NCBI RefSeq assembly: GCF_029953635.1
Contig: NZ_CP124543.1
Coordinates: 3,947,455-4,011,454, forward strand
Source: Halotia branconii CENA392
Lineage (GTDB): Bacteria > Cyanobacteriota > Cyanobacteriia > Cyanobacteriales > Nostocaceae
Direction: 5' to 3'
Length of the DNA stretch: 64,000 nt
Under the pieces are notes generated by a model. It did no database searches and had not been told where the DNA came from. It saw only the letters and a list, made by a program, of their open reading frames with translations. Positions 1 through 64,000 of this stretch are shown here, in pieces (within the stretch, counting starts at the first letter, position 1; each line of letters begins with the position of its first letter). The position numbers were made by a program, and so were the translations under genes.

Positions 1-366
1 TCAACTTTTATAGAAGATTATGTCTAGAATATTATATCTAAGCTACAGGTACAAATAACTGATTATGGTGAAAAATCAGCAAATACTCAGTTGACTTAAT
101 TACAGTTAATCATACCGTTACTGGATTATTGCACAATACGAGAATATACAAAAGATACATTTTTTTATATTCTATTTAATATGAGATTAATTAGAGTTTT
201 AAATAATTTGAATATGAGGTTTTCTATGAGGTTTTATATGAGGTGTGTCTAGTTAATAAGATTAATAATGTGATATTGATAAATGGACAGTGGTAGTGAT
301 GCTCTAGATTGCGGAATATATTTTCATCTGCTATAGTTGTACAATAAATAGTACAACTATGAACCG
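1..366. other. AT-rich upstream spacer without a gene
   Basis: No convincing coding frame is visible. The stretch is AT-rich, with a short run of direct repeats around 215-245 (ATGAGGTTTT-like units). Its only clear functional element is the palindrome next to the antitoxin start, listed separately. It presumably carries the promoter of the toxin-antitoxin operon. Confidence 0.6.
333..360. promoter_or_regulatory. Palindromic operator of the YefM/YoeB operon
   Basis: A perfect 10-bp inverted repeat, ATAGTTGTAC (333-342) and GTACAACTAT (351-360), is separated by 8 bp and ends 6 bp before the antitoxin ATG. The left arm runs into TGTACA (338-343), the core hexamer reported for the E. coli yefM-yoeB operator. 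Autorepression by the antitoxin or by the complex is inferred from position and family knowledge. Confidence 0.7.
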
Positions 367-621
367 ATGAAAGTGGTGACTTTTAGCGAAGCGAGAAGTA
401 ATCTCAAGACTGTTTTAGACCAAGTGGTGGAAGATGTCGACTACACCATCATTACTAGAAGAGATGCGGAGGATGCTGTAGTGATGTCGCTAGAGTTATT
501 TAATAGTTTGCTAGAGACTGTCCATTTACTCAAGTCTCCTGCCAATGCTGCTCATTTAGAGCGTTCTATTGCTCAGTTCAAGCAGGGGAAAGTGGTAGGG
601 CAAAATTTGTTGAATGACTAG
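367..621 (+). CDS. yefM: Antitoxin, YefM/Phd family
   Basis: 84 residues, the usual size for a YefM-type antitoxin. The N-terminus (MKVVTFSEARSNLKTVLDQV) is the typical Phd/YefM DNA-binding fold start, and the MSLELFNSLLETVHLL segment matches the family's central helix. The acidic, flexible C-terminus would wrap and neutralise the toxin. The stop overlaps the start of the toxin gene by 8 bp, a translationally coupled arrangement. An upstream ATG at 359 runs into a stop after two codons, so 367 is the start. The 10-bp palindrome just upstream suggests autoregulation. Confidence 0.93.
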   Translation: MKVVTFSEARSNLKTVLDQVVEDVDYTIITRRDAEDAVVMSLELFNSLLETVHLLKSPANAAHLERSIAQFKQGKVVGQNLLND

Positions 622-880
622 AAAGTTAGCATGGACAGATGAAGCTTGGAATGATTATCTATATTGGCAAGGGCAAGACAAGAAAATATTAAAACGAATT
701 AACAAGCTAATTGAGGCAACAATCCAATTACCGTTTGAGGGAATTGGAAAACCAGAACTACTGAGGGAGAATTTGGCTGGTTTTTGGTCGCGGCGAATCG
801 ATGATACGAACCGCTTAGTATATGCAGTAAATGACGAATATCTAACAATTATTTCTTGTCGATACCATTATTTTGATTGA
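614..880 (+). CDS. yoeB: mRNA interferase toxin, YoeB/Txe family
   Basis: 88 residues, matching YoeB (about 84). The signature is visible: AWTDEAWNDYLYWQGQDKKI at the N-terminus, GIGKPELLRENLAGFWSRRI in the middle, DDTNRLVYAV, and a C-terminal CRYHYFD ending that includes the conserved His-Tyr pair. YoeB is a ribosome-dependent endoribonuclease that cleaves mRNA in the A site. The essential residues appear intact, so the pair is probably functional. Its start lies inside the antitoxin stop region. Confidence 0.95.
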   Translation: MTRKLAWTDEAWNDYLYWQGQDKKILKRINKLIEATIQLPFEGIGKPELLRENLAGFWSRRIDDTNRLVYAVNDEYLTIISCRYHYFD

Positions 881-959
881 AAGCGGCGGTAAACTCCATC
901 CCTTCATGGGGCATTGGGTATTGGTAACTTCTTCCACATTCCCTTTTGGGTAAAGTTTT

Positions 960-2327
960 TCATATTTGTCTATTTTCAGGGAAGAAATCTCGCTGAAAAT
1001 AGTGTCTATATAACTGACAACTAAGTGTAGCTTTATTATTAGCTAATTTAATTAATCCCATACTGCTTAACTTGTATGCAATGATGGGTTCTAATAATAC
1101 AGGTTCAGTAGTACTGATGACAGCACCAAGAGCGATCGCTAATTCTGGCTGTTTTTGCAAAGTTGCCCAATGACGTTGTAAGTGATGCACATAAATTCCA
1201 GTCGATGTCGGTGCAGTTTCCAGTAATTGCAGCAATGTTATTTCCCCGCGATTCAGGTGATATAATGCTATATTTACCAATGCAGGATGTCCTCCAACCA
1301 TATCCATAAGTTGTTGAGCTTCCTTGCCATCAGTCCAGTCAAGTCCGTAGCGCTGGGCTAACTGCTGTACCTGTTCTAAACTAAAGCAAGTTAACTGAAC
1401 TGGTAAACCGACATTAAAAGGCGATTGCTGAAGTTGCAGCGGCACATAAATTTCAGTTGAGTGGACTATAATTAGACGCAGTTTTTGCCAGACAGGCAAT
1501 CTCTTGGCTTCTTCATACCAAGAACGCAGCAGGGGTAAGAAGTCCTTGGCTACTTGAGGATACTCAAAAATGTGGTGCGCCTCATCCAACACCAAAACTA
1601 AAGGAGAATCAATCTGCTCTAGTAGACAGTTGCGGAAGTATAGACTACAGCTGACTTTGCTACCAATATCTTCATCCCAATAATCATCAAGTTTTGCATC
1701 AAAATCAAGTTGACTAGCGACGTTCGCACATAGCCAACGCAAAAAACGATTCAAATTGCTCAATATTGCTTGGTCAGTTTGCTCTAGATTGAGGCTAACA
1801 GTATAGTAGCCATGACGCTCGGCATAATCTAGAGTTCTGAGAATGAGTGAGGTTTTACCCATTTCTCTAGGAGCTTTAATACGTACTAAAGCTCCTGGCT
1901 TTTTAATTTCTGCATATACCTGATCATCAACTAAAGAGCGTTTCAGATAAAATGAGGAATTTAGTGGAACTGAACCACTGGGATAGCGAGGTGAAGACTC
2001 TTGGTTAGTATCTGAAGGAAATTCTATAAGTTCTTTTTGGATGTTGATGACTGATACTGTTTGAGAAGTAGCATAAGACTCCAGTAACAGACGACAGTTT
2101 TTTTTATTAATGCGTTGACCAATTAGTGCAAATAGGCGTTGAAACAGCTCTGGAGCAACTACATTTGTCAAGTATCCAGTACTGTAGCTACCTTCCTCAG
2201 CAATTTTACTATAGGTTTTATAGTGCCAGATACCTCGAATAATTAGAACTTCTGCGGAATTGAGGGGGCGACTTTGAGTTTCCCGCAGTTTTTGATTCAC
2301 AATCCTAATGAGAGAATCAAGGTTCAT
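960..2327 (-). CDS. AAA-like NTPase with vMAP-type N-terminal domain
   Basis: 455 residues. Residues 1-90 resemble the winged-helix-like N-terminal domain of cyanobacterial vMAP/STAND proteins (LNSAEVLIIRGIWHYKTYSK, then SYSTGYLTNVVAPELFQRL). An AAA_35-type NTPase follows, with Walker A KAPREMGKTS (151-160) and Walker B LVLVLDEAHH (242-251). The remaining helical region has no WD40, caspase or TIR effector, so if this is a conflict or signalling ATPase the output domain is absent or encoded elsewhere. The substitution of Ala for the first Gly of Walker A is, as I recall, common in this family. It is a lone gene, convergent with the toxin gene. Function unknown. Confidence 0.75.
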   Translation of the reverse strand: MNLDSLIRIVNQKLRETQSRPLNSAEVLIIRGIWHYKTYSKIAEEGSYSTGYLTNVVAPELFQRLFALIGQRINKKNCRLLLESYATSQTVSVINIQKELIEFPSDTNQESSPRYPSGSVPLNSSFYLKRSLVDDQVYAEIKKPGALVRIKAPREMGKTSLILRTLDYAERHGYYTVSLNLEQTDQAILSNLNRFLRWLCANVASQLDFDAKLDDYWDEDIGSKVSCSLYFRNCLLEQIDSPLVLVLDEAHHIFEYPQVAKDFLPLLRSWYEEAKRLPVWQKLRLIIVHSTEIYVPLQLQQSPFNVGLPVQLTCFSLEQVQQLAQRYGLDWTDGKEAQQLMDMVGGHPALVNIALYHLNRGEITLLQLLETAPTSTGIYVHHLQRHWATLQKQPELAIALGAVISTTEPVLLEPIIAYKLSSMGLIKLANNKATLSCQLYRHYFQRDFFPENRQI

Positions 2328-2441
2328 AGAGGCTCAAAGCTCATCTTATACCTACAAATTGACCTGTCCATAACCAAAATACCGTTTTTTGGCATGAAAC
2401 TGAGCATCAATCTATGTATGAAAAGAGAAGATTTGAACAAC

Positions 2442-2475
2442 AAGATCCCCGACTTCTTAAAGAGTTGGAGATCTT
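2442..2475. repeat. Palindromic repeat with GATCCCCGACTTCTT core
   Basis: An imperfect hairpin runs from AAGATC (2442) to GATCTT (2475), with CCGACT pairing to AGTTGG around a TCTTAAAG loop. It resembles palindromic intergenic repeats common in filamentous cyanobacteria. It sits between divergently oriented genes. Confidence 0.5.
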
Positions 2476-2562
2476 AGCCTCTCAATTTTAATTTGTGATG
2501 CGAGGTTGGAACGCCTATTCCAGTAATATAGGTGATCATCAAGAAGTTTTAATAAATAGATC

Positions 2563-2916
2563 ATGTCTTCATCTCCTTTGACACTGAATCTAATTGAGGG
2601 TTCTGTTTCCTTTAGTTTTTCACCCCAAGCTGCACGGGAATTAAAAACCGCTATAAATCAATTGATGGAGCGACTCAAAGCTGTCGCTGCTAAACCAACA
2701 CCTGGTGGTGGTAAAGCGACTCCTCAACCTCCTTTAGAATACCGCTACACTGGTGAAGTGTTTTTAGAAGTTTTCTGCAATCCTAATATCTGGCCTACTC
2801 CCTTTGCAGCCAAAGTCTTACTTACTGTCCGGGATGTCAGCATTCGTTTGACTACAGAAGCTGAACTTACACGGATTATTGAAGATATTAATCAGTACTT
2901 AGAGCAAGTAGGATAA
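2563..2916 (+). CDS. Conserved hypothetical protein
   Basis: 117 residues, no domain that I recognise. It starts with a beta-rich segment (LTLNLIEGSVSFSFSPQAAREL), then a helix, a Gly/Pro-rich linker near residues 45-57, and a C-terminal part ending in a helix (AELTRIIEDINQYLEQVG). Codon use is like its neighbours and there is no signal peptide or membrane segment. It is probably a small soluble cyanobacterial protein of unknown role. Confidence is in the gene, not in a function. Confidence 0.65.
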   Translation: MSSSPLTLNLIEGSVSFSFSPQAARELKTAINQLMERLKAVAAKPTPGGGKATPQPPLEYRYTGEVFLEVFCNPNIWPTPFAAKVLLTVRDVSIRLTTEAELTRIIEDINQYLEQVG

Positions 2917-2983
2917 CAACTCTGTTTTTGGGCATGGGGCATGGGGCATGGGGGAGGCAGTGCGGTCTTGGGGTCTCCCCAAG

Positions 2984-3116
2984 TAGAGCAACTGCCGTCA
3001 TGGGGCATGGAAAAGAAGTTATCAGTTATCACTTGTTGAAGTCTACGCCTTGAGCTTTGATTTCGACTAGAGCAACTGCCGTCATGGGGCATGGAAAAGA
3101 AGTTATCAGTTATCAC
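2984..3116. repeat. Two 49-bp direct repeats at an 84-bp period
   Basis: The segment beginning TAGAGCAACTGCCGTCATGG and ending AGTTATCAGTTATCAC occurs at 2984-3032 and identically at 3068-3116. The two copies start 84 bp apart. They contain the GGGGCATGG and AGTTATC motifs that recur elsewhere in the window. Confidence 0.9.
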
Positions 3117-3219
3117 TGTTAATTGTTAACTGTTCACTAATTTAACCACCTATGAAGGGATGGAGTTTCTCACCGCTTTCGATGAGGTAGTGCTAAAAAA
3201 AATCACCTCTGAAAAACTA

Positions 3220-3251
3220 CCGGAGCAGTTCAATATAAGGAACTGCTCCGG
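3220..3251 (-). terminator. Rho-independent terminator candidate of the DUF4327 transcript
   Basis: CCGGAGCAGTT (3220-3230) and AACTGCTCCGG (3241-3251) form a perfect 11-bp stem with a 10-nt loop. Read on the minus strand, the stem is followed by TAGTTTTTC, a short U-run. It lies about 250 bp downstream of the minus-strand gene at 3502-3738, so that transcript would have a long 3' untranslated region. Confidence 0.6.
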
Positions 3252-3501
3252 CCAGTAAATCTACATAGGATATTCAACTAATAACATTAGATTTACACAA
3301 CTGCTTGTTCAATGTTTCGGCTAACTTGAAAAGTTGTATAAATCCTATTTTAATGCTTTTGCATCAATGGAAAATAGAAGATTCTGGATGGGGAAATACT
3401 GAAATCACAACTATAGATTACACCTCAAATCGGGTATTGAATATTTCTTGTCAAATCTAAACGTTTAAAAGAAACTCCCAATCCAAAAATCATCAAGTGA
3501 A

Positions 3502-3738
3502 TTAGTCGTTGTCCCATTGTTCACGACCAATTAAATCGCCGATGCGATCGCGTAGTAAAAAGTCACATTTCTCTAACTCACATTCAACGCAAACCCACTC
3601 TCTTGCTGGGATGTATTGGCAGAGCGTATATATTGGCTGTTGTCTGCTGACCATTCCCCTTTCCACCAGACGACGAGCTTCATCTTGAATTACGTCCAGA
3701 GAATAGTAGTTGATAGAAGGCACCGTATTCACACTCAT
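3502..3738 (-). CDS. DUF4327 family protein
   Basis: 78 residues, matching the short cyanobacterial DUF4327 family as I recall it: an N-terminal INYYSLDVIQDEARRLVERG helix, IYTLCQYIPAREWVCVECEL with two cysteines spaced CVEC, and a C-terminal FLLRDRIGDLIGREQWDND. It looks soluble. The Cys pair could be redox-active or bind metal, but no function is established to my knowledge. The gene is single, with a possible terminator at 3220-3251 and a long upstream spacer. Confidence 0.85.
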   Translation of the reverse strand: MSVNTVPSINYYSLDVIQDEARRLVERGMVSRQQPIYTLCQYIPAREWVCVECELEKCDFLLRDRIGDLIGREQWDND

Positions 3739-4098
3739 GGTTTTTACTCACAAATTTACACGTAGATAGTGTTCCCAAGAATTACTGGGAACAAACATGA
3801 CAAGGATTAGACTTGTGGCTAGGGTTTTGTAGTTTGCTATACGGAACTATTTCCATTTTGACGCTACACATCCTAAAATTATCCTAAGAAATGTTAAGAA
3901 TGTCAACATTTCCTGACATATTGCCTAAATGTGGTTCATCTTGTCATATCGGTGGTAATTAACTTAACCCGCCAATAAAGTTATTTATTTTGCATTTAAA
4001 AAGTCTCAAAGCTTTGCTATAACTACTTTCAAGCATGATTGGATAAGTGAAAATATTTCAGCAGGTAGATTGTTAATGTACTAAATCATCACTGTAGA

Positions 4099-4179
4099 AC
4101 CAAGCTTTATAAGCTTGGTATTTGTGCATCGTTGAACAACATGGAGATTTGTGCCAGAAGCAACGGTATAAAGCGTTGC
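4099..4179. ncRNA. Two-hairpin element, possible small RNA
   Basis: ACCAAGCTT (4099-4107), a TAT loop and AAGCTTGGT (4111-4119) form a perfect 9-bp stem. A second stem pairs GCAACG (4160-4165) with CGTTGC (4174-4179). Between them the octamer ATTTGTGC occurs twice (4120 and 4148). There is no strong U-run, so a terminated sRNA is not certain; it may be a mobile palindromic element. Confidence 0.25.
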
Positions 4180-4450
4180 CAAACACCAGGGCTACCGTAC
4201 ACTAGAAAAACTTGTAATGCACCATCTGTTAATCATTTCTTAAAAACATCTGTGATTATTGGTTAATTGCTGCACAGTAAACAAACAGGCTGCTTTAAGT
4301 AAGCATCTGTGAAACAAGGGGATGATGTGCCTTTAGAGTAGCAGTAACTTACGTAAAGCGATCGCCAAATTGCCTATCTGAGTCATAGCTAGGGCGCAAG
4401 TTGGCTCTGATATCTGCTGCTTTAGCCATAAATTAAGTAAATCATTACTG

Positions 4451-4621
4451 TAAGTAAGTCGGTGCAATAAAACCAAACTATGTAACGAAAAGTAAATAAG
4501 GCTCAAACTCTTTCTCCCCCTGCTCCCGGTCACTGAGCGTAGCCGTTCGACGGAGTCGTTCCCGAAGGGTAGGGATGCCCCCTGCCTTATTCCAACAGTA
4601 ATTATTTACGCCGACCTACTT
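4451..4621. mobile_element. MITE-like element, family 1, copy A
   Basis: Begins TAAGTAAGTCGGTG and ends GACCTACTTA, imperfect inverted ends. The interior shares AACCAAACTATGT and GCTCAAACTCTTTCTC with copies at about 14341-14478 and 30000-30218. The middle is replaced in this copy by a palindromic CACTGAGCGTAGCCG-type repeat. There is no transposase, so movement would need one supplied in trans. Confidence 0.65.
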
Positions 4622-4638
4622 AGTAGGTTATGACATAC

Positions 4639-5826
4639 CTATTTTTCCGACAAATTACTGATGATAGTTCTAAATTTATCCGCTGAACCCAAAGAATAAT
4701 CCCTTAATTTAAAGTCACCAAAAGGCTTATTTTCTAACCTATCTCTGAGGGCTTCATCTAGAATTACATTTGCCGATTGTTTTTTAACACCAATCAAAAT
4801 AACACTTCTTTGGTATGCGGTTGCTTCTTGATTTGTCTGACAATTACTACGTTGAAATCTGCCCAGATTTAATAAGCGATAACCTTTGACACTGGGTGTA
4901 TTGCTAAACAACTTTTTTGCTAAAACTTGAATTTGTTTGGAACGCTCAAAGGCTCTGCGTTGTTCAACCTCTACATTACCTTCACAAGAAGCCATGCCTA
5001 CAGAAATAATCTCACTAGGATTTTTCATAATTTTCTGTATTCCTTCTTGTTCTAAATTTAATTTTAAAACTTCTAGACTAATAACTTGATCGTTATATTT
5101 TATTTGAAAATTGCTGCCTACAAGCCATTTATACTCTACTGATAAAACAGCGATATTAAATTTAGCAATTCTACCTTGATTGTCTCTACCTTCCTCGTAG
5201 GGAAAATAATCAATTTTGCCTTTTCTTTGGGGAAATTGTCCTTGGCTTGGTAATGCTACAAATTTAGGATAACCCGTTGCAAAGGCGATCGCATTCAGTA
5301 ACCCTAATGATACCAGCATTGCTGCAAACAAAGCTGTCAGAGGCACTTCTTTTGACTGCTTTGCTGATGGTGGTAAAGATGTATGAAGTTTTGTCTGGGA
5401 TATTTGTTTAATTTGAGACTGTTGCTGTGCAGTTTCTTGAGCTGTTGGATGACTGCGCCGTTTTTGAAGCCACTGTTCTGAGTCGAAGCTGTCGATTTTT
5501 GCCATTGCAATGCAATGTAATACCAAACCATTTCTAGTTCGATATTGAAAATAACTATCGATTTGAGGAACATCAGCTTGTTGTCGAAACAGTTCTACTG
5601 CTTTAGCATCGTTTGATAAATCCTCATGAAGTACCTTGAGGATTTTCGATGTACTGTGTTCGTGTATCTCATAAACTTTGCCAAAGCCAGTTTTGTCACT
5701 TAACAAACGTATTACCCGATAACGGCCTAGCAATTCCAACTGAGAACCACAACTTTTACAGAAGCGGTCTTTGTCATTTTCAGAGTAATAGGGTTGAGGA
5801 CAAGCTGGATTTATACAAAGGCACAT
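4639..5826 (-). CDS. Kinase-like membrane protein lacking the catalytic lobe
   Basis: 395 residues. Residues 1-30 carry a four-Cys zinc ribbon (CINPACPQPYY, then CKSCG). A Ser/Thr-kinase N-lobe fragment follows (GRYRVIRLLSDKTGFGKVYE, ILKVLHEDL), but the alpha-C region is shortened and the whole C-lobe, with HRD, DFG and APE motifs, is missing. Then a Gln-rich linker, one transmembrane helix (about 165-185, LTALFAAMLVSLGLLNAIAF), and a 200-residue C-terminal domain with SVGMASCEG and QRSVILIGVKK, a pattern I associate with cyanobacterial membrane-anchored proteins. The frame is intact, so this is an in-frame deletion derivative or a true pseudokinase. Catalysis is not expected; a scaffold or sensing role is possible. 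Confidence 0.75.
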   Translation of the reverse strand: MCLCINPACPQPYYSENDKDRFCKSCGSQLELLGRYRVIRLLSDKTGFGKVYEIHEHSTSKILKVLHEDLSNDAKAVELFRQQADVPQIDSYFQYRTRNGLVLHCIAMAKIDSFDSEQWLQKRRSHPTAQETAQQQSQIKQISQTKLHTSLPPSAKQSKEVPLTALFAAMLVSLGLLNAIAFATGYPKFVALPSQGQFPQRKGKIDYFPYEEGRDNQGRIAKFNIAVLSVEYKWLVGSNFQIKYNDQVISLEVLKLNLEQEGIQKIMKNPSEIISVGMASCEGNVEVEQRRAFERSKQIQVLAKKLFSNTPSVKGYRLLNLGRFQRSNCQTNQEATAYQRSVILIGVKKQSANVILDEALRDRLENKPFGDFKLRDYSLGSADKFRTIISNLSEK

Positions 5827-5904
5827 AACTGACTGAATCTGTGGTAAAACTTAGCACAGGCTCATCTCATTCTGGTGTTTGCGTCGAATGAGCATGAGAT
5901 AGAT

Positions 5905-6744
5905 TCACCTATACTCTTCTGCTAAGAAAGCTGACACAGTCCGGTTAAATGCTTCAGGATTGCTCAAAAAAGGCCAATGATTGCCGGGAACTTGGCACAA
6001 ATGTAAATTTTTCAAATAGGTTTTGTAAGGTTGGAGTTGCCAATCTTGACGGTTAACCCCTTTTTCTGGCTGAATGAACAAAGTAGGAGTATCAAGGAAA
6101 GTTGTCAAACCCGGTACTTGCATTACTTCCTCAAAAATTTGATCGCGGGCTGCTAAAGTAAACTTACTACCCCAGCTACCATCAGCTTTTTGTTCAATTC
6201 CGGCTTGAAAAACTTGCTGCTGTAAAGTAGTCCATCCTTGATATTGGCTTAACTGGCGTATTTGTTGTTCTGCTTCTTCGTAACTAGCAAATGGCCCCAT
6301 ACCTTTGAGAAAAGGCAAGACTCGGTATAAAAAGGGAAATGTGAACTTGAAGAAACTGGGCATTTTCCAGATGAAAATCGGATCAACCAGAACCATACTC
6401 CGCAAACGTTCTGGACTTTTTCTTGCCCAAATAGCAGCTAATTTCCCCGTCCAAGAGTGACTAACAACATGAGCAGAAGTCCATCCCAAATGATCCATGA
6501 GTGCTTCTAAATCTGCGATCGCACTATCAAAGCTATAATCTTGATCTGGCTTGCTGCTTTCGCCATGACCGCGCATGTCTGGGGCAATAATGTGATAATC
6601 TGCTGCCAAGTAATCACCTAAGCTAGACCAAACAAGGGCGTTGTCGGCTAAACCATGCAACAGCAATAAAGGTACTTGACCTTGCTGCCACTCTAAATAA
6701 GAAAGTTGAATATCAGGCTGGGATAAAACTTGACGTAAAGGCAT
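5905..6744 (-). CDS. Alpha/beta hydrolase
   Basis: 279 residues from the ATG at 6744. The frame extends to 6858, but that extension is made of GGGGCAGGGAGCAGG repeat sequence, so the internal start is preferred. Family features: LLLLHGLADNALVW (oxyanion-hole HG), DMRGHGES, the nucleophile elbow SHSWTGK in place of GxSxG, and a C-terminal VPGNHWPF with the catalytic His. The elbow has Ser-Trp-Thr after His, so the nucleophile Ser should be confirmed. Substrate unknown. It is followed on the minus strand by the kinase-like gene. Confidence 0.8.
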   Translation of the reverse strand: MPLRQVLSQPDIQLSYLEWQQGQVPLLLLHGLADNALVWSSLGDYLAADYHIIAPDMRGHGESSKPDQDYSFDSAIADLEALMDHLGWTSAHVVSHSWTGKLAAIWARKSPERLRSMVLVDPIFIWKMPSFFKFTFPFLYRVLPFLKGMGPFASYEEAEQQIRQLSQYQGWTTLQQQVFQAGIEQKADGSWGSKFTLAARDQIFEEVMQVPGLTTFLDTPTLFIQPEKGVNRQDWQLQPYKTYLKNLHLCQVPGNHWPFLSNPEAFNRTVSAFLAEEYR

Positions 6745-6984
6745 CAGAAGACATCCATCTGGAGATAGACAAACTGTTAAGCATTTAATTTGCACATTGA
6801 GGTCGCAGGGGGGCAGGGAGCAGGGGAGAGGATTTGCAGCTTTTATTACCATGAACATGGTGCAATTTAAATGATGATTAACTTAGCTTGGCGCTTATAT
6901 GGTACTGTAAAAGCCTTCTTTCAAGTTATGACTTTTTCTACAGAAACGTTGAATGTCAATAAAAGCCTGATACAAACCAAACGA

Positions 6985-9144
6985 TTAAGATTTACGACTT
7001 TCACGCCGCCACTTTTCCCGCATCAGGCGAATTTCATCAAAGGTGTAGCTTTCACCCAGTTGTTCTTTAATTGGAGTCAATGAAATATCACCAAGCACTT
7101 CTAAAACTTGCCAAATTTTTTGTTGATGTTCTAATGGTATTAACTGATTAAAATCTACAGGTTGATTTTTCTCAATTAATTTTGCGAGGTGATTAAAAAC
7201 TGTCGAGGGGCTGAGATTGCGTTTTTGGGCAATTTCGGCAATATTCAAACCTTGTTGATGCAATTTTAAGGTTGTCAATTCGGTGTCAGTAGGTAAATTT
7301 TTAAAGGCTGTATCACTATCTGATTGTTCTGGTATGCCTTGTTCTTGGCGATAGGCTTTGATTTCTGCCAGGAACTTTTTACCATACTGAGCAAGTTTAT
7401 GACTACCTACGCCAGAAAGTTTAGCAAACTCAGTTAAAGTTTGAGGTTGTACTTGCGCCATGAGTTTCAGCGTCGAATCGGGAAAGACAACATACGGTGG
7501 TACAGATTGTTGATCAGCTAGTTGTTTGCGGAGCGATCGCAAATTTTGCAATAATACTTCTGCGGCAACAGCTTTTTCACTTCCTTCTTCCCAAGTAATT
7601 TTTTGGGCGATGGGAACCGCAATTGCCACTGTACGCTGACGCTTCATGACTTCCCAACTTAAGGCGTTCAGTTTCAAAACAGAGTAACCATCATTAGTTT
7701 GTTCTAGCAGACCTTGGTGCAAAAGCGATCGCCCCAGCATTCGCCACTCATCTAAACCTCTATCTTTACCAATACCGTAGGTAGAAAGTTTATCGTGTTC
7801 GTATTGAGTAACTTTCTGGTTTTTTGCACCCCGCAACACATCAATAATGTGCAACATCCCAAATCTTTCTTTACAACGCGCCACACAAGATAAAAACTTC
7901 ATGGCTTCAATTGTCCAATCTTGCATGGGTTTGGGATGACGGCAATTATCACAGTTGCCACAATTACCCGAAAAACGTTCGCCAAAATAACCTAATTGAA
8001 TTGTACGGCGGCAATCTGTACCTTCAGCATAATCAATTACCTGCCGTAGTTGTTGTTTAGCAATCAATTGTTCTTGAGGATCAGTTTTTTGATTAATACT
8101 CCATTCAATAGTTTTAATATCACTAAAACTAAAAAATAATGTACAACGTGAGGGTTCGCTATCTCTTCCTGCCCTCCCAGATTCTTGATAATAACTTTCT
8201 AAATTACGTGGTAAATCAAAGTGAACAACTAACCGCACATCAGGTTTATTAATTCCCATCCCGAAGGCAATTGTTGCCACCATCACGCGGACATCATCTC
8301 GAATAAATCGAGTTTGATTTGTGGAACGTTCTGCATCAGTTAATCCGGCATGATAAGACAAAGCCGAAATCTGATCATTTTGTAGTTTAAAGGTGAGTTC
8401 ATCAACCTTTTTACGAGTTAAGCAATAAATAATTGCCGAACCATCAATTTCTCTAATTAATTCTAATAGTTCAGTATAAGCATATTTAGTTTTAGAACGA
8501 ACTTCGTAATATAAGTTTTGGCGGTTGAAGCTGGCAATGTGGATACTAGGTTGCTTTAATCCTAATTGTTGGATAATATCACCACGGACACGATCTGTTG
8601 CTGTGGCTGTGAGGGCGATAGTAGGAACATTAGGATAGCGTTTCCGTAATGATTTTAACTGGCGATATTCTGGGCGAAAGTCATGCCCCCATTCGGAAAC
8701 ACAGTGTGCTTCGTCAATCGCAAAGGTAGAAATACCAATTTCGTGATTTACTAAATCTAAAAATGGCAAAAATCTTTCACTTAAAAGACGTTCTGGGGCG
8801 ACGTAGACTAATTTAACTTTACCTTTAAGAATAGCTTCTTCACGCGATCGCACTTGATAAGCATTCAGACTGCTATTGAGAAATGTGGCGCTAATATTAT
8901 TATTTCGCAGCGCTTCCACTTGGTCTTGCATTAAAGCAATTAGTGGCGACACCACCACCGTTAAACCTTTTTTGATTAGTGCTGGTAATTGAAAACACAG
9001 AGACTTTCCTCCACCCGTAGGCATTACAACCAGTAAATCTCGATTTTGCAGCGCATCTTCGATAATTTGTCGTTGTCCAGGGCGGAATTGATCGTAACCG
9101 AAGTTATATTTTAGCGCTTGTTCGAGATGAGGATACTGAAGCAT
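6985..9144 (-). CDS. recQ: ATP-dependent DNA helicase RecQ
   Basis: 719 residues. Walker A MPTGGGKS (41-48), DEAH box (144-147) with the RecQ aromatic loop [18 protein letters not shown], and helicase motifs IV-VI including [12 protein letters not shown] and [10 protein letters not shown]. An RQC zinc-binding module follows (CRRT, then CGNCDNC), then an HRDC domain (about 535-610), and a C-terminal helix-turn-helix extension ([18 protein letters not shown]). It unwinds 3'-5' at forks and recombination intermediates. All key motifs look intact. The gene is preceded by a spacer with GGTCAGT repeats and followed, after a gap, by the hydrolase gene. Confidence 0.97.
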
Positions 9145-9247
9145 AGCGATCGCTTTTTGAGAGGCGTTCTGTGTAAATAGTTATAACAGCATTATAAAAA
9201 ACTCCACCCACAAGGGGATAGAGTTTGGTCAATGGTTAGTGGTCAGT

Positions 9248-9270
9248 GGTCAGTCAACTAACAACTGACC
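9248..9270. repeat. GGTCAGT/ACTGACC hairpin
   Basis: GGTCAGT (9248-9254), a 9-nt loop and ACTGACC (9264-9270), in a tract of heptamer-like GTCAGTG repeats between the SLH gene and recQ on the minus strand. It lacks a U-run, so it is a repeat and not a clear terminator. Confidence 0.5.
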
Positions 9271-9283
9271 CGCATAGCGTAAA

Positions 9284-10876
9284 TCAAACAGTCACTATAT
9301 AAGGCGAGTTAATCGCCGCTACACGATTGGCATCAACCAAAGCTTGATATACCATTACTGCTACCTCAGCGCGTGTAGCATCGCGGGTAGGGTTAAGTTG
9401 CTTGAGATTTGGATAATTAACAATAATCTGCTTACCGATAGCTTTTGCGACCTCATCTTTAGCATAATCAGGAATCTTTGCTTGGTCATCAAAAGCCTTA
9501 ATGGCAGTTGCAACATTGCTAGATAATCCTAAGCCGATACCGTTTATCAAAGAGACAATTACTTGTACACGCTCGATATTTTTGTTTGGGGCAAAGGTAT
9601 TATCAGGAAAGCCAGAGAGAAACTGTCCTTGATATGCTTGTTCAATTACTTTAGATGCCCAAAAACTATCTGCTACATCTTTGAATTTAATTGCAGCACG
9701 TTTAACGGGTGGATTAAAAGCCTTTACTAATAAAGCTGCAAACTGCGCCCGTGTCATTGTAGCATCGGGTCTAAATGTGCGATCGGGAAAACCGCTGACT
9801 ATTCCTTGTTTGACTAATTCTCGAATAAATACAGATGCCCAATGATTACCAATGTCACTTAAGTCGATAGGACTAGGTGTGGGGGTTGGTGCAGGTATAG
9901 GAGTCGGTGTCGGGGTTGGCGTTGGTACAGGTATGGGAGTCGGTGTCGGTGTTGGTGTTGGTGCAGGTATAGGAGTTGGTGTCGGCGTTGGGGTTGGGGT
10001 TGGAACCTGATTATCTGCAAACTCTACGTTACCCGTAACCTTAGCCGGATTGATTTGATTGCCTATTGAAATTAGTTTGTTGGAACTGGCATTCTGCACA
10101 TCAAATTTACCGTTATTACGTAAAATATTCCCACCTGGGTTATTGATGCTGCCAATGTCTGGTAACGCATTGGCAATTATCGTAAGACCATCATCAGTGT
10201 TATTTTCACTAAGATTGTTACGCAATACAGGACGCGCACTACCAGAAATGATTATTCCAGAACGGTTTTCAGAAATTTTGTTGTCTATTAGTGTGGGTGA
10301 TGCTGTATCACTAATAGCAATACCATAACCTGTTTTATAGCAAGTATTACCTTGAATTTTACCTTGGGAATTTTTAGCGATCGCAATCCCATTTGCAGCA
10401 TTCTCGCTGAACACGTTACCCAAAATAATTGGATTAGCATCGCCTGTAGTAAAGACTCCCTCACGTTTGCACTGGGTAAAGGTGCAATTAGCAACGGTAG
10501 GAGATGTTGATTCCACCCAGACACCACTACCCCGACTCGCTAAATTAGTAACTGTCACTCCTCGAAGTTCGGCGTTATCTTGCAAGACGAAGGTGACATT
10601 TTGACCAGCAAAGGTGCGGCTGAGGTAACTACCACTGCCTTCGATCAAAATACTGCTACCCTTGTTGATTTCGTTGCCAACCACCATTACTTCAGATGGA
10701 ACTGTCAGAGGAAAAACTTCCCCACTAGCGGCATTGTAATTACCAGTTGCAAGTTGAATCTTGGTATCGCTTGTGGCAACCTTGAGGGCTTGAGTGATTG
10801 TTTTAAATGGGGCTTGTTGATTACCAGCATTAGTATCACTGCCTATTGCTGGATTTACGTAAAAAAGCTGTGGCAT
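9284..10876 (-). CDS. DUF1565 beta-helix protein with Pro-Thr linker and SLH domains
   Basis: 530 residues. Residues 1-275 form a DUF1565/pectate-lyase-like right-handed beta-helix ([20 protein letters not shown], then repeated N-G-I/N-P-I-I-x-G-N turns). Residues about 290-335 are a low-complexity linker of [13 protein letters not shown] units. The C-terminal 190 residues hold three S-layer homology repeats ([57 protein letters not shown]). SLH domains bind peptidoglycan-linked polymer, so a cell-surface role is likely. No signal peptide is apparent, so export is unexplained. SLH repeats at the C-terminus differ from the N-terminal SLH of cyanobacterial porins. Confidence 0.88.
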
Positions 10877-11593
10877 ATTTATACTGTCAAAAAATACATT
10901 GCCATCCTAAGCGCTAACCTTTAAAATCGGTAGCGATCGCAACATTTTAATTTGCAAAAATAACTACCACAGTCACCCAGCACATTCCAGAAGACTGAGA
11001 AGAAGGCGGCTTTGCGGGAAACTCCCCACTCCTGCCAAAGTAATCATCTCTTTGATGATGTTTGAAGTTTACCAAATAAAGTAAAAAGCGCGATCGCTCG
11101 ACCTTTAAGCTTGGTGATTCAACTTCTGAACTCGAAAGTTGAACTTTGGAAGCTGAATGATGCAGTAAAAAGCGCGATCGCTCGACCTTTAAGCTTGGTG
11201 ATTCAACTTCTGAACTCGAAAGTTGGACTTTGGAAGACGAATGATGCAGTAAAAAGCGCGATCGCTTCACCTTTGAGCTTGGTGATTCAACTTCTGAACT
11301 CGAAAGTTGAACTTTGGAAGATGAATGATGCAGTAAAAAGCGCGATCGCTTCACCTTTAAGCTTGGTGATTCAACTTCTGAACTCGAAAGTTGGACTTTG
11401 GAAGCTGAATAGTTATACCATTTCACGAAATTATTGATACAAATTACTTTTCTTACTCCCCCTGCCTCCGGTCACTGAGTTTCGACTACGCTCAACTGCC
11501 GCGTAGCCGAAGTGCTGCTTCCCCTGCTTGCCCAAATGTATCAACTTTAAAGTGAAACGGTATTAATGGTGCGATCATCAACATTCTTTGATA
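10877..11593. other. Spacer with 84-bp tandem repeats and a palindromic repeat
   Basis: No gene supported. It contains the four-unit tandem repeat (11081-11410) and a CCCCCTGC-flanked palindromic repeat (about 11456-11531) with CACTGAGTTTCGACTACGCTC. Open frames on both strands here are a by-product of the 84-bp period being a multiple of three. Confidence 0.7.
11081..11410. repeat. 84-bp tandem repeat, four units
   Basis: Units start at 11081, 11165, 11249 and 11333, each beginning GTAAAAAGCGCGATCGC (a HIP1 site). Each holds an inverted repeat, TTCAACTT and AAGTTGAA (or AAGTTGGA, still pairable through G-U). Units 1-2 share GCTCGACC and units 3-4 share GCTTCACC, while units 1 and 3 share AAGTTGAAC and units 2 and 4 share AAGTTGGAC. 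The last unit is 6 bp short. Confidence 0.95.
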
Positions 11594-13120
11594 ATGAGTA
11601 TGTACAACCTGTTAAAACATCAATTAAGCAACCACATGTTTACAGACACATCAAACTCTGTTGCCTTTTCTGCTTCTCCTGTGGAGATTTACGATGTTGT
11701 AGTGGTTGGCGCTGGCCCGATTGGGCTAGCAACTGCTATTGGCTTACGCAAGCGTGGTATTGAAAACATTCTTGTTATTGATCAAACTCGTGCCTTTCGT
11801 CAGGTTGGTCAGGTTTTGGATCTTCTCCCCAACGGATTAAAAGCCATCAAACATCTAGATCCTAATGCTTACGAAGAAGTCAAAAAAAGTGCTATTAATT
11901 TCTTGAAAAATACACAGCCTCATCATGAAAAATCTGTCAGTAAAGCTCCAGATAAAACCCCTCCCAAAACTTCACGCCAATGGGTTTATAAAAACTTGCA
12001 TGGGCAGAAACTTCGGTCAATTCCTCTAGATTTCGACGACTGGTTTCGAGATTATGGTGAGGGTCGAGTATCAATTTTTTGGTATGTTTTGCAAACAACA
12101 TTAAGACACTTACTTCCCCCAGACAAAGTAAAAGCTAATCACCGTTGCATCAACGTTGTCAATGAGCCAGAAAATTGTTGTGTTCGCATAGACTGTGTAT
12201 CTGATACAACGATGGAAGCTAATCCTTATGCATATTGGGTTGATAGGCAGCAACAAAATGATATACAGTCTCAGATGTTAGATACTGCTCCTCAAGAATC
12301 AGCGACAAAATCGTTTCGAGCTAAGTTAGTTGTTGCAGCAGATGGAATCAATTCTACAGTTCGTAAAATACTTTATACAGATAGTCCATCTCATGATTTT
12401 GCCAAACCTGAATATTCTGGATTTGCAGCAATAGCTTGTAGAGAAATAGCCGATATCTCAAATAATTTGCAAACAGAAATTAAAGAAAAATTCTTTCCAG
12501 ATTCATCAGTTGTTACCGTCAGTAATGATGAAATATCCACAAATCCTGATTGTACACAAGATACAAGAATGATGTTATTTCGTAGACAAGATAACCAACT
12601 GGGATATCTTCTACATTTGACTTTGCCTTTAGATGTTTTACAAGGTAAATCTGGCAATTCCTTAACTCAATTAGCCTTGCAGGAACTAAAAAAAGCAAAC
12701 TTCCCCAATATACTCAAGCAATTGGTGAGTGTATCTCCTGCTGCCACAATAGAGCAGCGTCCATATTATATTCACCGTGCTGTCACTCAATCAGCCTGGA
12801 GTGCAGGACGAATTGTGTTAGTTGGTGATGCAGCTCATGGAATGCCTCCTTTCATGGCTCAAGGAGCTAATCAAGGATTGGAAGATGCCTTGGTAATTGC
12901 AACACTGATTGCTAAAATTGCAGAATCAAATAACTGGGATGACATACCAACTTTAACGAAAGCCTTCAAGAAATATGAGCATCTTCGTCGCCCAGTCATG
13001 GCTTATGTGCAACAGGTAACACTAAAACGGTTTCCTTATTCGTCAGACAAAGATTGGCAAGAGTATGGCAAACAAGTGTATTGCCGAAATTTTGATCAAA
13101 TGCTAGAAGCTTTAATGTAA
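11594..13120 (+). CDS. FAD-dependent monooxygenase
   Basis: About 508 residues from the ATG at 11594; an ATG at 11636 is also possible, and no start has a clear ribosome site. The dinucleotide-binding motif is VVVVGAGPIGLATAIGLRKRG, the second FAD motif is VGDAAHGMPPFMAQGANQGLEDA, and the middle has AKLVVAADGINSTVRK (the DG motif). This is the flavin hydroxylase fold of the PHBH/UbiH/zeaxanthin-epoxidase group. The substrate cannot be assigned, and no pathway partner lies beside it. The downstream spacer carries heptamer repeats. Confidence 0.85.
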   Translation: MSMYNLLKHQLSNHMFTDTSNSVAFSASPVEIYDVVVVGAGPIGLATAIGLRKRGIENILVIDQTRAFRQVGQVLDLLPNGLKAIKHLDPNAYEEVKKSAINFLKNTQPHHEKSVSKAPDKTPPKTSRQWVYKNLHGQKLRSIPLDFDDWFRDYGEGRVSIFWYVLQTTLRHLLPPDKVKANHRCINVVNEPENCCVRIDCVSDTTMEANPYAYWVDRQQQNDIQSQMLDTAPQESATKSFRAKLVVAADGINSTVRKILYTDSPSHDFAKPEYSGFAAIACREIADISNNLQTEIKEKFFPDSSVVTVSNDEISTNPDCTQDTRMMLFRRQDNQLGYLLHLTLPLDVLQGKSGNSLTQLALQELKKANFPNILKQLVSVSPAATIEQRPYYIHRAVTQSAWSAGRIVLVGDAAHGMPPFMAQGANQGLEDALVIATLIAKIAESNNWDDIPTLTKAFKKYEHLRRPVMAYVQQVTLKRFPYSSDKDWQEYGKQVYCRNFDQMLEALM

Positions 13121-13122
13121 AA

Positions 13123-13150
13123 GAGACTAGAGACTAGGGACTAGGGACTA
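13123..13150. repeat. Heptamer tandem repeat (GAGACTA/GGGACTA)
   Basis: Four 7-bp units, GAGACTA twice then GGGACTA twice, directly after the monooxygenase gene, followed by GAGTGGTGTATTTCATCC. A closely related arrangement occurs at 17418-17460, so the flank is part of the dispersed unit. Confidence 0.85.
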
Positions 13151-13186
13151 GAGTGGTGTATTTCATCCAAATGAAAACCGCCATAG

Positions 13187-13228
13187 TAACTGATAACTGA
13201 TAACTGATAACTGATAACTGATAACTGA
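13187..13228. repeat. Six perfect TAACTGA heptamers before a start codon
   Basis: Six identical heptamers TAACTGA run to one base before the ATG at 13230. They occupy the whole position where a ribosome-binding site would lie, so the ureohydrolase leader is made of repeat DNA. Confidence 0.95.
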
Positions 13229-13229
13229 A

Positions 13230-14282
13230 ATGAGTAATCAACTTCAAGACTACAATCCTAGCGGCATAGGTGAAATCAATGGCAACCTTTTAGGCTTGCC
13301 GTTTGATTACGAATCTGCAAATTTGATTGTTTTTGGTATGCCCTGGGAAGTTACTGTTTCCTATGGCGCAGGTACAGCCAACGGTCCCCAACGGGTTTTG
13401 GATGCTTCAACTCAACTAGATTTATTTGATTTCGATCATCCTGATGGCTGGAAACAAGGGATTTTTATGGTAGAAATTCCCCAGGATATTTTAGAGAAAA
13501 ATATATACTACCGCGCCTTAGCAGCAAAAATTATTGAACGCTTAGGACAAGGTCAACCACTCACAGCAACACCAGATTTGACACCTGTCCTTAGAGAAAT
13601 TAATCAAGCTGGTCAACAGGTAAATCAATGGTTGTTTGCCCAGTGCCAAGAAGCAATGAACAAGGGCAAGCGAGTTGCTGTCATTGGTGGCGACCACAGT
13701 TCACCATTGGGTTATTTACAAGCATTAGCAGCGAAATACACCGATTTTGGAATTTTGCACATCGACGCTCACGCAGATTTACGTGATGCCTATGAAGAAT
13801 TTGAATTTTCTCATGCGTCTATTATGTTTAATGCAATGAAACTACCGCAAATTTCGCGGTTAGTGCAGGTCGGTTTGCGTGATATTTGTCATGATGAAGT
13901 GCAAATAATTGACCAATCTCATGGCCGCATTGTTGCTTACTACGATCCAGCTATTAAACAAAAACTTTACTCTGGCACGACTTGGATTGATTTGTGTCGA
14001 GAAATAATCAGTCATTTACCTGAATACGTTTACATCAGCTTTGATGTAGATGGTCTTGATCCTAAACTCTGTTCGAGTACAGGTACTCCTGTTCCTGGTG
14101 GACTGGAGTTAGAACAAGCTTTTTGTCTGTTTAGAGAATTGGTCAAGAGTAGTAAAAAAATTATTGGTTTTGATGTCTGCGAAGTTGGTGATGCTGAGTG
14201 GGATGGTAATGTAGGTGCGCGGATTGTTTATAAGTTAGCAAATTTGATGGATTTATCTCAGCGACAATCTACGACGGCATAA
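13230..14282 (+). CDS. Ureohydrolase (agmatinase/arginase family)
   Basis: 350 residues. The two-manganese site is complete: GGDHS (153-157), DAHAD (179-183) and SFDVDGLDP (270-278), all signatures of the arginase/agmatinase family. Members hydrolyse a guanidino group to urea; cyanobacterial paralogues include agmatinases and a guanidine hydrolase, so I do not assign a substrate. The C-terminal EVGDAEWDGNVGARIVYKL is typical of the gamma-type agmatinase-like group. It has no operon partner, and its leader is a heptamer repeat, so translation initiation may be unusual. Confidence 0.9.
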   Translation: MSNQLQDYNPSGIGEINGNLLGLPFDYESANLIVFGMPWEVTVSYGAGTANGPQRVLDASTQLDLFDFDHPDGWKQGIFMVEIPQDILEKNIYYRALAAKIIERLGQGQPLTATPDLTPVLREINQAGQQVNQWLFAQCQEAMNKGKRVAVIGGDHSSPLGYLQALAAKYTDFGILHIDAHADLRDAYEEFEFSHASIMFNAMKLPQISRLVQVGLRDICHDEVQIIDQSHGRIVAYYDPAIKQKLYSGTTWIDLCREIISHLPEYVYISFDVDGLDPKLCSSTGTPVPGGLELEQAFCLFRELVKSSKKIIGFDVCEVGDAEWDGNVGARIVYKLANLMDLSQRQSTTA

Positions 14283-14340
14283 TCGCTGACGATATTTTGT
14301 CATCTGTATAAACCTGTAATACTTTATATTTATGAATCAG

Positions 14341-14478
14341 CTAAGTAAGTCGGTGAAATAAAACCAAACTATGTGAATAAAAGTAAATAAGGCTCAAACT
14401 CTTTCTCACCCTGCCCCCTGCCCCCTGCCCCCTGCCCCCTGCTTATCTCAACGATAATTATTGACATCGACCTACTTA
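14341..14478. mobile_element. MITE-like element, family 1, copy B
   Basis: Runs from CTAAGTAAGTCGGTG to CGACCTACTTA. Inside are the shared AACCAAACTATGTGAATAAA and GCTCAAACTCTTTCTC segments and a run of CCCCTGC units. Its right end contains the stop codon of the minus-strand gene (complement of CTA at 14472-14474), so the element defines the 3' end of that gene. Confidence 0.7.
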
Positions 14479-15491
14479 ACCGACTCCTTAGCTTGCGGTT
14501 GGGCGCGGACTTCATTCGGACAGGGACGGCCTTGTTCAACGTCAGCAATATTAGCAAAAGTTGTCTCTGCAATATTTTGGAGAGCTTCTTCTGTAAAAAA
14601 GGCTTGGTGTCCAGTAATCAAGACGTTAGGAAAAGTTGTCAAGCGTTGAAAAACATCATCTTGAATAATTTCACCAGACAAATCTTCAAAGAATAAGTCT
14701 GATTCTTGCTCGTAAACATCCACACCCAAAGAGCCTATCTGGCAGGATTTGAGTCCTTCAATTACAGCTTGGGTATCTATTAGCGCTCCGCGACTGGTGT
14801 TAATTAACATTACCCGTGGCTTCATTTGTTTTATCGCTTCGGCGTTGATTAAATGATGAGTCTCAGGAGTTAGAGGACAATGCAAAGAAATGATATCAGA
14901 GTTGGCAAATAGTTCAGGTAGTTCTACATATTTCCCCCCCATTGCCTCTAATTCTGAGTTGCGGTAGACATCATAAGCTAGTATGTGACAACCAAACCCT
15001 TTCATAATCTGTCCTAAAATCAGACCGATTTTTCCAGTACCGATAATCCCCACTGTGCGACCATTGAGATTAAATCCCAAAAGTCCTGCGAGGGAGAAAT
15101 TACCTTCTCGGACACGGTTATAGGCTCGATGAATGTTGCGATTGAGGCTCAAAATTAACCCAACAGTATGTTCTGCTACTCCATAAGGTGAGTATGCAGG
15201 AACACGGACAACAGTAATTCCTAAGTCTGCTGCGGCTTGTAAATCTACATTGTTGAACCCTGCACAGCGGAGAACAACTAAACGCGTTCCCCTAGAGGCC
15301 AGAATCTCTAAGGTTGAGGCATTAACTTGGTCATGTACAAATACGCAAACTGCTGGAAATTCGGCGGCTAAGATAGCAGTATCATGATTCAGTCGGGGTT
15401 CAAAGAAGACCAACTCATGTTGGTTGGGAGAATTTGCAGCTGACAAAAACTGCCGGTCATAGGCTTTTGTACTGAATACTGCGACTTTCAT
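14472..15491 (-). CDS. D-2-hydroxyacid dehydrogenase (D-lactate dehydrogenase type)
   Basis: 339 residues from the ATG at 15491; the frame is open to 15581, but the preferred start gives [16 protein letters not shown], the usual beginning of LdhA-type enzymes. The NAD-binding motif is [14 protein letters not shown], catalytic Arg is in [10 protein letters not shown], Glu in [14 protein letters not shown], and His in [13 protein letters not shown]. The family reduces pyruvate to D-lactate; related keto acids are possible. The last residues (KESVK) and the TAG stop abut a MITE-like element, which may have replaced the native tail. Confidence 0.9.
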
Positions 15492-15734
15492 GCAAAACCT
15501 TGGGCTGAAACTGCATATTTTCTTATATATAATAGCTTGCGGATTTAAAGGTGCGTTAACGTCAGTTTTGCCGCTAGGCATCGCTCTTTCTCTAACTGCC
15601 AGCCATAGCTACCATTATTTGAGAATCTCACGACTAAAGCAAAACTTGAGGATTTAGCAGACTACACTTCTGTTTGCAGAAATTTTCGCTGATAGCGAGT
15701 CCGCGAGCGTCTTGTAATCTTTAACTTTTAATTT

Positions 15735-16115
15735 TTAATTTTCCGAAGGGTTGGCTGGCGTTTGAGTGTCGAAATATTCACGCCATCGACTGATATAACC
15801 ATCTTGGAAATCGATAACAATAACATCGTGGGCTTTGTTACGATGACCTGTAGCTTTTTCAGTATCTTCATAATGCCACTCAACTGCGGCTTGATTATGG
15901 TCAATCAAAATCCGTTTAATATCAATTTTTACATTTGTATATTGTTGAACAAAATTAGTAATCTCTTCTCGAATTTTTGTTCTTCCTTGCCATTTTTTAC
16001 CCGGCAAAATAATTTCACCATCTGCTGTAAACATTTGTGTAATAGCATCAGCGTCTTGATTAACCCAAGCATGTCTCGCTTTTTCAATTAAAGTCATAAT
16101 TTCTTGTTGATTCAT
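15735..16115 (-). CDS. SnoaL/NTF2-like protein
   Basis: 126 residues from the ATG at 16115; an in-frame TTG lies upstream at 16151. The sequence TLIEKARHAWVNQDADAITQMFTADGEIILPG with GKKWQGRTKIREEITNF is the usual opening of the NTF2-like cone fold (SgcJ/EcaC/SnoaL), and AVEWHYEDTEKATGHRNKAHDVIVIDFQDG is the second half. Proteins of this type act as small cyclases, isomerases or binding proteins. No substrate is implied by context: it lies alone beside a long spacer that holds a candidate RNA. Confidence 0.8.
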   Translation of the reverse strand: MNQQEIMTLIEKARHAWVNQDADAITQMFTADGEIILPGKKWQGRTKIREEITNFVQQYTNVKIDIKRILIDHNQAAVEWHYEDTEKATGHRNKAHDVIVIDFQDGYISRWREYFDTQTPANPSEN

Positions 16116-17000
16116 ATTATTTCGATTTGCGAATGCCGGATCATTTAACAATTTTATATATAGGAATGCTGTTGTAATTCTTAGGGTTAGACAGTATTTA
16201 TATGAATCATTTTAAAAATAACTATTTTGTGGTTTTCAATGTAACTTACTTAAAACATGATATAGGACTCCTATTTGATTTTTGAACACGATTCAGTACA
16301 TATCTATCTCTTCTTAACTGTTCCCTGTTTCCTGTTTCCTGTTCCCTACCTACACAAATAAATTCACCGAATCAAACCGGATTACTATATCAAGAGAACA
16401 CTAACCAGAGATAGGTAATAGCAATCAAGACAGTTATTTCTTCAGTTTGACTATGGTTATTCCCCAAGAGAGACTAACTTTCAGTTTTGAAATTGCTATT
16501 GTTATTACATAACAGTTTAGTACTGGATGGGTGTTATGCCGCTGTGACCCATTGTCGTGTATCCAAGGAGAGCGATCGCAGATACATGGACAGTACTAGA
16601 GAATAACTCAGCAACTTGTGGAGTTTTTATCGCTTCCTCCACTTTGTTACCACCAAGGGAAGGCTAAACCCTTCATCAGAGCGGTCTGAGGTGGTAAAGA
16701 GCTAGTGTTTTTCGGTAGTTTCTTAAAATTATTTAAGTTGCTCTACTATTTAATCTGCTTTCGTTCACTTGATGAATGAAGGCAGTTTAGCTATTAAAAA
16801 ACTGCGATCGCAGTCAGTATTCAGTATTTTGTATTTTTACCACTAAGACACAAAGATGAAGAAGGGTTTTTGGGGTGTAAATGCGATCGCCTTTTCTCCC
16901 TGCCCACTGAGCGACTTGTACTGAGCGTAGTCGAAGTAGGCCGAAGTGCTGCCCCTCTGCTCCCTGCTTCTTTTGACCCCTAACTCTTAAAATAGGAACT
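16116..17000. other. Long gene-free spacer with structured-RNA candidate and repeats
   Basis: No credible gene. It holds TTCCTGTTTCCTG-type repeats (about 16319-16348), the two three-way junctions (16518-16598 and 16647-16697), and a palindromic repeat (about 16905-16970) with CACTGAGCGACTTGTACTGAG between pyrimidine tracts. An open frame on the minus strand at 16814-17077 overlaps this repeat and is not supported. Confidence 0.7.
16518..16712 (+). ncRNA. Candidate structured RNA with two three-way junctions
   Basis: First junction: outer stem TAGTACTG (16518-16525)/CAGTACTA (16591-16598), enclosing ATGGGT/ACCCAT (16527-16532, 16547-16552) and TGTATC/GATACA (16558-16563, 16581-16586). A small stem AACTC/GAGTT (16605-16625) followed by TTTTAT lies between. 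Second junction: outer stem TTACCACC/GGTGGTAA (16647-16654, 16690-16697), enclosing AAGGG/CCCTT and TCAGA-GCGG-TCTGA. CACT (16641) and AGTG (16704) could extend the outer stem, and TTTTT follows. The U-run suggests a plus-strand transcript. No Rfam family was recognised, and expression is unproven. Confidence 0.4.
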
Positions 17001-17417
17001 ATGTCTACTAAAAGAGCAGGATTGGAAACTGTGACTACTTCATTTGTGCCTAACTTTGGATCAACAGTAAAACTCAAACCTAGTTACAATATCCCTGTAG
17101 TATTGGTGATTGCAGCCATTCCCTTAGTCTTGGTGCAAGCTTGGTTAGGAGTAGCGATCGCTTTGTTTGGCTTGTTTCTTTTGTTTCAAACTGTAACATT
17201 GTCCTTGCATTTTACCGCCACCGACTTAGATATTTATAGAGGCGAAAAATTACTCCGGCGCTTTCCCTACCAAGAATGGCAAAACTGGCGGATCTTCTGG
17301 AATCCAGTTCCTATACTGTTTTATTTTAAAGAAGTTAAAAGTATTCACTTTTTACCGATTTTGTTTGACCCCAACGCCCTGAAAACTTGCTTAGAAGAAC
17401 GTTGCCCACGAATTTAG
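17001..17417 (+). CDS. DUF3119 family membrane protein
   Basis: 138 residues. After a polar N-terminus there are two closely spaced hydrophobic helices (about residues 30-65: IPVVLVIAAIPLVLVQAWLGVAIALFGLFLLF), then a conserved soluble tail (LHFTATDLDIYRGEKLLRRFPYQEWQNWRIFWNPVPILFYFKE) resembling a PH-like domain. DUF3119 is a cyanobacterial and plastid family without a proven function. The downstream DUF3086 gene follows in the same direction after about 110 bp, which fits co-transcription. Confidence 0.88.
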   Translation: MSTKRAGLETVTTSFVPNFGSTVKLKPSYNIPVVLVIAAIPLVLVQAWLGVAIALFGLFLLFQTVTLSLHFTATDLDIYRGEKLLRRFPYQEWQNWRIFWNPVPILFYFKEVKSIHFLPILFDPNALKTCLEERCPRI

Positions 17418-17460
17418 CTAGGGGCTAGGGGCTAGGGACTAGGGGCTAGGGTGGTGTATT
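17418..17460. repeat. CTAGGGG heptamer repeat with conserved flank
   Basis: Five near-perfect CTAGGGG units (one CTAGGGA) start immediately after the DUF3119 stop codon and are followed by TGGTGTATTCTATCC. The same order, heptamers then GTGGTGTATT, is seen at 13123-13170, so the two are copies of one dispersed repeat unit. Confidence 0.85.
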
Positions 17461-17529
17461 CTATCCGTAAGAAAAACGCTATATTTCTGAAAGCTATTTA
17501 TTCGCATTATAGGAATTGCACTATAGTTT

Positions 17530-18795
17530 ATGAACTCAGAGGAATCCCGAACCCCAGAACCGATTGATGAATGGTTAGAGCAAATACAAGAACAAAACCT
17601 TAATGTTGAAAATTCAGATGTGGAAACAGCAGGGTTAACTTCTGAAGTTAACGCCCAAGCAGATGATGCCAACCAACCTCTGTCCGTATCTAATCAGAAA
17701 ATGGCAGATTCTGAAGTTGAGCTGACACAAGAATCAGATGCCGAATTAGTAGCAAATACCACACAAGAGTCAGAAACAGTAGAATTAACGCCATCAGATA
17801 ATTCACCATATACACAAGCAGAGCAACGAATTGTCCAGTTGCAAAGCACTGAAGCAGCTTTAAAAACAGAAATAGCTAACTTACAAACGTCCTACAAAAC
17901 CCTCCAGGCACAACTGAGTGAAACTCAAACTACGATGGGGCGATTTATACAAGAGTCGCTGGTGCAACTAGAACAACGTAAACAAGCACTGCAAATTTCT
18001 GTAGAACAGCTAGAACGCCGTCAAGAACGCATCCGTAATGAGATGCGAACCACTTTTGCAGGAACATCTCAAGATTTAGCGATTCGGGTACAGGGTTTTA
18101 AAGACTATCTTACCGGTAGCTTACAAGATTTAGCCGTCGCTGCCGAGCAATTGCAACTTGTACCCTCTGTAGTAGAACGACAAAAGCCAGATGTCCCAGA
18201 AACTAGAGCAACCAAAGCTGAACCTGAACTAGTAACACCGCAATTTGCCCAACAACAGTTTCAAGAAACAACAAAGAAAATTCGCCGCTTACTTGACCAA
18301 TACCGCAGCAAACCAGATTATTATGGCCCTCCTTGGCAATTGCGTCGTACCTTTGAACCAGTTCATGCTGAACGAGTTGCTAACTGGTTTTTTAGCCAAG
18401 GAGGACGAGGTGCTTTGCGGACAATGGGTAGCCGCTTACAAAATATTCTCATTACCTCAGCAGTGATTTCGATTTTACACAAGCTGTATGGCGATCGCGT
18501 CCGTACTTTGGTTTTAGCTAATACGCCAGAACGACTCGGTGAATGGCGGCGCGGCTTGCAAGACTGTCTAGGAATAGGTCGCCCAGATTTCGGACCTGAT
18601 CGAGGTGTAGTATTGTTTGAAACACCAGAAGCTTTATCCCAAAAAGCAGACCGCTTAGTAAAAGCAAATCAGCTACCCTTGATTATTATTGATGATTCTG
18701 AAGAGCAAATCAGTCTGGCAATGCTGCAATTTCCTTTGTGGTTGGCATTTGCCCCTGACCCCAAAACAGTGAGAAATTATGATAATGACTTTTAA
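17530..18795 (+). CDS. DUF3086 family protein
   Basis: 421 residues. Residues 1-95 are acidic and likely disordered. Residues about 95-200 are heptad-rich and Gln-rich (AEQRIVQLQSTEAALKTEIANLQTSYKTLQAQL), predicted coiled coil. The C-terminal 200 residues are the DUF3086 domain (WQLRRTFEPVHAERVANWFFSQGGRGALRTMGSRLQNILITSAVISILHKLYG). There are no membrane segments. The family is cyanobacterial and uncharacterised; the neighbouring DUF3119 and PlsY genes hint at a membrane or lipid context, which is inference only. Confidence 0.85.
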   Translation: MNSEESRTPEPIDEWLEQIQEQNLNVENSDVETAGLTSEVNAQADDANQPLSVSNQKMADSEVELTQESDAELVANTTQESETVELTPSDNSPYTQAEQRIVQLQSTEAALKTEIANLQTSYKTLQAQLSETQTTMGRFIQESLVQLEQRKQALQISVEQLERRQERIRNEMRTTFAGTSQDLAIRVQGFKDYLTGSLQDLAVAAEQLQLVPSVVERQKPDVPETRATKAEPELVTPQFAQQQFQETTKKIRRLLDQYRSKPDYYGPPWQLRRTFEPVHAERVANWFFSQGGRGALRTMGSRLQNILITSAVISILHKLYGDRVRTLVLANTPERLGEWRRGLQDCLGIGRPDFGPDRGVVLFETPEALSQKADRLVKANQLPLIIIDDSEEQISLAMLQFPLWLAFAPDPKTVRNYDNDF

Positions 18796-18900
18796 TTAGT
18801 CAGTGGTATTGGTCAGTAGTCAGTGGAAATAAGCAACTGACTACTGACAACACTTCGACATGGTTCGACTGCGCTCACCAGCCGCTCAGTGCATCGCTGA

Positions 18901-18953
18901 CAACTGACAACTAACAACTAACAACTGACAACCGACAACTAACAACCGACAAC
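18901..18953. repeat. Seven CAACTGA/CAACTAA/CAACCGA heptamers before plsY
   Basis: Seven heptamers in tandem (CAACTGA, CAACTAA, CAACTAA, CAACTGA, CAACCGA, CAACTAA, CAACCGA) plus CAAC run to four bases before the plsY ATG at 18958. As at 13187-13228, the leader and presumed ribosome site consist of repeat DNA. Confidence 0.95.
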
Positions 18954-18957
18954 TTTT

Positions 18958-19638
18958 ATGACTATTTGGTTAACTTTATGTGGGGCAATTGTAGTCGTAG
19001 CTTACCTGCTGGGTTCCTTTCCCACTGGCTACATTGCTGTGAAAAAGTTAAAAGGTATTGATATTCGGGAAGTTGGTTCAGGTTCAACCGGAGCAACTAA
19101 CGTATTAAGGACTTTAGGCAAAGGGCCGGGAGCATTTGTATTAGTACTGGATTGTTTGAAGGGAGTCTTAGCTATCAATCTGGTTTACTGGTTGTTTGAG
19201 TTTGCTAACAGTGAAAATTTGATCCCTGCAACGGTAGATATAAATTTGTGGCTCTCTTGGATGGTAATTTTGATTGGGTCAGCCGCTATTCTAGGACACA
19301 GTAAATCAATTTTTTTGGGCTTTAGTGGTGGGAAATCTGTAGCTACTAGTTTGGGGATTTTATTAGCAATGAGTTGGCAAGTAGGTTTGGCCACAGCAGG
19401 TATTTTTGCTTTTGTCTTTGCTGTATCGCGGATTGTTTCTTTGAGTTCAATTGCAGGTGCGATCGCTGTTTCTGCTTTTATGCTAATTTTTCATCAACCA
19501 TTACCTTATATATTGTTTGCGATCGTTGGTGGAATTTATGTAATATTGCGCCATCGTAGCAATATTGAGCGACTACTTGCAGGAACTGAGCCAAAAATTG
19601 GACAGCAAGTCGTAACGAAACCAGAACAAACTGCATAA
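18958..19638 (+). CDS. plsY: Glycerol-3-phosphate acyltransferase PlsY
   Basis: 226 residues, normal for PlsY, with about five transmembrane helices. It contains the three motifs: GSFPTGYIAVKKLKGIDIREVGSGSTGATNVLR (motif 1), GHSKSIFLGFSGGKSVATSLG (motif 2) and VGGIYVILRHRSNIERLLAGTE (motif 3). PlsY transfers the acyl group of acyl-phosphate to sn-glycerol-3-phosphate, the first step of phospholipid synthesis in the inner membrane. The stop codon is immediately followed by the DUF4189 remnant. The 5' leader is made of heptamer repeats. Confidence 0.96.
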   Translation: MTIWLTLCGAIVVVAYLLGSFPTGYIAVKKLKGIDIREVGSGSTGATNVLRTLGKGPGAFVLVLDCLKGVLAINLVYWLFEFANSENLIPATVDINLWLSWMVILIGSAAILGHSKSIFLGFSGGKSVATSLGILLAMSWQVGLATAGIFAFVFAVSRIVSLSSIAGAIAVSAFMLIFHQPLPYILFAIVGGIYVILRHRSNIERLLAGTEPKIGQQVVTKPEQTA

Positions 19639-19639
19639 A

Positions 19640-19873
19640 TTGCGAAATGCCAGCAATGTTTGGGGAGCTTTGGCAGTTGGTTCTAATGATGCTTGTGTTA
19701 CTGGCTGGGGATATAATACCAATCATTCAGGAAAAGGTAAGTCTATTGCAGCACGCTATGCTGTGCAAACTTGTAAAAATTATGGTGGTGTAAATTGTCG
19801 AGTAATTTTCACTAGAGAAGCTAGATATCGTGTTATTGATCATGGGTTAGTATTAGTTCCAGCTAAGCAGTAA
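19640..19873 (+). pseudogene. DUF4189 protein fragment, 5' end missing
   Basis: The frame encodes a DUF4189-like core (WGALAVGSNDACVTGWGYNTN, then an alanine-rich helix with SIAARYAVQTCKNYGGVNCRVIF). Complete members I know start with a signal peptide; this one begins only at the domain, on a TTG one base after the plsY stop, with no ribosome site. Either a deletion fused plsY to a decapitated gene, or the fragment is translated by coupling. I regard it as a remnant. The cysteines of the domain are still present. Confidence 0.55.
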
Positions 19874-20813
19874 CTAGTTTGAGGGCGATATTCAGATTAT
19901 TGACTAAAACTGCGCTGTTGCTGTTGGCATTTTGTTGTTCCTTTAAGCTTGCTCTTTATCTCTCCTCATCTGTAGGCTCTGCTACGTTTTCCCGTAACTG
20001 ATGAATGTAGAATTTATTCAGCGATAGTTTAATGGAGTTTAGACAACAACAGCAAGGTCTTGGAAGCAGATATCGATAAGTATAAACTACCAACTCTGCT
20101 TACAAGTTGACCATAAATTTAAGGAAACTGAAATGTCAGGAATGCTCTATTTTACATATATATTTTAGCCCTTGAACTACGTGGCAGTTGAGCGCAGCGC
20201 CGCACTGACTTGTGCTGAGTTTAGCCTGAGCGTAGCCGAAAGGCGCAGTCGTAAAGCCTACGGCATAGCTACGCTTATCGCGCAGCGTCTTTGACAGGAG
20301 AAGGGCGTAGTCGAAGTGTCGAAACTCAGGGCTTTAATTAGTCGTTGACTAAATGAAGGAATACGCAATTTTTCAGCAAGATTATGTTCAAAGCTCATCA
20401 ATTTAGACTTCTATCAGAGCTATATCTAGGTAATTGATAGTAATAACTTTGCCTTGGTAGTCAAGAGTATAGCAGTATATGCCGTACTCAATTTTATAGG
20501 TAAAGTATTTATGAAATTGTTGATGTAGTCTCTTTCAAACTCCACAAAAGTAATTTAAGTTGCAGCAAATATCGGCAAGTTTTTACTTACTGATATCTGT
20601 CTACAAAAACATACTTGCTTAATTTGTGCCAGGTTGCCATCAAAAATAGTATCTGGGTGAAGCAAACTCTTGAATTTTAAGCAATATTCGGCTTTGGGCT
20701 GCTGTTGTTTTTTGAAGCTGGCTGTTTGCTAAAAACCCTTATTGACAAATTTAACTAAGCCTACGTAGCTTTTTACTTCCATCAGCACAATTTAGATAAA
20801 CAGGCAACTTACT
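19874..20813. other. Gene-free region upstream of the dev operon
   Basis: About 940 bp without a credible gene. The main feature is a GC-rich repeat island around 20180-20335, ending CGTAGTCGAAGTGTCGAAACTCAGG, built from the same CTGAG/CGAAGT palindromic repeats found at 30090 and 35600. The 20340-20813 part is AT-rich and would hold the devB promoter; no NtcA site (GTA-N8-TAC) of the canonical spacing was recognised, although GTATATGCCGTAC (20477-20489) has N7 spacing. Confidence 0.5.
20180..20335. repeat. Nested palindromic repeat island
   Basis: Contains CACTGACTTGTGCTGAG, GCGTAGCCGAAAGGCG and GCGTAGTCGAAGTGTCGAAA in alternating orientations, so long imperfect hairpins can form. Its modules recur at about 4530-4590, 11470-11520, 16910-16960, 30080-30175 and inside menD. 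Confidence 0.6.
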
Positions 20814-22256
20814 ATGTCAAGGGTGACTGAGACAAGATCAATAGAGCAGCCACTTGATCCAGAACAACCTAAGGTTTGGTGGGGTATTGCTGTAGCTCTG
20901 CCAATAGCGATCGCAGCTGGACTTCTCACCACAGCTAAAGTTGAACAGCTCAGAAAGCTAAGCCCATCTGTGCCTGTAAAACCAGCTGCTAACAGCATTA
21001 GTGCTGTAGGGCGTTTGGAACCACGAGGGGAAGTGATTCAACTTTCTGCCCCAACCGCAGGCGCACAAGCTGCATCACGAGTTCAGCAAATCTTTGTCAA
21101 AGAAGGAGAACGGGTAAAAAAAGGTCAAGTAATTGCGATTTTAGACAATCATGATACTCAAATAGCAGCTTTAGAAGAAGCAAAAGCCAAACTACTAGAA
21201 TCTCGTGCTAATTTAGCCCAGCTAAGAGTGGGATCACCAAGGGATATTCAAGCTCAAACAGCAATTATTGCTCGTTTACAAGCTCAGTTGCGTGGAGAAA
21301 AAGAAGCCCAGCAAGCCACAATCACTAGAGTTGCTGCCCAATTGAGTGGGGAAAAACTTACTCAACAGGCAACAATAAATCGTCTAGAAGCAGAACTTCG
21401 GGGGCAAAAAGATAGTTTAAGAGCAACGATCGCGCGGGTACAAGCTCAACAGCGTAATGCTCAAGTCGATGCTGGACGCTATGACTACTTATACCGAGAA
21501 GGTGCTATTTCCCAGCAAGAACGGGACAATAGACGTTTGAGTGCAGTAACTACTAGTCAACAAGTTATTGAAAGCCAAGCCACCTTAAGGCAGACACTAG
21601 CAACTTTAAGGCAACAACTGGCTGAGGCTAGAGCTAATCAAGTTACAAATTTAGCAACTTTGCAACAGCAACTGATCGAAGCTAAAGTTAACCGCGACAA
21701 AACTGTAGCAACTTTGCAAAAGCAAATTGATGAAGAAAAAGCCAGATTGAACAGACTTATAGATGTTCGTCCTACTGATATGCAAATAGCCCAAGCTCAA
21801 GTTAGTAATGCGATCGCTAGTGTCAGACAAGCGGAAGCACAACTAAAATTAAGCTATGTCCAAGCCCCAACTGCTGGCGAAATTTTAGCAGTTCATACCA
21901 AGTCAGGAGAAGCCATCAGTCCCAATGGTATTGCTGAGATTGGACAAACCGAGCAAATGATGGTGATTGCTGAAGTTCCTGAAGACAGTATTGGTAGAGT
22001 GCGTTTAGGTCAAAATGCCACGATTACCAGTGATAATGGGGCTTTTAGTGAAGAATTAAAGGGAACTGTAACTGAAATTGGCAGAAAAATTGGTAAAAAA
22101 GATGTGCTGAATACAGATCCAGCAGCAGACGTGGATGCCAGAGTCGTAGAAGTCAAAATTGCTTTATCTCCAGAAGATAGCTTCAAAGTTTCAGGTTTAA
22201 CTTACGGCAAAGTTCTTGTTGAGATTAATAACTATAGCAACAATCAAGTACCTTAA
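20814..22256 (+). CDS. devB: DevB-type membrane-fusion (adaptor) protein of an ABC exporter
   Basis: 480 residues. A single N-terminal membrane helix (about 25-45, VWWGIAVALPIAIAAGLLTTAKVE), then an HlyD/DevB-type barrel and lipoyl half (FVKEGERVKKGQVIAILDNHDTQIAALEE) and a very long coiled-coil hairpin (about 105-320) rich in AQLRGEKEAQQATITR units, closing with YVQAPTAGEILAVHTKSGEAIS. This adaptor links the inner-membrane ABC pump to a TolC-like outer-membrane channel. In Anabaena the DevBCA pump exports heterocyst glycolipids. It is first in a dev operon. Confidence 0.9.
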   Translation: MSRVTETRSIEQPLDPEQPKVWWGIAVALPIAIAAGLLTTAKVEQLRKLSPSVPVKPAANSISAVGRLEPRGEVIQLSAPTAGAQAASRVQQIFVKEGERVKKGQVIAILDNHDTQIAALEEAKAKLLESRANLAQLRVGSPRDIQAQTAIIARLQAQLRGEKEAQQATITRVAAQLSGEKLTQQATINRLEAELRGQKDSLRATIARVQAQQRNAQVDAGRYDYLYREGAISQQERDNRRLSAVTTSQQVIESQATLRQTLATLRQQLAEARANQVTNLATLQQQLIEAKVNRDKTVATLQKQIDEEKARLNRLIDVRPTDMQIAQAQVSNAIASVRQAEAQLKLSYVQAPTAGEILAVHTKSGEAISPNGIAEIGQTEQMMVIAEVPEDSIGRVRLGQNATITSDNGAFSEELKGTVTEIGRKIGKKDVLNTDPAADVDARVVEVKIALSPEDSFKVSGLTYGKVLVEINNYSNNQVP

Positions 22257-22275
22257 GACATCGAAAAGGTAACTA

Positions 22276-22296
22276 CTTCAGAAAAAAAAGCTGAAG
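22276..22296 (+). promoter_or_regulatory. Small hairpin between devB and devC
   Basis: CTTCAG (22276-22281), a 9-nt A-rich loop and CTGAAG (22291-22296) follow the devB stop by 20 bp within a 203-bp gap. It could be a partial terminator or RNA processing site tuning DevB against DevCA; this is inference. Confidence 0.3.
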
Positions 22297-22459
22297 GTTG
22301 TTAGCGTAATGAGACATTACACCAATTCTCCAAAATCTGGCAACACATTCAAACTCCGAAACCCAGATCAGAACTTTTATTAATTACGAATTGGTATTAG
22401 TCTAGACTGAAATTTTATCATTCATCATTCCCACTTCTTACTTTATCAAAGCCTAGAAA

Positions 22460-23614
22460 ATGAATCATAAAATACCTCTGTCTTGGCTACAATTAACGCG
22501 GGAAAAGACTCGTTTAGCCGTAGCTTTGGCAGGAATTGCCTTTGCCGATATTTTGATGTTTATGCAACTTGGTTTTCGGGATGCTCTCTATTATAGTAAT
22601 GTCCGTTTACATAGTAGTTTGATAGCTGACGTTGTTTTAATCAATAGTCAATCTAATGCTGTGTTAGCGATGAAAAGCTTTTCCCAACGGCGATTGTATA
22701 AAGCTTTAGAATTACCAATAGTAAAATCAGTACATCCAATATATTTAGATTATACAAGCTGGAAAAATCCCGTGACTGGTCGTCCTCGGAGTATTTTGAC
22801 ATTTGGAATTAATCCAGAGACGAATGTGTTTGATTTACCTGGAGTTCCGGAAAACTTAGAAAAGCTAAAACTGCCTGATGTAGTTTTATTTGACCGTTCT
22901 TCTCGTAAAGAATATGGTCCCATTGCTGCTGAATTTAATCAAGGAAACATTGTAACAGCAGAAGTAAGAAGAAGAAGAATTAAAGTAGCAGGACTATTTA
23001 CTTTAGGTGCGTCCTTTGGGGCAGATGGTAATTTAATTACTAGTGATGTTAATTTTTTGCGGATATTTAATAACCGTCAGCGGGGATTAATTGATATTGG
23101 TCTCATTAAATTAAATCCGGGAGTAAATGCGACTATTGCTGCTGAACAATTGCGAAATTATTTACCTGAAGATATTAATGTTTTAACTAAGCAAGAATTT
23201 ATTGATTTTGAGCGTAATTATTGGGCTAGTAGTACAGCTATTGGTTTTATTTTCACTCTAGGAACAGTTATGGGTTTTATCGTAGGAACCGTAATTGTTT
23301 ACCAAATTCTTTATACCGAAGTTTCAGATCATTTATCTGAATATGCTACTTTAAAAGCCATAGGTTATACACAAACATATTTATTAACTGTGATTCTTCA
23401 AGAAGCTTTAATGTTAGCTTGTTTAGGATATATACCAGGATGGATATTTACTATGTTGATGTATAACACTGCTAGAAATGCTACACTTTTGCCCGTTTTT
23501 ATGAGCTTTGAACGTGCAATCACAGTGCTAATTTTGACGATAATTATGTGTTTTATTTCTGGAGCGATCGCAGTTCGTAAATTGCGCTCTGCTGATCCAG
23601 CAGATATCTTCTAA
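22460..23614 (+). CDS. devC: DevC-type ABC exporter permease
   Basis: 384 residues. Starts MNHKIPLSWLQLTREKTRLAV, the DevC family beginning, with one N-terminal helix (about 20-40), a large periplasmic domain (about 45-260), and three C-terminal helices (AIGFIFTLGTVMGFIVGTVIVYQILY, LLTVILQEALMLACLGYIPGWIF, AITVLILTIIMCFISGAIAV). This is MacB-type topology. It forms the pump core with DevA and couples to DevB. Confidence 0.93.
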   Translation: MNHKIPLSWLQLTREKTRLAVALAGIAFADILMFMQLGFRDALYYSNVRLHSSLIADVVLINSQSNAVLAMKSFSQRRLYKALELPIVKSVHPIYLDYTSWKNPVTGRPRSILTFGINPETNVFDLPGVPENLEKLKLPDVVLFDRSSRKEYGPIAAEFNQGNIVTAEVRRRRIKVAGLFTLGASFGADGNLITSDVNFLRIFNNRQRGLIDIGLIKLNPGVNATIAAEQLRNYLPEDINVLTKQEFIDFERNYWASSTAIGFIFTLGTVMGFIVGTVIVYQILYTEVSDHLSEYATLKAIGYTQTYLLTVILQEALMLACLGYIPGWIFTMLMYNTARNATLLPVFMSFERAITVLILTIIMCFISGAIAVRKLRSADPADIF

Positions 23615-23651
23615 CTGCTGTAAAAAACTATTGAATTGTAATACCTAACTT

Positions 23652-24383
23652 ATGATGAAAAAAGAACCTGTAATTTCCATTAAAAACCTCAATCATTACT
23701 ATGGTAAAGGCTCACTCAAAAAACAAATTTTGTTTGATATTAACTTAGATATTTATCCTGGTGAGATTGTGATTATGACCGGACCATCAGGGTCAGGTAA
23801 AACAACATTATTGAGTTTGATTGGTGGTTTGCGCTCTGTACAAGAAGGAAGTCTCCAGTTTTCCGGTATAGAATTGTATGGTGCTAGCCAAAATAAATTA
23901 GTCCAAATTCGGCGGAACATTGGCTATATTTTTCAGGCTCACAACTTGCTAGGATTTTTAACTGCTACCCAAAATGTCCAGATGGCAGTGGAATTGAATA
24001 AAACAGTTTCTCAAAGCGAAGCAATTGCTAAATCACAAGCTATGTTGGGGGCTGTTGGTTTACAAGAACGAGCTAGTTATTACCCCGATAATCTTTCTGG
24101 TGGACAAAAACAAAGAATAGCGATCGCTCGTGCCTTAGTAAATAGTCCTCCACTAGTTTTAGCAGACGAACCAACCGCAGCATTAGACAAACAATCAGGA
24201 CGTGATGTGGTAGAGATCATGCAAGGACTAGCCAAAGAGCAAGGAACTTCTATTTTGCTAGTGACACACGATAACCGGATTTTGGATATAGCTGATCGCA
24301 TTGTAGAAATGGAAGATGGTCTTTTAGCTCGTGACTCCCAAGGCACAGTCACCAGTCCCAATCCTGAGAGCCAAAAATCATAA
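23652..24383 (+). CDS. devA: DevA-type ABC exporter ATPase
   Basis: 243 residues. Walker A GPSGSGKTT (44-52), Q-loop, signature LSGGQ (148-152), and Walker B LVLADEPTAALD, with the switch His in LLVTHDNR. It matches the LolD/MacB/DevA family. It follows devC by 37 bp and completes the devBCA order seen for the heterocyst glycolipid exporter, although paralogous dev operons exist, so heterocyst function is not proven from sequence. Confidence 0.94.
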   Translation: MMKKEPVISIKNLNHYYGKGSLKKQILFDINLDIYPGEIVIMTGPSGSGKTTLLSLIGGLRSVQEGSLQFSGIELYGASQNKLVQIRRNIGYIFQAHNLLGFLTATQNVQMAVELNKTVSQSEAIAKSQAMLGAVGLQERASYYPDNLSGGQKQRIAIARALVNSPPLVLADEPTAALDKQSGRDVVEIMQGLAKEQGTSILLVTHDNRILDIADRIVEMEDGLLARDSQGTVTSPNPESQKS

Positions 24384-24437
24384 TAGCTAAAGTCTAAACA
24401 GTTATTATTGAGTGCAGAAACCCAAAAACCCTCTCCT

Positions 24438-24530
24438 CTGCGCCTCTGTCTTGAAAAGTTTCCTACGCCGGGAAACCCGGCTTTCCTGCGGAACGCTTAC
24501 GCGAACGAGGAACTTTTCGCTGCGCCTCTG
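24438..24530. repeat. Nested palindromic insertion flanked by CTGCGCCTCTG direct repeats
   Basis: CTGCGCCTCTG occurs at 24438-24448 and 24520-24530. Between them a hairpin pairs GAAAAGTTTCCT (24453-24464) with AGGAACTTTTC (24509-24519). The uninterrupted form of the host repeat, with two adjacent CTGCGCCTCTG-type units, is at about 38007-38032, so this looks like an insertion with an 11-bp duplication. Confidence 0.7.
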
Positions 24531-24592
24531 CGTGAGATAAATAATCTGTGGTTCATTACCTAAAGCCACCTAAAAGCTAAATTATGCTGTTG

Positions 24593-25033
24593 CTAAAACC
24601 GCAATGCATAATGATAAAACTCCTCGTCTTTTAAATATCCACGCGATTCATATAGCTCTTGTGCTGCCGAGTTTAAAATCTGAGTTGATAACACAACTCG
24701 AACCGCTTTACTTTGTTTTGCATAGTTTTCGGCAGCCTCCATCAATAATCGAGCTACTCCCTTGTTTCGATGCACTTCCTGCACAAACAAATCATTCAAA
24801 ATCCAAACTCTTTTCATCGATACCGAAGAAAAGCTGGGATAAAGCTGTGTAAACCCTACCAAGTCGCCCTGATCATTTGCTACAAATATTACAGAGTCAC
24901 GATTTTGGAGCCGTTCATCTAAAAATTTCTTCGCAGATTCAAGATCAGATGTCTGTTGATAAAAAACGCGATACTGATCAAACAATACTGTTAAGCCTTC
25001 TAAATGTTCATCAGCTGCTAAAATGACTTGCAT
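24593..25033 (-). CDS. GNAT-family N-acetyltransferase
   Basis: 146 residues with the GNAT core: FVANDQGDLVGFTQLYPSFSS (beta2-beta4), VWILNDLFVQEVHRNKGVARLLMEAAENYAK (motif A, with R/K-N-K-G-V-A for the acetyl-CoA pyrophosphate), and VLSTQILNSAAQELYESRGYLKDEEFYHYAL (motif B). The acceptor substrate is unknown. The gene is convergent with the dev operon and single. Confidence 0.9.
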   Translation of the reverse strand: MQVILAADEHLEGLTVLFDQYRVFYQQTSDLESAKKFLDERLQNRDSVIFVANDQGDLVGFTQLYPSFSSVSMKRVWILNDLFVQEVHRNKGVARLLMEAAENYAKQSKAVRVVLSTQILNSAAQELYESRGYLKDEEFYHYALRF

Positions 25034-25248
25034 TCATTTACCCCACACTTGAATGTAGACTACATGCACCATATAGCAGTGAAACGTAGTCATACTAAAT
25101 TATTTACCAATTAATATCTCATTGATGATCTCAAAATAATTTAACCTTAAACACCAAATTAATAGCCTTTCAACAAGCATTAAACGACCGAAATATATTC
25201 GGCATAACTTATAGCTGCACCCTCAAACTATAATTATTTAACTCCAGA

Positions 25249-26043
25249 CTACTTTTGCGGTGTCATAGCATTTGGTTGGCGACTAGTGCGGAAAGTTACA
25301 TTCACGCCCTCATTTGATTGTTCCAGCACCAATAAAGGTGTAGGCTTAGCCTTTTGATCCCAATGCATGTGGGCAATTCGGCCTTGAAGTGTTGGTTGCC
25401 AAGTATCGTGGTCTTCTATGGGGCTAAGATAAGTTTCAATACAGTCGATAATTTGGCTAATAGTAGCAGAAGTTGCTTGTGTCGGTAACTTCATCAAGCG
25501 AATTTGAATGCGAAACAGTACTCGCTTAGCTGAATTTGGTGGTGTACCTGTCTCATACTCGACATCAAAGGTTTCATCAACTTGCCGTCCAGCACTATTA
25601 GCAATTCCTACTGTTCCTTGTTGGGATTGATTGGGACGTAAAGCTTGAGAAATTTTATCTTTAACCCTAATTTTAATTTGATTCAAGATTGCAAAATGAA
25701 ACACTTCCTCAGACATTCGCATTCGCAGATAGTCGAGGTTGAAGTCCCGTGAGTTAACTAAATCAGGATTAGTTTCCATTTTGCGAATTGTTTCCAGCGC
25801 TAGTTTAAACTTTTTCTCTAGTTCTCGCGCCCGGAATTTTTCAAACTTGAGCTTTTTCTCAAATTTATTCATCTGGAACTTGCCATACACAATCAAAGCA
25901 ATCACTGCTAAAGCTAGTCCTCCAGAAGTTGCAACTAAAACTGGTGGCATCTGAGGATCGCTTGCTGGTACTTGCTGGGATGCCTTTCTAGGCTTTGCTC
26001 CTGAGGATTGGGCAAGAAACATCGGATTTAGCATGGCTGGCAA
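25249..26043 (-). CDS. Conserved cyanobacterial membrane-anchored hypothetical protein
   Basis: 264 residues. One transmembrane helix (about 35-55, VLVATSGGLALAVIALIVYG), then a basic coiled coil (about 60-100, KFEKKLKFEKFRARELEKKFKLALETIRKM), then a soluble C-terminal domain with IGPVGIANSAGRQ-like and VEYETGTPPNSAKRVLFRIQIRLMKLP. I do not recognise a function. An ATG at codon 4 and another at codon 8 are alternative starts. Confidence 0.7.
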   Translation of the reverse strand: MPAMLNPMFLAQSSGAKPRKASQQVPASDPQMPPVLVATSGGLALAVIALIVYGKFQMNKFEKKLKFEKFRARELEKKFKLALETIRKMETNPDLVNSRDFNLDYLRMRMSEEVFHFAILNQIKIRVKDKISQALRPNQSQQGTVGIANSAGRQVDETFDVEYETGTPPNSAKRVLFRIQIRLMKLPTQATSATISQIIDCIETYLSPIEDHDTWQPTLQGRIAHMHWDQKAKPTPLLVLEQSNEGVNVTFRTSRQPNAMTPQK

Positions 26044-26133
26044 ACATAGATACTTGACTTATTATTTTTAGGATGCCCAAATTGTGAAGGTCATCTTGCT
26101 GTATTATGTGTATTTTTTACGGCTTTTATTAAA

Positions 26134-26952
26134 TTGCGTATGTACGGAGATTTCACAAGTTCTAGGCAACTGTCTCAGATTACATCTAACTGCTTGAGTA
26201 ACATTCGCCTCATCGCTACAGATATGGATGGCACATTGACTAAGAAAGGCAAGTTTTCTGCCGCATTACTACAGACTTTAGAAGATTTAGCAGCAGCGAG
26301 GATCAAAGTACTAATTATTACGGGACGTTCCGCTGGCTGGGTAAGTGGACTGAGTAGCTTAATGCCAGTTGCGGGTGCTGTGGCAGAAAATGGCGGTTTA
26401 TTTTATCCATCTGGGAAAGAAGAACCAGTCGCCTTAACACCGATTCCCGATTTAGTAGAACATCGCCAACATTTAGCTGGGGTTTTTGCACAATTAAAAC
26501 TTAAATTTCCGCAAATTCAAGAATCTGCTGATAATCGTTTTCGCATCACTGATTGGACATTTGATGTAGCAACTTTAAATACCGATGAACTACAGATACT
26601 AAGTAATCTCTGTCAACAAATGGGTTGGGGATTTACCTACAGTAACGTGCAGTGTCACATTAAACCCCAAGGACAAGATAAGGCTGTAGGATTGTTACAG
26701 GTATTGCAAGAATATTTACCCGACTACTCACCAGAACAAATTGTGACTGTTGGTGATAGCCCTAATGATGAAAGTTTATTTAATCAACGTTATTTTCCTA
26801 TTTCTGTTGGTGTAGCCAATGTGTTGAAATATGCAAAGCAATTACAATATCAGCCTACTTATATTACTGCCGCAGCTGAAGGAGAAGGTTTTTGTGAATT
26901 ATCTAGTTATATTTTGAACAGTCTTGAAGATTTCCCTGGCTTTAAGGTTTAA
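26134..26952 (+). CDS. HAD-IIB hydrolase (Cof-like phosphatase)
   Basis: 272 residues. HAD motif I LIATDMDGTLTKKG (nucleophile Asp), motif II LIITGRSAGW, and motif IV VGDSPNDESLF with KPQGQDKAVGL before it. It is of the Cof/mannosyl-3-phosphoglycerate-phosphatase-like group, sugar-phosphate phosphatases. N-terminal residues 1-25 are an extension, so a downstream start is possible, though none has a clear ribosome site. Substrate unknown. Confidence 0.87.
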   Translation: MRMYGDFTSSRQLSQITSNCLSNIRLIATDMDGTLTKKGKFSAALLQTLEDLAAARIKVLIITGRSAGWVSGLSSLMPVAGAVAENGGLFYPSGKEEPVALTPIPDLVEHRQHLAGVFAQLKLKFPQIQESADNRFRITDWTFDVATLNTDELQILSNLCQQMGWGFTYSNVQCHIKPQGQDKAVGLLQVLQEYLPDYSPEQIVTVGDSPNDESLFNQRYFPISVGVANVLKYAKQLQYQPTYITAAAEGEGFCELSSYILNSLEDFPGFKV

Positions 26953-27047
26953 CCAAAGCCGGGGATCATTATTTGATGTAACTTCCATCGGTTAGAAGAA
27001 AATCACAAAATCAAAATTATTTTTCGTTATGCTTCATTTCATATTGA

Positions 27048-27377
27048 TTATGTATTTGTTTTGGTAGAATCAAGGCGATCGCTAACATCAGTCGCAAAAT
27101 CTTCATAGCGTCTCAAAGAAACCACCTCAACATGAACATACTGCCCCATTTTTTTCATAACAGGTAAATCCAACAGAATTTGGTCGAGTATATCTGGTGA
27201 TGGGACATCGACAATCGCAATCACTCGCCGCATCCCCACACATTTCCACAAATCTACGATAGTGCCGTTTTGCTTAGCTGCCAGCGCTGTATCTGCTTCT
27301 TCTTTCCAGATAGTCAGTAGATCTTGCTGTGACATATCCGCAGCGTATTCAACTTGAAAATCCAGATGGTACAACAT
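27048..27377 (-). CDS. Muconolactone delta-isomerase-like (ferredoxin-fold) protein
   Basis: 109 residues from the ATG at 27377; the frame extends to 27401. The MLYHLDFQVEYAADMSQQDLLTIWKEEADTALAAKQNGTIVDLWKCVGMRRVIAIVD pattern fits the muconolactone isomerase family, small ferredoxin-like fold proteins. Many members are not catabolic isomerases, so the role is open. It is the last gene of a minus-strand run with a GCS2-type ligase and an unknown protein; a perfect 10-bp hairpin (27414-27436) lies upstream. Confidence 0.75.
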   Translation of the reverse strand: MLYHLDFQVEYAADMSQQDLLTIWKEEADTALAAKQNGTIVDLWKCVGMRRVIAIVDVPSPDILDQILLDLPVMKKMGQYVHVEVVSLRRYEDFATDVSDRLDSTKTNT

Positions 27378-27413
27378 AGTTATATTAAGTAAAGGATACA
27401 AAAGATGTAGACA

Positions 27414-27436
27414 ATAGGGTTTCGTTGAAACCCTAT
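27414..27436. promoter_or_regulatory. 10-bp hairpin upstream of the isomerase-like gene
   Basis: ATAGGGTTTC (27414-27423), a GTT loop, and GAAACCCTAT (27427-27436) form a perfect stem. On the minus strand it lies 32 bp after the unknown gene's stop and 37 bp before the isomerase-like start. It may be an attenuator or processing site; there is no immediate U-run. Confidence 0.4.
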
Positions 27437-27468
27437 AAATTAAGTTACTCTAATCCACACCTATTTCT

Positions 27469-28248
27469 TTAAACCAAATAACTAGTATTAGGCACAATTG
27501 GAAAGAAAGCATACTCATACCAAGCAGTCCAGATAAAACTACGAATCCATCGCTCTCGTTTTTGTGGACTCAACTCATATTCAAACACTCCTTGAGATGC
27601 ATCAATGGCAGATAAGTGAGAATTACAACCGCAACCATGCTGATAAGTAAAACCGTACTTGGAAGCAATGCTTTGTATTTTCATTTGCATAGCAAACACC
27701 TTACCAGCATGTAGCATGGCATCCCAAGACCGCTTATGCTCTATATCACGCTTGTCAAATCTCAGGGCGCGTTCTTCAAACACATGATCTCGATAAATGG
27801 GAGCTAAATGCACATGGTAAAAGCTTGCAGGAAGTTCGTAACCAAACTCCTGGAAAAGTTCCATGCCAATCTGAGCCACTTTCATCTCATCAGCATAATT
27901 AACACCTTTAGACTCAACATCACGTAGAACTTTTGCAAAGTTTGGATAGTTGTGAGTCATTAAGTCATGTCCATAAAATTCTAGGGTTTCACGTCCTAGA
28001 TATCCAAATAGTTGGGAAAATGAAGGTTTGAGGTGAGCTAATGCTGGGTGATCGCTAAACAAGTCTACATCACCTTGTTCTAATTTATATTGAAATAACT
28101 GTGCCATCTCAACATAAATTTGGGGATTGCAGAGTCCGACATTTGCTGTTCCCTGAGCGATGTCTTGCCACACAGGAGGTAGTTGAGAAATAGGAAGGGC
28201 ATTTTCCCCTGCAATGACTGCAATATTAGGAACTTCAAGCAGTTGCAT
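27469..28248 (-). CDS. Unrecognised His/Cys-containing protein next to a GCS2-type ligase
   Basis: 259 residues, no family that I recognise. It appears largely helical and soluble, without a signal peptide. Notable features are clustered His and acidic residues: GRETLEFYGHDLMTHNY (about 95-115), SFYHVHLAPIYRDHVFEER (about 163-180) and HGCGCNSHLS (about 210-219), which could bind metal. The arrangement loosely recalls all-helical diiron oxygenase folds, but no consensus is claimed. It lies about 170 bp downstream of the ligase and upstream of the isomerase-like gene, so an operon is plausible. The enzyme class is unknown. Confidence 0.6.
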   Translation of the reverse strand: MQLLEVPNIAVIAGENALPISQLPPVWQDIAQGTANVGLCNPQIYVEMAQLFQYKLEQGDVDLFSDHPALAHLKPSFSQLFGYLGRETLEFYGHDLMTHNYPNFAKVLRDVESKGVNYADEMKVAQIGMELFQEFGYELPASFYHVHLAPIYRDHVFEERALRFDKRDIEHKRSWDAMLHAGKVFAMQMKIQSIASKYGFTYQHGCGCNSHLSAIDASQGVFEYELSPQKRERWIRSFIWTAWYEYAFFPIVPNTSYLV

Positions 28249-28419
28249 ACGTAATTTCCATTAAAACTGTAATCAGTAATTTACCGTAAGTAACACTTAT
28301 CTTGTTGTATCAACAGAATCAAAAAATGTTTTACAGACCGTCTTTTGACAAATGGCAGATAGTAGTGTTAGCAATTGGGCTAATCAAGTTAACTTTTATG
28401 TTTTAAATTTCGCCAGCGA

Positions 28420-29541
28420 TCACTGTTGATGGTATTTTGAGACTTGGTAAGTTTGTCTAAGAGTATCTTCTATAGAACCTACACTTTCAAACACTTCTAT
28501 GAGTTCGTGAGATTTTGTTTTCCGCTTTGCCAAAATATTTTTTAGTGGTGTTAACAAATGATAGTCTGGATCATCTTTTAGGGCAGTTTCAACTGCTTGC
28601 ATAACTTTTGTGGCATTGGCAAAAATATTTTCGTTATCAAAGCCTTCTTTGGCTGAAAGCTGGTGTAAATCTGCATCAGGTGTAGTTGCTCTCCCTAGTA
28701 AAGTTTGATCTAAAATCAGACCTTTTAATAATGCCAGTAATGCTGCATACATTGAAAAATCATCACAACTATCACAAGCTTTAAATTCGATACGGCCTAC
28801 TTCTGCGGGAAGGCGGGCAATTTTTGTTAACGAAGGGGTGCTATTAATTAATTGTTCTTGTGTTTGGACAAAAACTAAGGCAGCTGGTCTTTTTCCTGTT
28901 CTGATAAATGTCCTGACTGATAGTCCATCCCATAGACTGCCATTATAAAAGGGAGAACTATAACTAAAAGGCACAATATAAGGACTATAATAAGTTAATT
29001 TTTTTCCGATATCAATGACAGTTTCAATCGGCAAATCTGCCACTGAAATATTTAAATCTGGACCATACGTCACCATATAAATATTAGCAGTTTGTTCGTC
29101 AGGATAAGCCTGTAGTTGTTTCAGCTCATAATCATTTAATGGCGGTTGAGGTTCAAAAACTGTTTTGTAGGGATTAAAACTAGTTAAAACTGGTGAATAA
29201 TTAAATTTAGTAGCAATTTCACATAATAAACGAAAACTGTCGGATAATTCATCAATAGCATTTTGAATATTAGAATGTATGGTTGTTCTGATTTCGATAC
29301 CTTTTGAGACGCAATCAATGACTTTATCAGAATTAGCAAATCGCTCAAATCCCTCAATGTACCATCTCTTCATTCTAATGCCGGCATCACCAACCCGTAG
29401 CTGCAAATAATCATCAGGATATATGGGTAGTTTTTCCACAATTTGATTGAAATCAGTAAACTTAGTGCAGGAAAAATCAGCAAACTTTCCTTCTTTATTC
29501 AAGAAAGCAACTTCGTGTTCAAGACCAAAAAAGAATTGCAT
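28420..29541 (-). CDS. GCS2-type carboxylate-amine ligase (glutamate-cysteine-ligase-like)
   Basis: 373 residues. The N-terminal MQFFFGLEHEVAFLNKEGKF is the start of the GCS2 fold with the metal-binding Glu pair (GLEHE). TTIHSNIQNAIDELSD and the acidic RIEFKACDSCDDFSMYAALLALLKG are also family-like. It differs from the cyanobacterial GshA that I remember, so it is probably a paralogue ligating a glutamate-like acid to an amine or amino acid in a specialised pathway. The products of the two downstream genes may act on the same compound; this is inference. Confidence 0.7.
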   Translation of the reverse strand: MQFFFGLEHEVAFLNKEGKFADFSCTKFTDFNQIVEKLPIYPDDYLQLRVGDAGIRMKRWYIEGFERFANSDKVIDCVSKGIEIRTTIHSNIQNAIDELSDSFRLLCEIATKFNYSPVLTSFNPYKTVFEPQPPLNDYELKQLQAYPDEQTANIYMVTYGPDLNISVADLPIETVIDIGKKLTYYSPYIVPFSYSSPFYNGSLWDGLSVRTFIRTGKRPAALVFVQTQEQLINSTPSLTKIARLPAEVGRIEFKACDSCDDFSMYAALLALLKGLILDQTLLGRATTPDADLHQLSAKEGFDNENIFANATKVMQAVETALKDDPDYHLLTPLKNILAKRKTKSHELIEVFESVGSIEDTLRQTYQVSKYHQQ

Positions 29542-30447
29542 ATATACCTTAATTACTGATTGAACCTTGTGGATATTAGTTGAACTAGTCGTGTACTCAC
29601 TAGTTAAGACTTATTCCTGATAAACAACGAACTATCTGAGTTATTTTTGCAGTAGTGAATCTCTCAAATCCGCAGCTAATTATACCCAAAATCGTAGATA
29701 ATTAGGGATTTACTGTGATTAAATATTCTGTCTAAAACTCGTAAGCTTTGATTCAGAGGGAAATTAGTAATATCTTTTGAAGAAGACCAGGATTAATTTT
29801 AATTGTGCTTATGAATGTCTCCACTGTCCACTACACAGATTAACTCCTTTCTTTAGTTTAATAAAAAATATTCTCAAGACTAATTTAAATGAATTTTACC
29901 TCAAGATGTACTATTGCGGATAAAAAATTTGATGTTGCTGAATATATCTTTTTGAGTTGCAAGTCCTGAAAACCAATATTTATTACTAGCGATAGTGTCA
30001 AGTAAGTCGGTGAAATAAAATCAAACTATGTGAATAAAAGTAAATAAAACTCAAACTCTTTCTCCCCCTGCTCTTGGTTACTGAGCGACTTGTACTGAGT
30101 TTAGCCTGAGCGTTGGTTGCTGAGTTTCGACTTCGCTCAACTGCCGCGCAGTCGAAGCAAGCCGAAGTGCTGCTCCCTGCTTTATCCCAACGATAATTAT
30201 TAACATCGACCTACTTAGGGCTTGCTGAGATAAAGTCACAGTAACAAGATAAATTACCAAAATTTGTTAGGTTTCTCACCCATAGCAGTTTTTGAAAGAA
30301 AGCAACATTGTAAGTATTGAAAAGTCAGAATAGGACAAACTACTTTTGGCATAGTTACGTATCCTGCTGTCAAATCCTTCTTAGTGTCGATTTACGAGTA
30401 ATGATTGCAAGCTGCACAACTTAAATTTATTTAAAAAGTGGAAAATT
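29542..30447. other. Gene-free spacer with a MITE-like element
   Basis: About 900 bp without a gene, AT-rich, between divergently transcribed genes. It contains the copy-C MITE-like element (about 30000-30218). A minus-strand frame of 60 codons within the element is not a gene. The rest shows no structure beyond AT-richness. Confidence 0.65.
30000..30218. mobile_element. MITE-like element, family 1, copy C
   Basis: Begins AAGTAAGTCGGTGAAATAAA and ends TCGACCTACTTA. Its left 70 bp and right 40 bp match copies A and B, but the centre is enlarged by a nested palindromic repeat (about 30079-30172, GACTTGTACTGAGTTTAGCC, CTGAGTTTCGACTTCGC). The three copies therefore share ends and differ in the middle, as expected of non-autonomous elements that also serve as landing sites. 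Confidence 0.65.
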
Positions 30448-32169
30448 ATGGCAGCCGAACATAACTTGATTCTTGATTTAACAACTGTTTTAGGAGCCTC
30501 AGCCTTGGGAGGATATCTAGCCAACCGACTGCGTCAACCTGTTTTGCTAGGTTATTTAATCAGCGGGTTAATAGTGGGGCCTTTTGGCTTCAAGCTGTTA
30601 AGTGATGTGCCACGAATCCAATCTTTGGCATCAATTGGTGTGGCTTTCTTGTTGTTTGCTTTGGGTGTTGAATTTTCTTTGGCAGAATTGAAACGAGTTA
30701 AAAATATTGCTATTCAGGGAAGTCTGCTGCAAATTGGGTTAACCACAACATTTGTAGCATTGTTAACTATTTTACTAGGTTGGGCTGAGGGAATTACCCA
30801 AGGAATTTTTTTAGGAGCAGTTCTTTCGCTTTCCTCTACAGCGGTAGTATTAAAAACTTTGGCTGAAAGAGGCGAAACGAATACACTCCACGGTCAAGTC
30901 ATGCTAGCAATTTTAATTGCCCAGGATTTAGCATTGGGTTTAATGTTAGCGATTTTACCTGCTTTGAATCAGCCGGAAAGTATTGGCTTGGCGTTAGGTA
31001 GTGCTTTGCTAAAAGTTTTGGTCTTTTTAGCAGCAGCGATCGCCTTTGGTAAATGGATAGTGCCAAGTTTAATTAGCAACGTCGCCGCTACTGAGAGTAC
31101 TGAACTCTTTATCCTGACTGTGATTGCTTTATGTTTGGGGGTAGCTATAGTCACAGCTAAACTTGGCCTTTCCATCGAAATGGGTGCATTTGTTGCTGGG
31201 TTAATGGTTTCGGAGATTGACTATGCAGATCATGCACTCGCTAAAGTTCTACCTTTAAGAGATACCTTTGCTTGTCTGTTCTTTGCCTCGATTGGTATGC
31301 TGATCGATCCTGGTGTTTTAATCCAAAATTTGGGGCTAATTTTGGCACTGGTAATTTTAGTGATGTTGGGTAAAGCGATGATTATTTTGCCCATCATTTT
31401 GAAATTTGGCTACTCTCTCAAAACTGCTATTATTACTAGTCTTGGCATTAATCAAATTGGGGAGTTCTCTTTTGTCTTAGCTTTGGCGGGTTTGGAACTC
31501 AAGCTAATTTCAGAGAGAAATTATCTTTTGCTGTTAGGCACAACGGCAATTACCCTGGTTCTCACCCCAATGTGGCTTAACATTTCTCCTCATCTAGCAT
31601 CTCGCTTAATCCAAATGCCATTTTTTACTCAGTACCTACAGCAATTTGCAGAACCCAAAATTTTATCTATTCCAGAAAGTATTAGTGGTCATGTTGTTGT
31701 TGCAGGTTATGGAAGAGTTGGACAAGTCCTGGTCAAAATTTTACAAAATCAGGGATATTTGGTTTTAGTAATTGAAAATAGTGAAGCTGCCATTCAAAGA
31801 CTAAGAATGCAACAAATCCCCTATATTTTTGGTGATGCTGATTCCGAACTTGTGCTAGAGAAAATTCATTTAGAAACAGCAAAAGCCTTGGCAATTGCTC
31901 TACCCGATCCTGCTAGTTCTCGTTTGCTGTTACAACGGGCTTTAGCGATCGCTCCGGAATTGGATATAATTGCACGCTCACATCATAATAGTGAAATTGA
32001 CCTTTTAACTCAAATGGGCGCTAAAGAAGTCGTACAGCCAGAATTTGAGGCAGCACTAGAGTTAGGCGCTCATTTATTAGCAACTTTAGGCGAGCCAGTC
32101 AATCAGATCCGCACAGTTATTAGTAATATTCGCACCGATAGGTACCGCAGTATTCGACCGGAACAATAA
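30448..32169 (+). CDS. CPA2 cation:proton antiporter, KefB/RosB type, with TrkA-N domain
   Basis: 573 residues. The first 390 residues form the Na+/H+ exchanger domain with 12-13 helices (LTTVLGASALGGYLANRLRQPVLLGYLISGLIVGP; ASIGVAFLLFALGVEFSL; AQDLALGLMLAILPAL). Residues about 405-520 are a TrkA-N NAD-binding domain (HVVVAGYGRVGQVLVKIL, FGDADSE). It probably exports K+ or Na+ against protons, gated by NAD(H). The TAA stop is the first three bases of a TAAGGGACTTCCA element, so the last residues may be influenced by an insertion. Confidence 0.9.
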   Translation: MAAEHNLILDLTTVLGASALGGYLANRLRQPVLLGYLISGLIVGPFGFKLLSDVPRIQSLASIGVAFLLFALGVEFSLAELKRVKNIAIQGSLLQIGLTTTFVALLTILLGWAEGITQGIFLGAVLSLSSTAVVLKTLAERGETNTLHGQVMLAILIAQDLALGLMLAILPALNQPESIGLALGSALLKVLVFLAAAIAFGKWIVPSLISNVAATESTELFILTVIALCLGVAIVTAKLGLSIEMGAFVAGLMVSEIDYADHALAKVLPLRDTFACLFFASIGMLIDPGVLIQNLGLILALVILVMLGKAMIILPIILKFGYSLKTAIITSLGINQIGEFSFVLALAGLELKLISERNYLLLLGTTAITLVLTPMWLNISPHLASRLIQMPFFTQYLQQFAEPKILSIPESISGHVVVAGYGRVGQVLVKILQNQGYLVLVIENSEAAIQRLRMQQIPYIFGDADSELVLEKIHLETAKALAIALPDPASSRLLLQRALAIAPELDIIARSHHNSEIDLLTQMGAKEVVQPEFEAALELGAHLLATLGEPVNQIRTVISNIRTDRYRSIRPEQ

Positions 32170-32288
32170 GGGACTTCCAACTAAAAAAATATCCCGTCGC
32201 TGGGGTAGGCAGGGGAGCAGGGGGCAGGGGGAAGACAACGAATATTATCCAATTTACTTGGATAATTTATTCTCTGGAAGTCTCTAAC
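32167..32288. mobile_element. MITE-like element, family 2, copy 1
   Basis: Left end TAAGGGACTTCCAACTAAAA and right end GGAAGTCTCTAA, imperfect inverted ends of about 12 bp. The left 43 bp nearly match 41616-41658 (TATCCCGTCGCTG versus TATCCCATCGCTG). The TA before AGGGACTT and the TA after the right end would fit a TA target duplication. It contains CAGGGGGCAGG and a small hairpin TTATCCAA/TTGGATAA. Confidence 0.6.
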
Positions 32289-32416
32289 AAAGAGGGTAGT
32301 AGTTTATCAAGTTTCAATTGATAAATGAGTAAGTTCGTAGTGAGGACTTTAGTCCTTCTTTTCCAAACCCTAAAAACCAGCATCAAAATAGCGTATTTTA
32401 GCATCTTGAAACCGAA

Positions 32417-33889
32417 TTAAAATTTTTCCACTCCTTCAAACTGCTTCATGTTTTTAGCATTTGCAGCTTCCCCGCAAGTGCGGGGTGTAGGAAACATCTT
32501 TTCAGGATTTGCTAAACCTTGAGGATTAAATACTTGCCGTATCCATTGCATAGTTTCTAAGTCAGCGGCACTAAACATATCTGGCATATAACATTTTTTA
32601 TCTGCTCCAATGCCATGTTCTCCAGAAATACTACCACCAACTTTCACACAAAGTTTGAGAATTTCTCCTCCTACTTCTTCTACTTTTTCTAATGCACCAT
32701 GCACAGAATTATCAAACAAAATTAATGGATGTAAATTTCCATCACCAGCATGAAACACATTAGCAATCTGATAACCATACTTTTGACTTAAGGCTTCAAT
32801 TTCTTGGAGAACATAAGGCAATTGAGTCCGAGGAATTACGCCATCTTGCACATAATAATCTGGACTTAAATGTCCAGCCGCAGCAAAAGCCGCTTTCCGA
32901 CCTTTCCACAATTTCAGTCTAGTTTCTGGGTCACTAGCAGTAGTGATGTTACGCGCTCCATTTTTTTTACAAATATCAGCAACACGCTGTTTATTTTCTG
33001 CAACTTCAACTTCTAAACCATCAATTTCTACCAATAAAATTGCAGTAGCATCGCGGGGGTAACAATTTGTAGCAACAACATCTTCAACTGCATTGATACT
33101 AATATTATCCATCATTTCCATACCGCCGGGAATAATTCCCGCGCTGATGATATCAGAAACACTAGCCCCAGCAGCTTCAACACTGGTAAAGTCTGCTAAT
33201 AATACACAAATTGATTCTGCACTTTTGAGGATTCGCAGAGTAATTTCTGTAGCAATGCCTAGAGTACCTTCTGAACCGACAAATATACCTGTTAAATCAT
33301 AACCAGGCATTTCGGGAATTTGTCCGCCCAAATTGATAATTTCTCCTTCAGGTGTGACAATTTTTAATCCTAAAACGTGGTTAGTTGTAACCCCGTATTT
33401 AAGACAATGCACCCCACCAGAGTTTTCAGCAACATTACCACCAATAGAGCAAATAATTTGGCTAGAGGGGTCGGGAGCGTAGTAAAATCCAGCACCACTA
33501 ACTGTTTGTGTCACCCAGCTGTTAATTACTCCAGGCTGTACCACAATCCGTTGATTGTCTAAATCAACGTTTAGAATTTGCCGCATTAATGAAGTAACAA
33601 TCAAAATAGAATCTTCAGTTGGTAAGGCTCCACCAGATAGACCAGTACCAGAGCCGCGTGCTATGAACGGGATAGAGTGTTGATTGCATATCTTTACCAC
33701 TTCAGCAACTTTTTCTGTAGTTCTTGGTAGTAACACCAAAGCCGGACGTTGGCGATAGCTAGTTAAACCATCACATTCATAAGTAATCAGTTCCTCACGA
33801 CGTTGGATTACACCATTTTTGCCGAGGACAGCCTCAAATTGTTTAATGATAGGTTGCCAGTTACGTTGTTTTTTATCTTCGATCAGCAT
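32417..33889 (-). CDS. glcD: FAD-linked oxidase, glycolate dehydrogenase subunit GlcD type
   Basis: 490 residues. FAD_binding_4 domain (about 50-230: RPALVLLPRTTEKVAEVVKICN, ARGSGTGLSGGALP, GGNVAENSGGVHCLKYGVT), then the FAD-oxidase C domain with HAGDGNLHPLILFD and SGEHGIGADKKCYM. This matches the GlcD subunit of glycolate dehydrogenase, part of photorespiration in cyanobacteria; D-lactate dehydrogenase-like activity is possible. The C-terminal TCGEAANAKNM has no obvious GlcE or GlcF neighbour. Transcribed from the upstream spacer before folB. Confidence 0.9.
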   Translation of the reverse strand: MLIEDKKQRNWQPIIKQFEAVLGKNGVIQRREELITYECDGLTSYRQRPALVLLPRTTEKVAEVVKICNQHSIPFIARGSGTGLSGGALPTEDSILIVTSLMRQILNVDLDNQRIVVQPGVINSWVTQTVSGAGFYYAPDPSSQIICSIGGNVAENSGGVHCLKYGVTTNHVLGLKIVTPEGEIINLGGQIPEMPGYDLTGIFVGSEGTLGIATEITLRILKSAESICVLLADFTSVEAAGASVSDIISAGIIPGGMEMMDNISINAVEDVVATNCYPRDATAILLVEIDGLEVEVAENKQRVADICKKNGARNITTASDPETRLKLWKGRKAAFAAAGHLSPDYYVQDGVIPRTQLPYVLQEIEALSQKYGYQIANVFHAGDGNLHPLILFDNSVHGALEKVEEVGGEILKLCVKVGGSISGEHGIGADKKCYMPDMFSAADLETMQWIRQVFNPQGLANPEKMFPTPRTCGEAANAKNMKQFEGVEKF

Positions 33890-33982
33890 GGTTTTTGAAT
33901 GGGGTTAGGAGCGAGTAAAGAACGGTGGCAATAAAATACTCATTTTAAATGTCTGGAACCCTTGCAAAAAAGTAATTACGAA

Positions 33983-34360
33983 TTACGAATTATAAAGGTC
34001 TGATTTAGTTCTGGTAAATTCAATGCTGATTTTGCCACCGAAATCTGGAATAGGTGCAGAGGGTTTACTGACAGTTAGTTGAACCTTGGTAACACGATCG
34101 CACTCTTGTAGTATAGAATCTGCGATCGCCCCTACCAAGCGTTCTAGCAAAGCAAACTTGGATGTTTTTACCAGATTTTGAATCAAGCTGATGATGCTGC
34201 GATAATCTAAAGTGTCTTCTATAGCATCAGTCTTGGCAGCGGTGGACATATCTAACCATAATTTTACATCGACCTCAAACCATTGACCTAACACCTGTTC
34301 TTCTGGCAAATACCCGGTGTAACCGTAGCAGCGAATCCCCGTCAAATGAATACAGTCCAT
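33983..34360 (-). CDS. folB: Dihydroneopterin aldolase
   Basis: 125 residues. It carries GIRCYGYTGYLPEEQVLGQWFEVDV (Tyr-Gly and the active-site Glu), DTLDYRSIISLIQNLV, and LLERLVGAIADSIL, as expected for FolB, the folate-pathway enzyme acting on dihydroneopterin. It ends about 90 bp upstream of glcD on the same strand, and it is divergent from menD. Start ATG at 34360. Confidence 0.93.
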   Translation of the reverse strand: MDCIHLTGIRCYGYTGYLPEEQVLGQWFEVDVKLWLDMSTAAKTDAIEDTLDYRSIISLIQNLVKTSKFALLERLVGAIADSILQECDRVTKVQLTVSKPSAPIPDFGGKISIEFTRTKSDLYNS

Positions 34361-34541
34361 AAGAGCCTAAGAGCGAAATTAGTATTTTGTAGATAGTTGA
34401 ACCTGTCGTGTGCGAGTATTTACTCCCATTAATAGCGGTATCGGTTTCTGTACCGCCCAACTTTTCCAGACGGATTTTAAATTAAATTTCCCTATACAAA
34501 AACTAAAATTAAAAATTGTCTAATATTTATCTTTAAATTTA

Positions 34542-36317
34542 ATGCCGATCGCCTATAGGAATGTTAATCAATTTTGGGCTTATGTCTTAACCGAGACACT
34601 AAAACGTCTGGGATTGACTTGTGCTGTCATTTGTCCCGGTTCACGTTCCACACCGCTAGTAGTCGCCTTTGCTGAACAAGTACCTGAGATTGAAGCGATT
34701 TCTATTCTCGATGAACGTTCCGCAGCTTTTTTTGCGTTGGGAGTAGCTCAAGCAACTGGTAAGCCTGTAGCACTAGTTTGTACCTCTGGTACAGCAGGAG
34801 CGAACTTTTACCCAGCAATCATTGAAGCGAGAGAAAGTCGTGTTCCCATGTTGGTATTAACTGCTGATAGACCAAATGAACTGCGAAACTGTCACTCTGG
34901 ACAAACAATAGATCAACTGAAGCTATATGGAAATTACCCAAACTGGCAAGCAGAGGTAGCCTTACCTTCCCTAGAAATGGGAATGCTAGCTTATCTTCGG
35001 CAAACAATAATTCACGCTTGGGAGAGAACGCAAACTCCGACAAAAGGCCCAGTACATCTAAATATTCCCTTTCGTGATCCTCTCGCCCCCATACCTGACA
35101 ATACTGACTGGAGCTATTTGCAGTCACAGTTTAATTTAGAAGACTTCTTTGCTGGAATCACAAACCCATGCCCACTTGCCCATGCCCTATGCCCCATACC
35201 CAAAGAATGGCAACAATGCGATCGCGGTATCATTATCGCTGGTGTAGCCCAACCGCAACAGCCACAGGAGTATTGTAAGGCGATCGCGCATCTTTCCCAG
35301 ACTCTTAAATGGCCTGTGCTAGCAGAGGGACTTTCCCCACTGAGAAATTATGCTCACCTCAATCCCTATTTAATTTCTACTTATGACCTAATTTTGCGTA
35401 ATCAGCAACTAGCCAAGCAGCTAGCACCAGATATCGTAATTCAAGTAGGAGATATGCCTACTAGTAAAGAACTGCGTAACTGGATTGATGCAACCCAACC
35501 CCGACGCTGGATCATTGATCCTAGTGACCAAAACCTCGATCCCCTTCATGGGAGAACAATTCATTTACGAGTTGCGATAGAACAACTGGCAGGTGAGCAT
35601 ACTTCGACTGCGCTCAGTAACCAGGGGAGTAGGGGGATAAAATCTTCCTCATCTGAATACATGCAAAAATGGTGTGTAGCAGAAACACAGGTGAGGGTAA
35701 ATATTGACCAGAACATGGCGACAATGGAGGAATTATTTGAAGGTAAAGCCGCGTGGTTATTATCTCAGATACTACCGCCCAAAACGCCTTTATTTATCGC
35801 CAATAGTATGCCTGTGCGGGATGTAGAATTTTTTTGGAGACCAAATAATTTAGGAGTGCGATCGCACTTTAATCGTGGTGCAAACGGCATTGATGGTACA
35901 TTATCCACAGCTTTAGGAATTGCCCACCGCCAGCAAAGTAGTGTGATGTTAACAGGAGATTTAGCGCTGTTGCATGACACCAATGGTTTTTTAATCCGCA
36001 ATAAATTTATTGGACATCTCACAATTGTATTAATCAACAACAACGGCGGTGGGATTTTTGAAATGTTACCCATTGCCAATTTTGAGCCTCCATTTGAAGA
36101 GTTTTTTGGCACTCCCCAAGATATTGATTTTGCCCAGCTTTGCGCTATTTACAATGTGCAGCATGAATTAATTACTTCTTGGCAGCAGTTGCAGCAAAAA
36201 TTAAACCCGCTACCAACTAAGGGAATGCGGGTTTTAGAGTTGCAAACAAATCGCAAAAATGATGCAAAGTGGCGACAAGATAATCTACGTAATTTTGCCA
36301 CAGATATTGAAATTTAA
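34542..36317 (+). CDS. menD: 2-succinyl-5-enolpyruvyl-6-hydroxy-3-cyclohexene-1-carboxylate synthase
   Basis: 591 residues, ThDP-dependent enzyme of phylloquinone synthesis. N-terminal ThDP half: FWAYVLTETLKRLGLTCAVICPGSRSTPL, with the catalytic Glu in SILDERSAAFFALG. C-terminal GDLALLHDTNGF and NNNGGGIFEML hold the Mg-ThDP site. Two in-frame low-complexity inserts do not look like MenD: residues about 206-221 (NPCPLAHALCPIPKEW) read from a CCCATGCCC repeat, and residues about 352-372 (EHTSTALSNQGSRGIKSSSS) read from ACTTCGACTGCGCTCAGTAA, a repeat seen between genes elsewhere here. Both lie outside the motifs, so activity may persist. Confidence 0.95.
   Translation: MPIAYRNVNQFWAYVLTETLKRLGLTCAVICPGSRSTPLVVAFAEQVPEIEAISILDERSAAFFALGVAQATGKPVALVCTSGTAGANFYPAIIEARESRVPMLVLTADRPNELRNCHSGQTIDQLKLYGNYPNWQAEVALPSLEMGMLAYLRQTIIHAWERTQTPTKGPVHLNIPFRDPLAPIPDNTDWSYLQSQFNLEDFFAGITNPCPLAHALCPIPKEWQQCDRGIIIAGVAQPQQPQEYCKAIAHLSQTLKWPVLAEGLSPLRNYAHLNPYLISTYDLILRNQQLAKQLAPDIVIQVGDMPTSKELRNWIDATQPRRWIIDPSDQNLDPLHGRTIHLRVAIEQLAGEHTSTALSNQGSRGIKSSSSEYMQKWCVAETQVRVNIDQNMATMEELFEGKAAWLLSQILPPKTPLFIANSMPVRDVEFFWRPNNLGVRSHFNRGANGIDGTLSTALGIAHRQQSSVMLTGDLALLHDTNGFLIRNKFIGHLTIVLINNNGGGIFEMLPIANFEPPFEEFFGTPQDIDFAQLCAIYNVQHELITSWQQLQQKLNPLPTKGMRVLELQTNRKNDAKWRQDNLRNFATDIEI
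35158..35205. repeat. CATGCCC repeat incorporated in menD
   Basis: CCCATGCCCACTTGCCCATG and CCCTATGCCCCATACCC form a run of ATGCCC-type units in frame with menD. Similar units lie between genes at 2930-2952 and about 60266-60288 (GGGCATGGGGCAT), in the opposite orientation. Confidence 0.75.
35597..35645. repeat. Palindromic intergenic repeat incorporated in menD
   Basis: GCATACTTCGACTGCGCTCA and GTAACCAGGGGAGTAGGGGG lie in frame. The same motif, CTTCGACTACGCTCA or its complement TGAGCGTAGTCGAAG, occurs in spacers at 11478, 16920 and 30135, with the same adjacent CAGGGG tract. Confidence 0.8.
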
Positions 36318-36500
36318 CTATTCTGGTAGGTATTGCTGAACAGCGATTAGGTGAAAATAAATAATTTTTTGTGTTATCAAAGTTAAAAGTAATTTACCAG
36401 AAGTCTTCAAATTACTGATGTTGATTTACAGTATTCTAAATTTCTGAATTTTAATCGTGAAAACCTTAAATATAGAATACATAATCCGCAATTCAATTTT

Positions 36501-37634
36501 TTAAAAAGGTATATATACATCTACAAATTCAAATCTACCATCATAGTGGTAAATTGTATTCAAATTCTTAGCTACCATTAAGCATATTTTTTTATTTTCA
36601 TTTAAACATTTAGTAAATTCTTGTGGTATGTCTAATGATATTATAAGGGATTTACTAGCTTCGTTCCAATTAATATCTGCTTTTACATCTTTTACAAAAT
36701 CATCCAATGTTCTTTTATATCCATATTGAATTAATTCAAAATATAAACTTGTCTTTATTAAATCATAAAACTCATCAAATAATAGTTCTAACTTATCTTC
36801 ATTACTTATAGCATCGATATAGAAATCATCATATTTTTGCTGAAAAAAATTACAATTAGCTATATGATAAAGATTATATTCTTCCAATATATCGCTAAAA
36901 ATTTTAGCTTTAATAAAATGAATACGAGCAATAGTTTGTTCTTTATTTATAATATATCTAGCAATATAATTATCTTCATCTATCTCAAATGTATCAATTT
37001 TCTCTTCATCAAATAGCATTCTTATTAATTTTGAATCTATTATTGAAATCAGATTAAATTGATAAATATAATTTAATTTTTCTGAACTTCTTCGTTTTGG
37101 TAGAGAATTAATTTCATAAGACTGCGCTTTCATTAATGAACTAATAGAGCTAAATATCGCCGTGTCATTTTTTGGATTTCCACTATCAATATCCATCTCC
37201 TGATATGCAAAAATTTGAAATTTAGGTGTACATAAAGCTCTACCAACTTTCTTGTTAATTATATTTTCATAATAATCATTTTTAAAGCCACTCATAGAGG
37301 TAATAAATTCTAAAACTTTATTGTTAGACCAAACATGAACAGGTTTTAAATCTAAGTTTGGATCTTTCTCATCAAGCTTCTTAGAAAGAAAAGCCCAAAG
37401 ATTTTTTTCACTTTTTTTACAGCTAATAACAAGCGTAGTAAAAATTCTAATGTCCTTCGTATCCATAACCTTATAAGCTATAATATCAATTTCTCTTACC
37501 TCTTCTTTCACATCATCAATATAATATTTATTATTTATTGTAGACCATCCAGATTTTCGCAGGATTTCCGAAATACGGAATTCTAAATCAAAACCTGTCT
37601 TTTTAATATTCAAATGGTATTTTTCAAGATTCAT
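36501..37634 (-). CDS. PD-(D/E)XK-like nuclease-fold protein, orphan
   Basis: 377 residues. The region TGFDLEFRISEILRKSGW, VREIDIIAYKV (Asp50), and TTLVISCKKSEKN (71-77, SCKK) resembles a Mrr-like PD-(D/E)XK core with S-x-K in place of E-x-K. The 280 residues that follow are unfamiliar. The gene is strikingly AT-rich, with Asn, Ile and Lys in excess, and no HIP1 site was seen in it. It has no methylase, helicase or partner gene. It is probably a horizontally acquired defence or mobile-element gene. It is convergent with menD. Function not demonstrable. Confidence 0.6.
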   Translation of the reverse strand: MNLEKYHLNIKKTGFDLEFRISEILRKSGWSTINNKYYIDDVKEEVREIDIIAYKVMDTKDIRIFTTLVISCKKSEKNLWAFLSKKLDEKDPNLDLKPVHVWSNNKVLEFITSMSGFKNDYYENIINKKVGRALCTPKFQIFAYQEMDIDSGNPKNDTAIFSSISSLMKAQSYEINSLPKRRSSEKLNYIYQFNLISIIDSKLIRMLFDEEKIDTFEIDEDNYIARYIINKEQTIARIHFIKAKIFSDILEEYNLYHIANCNFFQQKYDDFYIDAISNEDKLELLFDEFYDLIKTSLYFELIQYGYKRTLDDFVKDVKADINWNEASKSLIISLDIPQEFTKCLNENKKICLMVAKNLNTIYHYDGRFEFVDVYIPF

Positions 37635-37654
37635 ATATAATTTGTTCTGCTAAT

Positions 37655-37980
37655 TTTTATAAAAAAACCATAAAAAATGACAAAATTAAATGTTTTTTTG
37701 GGAAAAGTTGCAGGATATTAATTTTAGCGATTGCTTTCCTTTTTTGTGTGAAATTTATCCTTTGGTTGACCTTGTAATTACCTTTCCAAATCAACGATCG
37801 CAATCTCAATTCCAACAACGCCAAAGCTAACGCTTCCAAGGTTCCTCAGCAATTTCATCAAATAATCGTTTTAAAAGTCAGAGGACTAGCGATCGCACTT
37901 TTTCTTCCACTGCTTCTAATATACCCGTGTGTCTGCAAATGCTTCTTCACGTCGGAAACCTTCATTTGTAGCCATAATTA
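37655..37980 (-). pseudogene. Decayed copy related to the adjacent DUF4351-containing protein
   Basis: On the minus strand the reading frames contain LEALALALLELRLRSLIWKG, clearly related to LEALGEALLDFSSMADLEGW at the end of the intact gene, then a stretch resembling RSLVL-x-LLKRL, interrupted by stops and frame changes. At DNA level, TGGTTGACCTTGTAATTACC (37763-37782) parallels TGGTTGACCTTGTAACCACC (38046-38065). The distal part (ATGGCTACAAATGAAGGTTT on the minus strand from about 37974) may belong to a different N-terminus. Confidence 0.65.
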
Positions 37981-38035
37981 TTTTACAAAGTGTGATCGCC
38001 TTTCTTTTCTGCGCCTCTGCGCCTCTGCGTGAGAT

Positions 38036-38863
38036 TTACCCTCTTGGTTGACCTTGTAACCACCCTTCCAAATCCGCCATAGAGGAAAAATCTAACAACG
38101 CCTCACCTAAAGCTTCCAACTGTTCTAGCGACAACCCTTGAATCTGGGACAGCAGCGCATCGGGAAGCTCACCCAATAGCCGTTTTAATTGTCGGAGGAC
38201 GAGCGATCGCGTTTGTTCCTCCTTCGCGTCCCTAATAGCCCGTGGTTCTTCTTCCAAATTTAGTCCCAACATCGCTTCAATCTCCTCTCGACTCAAGGTA
38301 GAAAACTTGTAGACTATAATCGTCGTCACTAAATCTATTATTGCTTGTTCCGATTGTTGCTGTGCTTGTTCCAGCAAAAACCGCGCCCCTTCCACTGCTT
38401 CCGTTTCAGAATTAACATTTGTCAATAACATCAACCCTAGCCCCAAAGGTTGTTGTTTTAAATCCCCCAACTCATCCAGATAAACCCGCCGCACTTGATT
38501 ACTCTCTAGCAAAGCGCGATGAATCGCAGGATTTGAAGGTTCCAGACTGCGAGAACGAAAAATCAGCACTCCAGACCAGTCATCGTAACGGATAGAGTGG
38601 CGATAGAGAAACAAAAATAATTCACTAAAAAAGCGGTGATATAAGTCTTCATCTTTCTGAAACTGCACCTCAGCGAAAAAGACAGTTTTGGAAACTGCAT
38701 TAGCGGGAGGTAAAAACACTCCATCAATCCGAAACGCCGTTTCTTTGACTTCAACCGATTCAAACTGATAGTTCTGTGCTTCTGCGGGTGGTTCATCTAC
38801 TAATTCAAACAGTAAACCCGGAAATTGCTTAAATAATTTATAGAAGATGGTGTCACGTCGCAT
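38036..38863 (-). CDS. Rpn/DUF2887-type PD-(D/E)XK protein with C-terminal DUF4351
   Basis: 275 residues. The start MRRDTIFYKLFKQFPGLLFELVDEPP with RIDGVFLPPANAVSKTVFFAEVQFQKDEDLYHRFFSELFLFLYR is the DUF2887/Rpn-like nuclease pattern, with the D...E-x-Q active-site version (FFAEVQFQKD). The C-terminus (RSLVLRQLKRLLGELPDALLSQIQGLSLEQLEALGEALLDFSSMADLEGWL) is a DUF4351 domain. Related proteins include the RpnA recombination-promoting nucleases and cyanobacterial transposase-like paralogues. The start ATG at 38863 has no clear ribosome site. The remnant copy lies just downstream. Confidence 0.85.
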   Translation of the reverse strand: MRRDTIFYKLFKQFPGLLFELVDEPPAEAQNYQFESVEVKETAFRIDGVFLPPANAVSKTVFFAEVQFQKDEDLYHRFFSELFLFLYRHSIRYDDWSGVLIFRSRSLEPSNPAIHRALLESNQVRRVYLDELGDLKQQPLGLGLMLLTNVNSETEAVEGARFLLEQAQQQSEQAIIDLVTTIIVYKFSTLSREEIEAMLGLNLEEEPRAIRDAKEEQTRSLVLRQLKRLLGELPDALLSQIQGLSLEQLEALGEALLDFSSMADLEGWLQGQPRG

Positions 38864-38958
38864 TTTTATTCCTCAACACCTAGACAATTAACAGATTGTA
38901 AAAGCTTGAGACACCAATTTTAGCGATCGCCTGTCCATTTAGAATTTGCAGAAGAATA

Positions 38959-40167
38959 ATGAAAAAATGGCTTTCTATTGTCGGTATTGGTGAAGATGGG
39001 TTACAGGGATTAAGTGCGATCGCTCGTTCTTTAATAGATCAAGCTGAAGTAATTGTGGGAGGCGATCGCCATCTGGCAATGTTGCCTCCAAATGACCAAC
39101 GTGAGAAACTAACTTGGGCATCTCCCATTAGTGCCTCAGTAGCAGAAATTATCCGTCGTCGTAATCAATCTATTTGTGTACTAGCGAGTGGTGATCCCAT
39201 GTGTTACGGCATTGGTGTTACCTTAACGCGGCAAATTCCTATATCAGAAATCACAATTATCCCTGCGCCTTCAGCCTTCAGCCTCGCCTGTGCCCGATTA
39301 GGATGGTCTTTAACTGAAGTGGAAACCTTGAGTTTGTGCGGTCGTCCACCTTCGTTACTTCAGTCTTACATCTATCCCCAAGCCAAGTTGTTAATTTTGA
39401 GCGAGGGAAAAAATACACCTGCAATTGTGGCTGAAATTTTGACCAAACGTGGCTATGGTGACAGCGAAATTACAGTATTAGAACGCATAGGCGGTATTGA
39501 AGAAAGAATTGTCACTGGTACGGCTGCATCTTGGCATGTAATAGAACTTGCCGATCTTAATGCGATCGCAGTTAATTGTATTGCTGATCCTGGAGTTGTG
39601 CCTTTGCCAAGATTACCAGGACTTCCAGATGACGCTTATCACCATGATGGACAACTTACCAAGCGCGAAGTTAGGGCAATTACCTTAACAGCTTTAGCAC
39701 CGACACCAGGAAAACTGCTGTGGGATGTCGGCGCGGGTTGCGGCTCAATTTCGATTGAATGGATGCGGACTCATCCCAGGTGTCGGGCGATCGCGATCGA
39801 ACAAAATTCTTCTAGATTACATTATATTGCTGAAAATGCTTCTACCCTTGGTACTCCCAACTTACAAATCATTGCAGGTAAAGCACCAGATGCCTTCAAA
39901 AATTTGCCTACACCAGATGCCATTTTCATTGGTGGTGGAGTCACAGCAGAGAAGCTTTTCGATATTTGCTGGGAAGTTTTGCGACCCGGTGGACGTTTAG
40001 TAGCAAATGTTGTCACGGTAGAAGGTGAACAAACTTTATTTCAGTGGCATCAACAAGTTGGTGGTAAGTTAAACCGGATTGCCATCCAAAGGGCGGAACC
40101 TATTGGCAAGTTTTTGGGCTGGCGGGCAATGTCACCTGTAACACAATGGATAGCAGTTAAGGCTTAA
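38959..40167 (+). CDS. cobL: Bifunctional precorrin-6Y methylase/decarboxylase (CobL)
   Basis: 402 residues. The N-terminal half (1-200) is CbiE-like: LSIVGIGEDGLQGLSAIARSLIDQAEVIVGGDRHL, LASGDPMCYGIG, ITIIPAPSAFSLACARLGW. The C-terminal half (205-402) is CbiT-like: KREVRAITLTALAPTPGKLLWDVGAGCGSISIEWMR, with the SAM-binding GAGCGS and FIGGGVT. Both domains methylate and decarboxylate precorrin-6/7 in cobalamin synthesis. No other cobalamin gene lies beside it. The fusion is the common form in cyanobacteria. Confidence 0.95.
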   Translation: MKKWLSIVGIGEDGLQGLSAIARSLIDQAEVIVGGDRHLAMLPPNDQREKLTWASPISASVAEIIRRRNQSICVLASGDPMCYGIGVTLTRQIPISEITIIPAPSAFSLACARLGWSLTEVETLSLCGRPPSLLQSYIYPQAKLLILSEGKNTPAIVAEILTKRGYGDSEITVLERIGGIEERIVTGTAASWHVIELADLNAIAVNCIADPGVVPLPRLPGLPDDAYHHDGQLTKREVRAITLTALAPTPGKLLWDVGAGCGSISIEWMRTHPRCRAIAIEQNSSRLHYIAENASTLGTPNLQIIAGKAPDAFKNLPTPDAIFIGGGVTAEKLFDICWEVLRPGGRLVANVVTVEGEQTLFQWHQQVGGKLNRIAIQRAEPIGKFLGWRAMSPVTQWIAVKA

Positions 40168-40289
40168 TTGTACGCCAAATATCTTAGACAAATCAACGTC
40201 TCGGCTGTCTTGGAAAGTTCTGATCAAAGGAAGCCTCCGCTCAGAGTTTCCGCTATGTCTACCATTGTGTCTTGCCTTTTCACGTTAAA

Positions 40290-41558
40290 TTACGAATTAC
40301 ATAAATACCAACTTTGTAATGCCGATCGCTGAATTTCACGCCAAGGAATATTATATTTTCGGGCTAATTCTGCACAATCTTCATATTCTGGCTGCACGTT
40401 AGCAATGAGTTTTTCTGGTAATTTTCCCTGCCATGCTACCTTGATGCGTACCTGACCATATTCAGTTGCCACCGATTGAATTTCCCGCTGTAAGATGGTT
40501 CTTTGCTGGGTAGTCCGGCGAATGCCTAAAGTAGTTGTCTCCCGAAATAAAACTGCTTCACAATTGAGTACATTTTCCGGATCACAAATCACAGTCAGTA
40601 AAATTCCCGGACGTGACTTTTTCATTCCTACAGATTGAGTAAACACATCCAGCGCACCCACAGCAAACAACGCCTCAAATACATAGCCGATTGCCTGGGG
40701 ATTTAAATCATCAATTTGGGTTTCTAGTACTGATATTGTCTCTAAAGTAGAACTAGTATCGTTAGAATTGGTAAAATTTGCCTGTAAATTAATACTTTCG
40801 CCCAACCATAGACGTAATATATTGGGAATGGGTAAATCTATAGAACCTGCTCCCAGTCCTACTTGCTTGATAGTCATTGGTGGTGGCGCACCAAAATCTC
40901 TCACGAGAGTAGTGGCGATCGCAGCTCCTGTAGGTGTCACTAGTTCCCGATCAATACCATTACTATAAACTGGACAACCCCGCATTTCCCATAGTTTTAA
41001 TACCGCTGGGACTGGTACTGCCATCTGACCATGTGCCGCCCGCACTGTTCCCCCTCCCGTCGGGAACGCTGAACAATATAGTAGGGGCAATCCCTGATGA
41101 TTACTTACAATGCCCAACCAATCCAACCCTAAACAAGTACCGACAATATCCACGATCGCATCCACAGCACCCACCTCATGGAAGTGTACTTTCTCTGGGG
41201 CAATGCCATGTACTGCCCCTTCTGCTACTGCTAACTGCCGAAATACTGCTAAACTCCAAGCTGCTGCCCGTGATGGTAATCCTGCTTTGCTAATCATTTG
41301 CACTATTTCTGGCAAGTGCCGTCCATGATGATTGTGTTTGTGGTCGTGGTAATGATCTATTAAATCTACATGAACTTTCGTCGCTTGCTGACCATTGCGT
41401 TGCACAAGTTCTGCCCTTAATTGGTACTCTTGGGCAATTCCCAAATTATTGAGTTTTTCTATTAAATACTCTATAGGGACACCTAGACTAACTAAGGTTC
41501 CTAGGCACATATCACCAGAAATTCCCGTCGGACATTGAAGATAAGCAAGTTTAGTCAT
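40290..41558 (-). CDS. larC: Nickel-pincer cofactor protein LarC (DUF111)
   Basis: 422 residues. AYLQCPTGISGDMCLGTLVSLGVP at the N-terminus, then a His-rich loop (HYHDHKHNHHGRH, about 70-83) and EKVHFHEVGAVDAIVDIVGTCLGLDWLG, RELVTPTGAAIATTLVRDFG, are LarC features. LarC inserts nickel into the pyridinium-type cofactor of lactate racemase and related enzymes. LarB and LarE are not beside it. The His-rich loop would bind Ni. Length is normal. Confidence 0.93.
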   Translation of the reverse strand: MTKLAYLQCPTGISGDMCLGTLVSLGVPIEYLIEKLNNLGIAQEYQLRAELVQRNGQQATKVHVDLIDHYHDHKHNHHGRHLPEIVQMISKAGLPSRAAAWSLAVFRQLAVAEGAVHGIAPEKVHFHEVGAVDAIVDIVGTCLGLDWLGIVSNHQGLPLLYCSAFPTGGGTVRAAHGQMAVPVPAVLKLWEMRGCPVYSNGIDRELVTPTGAAIATTLVRDFGAPPPMTIKQVGLGAGSIDLPIPNILRLWLGESINLQANFTNSNDTSSTLETISVLETQIDDLNPQAIGYVFEALFAVGALDVFTQSVGMKKSRPGILLTVICDPENVLNCEAVLFRETTTLGIRRTTQQRTILQREIQSVATEYGQVRIKVAWQGKLPEKLIANVQPEYEDCAELARKYNIPWREIQRSALQSWYLCNS

Positions 41559-41615
41559 AATAAATAAATTTAGATAAATTAGTCAGCTTAATTTTAGTGG
41601 CGATCGCCCTTTCAT

Positions 41616-41783
41616 AAGGGACTTCCAACTAAAAAAATATCCCATCGCTGTGTAGGCAGGGGGCAGGTGAACCAGTCCGCAGAAAGTTGTTTCAACAAAG
41701 AGGAGCCAGCGCGGTCATGAGGGTTTCCACAAATACATTTCAACGCCTAATTCTGTAATTTTCCCTTTCAAGTCTCTAAACCT
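41616..41783. mobile_element. MITE-like element, family 2, copy 2
   Basis: Left end ATAAGGGACTTCCAACTAAA, as at 32168, and right end TTTCAAGTCTCTAA (41769-41782), matching the inverted complement of the left end in about 9 of 12 positions. It also holds TAGGCAGGGGGCAGG. The right end is adjacent to the start of the next gene (ATG 41785), so its leader is within the element. Confidence 0.55.
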
Positions 41784-41784
41784 T

Positions 41785-42444
41785 ATGGCCAAAATTTTTG
41801 CAGTCCATCCTGATAATCCTCAAATCCGCCGAATAGAGGAAATAAAATCAGCGCTCTCTAGTGGCGCAGTTATGCTCTACCCTACTGATACAGTCTATGC
41901 CATTGGTTGTGATTTAAATGCTAAGTCAGCGGTGGAACGAGTGCGGCAAATTAAGCAGCTAGCTAACGATAAACCACTGACATTTTTATGTCCTTCACTA
42001 TCGAATGTGGCAACTTATGCCTTTGTCAGTGATACTGCTTATCGGATTATGAAACACCTGATACCAGGCCCTTACACGTTTTTATTACCCGCTACCAAGT
42101 TAGTGCCGCGACTGGTGCAAAGCCCCAAGCGAAAAACTACTGGGATTCGCGTCCCCAATCATCCTGCGTGTTTAGCATTACTAGCAGCTTTAGGCAATCC
42201 AATTATTTCGACTTCGGCACATCTGCCGCCAGATGAGGCAGATGCTGGCACAGTAGAGCTAAATCCAGAACTAAAAATGTCGCGTGTGGAGCTATTTGAC
42301 CGTTTGGATAACTTAGTAGATGTCATTGTAGACACTGGTGAAGAACCAACATACCAAGTGTCTACGATTTTAGACTTGACGGGAGACGAACCAATGATTA
42401 CACGGCGGGGTTTAGGTTGGGAAGCAGTCACAGCGTGGGTATGA
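41785..42444 (+). CDS. Sua5/YciO/YrdC threonylcarbamoyladenylate synthase
   Basis: 219 residues. The YrdC fold is shown by SGAVMLYPTDTVYAIGCDLNAKSAVERVRQIK and PLTFLCPSLSNVATYAFV, HLIPGPYTFLLPAT and NPIISTSAHLP. The family makes threonylcarbamoyl-AMP for tRNA t6A. The sequence is closer to the YciO/TsaC-like single-domain form than to two-domain Sua5. The gene leader abuts a MITE-like element, so expression may have been re-wired. Confidence 0.88.
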   Translation: MAKIFAVHPDNPQIRRIEEIKSALSSGAVMLYPTDTVYAIGCDLNAKSAVERVRQIKQLANDKPLTFLCPSLSNVATYAFVSDTAYRIMKHLIPGPYTFLLPATKLVPRLVQSPKRKTTGIRVPNHPACLALLAALGNPIISTSAHLPPDEADAGTVELNPELKMSRVELFDRLDNLVDVIVDTGEEPTYQVSTILDLTGDEPMITRRGLGWEAVTAWV

Positions 42445-42771
42445 AAACTTCACCTCACGGGCTGCTTGAGCAATTTCGGAATAATGTATTAAAAATACTC
42501 CAGTTTCGTGATTGTCATACTTATAAAAATTTTCAACAAAGAGAACTGGATGAAGGAAAGGTTAGATATAGCAAGCATTTTGGCTACTTTTGATGTTTGA
42601 CAGATATACTTGTGTCACCCTCAATTTAATTGCTTGTGAAAAAAGCGACACATTACTTTCACTGTAACTTTTTGAGATTTCCTACAGTCTTATATATAAG
42701 CAGTGCTTACAGAAAATCAAATACTGTCTCTGCTTTGTAGTTAAGGTGCGATACCACACCCAGGAAAAGTC
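42445..42771. promoter_or_regulatory. Intergenic region upstream of the HetZ-family gene
   Basis: About 330 bp without a gene. It contains an interrupted inverted repeat, TGTGTC (42611-42616) and GACACA (42647-42652), and a TATATAAG motif before the gene. No firm HetR or NtcA site was recognised. Confidence 0.35.
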
Positions 42772-43986
42772 ATGAAAGCTAACCTTGCCAATCTACCAAC
42801 CTCTACATCCACTTTTGAGTCCGGCGTTGCCATTGAAGAATTACCAATTACGGATAGCTTGGCGCAACTGCTGCATCAAGAAATGCAAGCTCAAGTCAAA
42901 GCAGCGCCTGGGTGTATACAAGCTTTAGCACAGCGTATCGCTAAAGAAGTCAAACGAATTTGCGACAAAAGCTACCGCATTCAAACATCAGGAGAAATAC
43001 AGTCTTGGCAGCTAACTTTGTCTAGACATCGTTTGCAAAAGTGTTTACATTATTATCGACTTGGTTCGAGAAAAGGACGTGTGGAATTGCATAGTACTTT
43101 AGGTGCTATGGTTTACCGTCATGTGACAGTTGCCGGCTCAGAGTTAGGATTTGATGCTCGCTACACCCTCATTGAAGATTTTTTACAAGCATTTTATATT
43201 GAAGCTGTTAAAGCTTTCCGCCGCGAAAACGAACTTCCAGAAGATTACACCCCACGTACTCAGCTGCAATTAGCAGAATACATCGCCTTTACAGAGCAGT
43301 ATGCCAAGCGCCGCATTAATTTACCGGGTGGTAATAATCAGCAATTAATTATTCTGCGCGCTCAAGGGTTTGCTCGTCGTCAGCCCCAAGAAACTACCGT
43401 AGATATTGAAATGGCGGTAGAATCTGCTAAAAGTGAAGAAGCAGAATCTTATCAGCGCAGCTCGACAGCCCAACAAATCCGGTCAAAAATGATTGCTCAA
43501 GCTAGTTTTGACCCCTCGGAAGCATCAGAACGCGATCGCGTTATCTCAGAATTGGTAAAATACTTAGAGTCTCAAAATCAATCTGATTGTGTAGATTACT
43601 TGACTCTCAAACTCCAAGACCTCTCAGCACCAGAAATTGACGAAATTTTGGGTCTAACTAGCCGTCAACGCGACTATCTGCAACAGCGTTTTAAATACCA
43701 TGCAGAAAAGTTTGCCAAGCAGCATCAATGGCAGTTAGTACATCAGTGGTTGGGTGCAGGTTTAGAACACAAGTTGGGACTTTCTGCTCAACAATGGGAA
43801 ACCTTTTTAGGTACGTTATCTTCACAGCAACAACAAATCTTACAGTTAAAAATTGCTCAGCAAAGTGATCAGGCGATCGCTAAAATAATTAAATGTACCC
43901 CTAAACAACTACAAAAACGCTGGACTCAGTTATTAGAACTAGCCTGGGATATTCGTAACGGTAACAATGAAGCTCAAGCAAGCTAA
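42772..43986 (+). CDS. HetZ-family heterocyst differentiation protein
   Basis: 404 residues, very close to the length I recall for HetZ (401). Sequence features of the family: ICDKSYRIQTSGEIQSWQLTLSRHRLQKCLHYYRLGSRKGRVELHSTLGAMVYRHV, GFDARYTLIEDFLQAFYIEAVKAFRRENELP, and a C-terminal helix-turn-helix-like segment (SDQAIAKIIKCTPKQLQKRW). HetZ controls hetR-dependent commitment to heterocyst formation; several paralogues exist in these genomes, and PatU, the usual hetZ neighbour, is absent here, so a HetZ-related paralogue is possible. It is a single gene. Confidence 0.75.
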   Translation: MKANLANLPTSTSTFESGVAIEELPITDSLAQLLHQEMQAQVKAAPGCIQALAQRIAKEVKRICDKSYRIQTSGEIQSWQLTLSRHRLQKCLHYYRLGSRKGRVELHSTLGAMVYRHVTVAGSELGFDARYTLIEDFLQAFYIEAVKAFRRENELPEDYTPRTQLQLAEYIAFTEQYAKRRINLPGGNNQQLIILRAQGFARRQPQETTVDIEMAVESAKSEEAESYQRSSTAQQIRSKMIAQASFDPSEASERDRVISELVKYLESQNQSDCVDYLTLKLQDLSAPEIDEILGLTSRQRDYLQQRFKYHAEKFAKQHQWQLVHQWLGAGLEHKLGLSAQQWETFLGTLSSQQQQILQLKIAQQSDQAIAKIIKCTPKQLQKRWTQLLELAWDIRNGNNEAQAS

Positions 43987-44130
43987 AGTCAAGGTCTATT
44001 TAGTACAAGAGTACCAAATTTTCCTTGTTTCTACCTGTTAATTTAGCCTTGTGTATCCAAAATTGAAAATTCATATTAAGTAAATGACTACTTATCCTGC
44101 TTTCAAGGAATCCTAAAATTAGGAACTCTT

Positions 44131-44634
44131 GTGAAAATTATCAGGATAAATATGACTCAAGGCGGAAGAGCAGTTACTTCTGGCAATGTTCTAGAAAAAA
44201 CCGTAGAAGGTGCTTTGCTCGGACATAAATATGTCCAAGTTGGGTTTGATTTACCAAAAAAACAAAGATTTGAATGGCTTGTAAGCTCTAAAAATATACC
44301 AAAACGATATGCAAAGCAGGTTTATATTGGAGAAGGAATTTATGGTAGCGATATATATGTAGACTTTTATATTATTGGCTCTGCATCTATATCTTCTGGA
44401 TTAATTATTGAGTGTAAATGGCAGCAAACTAGTGGTTCAGTTGATGAAAAACTACCTTACCTTAACTTAAATATTCAAAAATGCTACCCTACACAAGCAC
44501 TTGTATTAATTGACGGTGGAGGAATGAAAGCAAAAGCCATATCATGGTTAGCCGCACAAGTCGCAGAAAATCAAAATTTGTTAGCAGTTTATAACTTAAG
44601 TTCATTTCTTATATGGTCTAATAACCATCTTTAA
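44131..44634 (+). CDS. Putative type II restriction endonuclease (PD-(D/E)XK)
   Basis: 167 residues from the GTG at 44131; an in-frame ATG at 44152 is an alternative with an AGGA site 5 bp before it. A PD-(D/E)XK core is visible: YGSDIYVDFYII (Asp74, Asp78), then LIIECKWQ (Glu94, Lys96). Its 3' end overlaps the 3' end of a convergent D12-class methylase gene by 4 bp, the usual tight R-M arrangement. Restriction specificity cannot be given. The region is AT-rich and lacks HIP1 sites, consistent with transfer. Confidence 0.75.
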   Translation: MKIIRINMTQGGRAVTSGNVLEKTVEGALLGHKYVQVGFDLPKKQRFEWLVSSKNIPKRYAKQVYIGEGIYGSDIYVDFYIIGSASISSGLIIECKWQQTSGSVDEKLPYLNLNIQKCYPTQALVLIDGGGMKAKAISWLAAQVAENQNLLAVYNLSSFLIWSNNHL

Positions 44635-45458
44635 TAAGAAGTTACTAATACTTCAGTAATATTTCCCCGCTTCTTGCTATTAGAATTAATTGACCTTGCC
44701 GCTGATATAGTATATATATTGAAATCAATATAAAGATTACGAATAAAATCACAATCTGAATTAGATAGCATAATTTTTACTCCTCGATCAGCTAGTTTTA
44801 CAAATACGTCCTTGAGTTTAATTTGTTGCTCTTCAGCAAAACAATGATTACTATAAGCAGTAAAATTACTAGTTTGACTCACGGGATAATATGGCGGATC
44901 AAAATAAACAAAATCATCATGGCTGTTTGCTTTATTTAGCACAGCAGTAAAATCTGCTTGTTGAATTTTAGATGTAGAAAGCGCTTTAGAAGCTAATCTT
45001 AGTAAATCTTCAGGACAAATATTAGGATTTTCGTACCTGCCTAATGGTACATTGAATTGTCCCTGAGAATTGACTCGATATAAACCATTAAAACAAGTTT
45101 TATTCAGATAAATTAAACGAGCAGATTTTTCTAAAGCAGTACCTCCAGAATTAGCCCTGACATGATAGTAATAGTTTCTAGTATGTTTAATTTTATGTTC
45201 TTTAAGTAAGCAGATTAATTCCTCAACTTGATCCTTAACACAGCAATAAGTAGTAATTAACTCAGAATTGATATCAGTTAAAATTGCCTGTGAGGGTTGC
45301 AGATGGAAAAAAATAGCACCTCCACCTAAAAATGGCTCATAGTAAGTTTTATAATGCTTGGGTAAATAAGGAATATATTGTTTAATTAATTTACTTTTAC
45401 CTCCCGCCCACTTTAAAAATGGACGTGGATAAGCTTCTTTAGTGATTTGAGTTACCAT
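44631..45458 (-). CDS. D12-class DNA adenine N6-methyltransferase
   Basis: 275 residues. Motif I PFLKWAGGKSKLIKQYIP, the D12-class first motif; FLGGGAIFFHL; YLNKTCFNGLYRVN; and the catalytic DPPYYPVS (about residue 188). This is the Dam/DpnIIA type, which often recognises GATC. It is convergent with the nuclease gene, overlapping at 44631-44634, consistent with the cognate methylase. Three GATC sites are seen within the pair, so a GATC specificity is possible but unproven. Confidence 0.92.
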   Translation of the reverse strand: MVTQITKEAYPRPFLKWAGGKSKLIKQYIPYLPKHYKTYYEPFLGGGAIFFHLQPSQAILTDINSELITTYCCVKDQVEELICLLKEHKIKHTRNYYYHVRANSGGTALEKSARLIYLNKTCFNGLYRVNSQGQFNVPLGRYENPNICPEDLLRLASKALSTSKIQQADFTAVLNKANSHDDFVYFDPPYYPVSQTSNFTAYSNHCFAEEQQIKLKDVFVKLADRGVKIMLSNSDCDFIRNLYIDFNIYTISAARSINSNSKKRGNITEVLVTSY

Positions 45459-45623
45459 TTAATCGAAATTTAACTGAAACTAAGCTACTAAATATAACAA
45501 AATTTAACTGAAAAACCATATTTTATGGTAGCTGAGAAATATTTCACCTGTATAGATTACAATTAGTATGGATAAAACACATCAAAACAAACGTAAGTCT
45601 ATAGCAAGGCAGTTTATATTCAG

Positions 45624-45830
45624 ATGTTTGATGGATTTTGGGATAATATCTCTCGCTACCCCCGTTACTTCGTGACTGTTCTCTTAGGCGTGTTTATAAA
45701 CACGTTTGAGCCATTAATGCCACTTTTGAAACGTCCAGTTACCTTAATTGCCCTTTTGGGTTTATTCGTGGGCAGCTTGGTCTTTGTTTCTCTTACCCTA
45801 CGTGCCATGCTGGGCTTGAACACCATCTAG
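45624..45830 (+). CDS. DUF751 family protein (Ycf33-like)
   Basis: 68 residues with one or two hydrophobic segments: MFDGFWDNISRYPRYFVTVLLGVFINTFEPLMPLLKRPVTLIALLGLFVGSLVFVSLTLRAMLGL. This is a small cyanobacterial and plastid membrane protein family of unknown function. It precedes rbfA by about 140 bp in the same direction. Confidence 0.85.
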   Translation: MFDGFWDNISRYPRYFVTVLLGVFINTFEPLMPLLKRPVTLIALLGLFVGSLVFVSLTLRAMLGLNTI

Positions 45831-45971
45831 AGGCTGTATCGGGGTTTTGATCTACAGACAGTTGTTGTCGGTGGTATTGCCAGCGTTAACAGTGAACAGT
45901 AAAAACTGGTGACTGATAACTGATAACTGATTAATTACGTTGTACAACCTCTGTAAGGAGGCTTAATTTTT

Positions 45972-46385
45972 ATGGCTACAAATCGCCGCATTTCCCGCGT
46001 TGCAGAAATGATCAAACGGGAAGTTAGCCAAATGCTAATCAATGGGATTAAAGATGATCGTGTAGGTACGGGTATGGTAAGTGTTACCGATGTAGATGTT
46101 TCTGGCGATTTACAACACGCCAAAATCTACGTCAGTATCTATGGTACAGATGAAGCCAAGGCAGAAACAATGGCTGGCTTAAAATCGGCGACGGGTTTTG
46201 TTCGCAGCGAACTAGGTGCGCGGGTACGGCTGCGTCGCACACCAGAAGTAATCTTTATCGAAGATCCTTCTATAGAACGGGGTACTAAGGTATTATCGCT
46301 CTTAAACCAACTCCAGTATCAGCGATCGTCAGAAAATCTAACAGCAAGAGAAGATACTACAGATGAATATGACGAAGAATCCTGA
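45972..46385 (+). CDS. rbfA: 30S ribosome-binding factor RbfA
   Basis: 137 residues, normal for Rbf[55 protein letters not shown] and [34 protein letters not shown] are family-diagnostic. RbfA helps 16S processing and 30S maturation, particularly in cold. An AAGGAG ribosome site lies 10 bp before the ATG, one of the few strong ones in the window. A TGATAAC heptamer repeat stands about 45-60 bp before the gene. Confidence 0.96.
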
Positions 46386-46410
46386 GAATTAAGTAGTTTA
46401 TACCAGAATG

Positions 46411-46496
46411 TATAGCAACAGACAGGTCATTTAGGACATCGTGTTCTGATTCAAAGGGAACAAATAAATGTCCTAATAATTGTGGCTACTGCTATA
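46411..46496. mobile_element. MITE-like element, family 3 (86 bp)
   Basis: TATAGCAACAGACAGGTCAT begins the left arm (to 46439, ending TTAGGACAT), and the right arm starts ATGTCCTAATAATTGTGGCT and ends TGCTATA at 46496. The 29-nt arms pair at their outer 7 and inner 9 positions with mismatches in the middle. A TA dinucleotide at each end would fit a TA-target duplication. No second copy was seen in this window. Confidence 0.55.
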
Positions 46497-46606
46497 ACTT
46501 TAGAACAATTAATATTTAAAGAATCCGCCAAACAGTTTACAGACGCGATACCTTTGCGTCTGTTTCAATATGACTATATCGCCTTAGAGAATGATCGTTG
46601 AAGTTT

Positions 46607-47395
46607 TTATGCTCCCATTCCAGAATACCGTTTTAACCCTGCACGCCACAGTAAACGATTTGCACCCAAAAATATTAATATCCAAGCGATTATAGATAAA
46701 AATCCTCGCCCAATATCTACAGGTAGCCCTACTAAAAGACTGGCAGGAAAATTAACTAAATAAGGAAATGGTGTAAATAGCACTACTGTTCGGATAGGTT
46801 CTGGAAACACATCTAAAGGTGCAATTAAACCAGATAAAAATAAATAAAACAATAACCATAAATTTTCTAAAGATGTAGCCCTTTCTGTCCAAAAAGCGAA
46901 CATAGCAAAGGTGTATTGAATTGTAAATCGTAAAATAAAAGCTAAAGCTACCGCCACTATGAATAGTAAAATTTGTCCTAAATTCGGTAACCAAACAGCC
47001 TGGGGATAGAGTAAAAAAAATAATGCAATTAATAACAAAGCAAATGGTATACGAGCAATTCTTTCAGAAAGATGGGAAGCGACATGATGCCATACAGGGT
47101 CTAGGGGTTGTAGCAATCTAGGCGATAACTTACCTTCCACTACTTCCCTTTCAAATTCGTAAATTACCCAAGCAACGGTAATTTGTCTCACAATAAAAAC
47201 CGTCAAAAAGTAACGAGCAAAGTCTACCGATGTCAAACCAAATTGTCCACTTTGGGCTGCCTTTATCCAGACACCCATGAGAATAATTGGCAAAGACCCA
47301 GATAAAACCCATAAAATTAATTCTGCTCGATATTCAACCATGTAGGCATAGTAGACCGAAAGCAAAGTCAGGGCTTTTCTAATAATCTTTTTCAT
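46607..47395 (-). CDS. ABC-2 family exporter permease
   Basis: 262 residues, six transmembrane helices, starting MKKIIRKALTLLSVYYAYMVEYRAELILWVLSGSLPIILMGVWIK and including a WLPNLGQILLFIVAVALAFILRFTIQYTFAMFAFW segment. The pattern is the ABC-2 (DUF990-like) permease. It lies five bases after its ATPase partner. The exported molecule is not evident; the pattern resembles cyanobacterial ABC-2 exporters of unknown substrate. Confidence 0.88.
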   Translation of the reverse strand: MKKIIRKALTLLSVYYAYMVEYRAELILWVLSGSLPIILMGVWIKAAQSGQFGLTSVDFARYFLTVFIVRQITVAWVIYEFEREVVEGKLSPRLLQPLDPVWHHVASHLSERIARIPFALLLIALFFLLYPQAVWLPNLGQILLFIVAVALAFILRFTIQYTFAMFAFWTERATSLENLWLLFYLFLSGLIAPLDVFPEPIRTVVLFTPFPYLVNFPASLLVGLPVDIGRGFLSIIAWILIFLGANRLLWRAGLKRYSGMGA

Positions 47396-47400
47396 ACTTC

Positions 47401-48381
47401 CTATGCTATCCCCGCCTGAAAAACTTTTCCAATTACTTCTTCTACAGGCGGCTCAGTTACAGTTAAATCAATTACTTCTAAATCTGCCAAAATCCGAGAT
47501 ACTGTCACGGTAAGGGCTTCTTGTTGCACCATAAAACGCACTGCTCGCCCTTCTAAGAGTTTCACATCTCCGTAAACCTTTAATTTTTCTATCGGCAGAG
47601 GCTGTGCTAACTCTACATGGACTTCACGATAAGGTGCAAAACTTTCTAGTAGCCCATCTAAGCTACCATCGTACATGAGATTACCTTGGTGAATTAAGAG
47701 TACCCGTTCACACAAAGCTGTGATATCGGCCATGTAGTGACTAGTCAACAAAACTGTCGCTTGATAACGCTGATTATACTCACGCAGAAAATCACGCACT
47801 GCTACTTGAGCATTGACATCGAGTCCTAAAGTCGGTTCATCCAAAAATAGTACGTGAGGACGATGTAAAAGTGCTGCCAATAATTCTGCTTTCATTCGCT
47901 CACCCAAAGATAACTTGCGTACAGGTTGGGTAAGCTTACCTTCTAAGGCCAGCATTTCGGTTAATTCTCCTACTCGCCGCTGAAACTCTTTATCGGAGAT
48001 TTCATATACAGCAGCGTTAATTTTCAAAGAATCTAGCGCTGGTAAGTCCCACAGGAGTTGCTGCTTTTGCCCCATCACTAAGGTAATTTTTTGTAAAAAT
48101 GCCTGTTGGCGAAGAAAGGGAATATGTCCAGCGACTCTGACTATACCGTTAGAAGGATGAATCAGCCCTGTAAGCATTTTGAGTGTGGTGGTTTTACCAG
48201 CACCATTCGGCCCCAAAAAACCTACCACCTCGCCTGGGTCGATTTCAAAATAAACGTCTTGAACTGCTTTAATTGAACGGTAGGTGCGGCGAAAAAAGTG
48301 GGTGATTGTGCCTTTAATCCCCGGCTCTTTGACTGCTACCGGATAGAATTTACTTAAATTTTCAACAACGATGATTGACAT
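47401..48381 (-). CDS. ABC-2 exporter ATPase
   Basis: 326 residues from the ATG at 48381; the frame continues to 48414 without the usual family start. Walker A FLGPNGAGKTTTLKMLTGL, signature KLSLGERMKAELLAALLHRPHVLFLDEPTLGLD with the Walker B, and switch His in LLTSHYMADI. It is the DUF990-exporter-associated ATPase, in one transcription unit with the permease. The distinctive FFRRTYRSIKAVQDVYFEIDPGEVVG segment matches the subgroup. Confidence 0.92.
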   Translation of the reverse strand: MSIIVVENLSKFYPVAVKEPGIKGTITHFFRRTYRSIKAVQDVYFEIDPGEVVGFLGPNGAGKTTTLKMLTGLIHPSNGIVRVAGHIPFLRQQAFLQKITLVMGQKQQLLWDLPALDSLKINAAVYEISDKEFQRRVGELTEMLALEGKLTQPVRKLSLGERMKAELLAALLHRPHVLFLDEPTLGLDVNAQVAVRDFLREYNQRYQATVLLTSHYMADITALCERVLLIHQGNLMYDGSLDGLLESFAPYREVHVELAQPLPIEKLKVYGDVKLLEGRAVRFMVQQEALTVTVSRILADLEVIDLTVTEPPVEEVIGKVFQAGIA

Positions 48382-48555
48382 AAATTTTAAGTTACGACCA
48401 CAAGATAAACACAAATAAACGGTGGTTCATTCGTGTTTATTAATGGCTACAAAAATTCAACAAAGATCTTTGTAAATTAGATAATTAGTATTTGATTTAA
48501 AAAAAATCATACACTTCTACCTTTTTTACTGTTCCCTGTTCCCTTCCCTATACAT

Positions 48556-50262
48556 TTATCGTAAACGTCCCGATCGCAATATACTTACAATTAACCACAA
48601 TCCCAATAAACTCGCAGCTGCAAACAGCACACTGCTTAAAAAAGATACTTGAGAAGTTTGCGCTTTGTTAGAAATAATTGCTGCTCCCATAATCAGCGAA
48701 CCTACCAATATACTAAAGGATAAACGATTAGCAGCATCATCCATAGTCCGCCGCATTCCGTCCAAACCACGTAGTGACAGATTCCACTGTAAAGTTTCTG
48801 AAGTAACTCGGTCTAATAACAGTTCGATTTGACGGGGAGATTGCAATGACAGACTTTTAAGATCTAAGGCTGTTCGTAGCAGCGATCGCACTGGATTATC
48901 GCCTATTAGTTGCTTACGAAACAAGTCTGTCATTAAGGGCTTGACTTCATCAAAAAGATTTACCTCTGGGTTGAAGGTACGCGCCACTCCTTCTAAATTA
49001 GCTAGGGTTTTGGCATATAAACCCATGTTGCTAGGTAATCTAATTTTATTGTTGCGAGCAACTTGTAAAACTTCGTAAATTATCTGGCTAAAATTGACTT
49101 CCGTTAAACTGACATTGTGATACTTTCGCAACATGCGATCGTAATCATTTTCCAACCGTGATAAAATTACAGGCTGAGGAGAATCTGCTAACTGCAAAGT
49201 TAACTGAGCGCATCTTCCCGCATCTAAATCGACGATCGCTAACAGCATTTCTGTTAATATTTGCTGAGTCCGGGGATCAAGTCTTCCCACCATGCCACAG
49301 TCTAGAAGCGCAACCCGCCCATCACTCAGATAAAATAAGTTTCCTGGATGGGGATCAGCGTGAAAAAACCCATCAATATATAGTTGCTGAAAAAACGCTC
49401 GAAATAATAAAGTAGTTATAGCTTGACGCTCGGCAACTGGATCTTTCCCGTTGGTACTATTATTTAAATCTGCTGAGAGAAACGGCACTCCATTCAGCCA
49501 CTCCATTACCAGTAATTTTTCTGTTGTCAAATCCCAGTAAATTTCCGCAACGACTATTTGTGTGGGATCAAACCAGCGACCTTTGGATAGATTACGTCGT
49601 AGCTGATCTGTAAAACCAGCTTCCCGTGTAAAATCTAACTCGTCTTCTAATGCTTTAGTAAATTCTCCAGCAATAGATTTAATTTCATAAGTTTGCCCAA
49701 AATCGGTACGCGCTACTAAATCAGCAATACCTTGAATTAAAGCAATATCTTGAGCAATAGTAATATCAATACCAGGACGTTGCACCTTTAGAGCAACTTC
49801 TCGACCGTCTATTAATGTCGCTCGATGTGTCTGGGCAATTGATCCCGCTGCTACTGGTACAGGATTAACTATACTGAATGTCTCTTCTAGCGGGCGTTTT
49901 AGTTGTTTGCGAATGACTATCTCGATATCTGTCCAGGGAACGGGGGGTACTTCGTCTTGCAGTGTTGAAAGTTCCTCAATGTAGCCAGCACTGAGTAAAT
50001 CTGGACGAGTGGAAAGTAGTTGACCGAGTTTGACATAAACTGGCCCTAAATCCACCAGGATATTTTTTAAAACCGCAGGTGTAGGTAACTGGGGTTCATC
50101 AGCTTTACCGCCAGTTAACAACCTTCGCATATAATCCCAGCCATTGCGAAGGACTACTTCAATAATTTCTCGTTGACGAGGAACAGTTTGGGTCAGGAAC
50201 ATTTTTGTCAGGAACTGCAAAGACGCAGGGTAATTAAAGGGGTAAGCAACAGGGGATGACAA
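48556..50262 (-). CDS. ABC1/AarF/UbiB-type atypical kinase
   Basis: 568 residues. The ABC1 core: LGPVYVKLGQLLSTRPDLLSAGYIEELSTLQDEVPP (KxGQ motif), VPVAAGSIAQTHRATLIDGREVALKVQRPG (AAS-like and Lys), and DGFFHADPHPGNLFYLSDGRVALLDCGMVG. Two C-terminal membrane helices close it. Such kinases act in plastoquinone/ubiquinone metabolism or lipid regulation. The chosen TTG at 50262 keeps a family-like N-terminus (YPFNYPASLQFLTKMFLTQT); the next ATG is at 50211. The start overlaps the 3' end of the YidD gene by 29 bp. Confidence 0.92.
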   Translation of the reverse strand: MSSPVAYPFNYPASLQFLTKMFLTQTVPRQREIIEVVLRNGWDYMRRLLTGGKADEPQLPTPAVLKNILVDLGPVYVKLGQLLSTRPDLLSAGYIEELSTLQDEVPPVPWTDIEIVIRKQLKRPLEETFSIVNPVPVAAGSIAQTHRATLIDGREVALKVQRPGIDITIAQDIALIQGIADLVARTDFGQTYEIKSIAGEFTKALEDELDFTREAGFTDQLRRNLSKGRWFDPTQIVVAEIYWDLTTEKLLVMEWLNGVPFLSADLNNSTNGKDPVAERQAITTLLFRAFFQQLYIDGFFHADPHPGNLFYLSDGRVALLDCGMVGRLDPRTQQILTEMLLAIVDLDAGRCAQLTLQLADSPQPVILSRLENDYDRMLRKYHNVSLTEVNFSQIIYEVLQVARNNKIRLPSNMGLYAKTLANLEGVARTFNPEVNLFDEVKPLMTDLFRKQLIGDNPVRSLLRTALDLKSLSLQSPRQIELLLDRVTSETLQWNLSLRGLDGMRRTMDDAANRLSFSILVGSLIMGAAIISNKAQTSQVSFLSSVLFAAASLLGLWLIVSILRSGRLR

Positions 50263-50521
50263 TAAAACCGCAGTTGGAACTAGCTAAAGTTTTGCTGGCT
50301 GTAGCGCAGTTTTGCAATCTTTGTCTGGATAATTTGACAGTTTCGATCAGGCTTTGCTCACTTAATAAGATTTTTTTCACAAAATTAGAACAGGAATCTC
50401 CACCGTGTAATAGGCGATGGGGGCAAGAAAATCCTTTAACAGGAGAAATATATTGTTGATAACCGTTAATAGAGTTAATGGCGATCGTTTTAGCTAGAGG
50501 CTCAAAGTTGAGGATTGGCAT
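50234..50521 (-). CDS. yidD: YidD-like membrane protein insertion factor
   Basis: 95 residues from the ATG at 50521; the frame opens at 50572, but the extra residues look non-native. The YidD pattern is visible: INGYQQYISPVKGFSCPHRL, then HGGDSCSNFVKKILLSEQS, with the Cys-x-x-H pattern slightly altered from the usual CRFxPTCS. It is thought to support YidC-mediated insertion. It overlaps the following kinase gene by 29 bp. Confidence 0.75.
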   Translation of the reverse strand: MPILNFEPLAKTIAINSINGYQQYISPVKGFSCPHRLLHGGDSCSNFVKKILLSEQSLIETVKLSRQRLQNCATASKTLASSNCGFIVIPCCLPL

Positions 50522-50613
50522 AACTGTCAGCAAACAACAACAGACAGTTAAGTTATAATAGAAAAAGCTCAATTTGAGCCTCTGCCAGGGGTTTTAACTT
50601 TTATAATTTCAAG

Positions 50614-51678
50614 TTATAGCAGGTCGGTGAATCGGGGATCACCTTGGAGGGTTTTGAGAACTAGCTTGATTTCTTGGGTGCGGTCTTTGTTAACAATCAG
50701 GGTGACGTTGCGATCGCGCACAATCACCACATCCTCTAAACCAATAGTAACAATTACATCTTCTGGATTAGTAGCATAAACAATAGCCCCCCGCGTATCT
50801 AGCCCTACATGGGTAGCAAGTTCTACATTAGGATTATCTTCTTGTTTAAGTAAGCGTTCGATCGCATTCCAATCTCCTAAATCATCCCAACCAAATTCCA
50901 CTGGCAAGACATGTGCTAAGGTTGTCTTTTCCATGAGCGCATAGTCTATACTTTTCTTAGGCAACTGAGGATAAATATCAGGGCCATGTTGCTCTAAAGG
51001 TTCAATGATTTCTGGTGCATGGGTATGTAGTTCCTTGAGAACAACCCCAGCCCGAAACACGAACATGCCGCTATTCCAGCTAAAACGTCCCGTAGATAAA
51101 AAAGCTTCTGCCGTTTCCCGGTTGGGCTTTTCAGTAAAACGATTGACGTGATAAGCTGGCAAGTCATTAAAGCTACCAATTTTTTCGCCTTGTTCTATGT
51201 AGCCGTAACCAGTTGATGGGAAAGTAGGCTTGATCCCCAAAGTGACAATTGCTTCTGTGCTTGCCGCTAGCTGAGTAGCAGCGCTTAAGGTGTTTGCAAA
51301 CGCCTCTTTGTCAGCTATCCAGTGGTCAGAGGGAAAAAAGCCGATAATAGCGTCTTCTCCGTAACGCTTCTCAATTTCCAAACTTGCCCAAGCAACGGCA
51401 GCAGCAGTATCCCTACCCTGTGACTCAATTAGTAAATTTTGAGATGGCAGTTCGGGTAACTGTTGCCCTACTCCTTCAGCTATCTGACTAGAGGTGATCA
51501 CCCACAAGGACTTCCAACTGCCTACGATTTCTAGTAGTCGATCGGCGGTTGCTTGCAATAGACTTCTAGAGCTACCATCGAGACTTAAAAATTGCTTGGG
51601 TCTGTCTTGGCGACTGAGAGGCCAAAAACGCTCACCTTTGCCTCCGGCAAGGATTACTGGGAACAAAGAACTATTCAT
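50614..51678 (-). CDS. manC: Mannose-1-phosphate guanylyltransferase
   Basis: 354 residues from the ATG at 51678, which gives MNSSLFPVILAGGKGERFWPLSRQDRPKQFLSL, the nucleotidyltransferase signature. Other family elements are VTLGIKPTFPSTGYGYIEQG and PVEFGWDDLGDWNAIERL. It makes GDP-mannose, the precursor of GDP-fucose through the Gmd/Fcl pair found 5 kb downstream. It lacks the C-terminal phosphomannose-isomerase domain. The LCP gene is transcribed divergently from a shared upstream region. Confidence 0.92.
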   Translation of the reverse strand: MNSSLFPVILAGGKGERFWPLSRQDRPKQFLSLDGSSRSLLQATADRLLEIVGSWKSLWVITSSQIAEGVGQQLPELPSQNLLIESQGRDTAAAVAWASLEIEKRYGEDAIIGFFPSDHWIADKEAFANTLSAATQLAASTEAIVTLGIKPTFPSTGYGYIEQGEKIGSFNDLPAYHVNRFTEKPNRETAEAFLSTGRFSWNSGMFVFRAGVVLKELHTHAPEIIEPLEQHGPDIYPQLPKKSIDYALMEKTTLAHVLPVEFGWDDLGDWNAIERLLKQEDNPNVELATHVGLDTRGAIVYATNPEDVIVTIGLEDVVIVRDRNVTLIVNKDRTQEIKLVLKTLQGDPRFTDLL

Positions 51679-51793
51679 GTTGTCATACACACATACTGAA
51701 GACCAATACATAGTGTACAGTGAGCTTTTACTCTGGCGAGATTTGTAGCTTGCATTAATAACTTTTAGGGAGTGGTTGAGTGGGGAGATAATT

Positions 51794-53305
51794 GTGATTA
51801 AACAAGTTCAATGGTCGGAAAATCAGTTTACGCCTCAACAAATACCAGAATTGGATTTGGAGGTCAGACCTCAACAAATACAAATAGCAGAAGAAACTGA
51901 GGGAACAATTCAGCCAGTACCAGTTTCGGATTTAGAAGCGCCACAGCAACCAGCAAATACTTCCCGTAGTGTTGTCGAGTCCGTGGGCGCAATTCCCAAC
52001 GAACTCTATGAGAGATTGGGTTTGACCATGCCTCGATGGCTACTGTGGATTTTAACAGTTGTTGTCGGCATTGTTTTATCTGGATTGTTGGTATCGACTC
52101 TGGCACTGTGGACTCCCCTATGGAGCAATCTAGATCGAACAGATGAAGAATTAGGATTTGCTGGCAAAAATGAGCAAAAAATGCCATTACCTGGGGAATT
52201 ATGGAGCAAAATTTCCCAGTACAAGCTGTCACGTCCAATGAATATTCTCATTATGGGGATCGAACCAGTCAGGGGTACAGTTGATGGCTCACCAGAAAGT
52301 TTTGCAGGCAAAAGCGATAGTATGCTGCTTGCAAGACTCAACCCTAGTGATCAATCAATGCGGGTACTGTCGATTCCCAGAGATACGATGATCGCGATTC
52401 CAGAGGAAAAGGGATTAACTAAAGTATCCGATGCCAATGCCCAAGGCGGTCCTGTCTTGGCAGCGCGGGTAGTTAGCCGTACCCTCAACAATGCGCCTAT
52501 TGATCGCTATATCCGCATATCTACTAGTGGTTTAAGGGAATTAGTTGATCAACTCGGTGGAGTAGAGGTATTCGTTCCCAAAGCAATGGAATATCAAGAC
52601 TCTAGCAGTCCGTCATCGGTAAGTTTAGTTAGTGGATGGCAAACTCTTAACGGCGAACAAGCAGAACTATTTGCCCGCTTCCGCGAACCAGGCTTAGGAG
52701 ATTTACCAAGAGTACAGCGGCAACAAGCACTCGTAGCGGCATTACTAAAACGGCTGAATAGTCCTACTGTTTTACCGCGATTGCCCCAATTAACCCGCAT
52801 AATGCGGAAATATTTTGATACAAATCTAAAGATAGAAGAAATGATGGCTTTGGTGAATTTTTCCGCCAATTTAGAACGGGATAATTTCCAAATGACCATG
52901 TTGCCTGGTACGTTCAGCAAATTCAGCAAAGACCCTGATAGTTATTGGCTGAATATGACTGGACAACAGAGCCTACTGAATAATTATGTTGGGGTAGATG
53001 TACCTGGTCTTAAGCCAGACTTGCGTCCTGTTCCTAACCTCAAAATTGCTATTCAAAATGCTTCTAATCAACCTCAGTTAACTGAAAAAGTTATGGCCTA
53101 TCTCAAACAGAAAGGCTTTAAAAATGTTTATACAGTGCCGGATTGGCCAGACACCCAACGACAGACTCAAATTGTTGTCCAAAAAGGGAACCGTAGACCA
53201 GGGGTTGACCTACGAAAAATTATCGGCTTAGGTAAAATTGAAGTGTTGGCAACTGGCGATCTAGAATCTGATCTAACAATTCGTATTGGTAAAGATTGGA
53301 AATAG
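51794..53305 (+). CDS. LytR-CpsA-Psr family glycan ligase with LytR_C domain
   Basis: 503 residues from the GTG at 51794, chosen because GGGGAG lies 6 bp before it; an in-frame TTG at 51776 has no such site. A cytoplasmic tail of about 80 residues, a membrane helix (WLLWILTVVVGIVLSGLLVSTLALW), the LCP domain (SDSMLLARLNPSDQSMRVLSIPRDTMIAIP, RVQRQQALVAALLKRL), and a C-terminal LytR_C domain (LKIAIQNASNQPQLTEKVMAYLKQKGF). LCP enzymes attach glycopolymers to peptidoglycan; here a wall-linked polysaccharide is likely. Confidence 0.9.
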   Translation: MIKQVQWSENQFTPQQIPELDLEVRPQQIQIAEETEGTIQPVPVSDLEAPQQPANTSRSVVESVGAIPNELYERLGLTMPRWLLWILTVVVGIVLSGLLVSTLALWTPLWSNLDRTDEELGFAGKNEQKMPLPGELWSKISQYKLSRPMNILIMGIEPVRGTVDGSPESFAGKSDSMLLARLNPSDQSMRVLSIPRDTMIAIPEEKGLTKVSDANAQGGPVLAARVVSRTLNNAPIDRYIRISTSGLRELVDQLGGVEVFVPKAMEYQDSSSPSSVSLVSGWQTLNGEQAELFARFREPGLGDLPRVQRQQALVAALLKRLNSPTVLPRLPQLTRIMRKYFDTNLKIEEMMALVNFSANLERDNFQMTMLPGTFSKFSKDPDSYWLNMTGQQSLLNNYVGVDVPGLKPDLRPVPNLKIAIQNASNQPQLTEKVMAYLKQKGFKNVYTVPDWPDTQRQTQIVVQKGNRRPGVDLRKIIGLGKIEVLATGDLESDLTIRIGKDWK

Positions 53306-53377
53306 TCACTAGTCAGTCGTCAGTAGTTATAAATTCTTACACCACTGACAACTGACAACTGATAAAATTTTAAAGTT

Positions 53378-53884
53378 ATGAAAAAGATTTTAATTCGATT
53401 GTTTAGTTTGATTGTAATTTTGATTTTGGCTTGGTTATGGATAATCATCAATCCCAAGCCAGCCTTTGCTCAACTAAACACAATTAACTATAGCAATATA
53501 AATCTAGCAAATCGTGACTTTGAAGGCGCTGACCTCGCAGGTGGAACTTTTGTTGCGGCGGAAATGCGGGGTACAAATTTTCAAGGAGCAAATTTAACTA
53601 ACGCAATTCTCACTAAAGGAGTTTTATTAAAAGCCAACTTGGAAAATGCTAACTTAACTGGTGCTTTAGTTGATCGCGTAACTATGGATGGTGCAAATTT
53701 AAAAAATGCCATTTTTACAGAAGCAACTTTGACTCGCAGTCGTTTTTATGATGCTGTGATTACGGGTGCAGATTTTAGTAATGCTTTAATTGACCGCTAT
53801 CAAGTATCATTACTTTGTGAAAGAGCAGATGGAATTAATCCAATTACAGGTGTTTCAACACGAGATAGTTTAGGATGTCGTTAG
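53378..53884 (+). CDS. Pentapeptide-repeat protein with signal peptide
   Basis: 168 residues. The N-terminal 32 residues look like a signal peptide with cleavage after AFA. Then A(D/N)Lxx repeats: [40 protein letters not shown], about 20 repeats. The right-handed quadrilateral helix is expected, probably lumenal or periplasmic. Function of such cyanobacterial proteins is mostly unknown. A bidirectional terminator lies downstream. Confidence 0.88.
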
Positions 53885-53921
53885 TTACGGCTTGTAAAAA
53901 AATCTTCAATCTTGGAAAAAG

Positions 53922-53968
53922 GATAAGGTTTAAAGGAGAATTTAATTCCTTTAAGCCTTATCTTTTTT
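53922..53968. terminator. Bidirectional rho-independent terminator
   Basis: GATAAGGTTTAAAGGA (53922-53937) pairs with TCCTTTAAGCCTTATC (53947-53962), with one mismatch in 16, and is followed by seven T. It lies between two convergent genes (pentapeptide protein and PrxQ), so it can stop both transcripts; on the minus strand an upstream A-run gives the U-tract. Confidence 0.85.
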
Positions 53969-53970
53969 TA

Positions 53971-54528
53971 TTAAGACTTGGAGGATTGCAATTTTTCGAG
54001 TTGTGCCAAAACTTCTGTGCTGTGAACAGATGGGTTGACCTTAACAAAAGTCTCACGCAAGATTCCCTTGGGATCGATGATAAAACTATGACGCATAGAA
54101 ACAAAACCAATCCAAGAACCGTAAGCTTTACTCACTGCGCCATTAGTATCAGCCAAAAGGGTAAATTTTAGCCCTTCGGAATCACAAAAATCGGCATGAG
54201 AGTCAACGTCATCAGCACTAACGCCAATTATTTGAGTGTTTTTTTCAATATATTTGGGTAAATCTTGTTGAAAACGACGAGCTTCAATAGTGCAACCAGA
54301 AGTGAAGTCTTTGGGATAAAAATAAAGCACTACCCATTTACCTTGCAAATCAGATAGGGAAACTTTGCCATTGCCTGTGTTGGTTGGCAAAGTAAAGTCT
54401 GGTGCAGGTTGGTTAATTGCAGGTAGTTTGCCACCCATAGCATCAGCAGAAGGGAGAAAATTTAACCAACTGATGACAGTAAAACAGGTGATAAATAATA
54501 TACTCAAAAAATTGCGGCGGGAAATCAT
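53971..54528 (-). CDS. prxQ: Peroxiredoxin Q/BCP with signal peptide
   Basis: 185 residues. An N-terminal signal/anchor (RRNFLSILFITCFTVISWLNFLPSADAMG), then the AhpC/TSA fold: PAPDFTLPTNTGNGKVSLSDLQGKWVVLYFYPKDFTSGCTIEARRFQ with the peroxidatic Cys (GCT). The resolving Cys of the typical GCTxEAC pattern is replaced by Arg, so a 1-Cys mechanism or a resolving Cys elsewhere (DFCDSEGLKF) is likely. The enzyme reduces peroxides, here outside the cytoplasm or in the lumen. Confidence 0.9.
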   Translation of the reverse strand: MISRRNFLSILFITCFTVISWLNFLPSADAMGGKLPAINQPAPDFTLPTNTGNGKVSLSDLQGKWVVLYFYPKDFTSGCTIEARRFQQDLPKYIEKNTQIIGVSADDVDSHADFCDSEGLKFTLLADTNGAVSKAYGSWIGFVSMRHSFIIDPKGILRETFVKVNPSVHSTEVLAQLEKLQSSKS

Positions 54529-54734
54529 GGTAAAGATGAAAATTACAACTTTACATAAGTTTACCTATAAGCAGGCTTCTGTCATTATCTCTCATTCAAT
54601 TTTGAACAGGTTGGAGAGACATGATAAATCGCTTGTTTAAAGCAAATCTATTCGTTAACTATTTATTGACACATTTAGTAGAGCGATCGCTTTTTTGAAG
54701 GCAAAATAAAAATAAGCCTCGATTTCCAAGGTCA

Positions 54735-55283
54735 CTAGTTTAATCCCGTTTCGGTACACACAAATTTTAAAGGTTTATCCCAAGGGTCAATGGGTAATTC
54801 AGGTAAATAGGCAAAATCAAAAACAATGCCAATAGTAGATTTATTTTGCCAATCAGCAGCAACTAGTAAGCGATCATAATATCCGCCACCATAGCCAAGG
54901 CGATATCCTTGATAGTCACATGCAACACTAGGGATAAGAATCAAATCCACTTCTTCAGGATTTAAAATTGGAGCTGTGGGATGAGGTTCAACAATTCCGT
55001 AAGTGCCGATTTGCAAAGAATCATTCGATGTCCACAGATGCCAAGAAAGGGAGTTATCAACGCAGCGAGGAAATCCCCAACGATATTTAGTCTGTGCAAA
55101 TAGTAGGCTGATATCTGGTTCTTGGCGAAAACTGAAATAAGCAAGTATAGTTTTGGCTTGGGTAAATAAAGAGGATGTTTGCAGGTGCGCGCAGATGCGA
55201 TCGCTTTTTTCTCTCCATTCTAGAATAGACATTGATTGCCGTCTTGCGAGAAGCGATCGCCGTAGTTGTGTTTTTTCCATCAT
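54735..55283 (-). CDS. 5-formyltetrahydrofolate cyclo-ligase
   Basis: 182 residues. KTQLRRSLLARRQSM (N-terminal), ILAYFSFRQEPDISLLF, LILIPSVACDYQGYRLGYGGGYYDRLL (the catalytic and ATP-binding loop) match 5-FCL. It converts 5-formyl-THF to 5,10-methenyl-THF with ATP. A start one codon later is possible. The gene is followed at the other end by the hairpin at 55299-55337 upstream of its start. Confidence 0.92.
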   Translation of the reverse strand: MMEKTQLRRSLLARRQSMSILEWREKSDRICAHLQTSSLFTQAKTILAYFSFRQEPDISLLFAQTKYRWGFPRCVDNSLSWHLWTSNDSLQIGTYGIVEPHPTAPILNPEEVDLILIPSVACDYQGYRLGYGGGYYDRLLVAADWQNKSTIGIVFDFAYLPELPIDPWDKPLKFVCTETGLN

Positions 55284-55298
55284 TTAAAAATTATTAAC

Positions 55299-55337
55299 CA
55301 CCAAGACACAAAGAAAACACTTCTTTGTGTCTTGGTG
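55299..55337. repeat. Perfect 17-bp palindrome CACCAAGACACAAAGAA
   Basis: CACCAAGACACAAAGAA (55299-55315), an AACAC loop, and TTCTTTGTGTCTTGGTG (55321-55337). A related half-element, ACCACTAAGACACAAAGA, occurs at 16838-16855. It is followed by a GC-rich repeat (CAAGTCGGGGAACCGCAAGG). A terminator for fcl on the minus strand is possible but lacks a U-run. Confidence 0.75.
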
Positions 55338-55449
55338 CGGGCAGTCCGTTCAAGTCGGCGGCACTTCCTACAAGTCGGGGAACCGCAAGGGCGGAGTGCC
55401 TTGGAAACCCGCCCATACGGCTGCCCTCGTCTTTGTGGTTATATTTTGC

Positions 55450-56400
55450 CTAAACAGAAGCAGCGTTTTTACGCCACCACTCAATGGTATTTTTTAGCCC
55501 TTGCTCAAAGCTTACCCCAGCAGTAAAGTTAAAAGCTTGTTTAGCCCGTTGAGTATCTAAACATCTACGAGGTTGACCATTTGGCTTGTCAGTTTCCCAA
55601 ACAATTTCACCATCAAACTCCATCAGCTCACAAATCAAGGTAATTAAATCACGAATAGAAATTTCCTCACCTGTTCCCAAGTTAACTGGTTCAGAGTCAT
55701 TGTAGGATTGAGTACCCATGACAATCCCCCGCGCTGCATCTTCTGAATATAAAAACTCGCGGGTAGGGCTACCATCACCCCAGACAGGAAGTTGTTTTAC
55801 TCCCTGAATTTGTGCTTCGTGAACTTTGCGAATTAACGCTGGAATTACGTGAGAACTGCTAGTATCAAAATTATCTTCAGGACCGTATAAATTTACTGGC
55901 AACAGATAAATACCATTAAAACCATACTGCTGACGATAAGATTGTAACTGGACTAACAGCGCTTTCTTGGCAATTCCGTAAGGGGCGTTAGTTTCTTCTG
56001 GATAACCATTCCAAAGGTCATCTTCTTTGAAGGGTACTGGGGTAAATTTGGGATAAGCGCAGATTGTACCAACACAAACGAATTTTTCTACTCCAGCTTG
56101 ATGGGCAGCGTGAATTAGCTGGGTTCCCATGATCAAGTTGTCGTAGAATAACTCTGCTGGTTTTTCGCGGTTAAGACCAATACCACCAACATGAGCTGCT
56201 AAGTGGATAATGATGTCTTGCTGGTCAACTGCACGCTGGCAATTTTCCCAAACACGGATATCACAATCACGCGATCGCGGTACTGTAATCTTCGCACTGT
56301 CAGCCCCAGCTTTACACAGTTGATCTATTACCTGACGACCCAGGAAACCTGCTCCACCAGTGACGAGAATCCGTTTATTTGTTAGTTCTAAGGCGGTCAT
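55450..56400 (-). CDS. fcl: GDP-L-fucose synthase
   Basis: 316 residues. [20 protein letters not shown] (NADP-binding), [17 protein letters not shown], the Ser/Tyr/Lys catalytic set in VGTICAYP and [23 protein letters not shown], and [10 protein letters not shown]. It epimerises and reduces GDP-4-keto-6-deoxymannose to GDP-fucose. It follows gmd by 23 bp, so the two are an operon. Confidence 0.96.
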
Positions 56401-56423
56401 TTTCTTATCCTCTGTGGTGTAAA

Positions 56424-57509
56424 TCAGAAGTGGAGAGCGCCCAGTTCTTGACGAATAGTAGCAATATCACGAGGCATTGAGGAAGCATTGCCGTTGGGTG
56501 AGGTGTGACCTAATGCTTGTAAGTCTGCCTCTACCATCAAGGCTACAAGCTCTTTAAAGGTTACTGAAGGCTTCCAACCCAACTTCTGTTGCGCCTTGGT
56601 AGGATCGCCGATTAACAAATCTACTTCAGCTGGACGCAGATAACGATCATCGAACTCTACATGATCTTGCCAATTGAGATTCACATAACCAAACGCCAGT
56701 TCTAGAAATTCTCGCACTGAGTGAGTTTCACCAGTAGCAATTACGTAATCGTCTGGCTGGTCTTGCTGCAACATTAGCCACATTGCTTTGACATAATCCT
56801 TGGCATAGCCCCAATCACGCTTAGCATCAAGGTTGCCCATAAAAATTGTTTTCTGCTTCCCAGCAACAATTCTGGCAACTGCCCTGGTAATTTTGCGGGT
56901 TACAAAGGTTTCACCCCGCCTTGGTGATTCGTGGTTAAAAAGAATGCCATTGCAAGCAAACAAGTTGTAAGACTCACGGTAATTGACTGTTTGCCAGTGG
57001 GCGTAAACTTTCGCACAAGCATAAGGGCTACGGGGATAGAAAGGCGTGGTTTCGCTTTGCGGTACTGCTTGCACTAAACCATACATTTCTGAAGAACCTG
57101 CTTGGTAGAAACGTACCTCGATACCAGTACGTCTTTGGTAGTCTCGGATTGCTTCTAGCAATCGTAGGGTTCCCATTCCTACTGCATCAACAGTATATTC
57201 TGGTGAATCAAAGCTGACTCTAACATGGGATTGAGCGCCCAAGTTGTAAATTTCTGTGGGCTGGACTTCTTCTAAAATACGTCGCAGCGTTGTACCATCT
57301 GTCAAGTCCCCGTAGTGAAGCAACAATCGCACTCCCTCTTTATGAGGGTCTTCGTAAATGTGATCGATGCGGTCTGTGTTGAAAGTAGAAGTCCGGCGAA
57401 TAATGCCATGAACTTCATAACCTTGCTCTAGCAAAAATTCACTCAGGTATGAACCATCTTGACCAGTAATACCAGTAATCAACGCTCGCTTGTTTTGGGT
57501 CATGCTCAA
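56424..57509 (-). CDS. gmd: GDP-mannose 4,6-dehydratase
   Basis: 361 residues. [32 protein letters not shown] (NADP-binding), [30 protein letters not shown] and the catalytic [22 protein letters not shown]. It converts GDP-mannose to GDP-4-keto-6-deoxymannose, the substrate of the adjacent Fcl, and depends on ManC at 50614-51678 for GDP-mannose. The product is expected to enter surface polysaccharide. Confidence 0.97.
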
Positions 57510-58104
57510 TTATCCCTTGTTATCTTTGATAAAATAGTCGCAGTGCAATTGATACAACCTAGCAGCTAATCGCTAAATTGCCTAATGGGAAACCTACGGG
57601 TTTTAATTAATTGATACAGAAGCTTTACGTAAATAAATATACCAAATCATCAATTAATTTAACAAATTAGCCCTAATCTGCTCAACATTAGATTATTGAG
57701 GCATTTGGTGTAAATTTTTTAATCTTTGTCAAAACTTTATCTAGAACGAGTTTTTGTTAAGACTGAACCAACTCAAAATTTTGAATGAACTGAAATCTAA
57801 TACCAATTTGAAAAAAGAATGCGACAGATCTGGTAGGTTGGGTCAAGAATAGCGCCGCCTAACAAAGCAACGTAAATGTTGGGTTTTTTTATATTCAATA
57901 TATTCAATGCCCAGTAGTAAATAGTGTGGATGTTCTGGGACTGCACTCAACTACTTACTGAAAAATTTCTCTTCAGTGCAGTCAGACACAATTAACTGCC
58001 CATGCGATAACAAGTCGAAAGTTCTCGCAAAAAGGTCTTTTGACTTTTGCGTAAGCAGCACTAGGGGCATAAACTGCCCCACATCATAAAAGTTGAGTTG
58101 TGGT
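57510..58104. other. Gene-free spacer between gmd and a sugar transferase
   Basis: About 595 bp, AT-rich in the first half. A GGTAGGTTGGGTCAAG and AATGTTGGGTTTTTTT pair of segments (57832-57888) is a common cyanobacterial repeat with a T-run, which could terminate plus-strand transcription. Nothing else is supported. Confidence 0.5.
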
Positions 58105-58890
58105 TTAGTACGCTCCGTTATTTTTAGGGATAATAACTACATCAATCGTTTTTAACATGATCCATAAATCGAGCCAAAAATTCCTAAACTTGACGTAATG
58201 CAAGTCTATTTGGACTCTTCGGGGGTAAGGAATGTCATTACGTCCCGAAACTTGCCACAATCCAGTGATTCCTGGTCGAATTGTTAAAATCTGCTCGATG
58301 TGACAACCATATTTTGGTAATTCTTCTGCTACTAGAGGGCGTGGCCCAACAACACTCATGTCCCCTTTTAAAACGTTCCAGAACTGGGGAAATTCGTCCA
58401 AGCTAGTAATTCGTAAAAATCGACCAATTTTTGTAATACGGGGGTCTTGTTTGAGCTTAAAACTGCTCTCAAATTCTTGTCGCAACTGGGGCGATGTTTC
58501 CATCATTTGTACTAGAACCTCATCCGCATTGCTCACCATTGTTCGGAATTTAATACAATTAAATAGCCTGTAGTTTTTACCCACCCGTTTTTGGACATAA
58601 AAAATCGGGCCTTTTGAACTCAAAGCAATTAGCAAGGCCAAGATTAAGTAGACGGGGAAGAACAAAATTAATACGAACAGCGAAAACGTTATATCGAATA
58701 GTCGCTTAGCAAACTCTCCGTTTAAGCCCTGAAAAGACAAACCTTTGGGTTTGACTCTGGGCATTTTTGTTTTTTGACCACGCTTTAAGAAAGTACGCGT
58801 AGACGTTCTAGCGTCTTGCCGTAGGCCTCGCTTGCCGGAGAGGAGTGAGCTCTGGGCAGTCATCATACTCCTTAATAATCCACACCACAC
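58105..58890 (-). CDS. Initiating sugar-phosphate transferase (Bac_transf family)
   Basis: 261 residues. A poorly conserved basic N-terminus (about 1-55), then one membrane segment (RLFDITFSLFVLILFFPVYLILALLIALSSKGPIFYVQKRVGKNYRLFNCIKFRTM), then the catalytic region EFPQFWNVLKGDMSVVGPRPLVAEEL and RPGITGLWQVSGRNDI. It transfers a hexose-1-phosphate to undecaprenyl phosphate, the first step of exopolysaccharide repeat-unit assembly. The long form of this family has more helices; this is the short WbaP-C-like form. An internal start is possible. Confidence 0.92.
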   Translation of the reverse strand: MWCGLLRSMMTAQSSLLSGKRGLRQDARTSTRTFLKRGQKTKMPRVKPKGLSFQGLNGEFAKRLFDITFSLFVLILFFPVYLILALLIALSSKGPIFYVQKRVGKNYRLFNCIKFRTMVSNADEVLVQMMETSPQLRQEFESSFKLKQDPRITKIGRFLRITSLDEFPQFWNVLKGDMSVVGPRPLVAEELPKYGCHIEQILTIRPGITGLWQVSGRNDIPYPRRVQIDLHYVKFRNFWLDLWIMLKTIDVVIIPKNNGAY

Positions 58891-58966
58891 ATAGTCCCAA
58901 TCTTAAAGCCAAAAGTAGGTGCTTCTGGAGGGAAATTGCCAAAAGCCTACAAAACAATTACAAAAA

Positions 58967-60190
58967 TCAAGACCTTTCTAGATGTGATGGTCTTTTTTCT
59001 TGGCAATTGTTTATAAAGTCCAGATAGCGCTGTGCAAAGATTTGCGGCGAAAACTGGGCAGCGTGCGATCGCAAATACTCAGGATTAATCGAATTTTGAT
59101 ACAATTCAAATTTTTCTACTGCCTCCACTAAAGCTGCTTCTGTTTGAGTCTTAAAAAATATGCCTGTCCCTGTATCTACATTAGAGCGCAGATCTCGCAC
59201 AGTTTCTAAAGCGCCCCCTGCACCATAGGCAATCACCGGAGTACCACAAGCTTGTGCTTCCACTAAGGCAATGCCAAAATCTTCACAAGCTGCATACACA
59301 AATGCCCTGGCTCTGGCCATATATTTTTTTACCACATCATCAGGCTGCCATCCCAGTATTTGGATGTTAGAGTTAGATATCTTACGAATCTTTTTCATTT
59401 CCCCTCCTGTACCAATAATCACCAATGGTCGTTGCAATTGATTGAAAGCTTTGACAATTAGAGATACCTGCTTATAACTCACTAACCGGGAAACTGTCAG
59501 GTAAAAATCCTCCTTTTGAGAAAAAAAAGGAAATGCCTCAACATTCACTGGTGGATAGATGACTGTTGCTTCTCGCCGATAGCAGCGCCAAATGCGACGG
59601 GCTGTATGCTGCGAATTGGCCACAAAGTAATCAACACGGTTCGCACTCAATACATCCCACTGGCGCAGACGATGCAGCAAATACCGAGTTATCCATCCAG
59701 CTACACTATTGCCTAGTTTGCTGTGGCGTAGATAATCAAAGGTTAAATCCCAGGCATAGCGCATGGGGCTGTGACAGTAACAAATATGCAACTGTTCTGG
59801 AGTGGTCAAGACTCCTTTAGCTACAGCGTGGGATGAAGACAAAATGATGTCATATTGTCGCAAATCTAGTTGTTCAATCGCCAGCGGCAATAAAGGTAGA
59901 TATTTTTGGACACCATTACGAGCATTAGGCAAGTGTTGAAGAAATGTTGTGCCAATCTGACGTTGATATAAATAACTTTCACGATTGCTGGATTCAAAGT
60001 CAATCAGGGCGTATAAATCGGCATCAACATGATTCAGAATTTCTTGTACAACTAGTTCTGAACCTCCAGTGGCCTTAGGTGTCAGCCACTCATGAACCAG
60101 AGCGTATTTCAAGGGCACAGCTAACTTTAACGAGGTAGAAAATATGTAAAAAAGTGTGAGGTTAACTGAAAAGTTTCCCTTTGCAATCAA
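58967..60190 (-). CDS. Glycosyltransferase family 4
   Basis: 407 residues from 60190; an in-frame GTG at 60118 (VPLKYALVHEWLTPKATGGSELVVQ) gives 383 residues and fits the family better. GT-B features: WLTPKATGGSELV, ICYCHSPMRYAWDLTFDYLR, and a C-terminal domain with YLTVSRLVSYKQVSLIVKAFNQL, VYAACEDFGIALVEAQACGTPVIAYG (E-x7-E motif). Probably a mannosyl or related transferase of surface polysaccharide. It precedes the sugar transferase by 76 bp. Confidence 0.9.
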   Translation of the reverse strand: MIAKGNFSVNLTLFYIFSTSLKLAVPLKYALVHEWLTPKATGGSELVVQEILNHVDADLYALIDFESSNRESYLYQRQIGTTFLQHLPNARNGVQKYLPLLPLAIEQLDLRQYDIILSSSHAVAKGVLTTPEQLHICYCHSPMRYAWDLTFDYLRHSKLGNSVAGWITRYLLHRLRQWDVLSANRVDYFVANSQHTARRIWRCYRREATVIYPPVNVEAFPFFSQKEDFYLTVSRLVSYKQVSLIVKAFNQLQRPLVIIGTGGEMKKIRKISNSNIQILGWQPDDVVKKYMARARAFVYAACEDFGIALVEAQACGTPVIAYGAGGALETVRDLRSNVDTGTGIFFKTQTEAALVEAVEKFELYQNSINPEYLRSHAAQFSPQIFAQRYLDFINNCQEKRPSHLERS

Positions 60191-60378
60191 CGAACGGGAA
60201 GCGCCCCAGGTTAAACCTAAGACGTTATTCTTTCTCCAGAGGTTCCAGACCTGATAACCTCAGATAGGGAATAGGGCATGGGGCATAGACAGTTATCAGT
60301 TATCAATTATCAGTTATCACTGCCCCCTGCTTCTCTGCTCTCTAGCCCCTAAAAACTAAAAATAAGAATGGGAAATTT

Positions 60379-61317
60379 ATGCGAATTTTAATTATGGGTG
60401 GTACTAGGTTCATTGGTGTTTACCTAACGCAACTGTTGGTGGAAAAAGGACATGAAGTAGTGCTGTTCAATCGTGGTAATCGTCCTATACCTTCTTTACA
60501 GGGGGTAGGACAAATTATAGGCGATCGCACTGACCCCACCCAGCTAAAAGAAAAATTATCTTCAGAAAATTTTGATGCTATTTTCGACAACAATGGCCGA
60601 GAACTGACAGATACTCAACCATTGGCAGAAATTTTTCAAGACCGCTTGCAACACTTTGTTTACATGAGTTCTGCGGGAGTGTATCTCAAATCTGACCAAA
60701 TGCCCCACATCGAAGGGGATGCAGTAGATCCTCAAAGTCGCCATAAGGGTAAGCATGAAACGGAAGCTTACTTGAATGAACAAGGACTGCCATTTACTTC
60801 GATTCGCCCAACGTATATTTACGGGCCGCGTAATTATAATGACTTAGAAAGCTGGTTTTTTGACAGAATTGTGCGCGATCGCCCAATTCCTATTCCTGGG
60901 AATGGATTACATATTACTCAGCTAGGACATGTCAAAGATTTAGCCACAGCCATGACTCAAGTTTTAGGCAATCAGCAGGCGATAAAACAAATTTATAATG
61001 TTTCAGGCGATCGCTATGTCACTTTTAATGGTTTAGCCCGTGCTTGTGCTGTAGCTGCTGGCAAATCACCCGATGCTATCAAAATTGTTAACTACGACCC
61101 GAAAAAATTTGATTTTGGTAAGCGTAAGGCTTTTCCAATGCGGGTGCAGCATTTCTTCGCCTCAGTAAATAAGGCTCAAACACAGTTAAATTGGCAGCCT
61201 GAATATGATTTGATTTCTGGGCTTAACGATGCCTTGGAAAATGATTATTTAGCAACTGGGCAAGATAAAGCTGAGGTAGATTTCTCTATTGATGAAGAGA
61301 TTTTAAAAGCTGTTTAG
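60379..61317 (+). CDS. NAD-dependent epimerase/dehydratase, CSP41-like
   Basis: 312 residues. MRILIMGGTRFIGVYLTQLLVEKGHEVVLFNRGNR (Rossmann GGTRFIG), QHFVYMSSAGVYLKSDQMPHIEGDAVDP and RPTYIYGPRNYNDLESWFFDRI. The sequence is more like plastid CSP41b homologues than sugar epimerases, so its substrate is unresolved and an RNA-binding role is conceivable. The Tyr-x3-Lys catalytic motif is not evident. It has a leader of AGTTATC repeats and CCCCCTGC. Confidence 0.85.
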   Translation: MRILIMGGTRFIGVYLTQLLVEKGHEVVLFNRGNRPIPSLQGVGQIIGDRTDPTQLKEKLSSENFDAIFDNNGRELTDTQPLAEIFQDRLQHFVYMSSAGVYLKSDQMPHIEGDAVDPQSRHKGKHETEAYLNEQGLPFTSIRPTYIYGPRNYNDLESWFFDRIVRDRPIPIPGNGLHITQLGHVKDLATAMTQVLGNQQAIKQIYNVSGDRYVTFNGLARACAVAAGKSPDAIKIVNYDPKKFDFGKRKAFPMRVQHFFASVNKAQTQLNWQPEYDLISGLNDALENDYLATGQDKAEVDFSIDEEILKAV

Positions 61318-61329
61318 AACTGATCTGAA

Positions 61330-62055
61330 TTACGAATTAGTTTGGATCAATTCCCAATTCTCGTAACTTTGCGCTAATCTCTCAGCCCTTTGGCTTTCCC
61401 GTTCTACTGGAGTAGGAACCCAATTTTCCTCTGCATCGTACCAGCGCAACCACAATCGCTCAATTCCTTGGTAAGCACCTTGCCATATTCCTAACCCTAG
61501 TTGCAGACTAGGCATCCATATCCGTGGTGTAATCAGATTCAACCCACTGTAGCGGTCTGCAACTAGCTGGAAAGCTTGTAATTTATCAGTGTAGCGATTA
61601 AATACAATGTAATATGGAACTCGCAAAATTCGTTCATAAACTTCCCATTTTGTTAGGGGTTGGTTAACTTCCTGTAGAGTTTGCCCCAAGTCTTCTTTTT
61701 CTGTCCCAGGAGACAGCAACTCTACCATAACGAAGGGAGCAACGCCTTCTTGCCAAATCACATAACTCAGACGCAAATCTCGTTGTTCATAAAGGCGAGA
61801 TACTCCCACAGCCGCAAACCAGTCTGGGCGTTTGTACCATAGTGGATGATGAGGATCATAGTAGAGGTTTAAGTCACTGGCAACAAATACCTGCTCTGGT
61901 TGATAGTCGGGTGGAGAAAACGTATCGCGCAAGAGTTGGGGTTGGAAAGCGTGAAATTCGTCAGGCAAGCCAGGTTCCTCAGGGTTCTCGCTGGGAAGAT
62001 CATACATTGTAGGTAAGGCTTCTTTCGCAGGGCGGGGAGGGTCTGTTTGATACAT
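61330..62055 (-). CDS. Uma2-family (DUF820) endonuclease-like protein
   Basis: 241 residues. The PD-(D/E)XK Uma2 core is visible: VFVASDLNLYYDPHHPLWYKRPDWFAAVGV, APFVMVELLSPGTEKEDLG (V-E-L-L-S-P-x-T), WEVYERILRVPYYIVFNRYTD and LQAFQLVADRYSGL. These genes are highly multiplied in cyanobacteria, and function is not established. The N-terminal Pro-rich stretch is an extension. Convergent with the epimerase gene. Confidence 0.9.
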   Translation of the reverse strand: MYQTDPPRPAKEALPTMYDLPSENPEEPGLPDEFHAFQPQLLRDTFSPPDYQPEQVFVASDLNLYYDPHHPLWYKRPDWFAAVGVSRLYEQRDLRLSYVIWQEGVAPFVMVELLSPGTEKEDLGQTLQEVNQPLTKWEVYERILRVPYYIVFNRYTDKLQAFQLVADRYSGLNLITPRIWMPSLQLGLGIWQGAYQGIERLWLRWYDAEENWVPTPVERESQRAERLAQSYENWELIQTNS

Positions 62056-62200
62056 CAGGGCATTCCTAACGGACTATCTTTAAGTTAGCGGATGAGGGGG
62101 AAGGTTTGGTAAAGATTAAAATTCTTAAGAAAAAATCTTTTCTATTTTCATTTTATTAAAAAGCAATTAACATCGATTACAAATAATATTTTTTAAAACT

Positions 62201-63271
62201 ATGCTCACAGCATTAATTACAGGAGGCGCAGGTTTTATCGGTGCTAACTTTATTCTTTTAGCCAGAAATAACCAATGGTTAAATGTAATTAATTTAGACA
62301 AATTGACTTATGCAAGTAACCTACAAAATTTAGCAGAACTCCAAAATGATAATTATTACCATCTTGTACAAGGAGATATTGGCAATATTGAGTTAGTAAC
62401 TTATTTACTAGAACAATATCAACCAAATGCAATTATTAATTTTGCTGCGGAAAGCCATGTTGATCGTTCTATCTTAAATCCGCAAAAGTTTATCCAGACT
62501 AATGTTTTAGGAACATTTTATTTACTAGAAGCAAGCAGGTTTTACTGGCAAAAACTATCTTCACAACGACAACAGCAATTTCGCTTTTTACATGTCTCAA
62601 CAGATGAAGTTTACGGCTCACTTAACCTAAAAGACCCAGCCTTCCGAGAAGATACACCTTATGCACCTAATAGTCCTTATGCAGCATCTAAAGCAGCATC
62701 TGACCATTTTGTACGAGCCTACTATCACACTTACGGACTGCCCACTTTAACAACAAATTGCTCCAATAATTATGGAATGCGCCAGTTTCCAGAAAAATTA
62801 ATTCCTTTGACTATTCTCAATGCTATAGATGGTAAACCTTTACCTATATATGGAGACGGGCAAAATATCCGAGATTGGCTTTATGTTATTGACCACTGTA
62901 AAGCTATCTATTTGGTTCTACAACAGGGCAAAATGGGTGAAACTTACAATATTGGTGGTCTGAATGAACAAACCAATTTAAGTGTAGTAGAAAAAATCTG
63001 TGCCATCCTAGATGAGTTGGTTCCTAAACCTGATTTTAGTTACTCTTCTTTGATGACTTTTGTTAAAGACCGTCCTGGTCATGACCGAAGATATGCCATT
63101 GATTGTAATAAAATCAAGCGTGATTTAGGTTGGCAACCTCAAGAAAATTTTGACAGTGGTTTATTAAAGACAGTTCAGTGGTATCTCAATAACTTTGATT
63201 GGGTAAATCAGGTACGCTCAGGAGCTTACCAAAACTGGCTAAAACAAAACTATGAAAACAGAAAATCTTAG
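62201..63271 (+). CDS. rfbB: dTDP-glucose 4,6-dehydratase
   Basis: 356 residues. TALITGGAGFIGANFILLARNN (NAD-binding), AAESHVDRSILNPQKF, VSTDEVYGSL, and the catalytic YAASKAASDHFVRAYYHTYGLPTLTTNCSNNYG. It forms dTDP-4-keto-6-deoxyglucose, the common intermediate to rhamnose and other deoxysugars. It precedes rfbA by 9 bp, so the two are probably one operon. RfbC and RfbD are expected beyond the window. Confidence 0.97.
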   Translation: MLTALITGGAGFIGANFILLARNNQWLNVINLDKLTYASNLQNLAELQNDNYYHLVQGDIGNIELVTYLLEQYQPNAIINFAAESHVDRSILNPQKFIQTNVLGTFYLLEASRFYWQKLSSQRQQQFRFLHVSTDEVYGSLNLKDPAFREDTPYAPNSPYAASKAASDHFVRAYYHTYGLPTLTTNCSNNYGMRQFPEKLIPLTILNAIDGKPLPIYGDGQNIRDWLYVIDHCKAIYLVLQQGKMGETYNIGGLNEQTNLSVVEKICAILDELVPKPDFSYSSLMTFVKDRPGHDRRYAIDCNKIKRDLGWQPQENFDSGLLKTVQWYLNNFDWVNQVRSGAYQNWLKQNYENRKS

Positions 63272-63280
63272 CAATGCATT

Positions 63281-64000
63281 ATGAAAGGTATTATCTTGGC
63301 TGGCGGTTTTGGAACTCGTCTTTATCCATTAACTCATGTTATTAGTAAGCAACTAATGCCTGTTTATGACAAACCAATGATTTATTATCCTTTGTCTGTC
63401 TTAATGTTGGCAGGTATTCGGGAGATTTTAATTATTTCTACACCTAACGACTTACCATTATTTCAAAGACTGTTGCATGATGGTAGTCAGTGGGGTTTAA
63501 AGTTTAGTTATATTGCCCAACTAAAACCTGAAGGTTTAGCTCAAGCCTTTATTCTAGGCAAATATTTTATTGCTAACGAGCCAGTATGCTTAATTTTAGG
63601 TGACAACATTTTTTATGGACATGGTTTAACAGAAGTATTAAATCGGGCTGCCAAATTGAGCCACGGTGGATTAGTATTTGGCTATCAAGTGAAAGATCCT
63701 CGACAATATGGGGTAATCGAATTTAACGCATCCGGTTATGTAATCGGTATAGAAGAAAAACCTATAATTCCTAAATCTAAATACGTGATTCCTGGTATTT
63801 ACTTTTATGATGCCCAAGTTGTAGAAATCGCTGATAGTCTCAAACCTTCTAATCGCAATGAGTTAGAAATTACCGATCTAAACTTAGTTTATTTGCAGCG
63901 TGGTCAACTGCAAGTAGAACTTTTAGGAAGAGGATACGCTTGGTTAGATACTGGTACTCACGAATTTCTACACCAAGCAAGTAGTTTTATTCAAACTTTA
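63281..64000 (+). CDS. rfbA: Glucose-1-phosphate thymidylyltransferase, 3' end outside the window
   Basis: 240 codons visible, no stop before the window edge; family length is about 290-300. Starts [18 protein letters not shown] (nucleotide-binding GGxGTRL), followed by [40 protein letters not shown] and [18 protein letters not shown]. It makes dTDP-glucose from glucose-1-phosphate and dTTP. It lies 9 bp after rfbB, a probable operon. Confidence 0.96.

Follow-up and report, generated by a model that had tools for sequence, protein, structure and literature searches.

The stretch from position 16518 to 16712 in 64,000 nucleotides of the Halotia branconii CENA392 genome (the window) is likely to encode one free-standing non-coding RNA, in which two homologous three-way-junction domains would dock on each other through reciprocal loop contacts, with a putative scaffold or protein-binding role for the molecule as a whole. 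The first domain (D1) is the catalogued RNA family CyVA-1 and the second (D2) is a diverged counterpart that is absent from Rfam. Comparison of homologous loci demonstrates the predicted structure, the two reciprocal helices and the co-occurrence of D1 and D2. The features of the locus are collected in Table 1.

Table 1. Features of the two-domain RNA and its surroundings, in window coordinates
Feature	Position	Strand	Basis or remark
SnoaL_2/NTF2-like gene (SgcJ/EcaC family), candidate functional partner	15735–16151	-	PF12680 2.5e-15; TIGR02246 3.3e-19
-10-like box TATTGT, with TTGC just 5'	16497–16502	+	transcription start predicted near 16509
D1, CyVA-1 three-way junction	16518–16598	+	Rfam match 16520–16596
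D1 P1, 5' strand (partner 16591–16598)	16518–16525	+	fold; conserved core 94.2% paired, 5/6 pairs doubly changed
D1 P2 hairpin (16526–16532/16547–16553)	16526–16553	+	fold; 4-bp core 90.2% paired, 4/4 doubly changed
L1, GCCGCT, kissing strand in D1 (partner E3, 16680–16685; helix KA)	16538–16543	+	
D1 P3 arm (16555–16563/16581–16589)	16555–16589	+	8-bp core 95.1% paired, 8/8 doubly changed
L3, GAGCGAT, kissing strand in D1 (partner E1, 16629–16635; helix KB)	16570–16576	+	
D2, diverged CyVA-1-like three-way junction, absent from Rfam	16606–16706	+	D2 covariance model R1, 103.8 bits
D2 P1' outer stem, bulged in the window copy	16606–16612/16701–16706	+	complementarity test
D2 P2' hairpin, GTGGAG/CTCCAC	16618–16642	+	99.7% paired, 4/6 pairs doubly changed
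E1, ATCGCTT, kissing strand in D2 (partner L3; KB)	16629–16635	+	
D2 P3' arm, the second junction of the preliminary description	16647–16697	+	92.8% paired, 8/8 pairs doubly changed
D2 P4' hairpin at the P3' tip, GAAGG/CCTTC	16659–16674	+	97.4% paired, 5/5 pairs doubly changed
E3, AGCGGT, kissing strand in D2 (partner L1; KA)	16680–16685	+	
TTTTT directly 3' of D2, possible 3' end in CENA392	16708–16712	+	sequence

Structure of the locus

The preliminary description of the locus had placed it in a spacer without a gene; no ORF of 50 amino acids or more overlaps it, and neither a tRNA nor a tmRNA was found there. That description had proposed two three-way junctions in tandem, each with an 8-bp outer stem and 5–6-bp inner hairpins, followed by TTTTT. 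Both stems and the T-tract are present: TAGTACTG/CAGTACTA closes the first junction, and TTACCACC/GGTGGTAA, located 48 nt 3' of it, closes a unit of 51 nt that holds two 5-bp hairpins. Two related domains do lie in tandem, but the boundaries and the parse of the second were wrong, the 51-nt unit being only the end of the third arm of D2, P3', rather than a complete junction. One of the proposed inner hairpins, TCAGAGCGGTCTGA, is not conserved; it is 75.7% paired against 75.6% in shuffled columns, its covariation is likewise no higher, and it was dropped.

The spacer had also been called much more structured than the DNA around it. In terms of folding energy its stability is modest, with z-scores against shuffles of -1.99 for the first junction, -2.42 for the second and -1.83 for the whole candidate, and 10 of 200 shuffles of the latter fold equally well. 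With z at about -2, energy alone was abandoned as proof of structure, and it is on covariation that the case for a structured RNA stands. The preliminary description had named a lack of compensatory changes in homologous spacers as grounds for rejection; such changes are clearly present. Across 61 diverse sequences (alignment A1, the basis of the pair statistics) the whole secondary structure is 93.5% paired, and 46 of its 54 pairs are changed on both sides. The minus strand folds no better than the plus strand, and a hammerhead-like CTGATGA on it was discarded on inspection, its core being without the second conserved strand.

Domain 1 and the CyVA-1 family

D1 is matched by Rfam RF02965 (CyVA-1) over the full model (1–77 of 77) with 75 bits, the gathering cutoff being 41.4 bits, and is present as a single copy in the CENA392 genome. 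The locus had been thought to belong to no recognisable family, which is correct for its second half and not for its first. The three-way junction of P1, P2 and P3, the conserved loops and the AAGGAGA motif of the family are all found in D1, as judged from alignment A1 and its pair counts, and AAGGAGA, in the loop of P3, is near-invariant across the alignment. Two loci (L096, the copy in G009, and L067, the second copy in G129) carry inserts of about 24–28 nt with a GTGTCC..GGACA hairpin in loop 3 of D1, at one shared site just 5' of AGGAGA/AGAAGA.

CyVA-1 is a catalogued family without a known function. Its name refers to Cyanobacteria, Verrucomicrobia and Acidobacteria, and thus to an occurrence outside Cyanobacteria; matches in a pattern scan came from cyanobacteria and from one MAG labelled Gracilibacteria. 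No mention of RF02965 by number was found in the literature searched, whereas CyVA-1 is mentioned by name in one paper, which reports its transcript from halite cyanobacteria (PMC7002113). The Rfam model corresponds to D1 only, and its consensus line leaves L1 and L3 unpaired; here a second domain is added and the two loops become halves of kissing helices.

Domain 2

The true junction of D2 is made of the outer stem P1', the hairpin P2' and, as its third helix, the TTACCACC/GGTGGTAA arm. A total of 91 loci from the family and 21 from the wider phylum were inspected, one of the latter (in G426) being a false match, and the D2 loci show P1', P2' with its loop E1, and a P3' on which the motif E3 and one additional hairpin, P4', are found. 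The register of P1' shifts by a base among sequences, so this stem was tested separately, giving a complementarity of 5.2 bp against 3.9 bp with shuffled partners (shuffle maximum 4.3).

In several genomes D2 is matched by the CyVA-1 model weakly, yet from end to end, the highest score being 40.2 bits (E 1.2e-7); for the D2 of the window the model gives no match at E<=5. Even the best of these relatives stays just below the family cutoff, so that D2 does not by itself count as a CyVA-1 member. On this comparison D2 is homologous to D1 but falls outside CyVA-1 as Rfam draws it.

Co-occurrence of the two domains

When the DNA of 16600–16730 is used as a query, matches are found in 57 of 192 genomes of the same family, nearly all beside CyVA-1, the few exceptions being two short partial matches. 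CyVA-1 itself is present in 64 of these 192 genomes; a covariance model of D2 alone places D2 in 63, and every genome with D2 has CyVA-1. Within a sample of 386 genomes from the phylum, D2 occurs in 29, namely all 28 genuine CyVA-1 genomes and one with D2 only. No plasmid relatives were found, nor was the exact D2 pattern found in viral contigs.

Departures from the paired arrangement were seen at several loci. One D2 without D1 (L190, in G424), the sole clear orphan seen, lies directly 3' of a protein-coding gene. Three CyVA-1 copies of one genus (L082, L084 and L099) have no D2 downstream, and each of their genomes also holds a complete two-domain copy. Another set of paralogues of the two-domain RNA (L191–L195, L097 and L098) has kept helix KA and apparently lost KB, and in several cases a gene for a GlsB/YeaQ-like small membrane protein adjoins it.

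Reciprocal kissing helices

The two cross-domain helices, KA between L1 and E3 and KB between L3 and E1, comprise 13 bp. These are 96.6% paired in the 61 sequences, compared with 89.1% in shuffles and 33–56% when the strands are slid, and 8 of the 13 pairs are changed on both sides, four in KA (95.6% paired) and four in KB (97.4% paired). The covariation score is 0.379, and neither the observed pairing nor the double changes nor this score is attained in any of 500 shuffles; one further measure, the count of pair types, does not exceed the shuffles. L1/E3 occurs as ACCGTT/AACGGT, GCCGCT/AGCGGT, GCTGTT/AACAGC and ATCGTT/AACGAT, and in one sequence from another family as CCACT/AGTGG, while E1/L3 occurs as GTCGCTT/GAGCGAC, ATCGCTT/GAGCGAT and GCCGTTT/GAACGGC. 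A tree inferred from the remaining columns, with those of the kissing helices left out, requires at least ten independent switches at one kissing pair and six at another. Matching loops are still seen where the linker between D1 and D2 extends to about 270 nt.

Promoter, transcript ends and gene context

Upstream of the RNA, TANNNT boxes peak at a single distance (box end at -16), where they occur at 19 of 88 non-redundant loci against a mean of 3 per position, within an upstream consensus of AGAatGA...TtGcTAtT.T. A dedicated promoter for the RNA is probable, since this -10-like box sits at a fixed distance in a conserved upstream block; a generic sigma-70 scan did not call the TATTGT box. At the other end no conserved terminator was seen, and the enrichment in T is not kept in relatives. 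No common downstream gene family was found of the kind that would place the RNA among cis leaders or riboswitches. The promoter-like region and the lack of a consistent downstream gene together make a free-standing RNA the most likely arrangement. Further along, in the spacer 3' of the DUF3119 gene, short direct repeats of the CTAGGGGCTAGGGACTAGGGG type occupy 17419–17450.

Association with an NTF2/SnoaL-like protein

A SnoaL_2/NTF2-like gene lies within 8 kb of the RNA at 34 of the 91 family loci, within 1.5 kb at 33 of them, and in all four relative orientations; no further matches to distant NTF2-like genes were found near the remaining loci. At E<=1e-15 the gene is present in 45 of the 192 family genomes, all 45 of which also have CyVA-1. 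In the phylum sample CyVA-1 occurs in 14 of the 19 genomes with the gene, compared with 28 of 386 overall. Fisher tests on the co-occurrence of gene and RNA ignore kinship. As a control, an unrelated and patchily distributed FAD monooxygenase of the window is present in 25 of 72 genomes; CyVA-1 accompanies it in 14 of these and occurs in 33 of the 72 overall.

These distributions suggest that the RNA and the NTF2/SnoaL-like protein, which is predicted to be exported, serve one process. Many of the proteins start with an apparent signal peptide, and the link is therefore likely to run more through regulation than through direct binding to a cytosolic RNA. The association is a lead rather than a demonstrated mechanism. 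In the window copy of the gene the signal peptide seemingly has no ATG start.

Alternative interpretations

If CyVA-1 merely stood beside an unrelated hairpin, its first 77 nt alone would matter. Rfam indeed models 77 nt and reports no second part in the window, and a few CyVA-1 copies occur without D2; covariation across the domains at eight pairs contradicts this reading, as do the near-perfect co-occurrence of D1 and D2 and the persistence of matching loops across long linkers, and next to no credence is left for it. It is also very improbable that L1 pairs with L3 and E1 with E3, making each domain an independent pseudoknotted unit. The loop motifs are similar enough for such pairing to be possible, with wobbles, in some sequences, yet it amounts to 84.4% against 83.3% in shuffles, its double changes (4 of 12 pairs) are at about the shuffle level, and one of the pairs, between columns 26 and 64, fails in 45 of the 61 sequences. 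Within-domain pseudoknots were ruled out on this far poorer fit than that of the cross-domain helices. Covariation itself is blind to whether those helices form in cis or in trans, and the pseudo-symmetry of the molecule is compatible with a head-to-tail dimer of two RNAs, the covariation then reflecting an intermolecular duplex; some genomes do have two or more copies. Most have a single copy, with D1 and D2 about 20–35 nt apart, which favours a contact in cis and makes the dimer unlikely.

A cis leader of the next gene, DUF3119 at 17001, might be considered, since this gene is on the same strand and a pair of homologous domains held by tertiary contacts resembles a tandem riboswitch. The gene is, however, about 290 nt away, the downstream gene varies among genomes, and the nearest one is on the opposite strand at 48 loci and on the same strand at 42; such a leader is highly implausible and was rejected on gene context. 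Some weight, albeit with considerable doubt, is given to a trans-acting base-pairing sRNA, in which AAGGAGA or the linker would pair with mRNAs, possibly including the transcript of the NTF2-like gene, with the kissing contacts gating access. The Rfam type 'Gene; sRNA', the stand-alone locus, the exposed and Shine-Dalgarno-like AAGGAGA and the strict co-occurrence with the NTF2-like gene would all fit, but KA and KB use up most of the conserved loop bases. A structured scaffold or protein-binding RNA is more likely than a simple antisense RNA because the loops occupy each other.

Proposed architecture and its implications

In the favoured two-domain model, transcription from the conserved promoter would yield a single RNA of about 190–200 nt. 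D2 would be an ancient duplicate of D1 that has diverged and acquired one more hairpin on its third arm. In each domain the P2 loop would contact the end of the opposite domain's arm 3, forming a kissing helix of 6 to 7 bp, and the two dockings would give a compact, closed ring with pseudo-symmetry, its junctions face to face. This docked shape may present the AAGGA, GUU(U) and UAAA segments, which are unpaired and near-invariant, to a protein or other partner.

Related principles are found in two riboswitches. The tandem glycine riboswitch, a cis leader with a ligand, also consists of two homologous domains in tandem with tertiary contacts; its structure differs, and the CENA392 locus stands on its own, the gene that follows it varying among genomes. 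The Guanidine-II (mini-ykkC) riboswitch is formed of two simple neighbouring hairpins that dock by their loops in a gene leader. It shares the docking of neighbouring elements, whereas the CENA392 RNA has two three-way junctions and two reciprocal kissing helices.

A broader proposal, put forward tentatively, is that CyVA-1 has been studied as a half-molecule and that the whole is a previously undescribed two-domain pseudo-dimer with two reciprocal kissing loops, which may form a functional module with the exported NTF2/SnoaL-like protein across cyanobacteria. The novelty of D2 and of the kissing architecture is judged against the Rfam model and the literature searched, and the first description of CyVA-1 may mention a downstream element. 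If the molecule is indeed twice as long, with its loops engaged as tertiary contacts, then any earlier predictions of targets and structure made with the 77-nt model would have used an incorrect unit as their basis. With its boundaries corrected, with two helices for which compensatory mutations are already laid out by nature and with a co-occurring protein, the RNA would be open to direct tests of its function in laboratory cyanobacteria.
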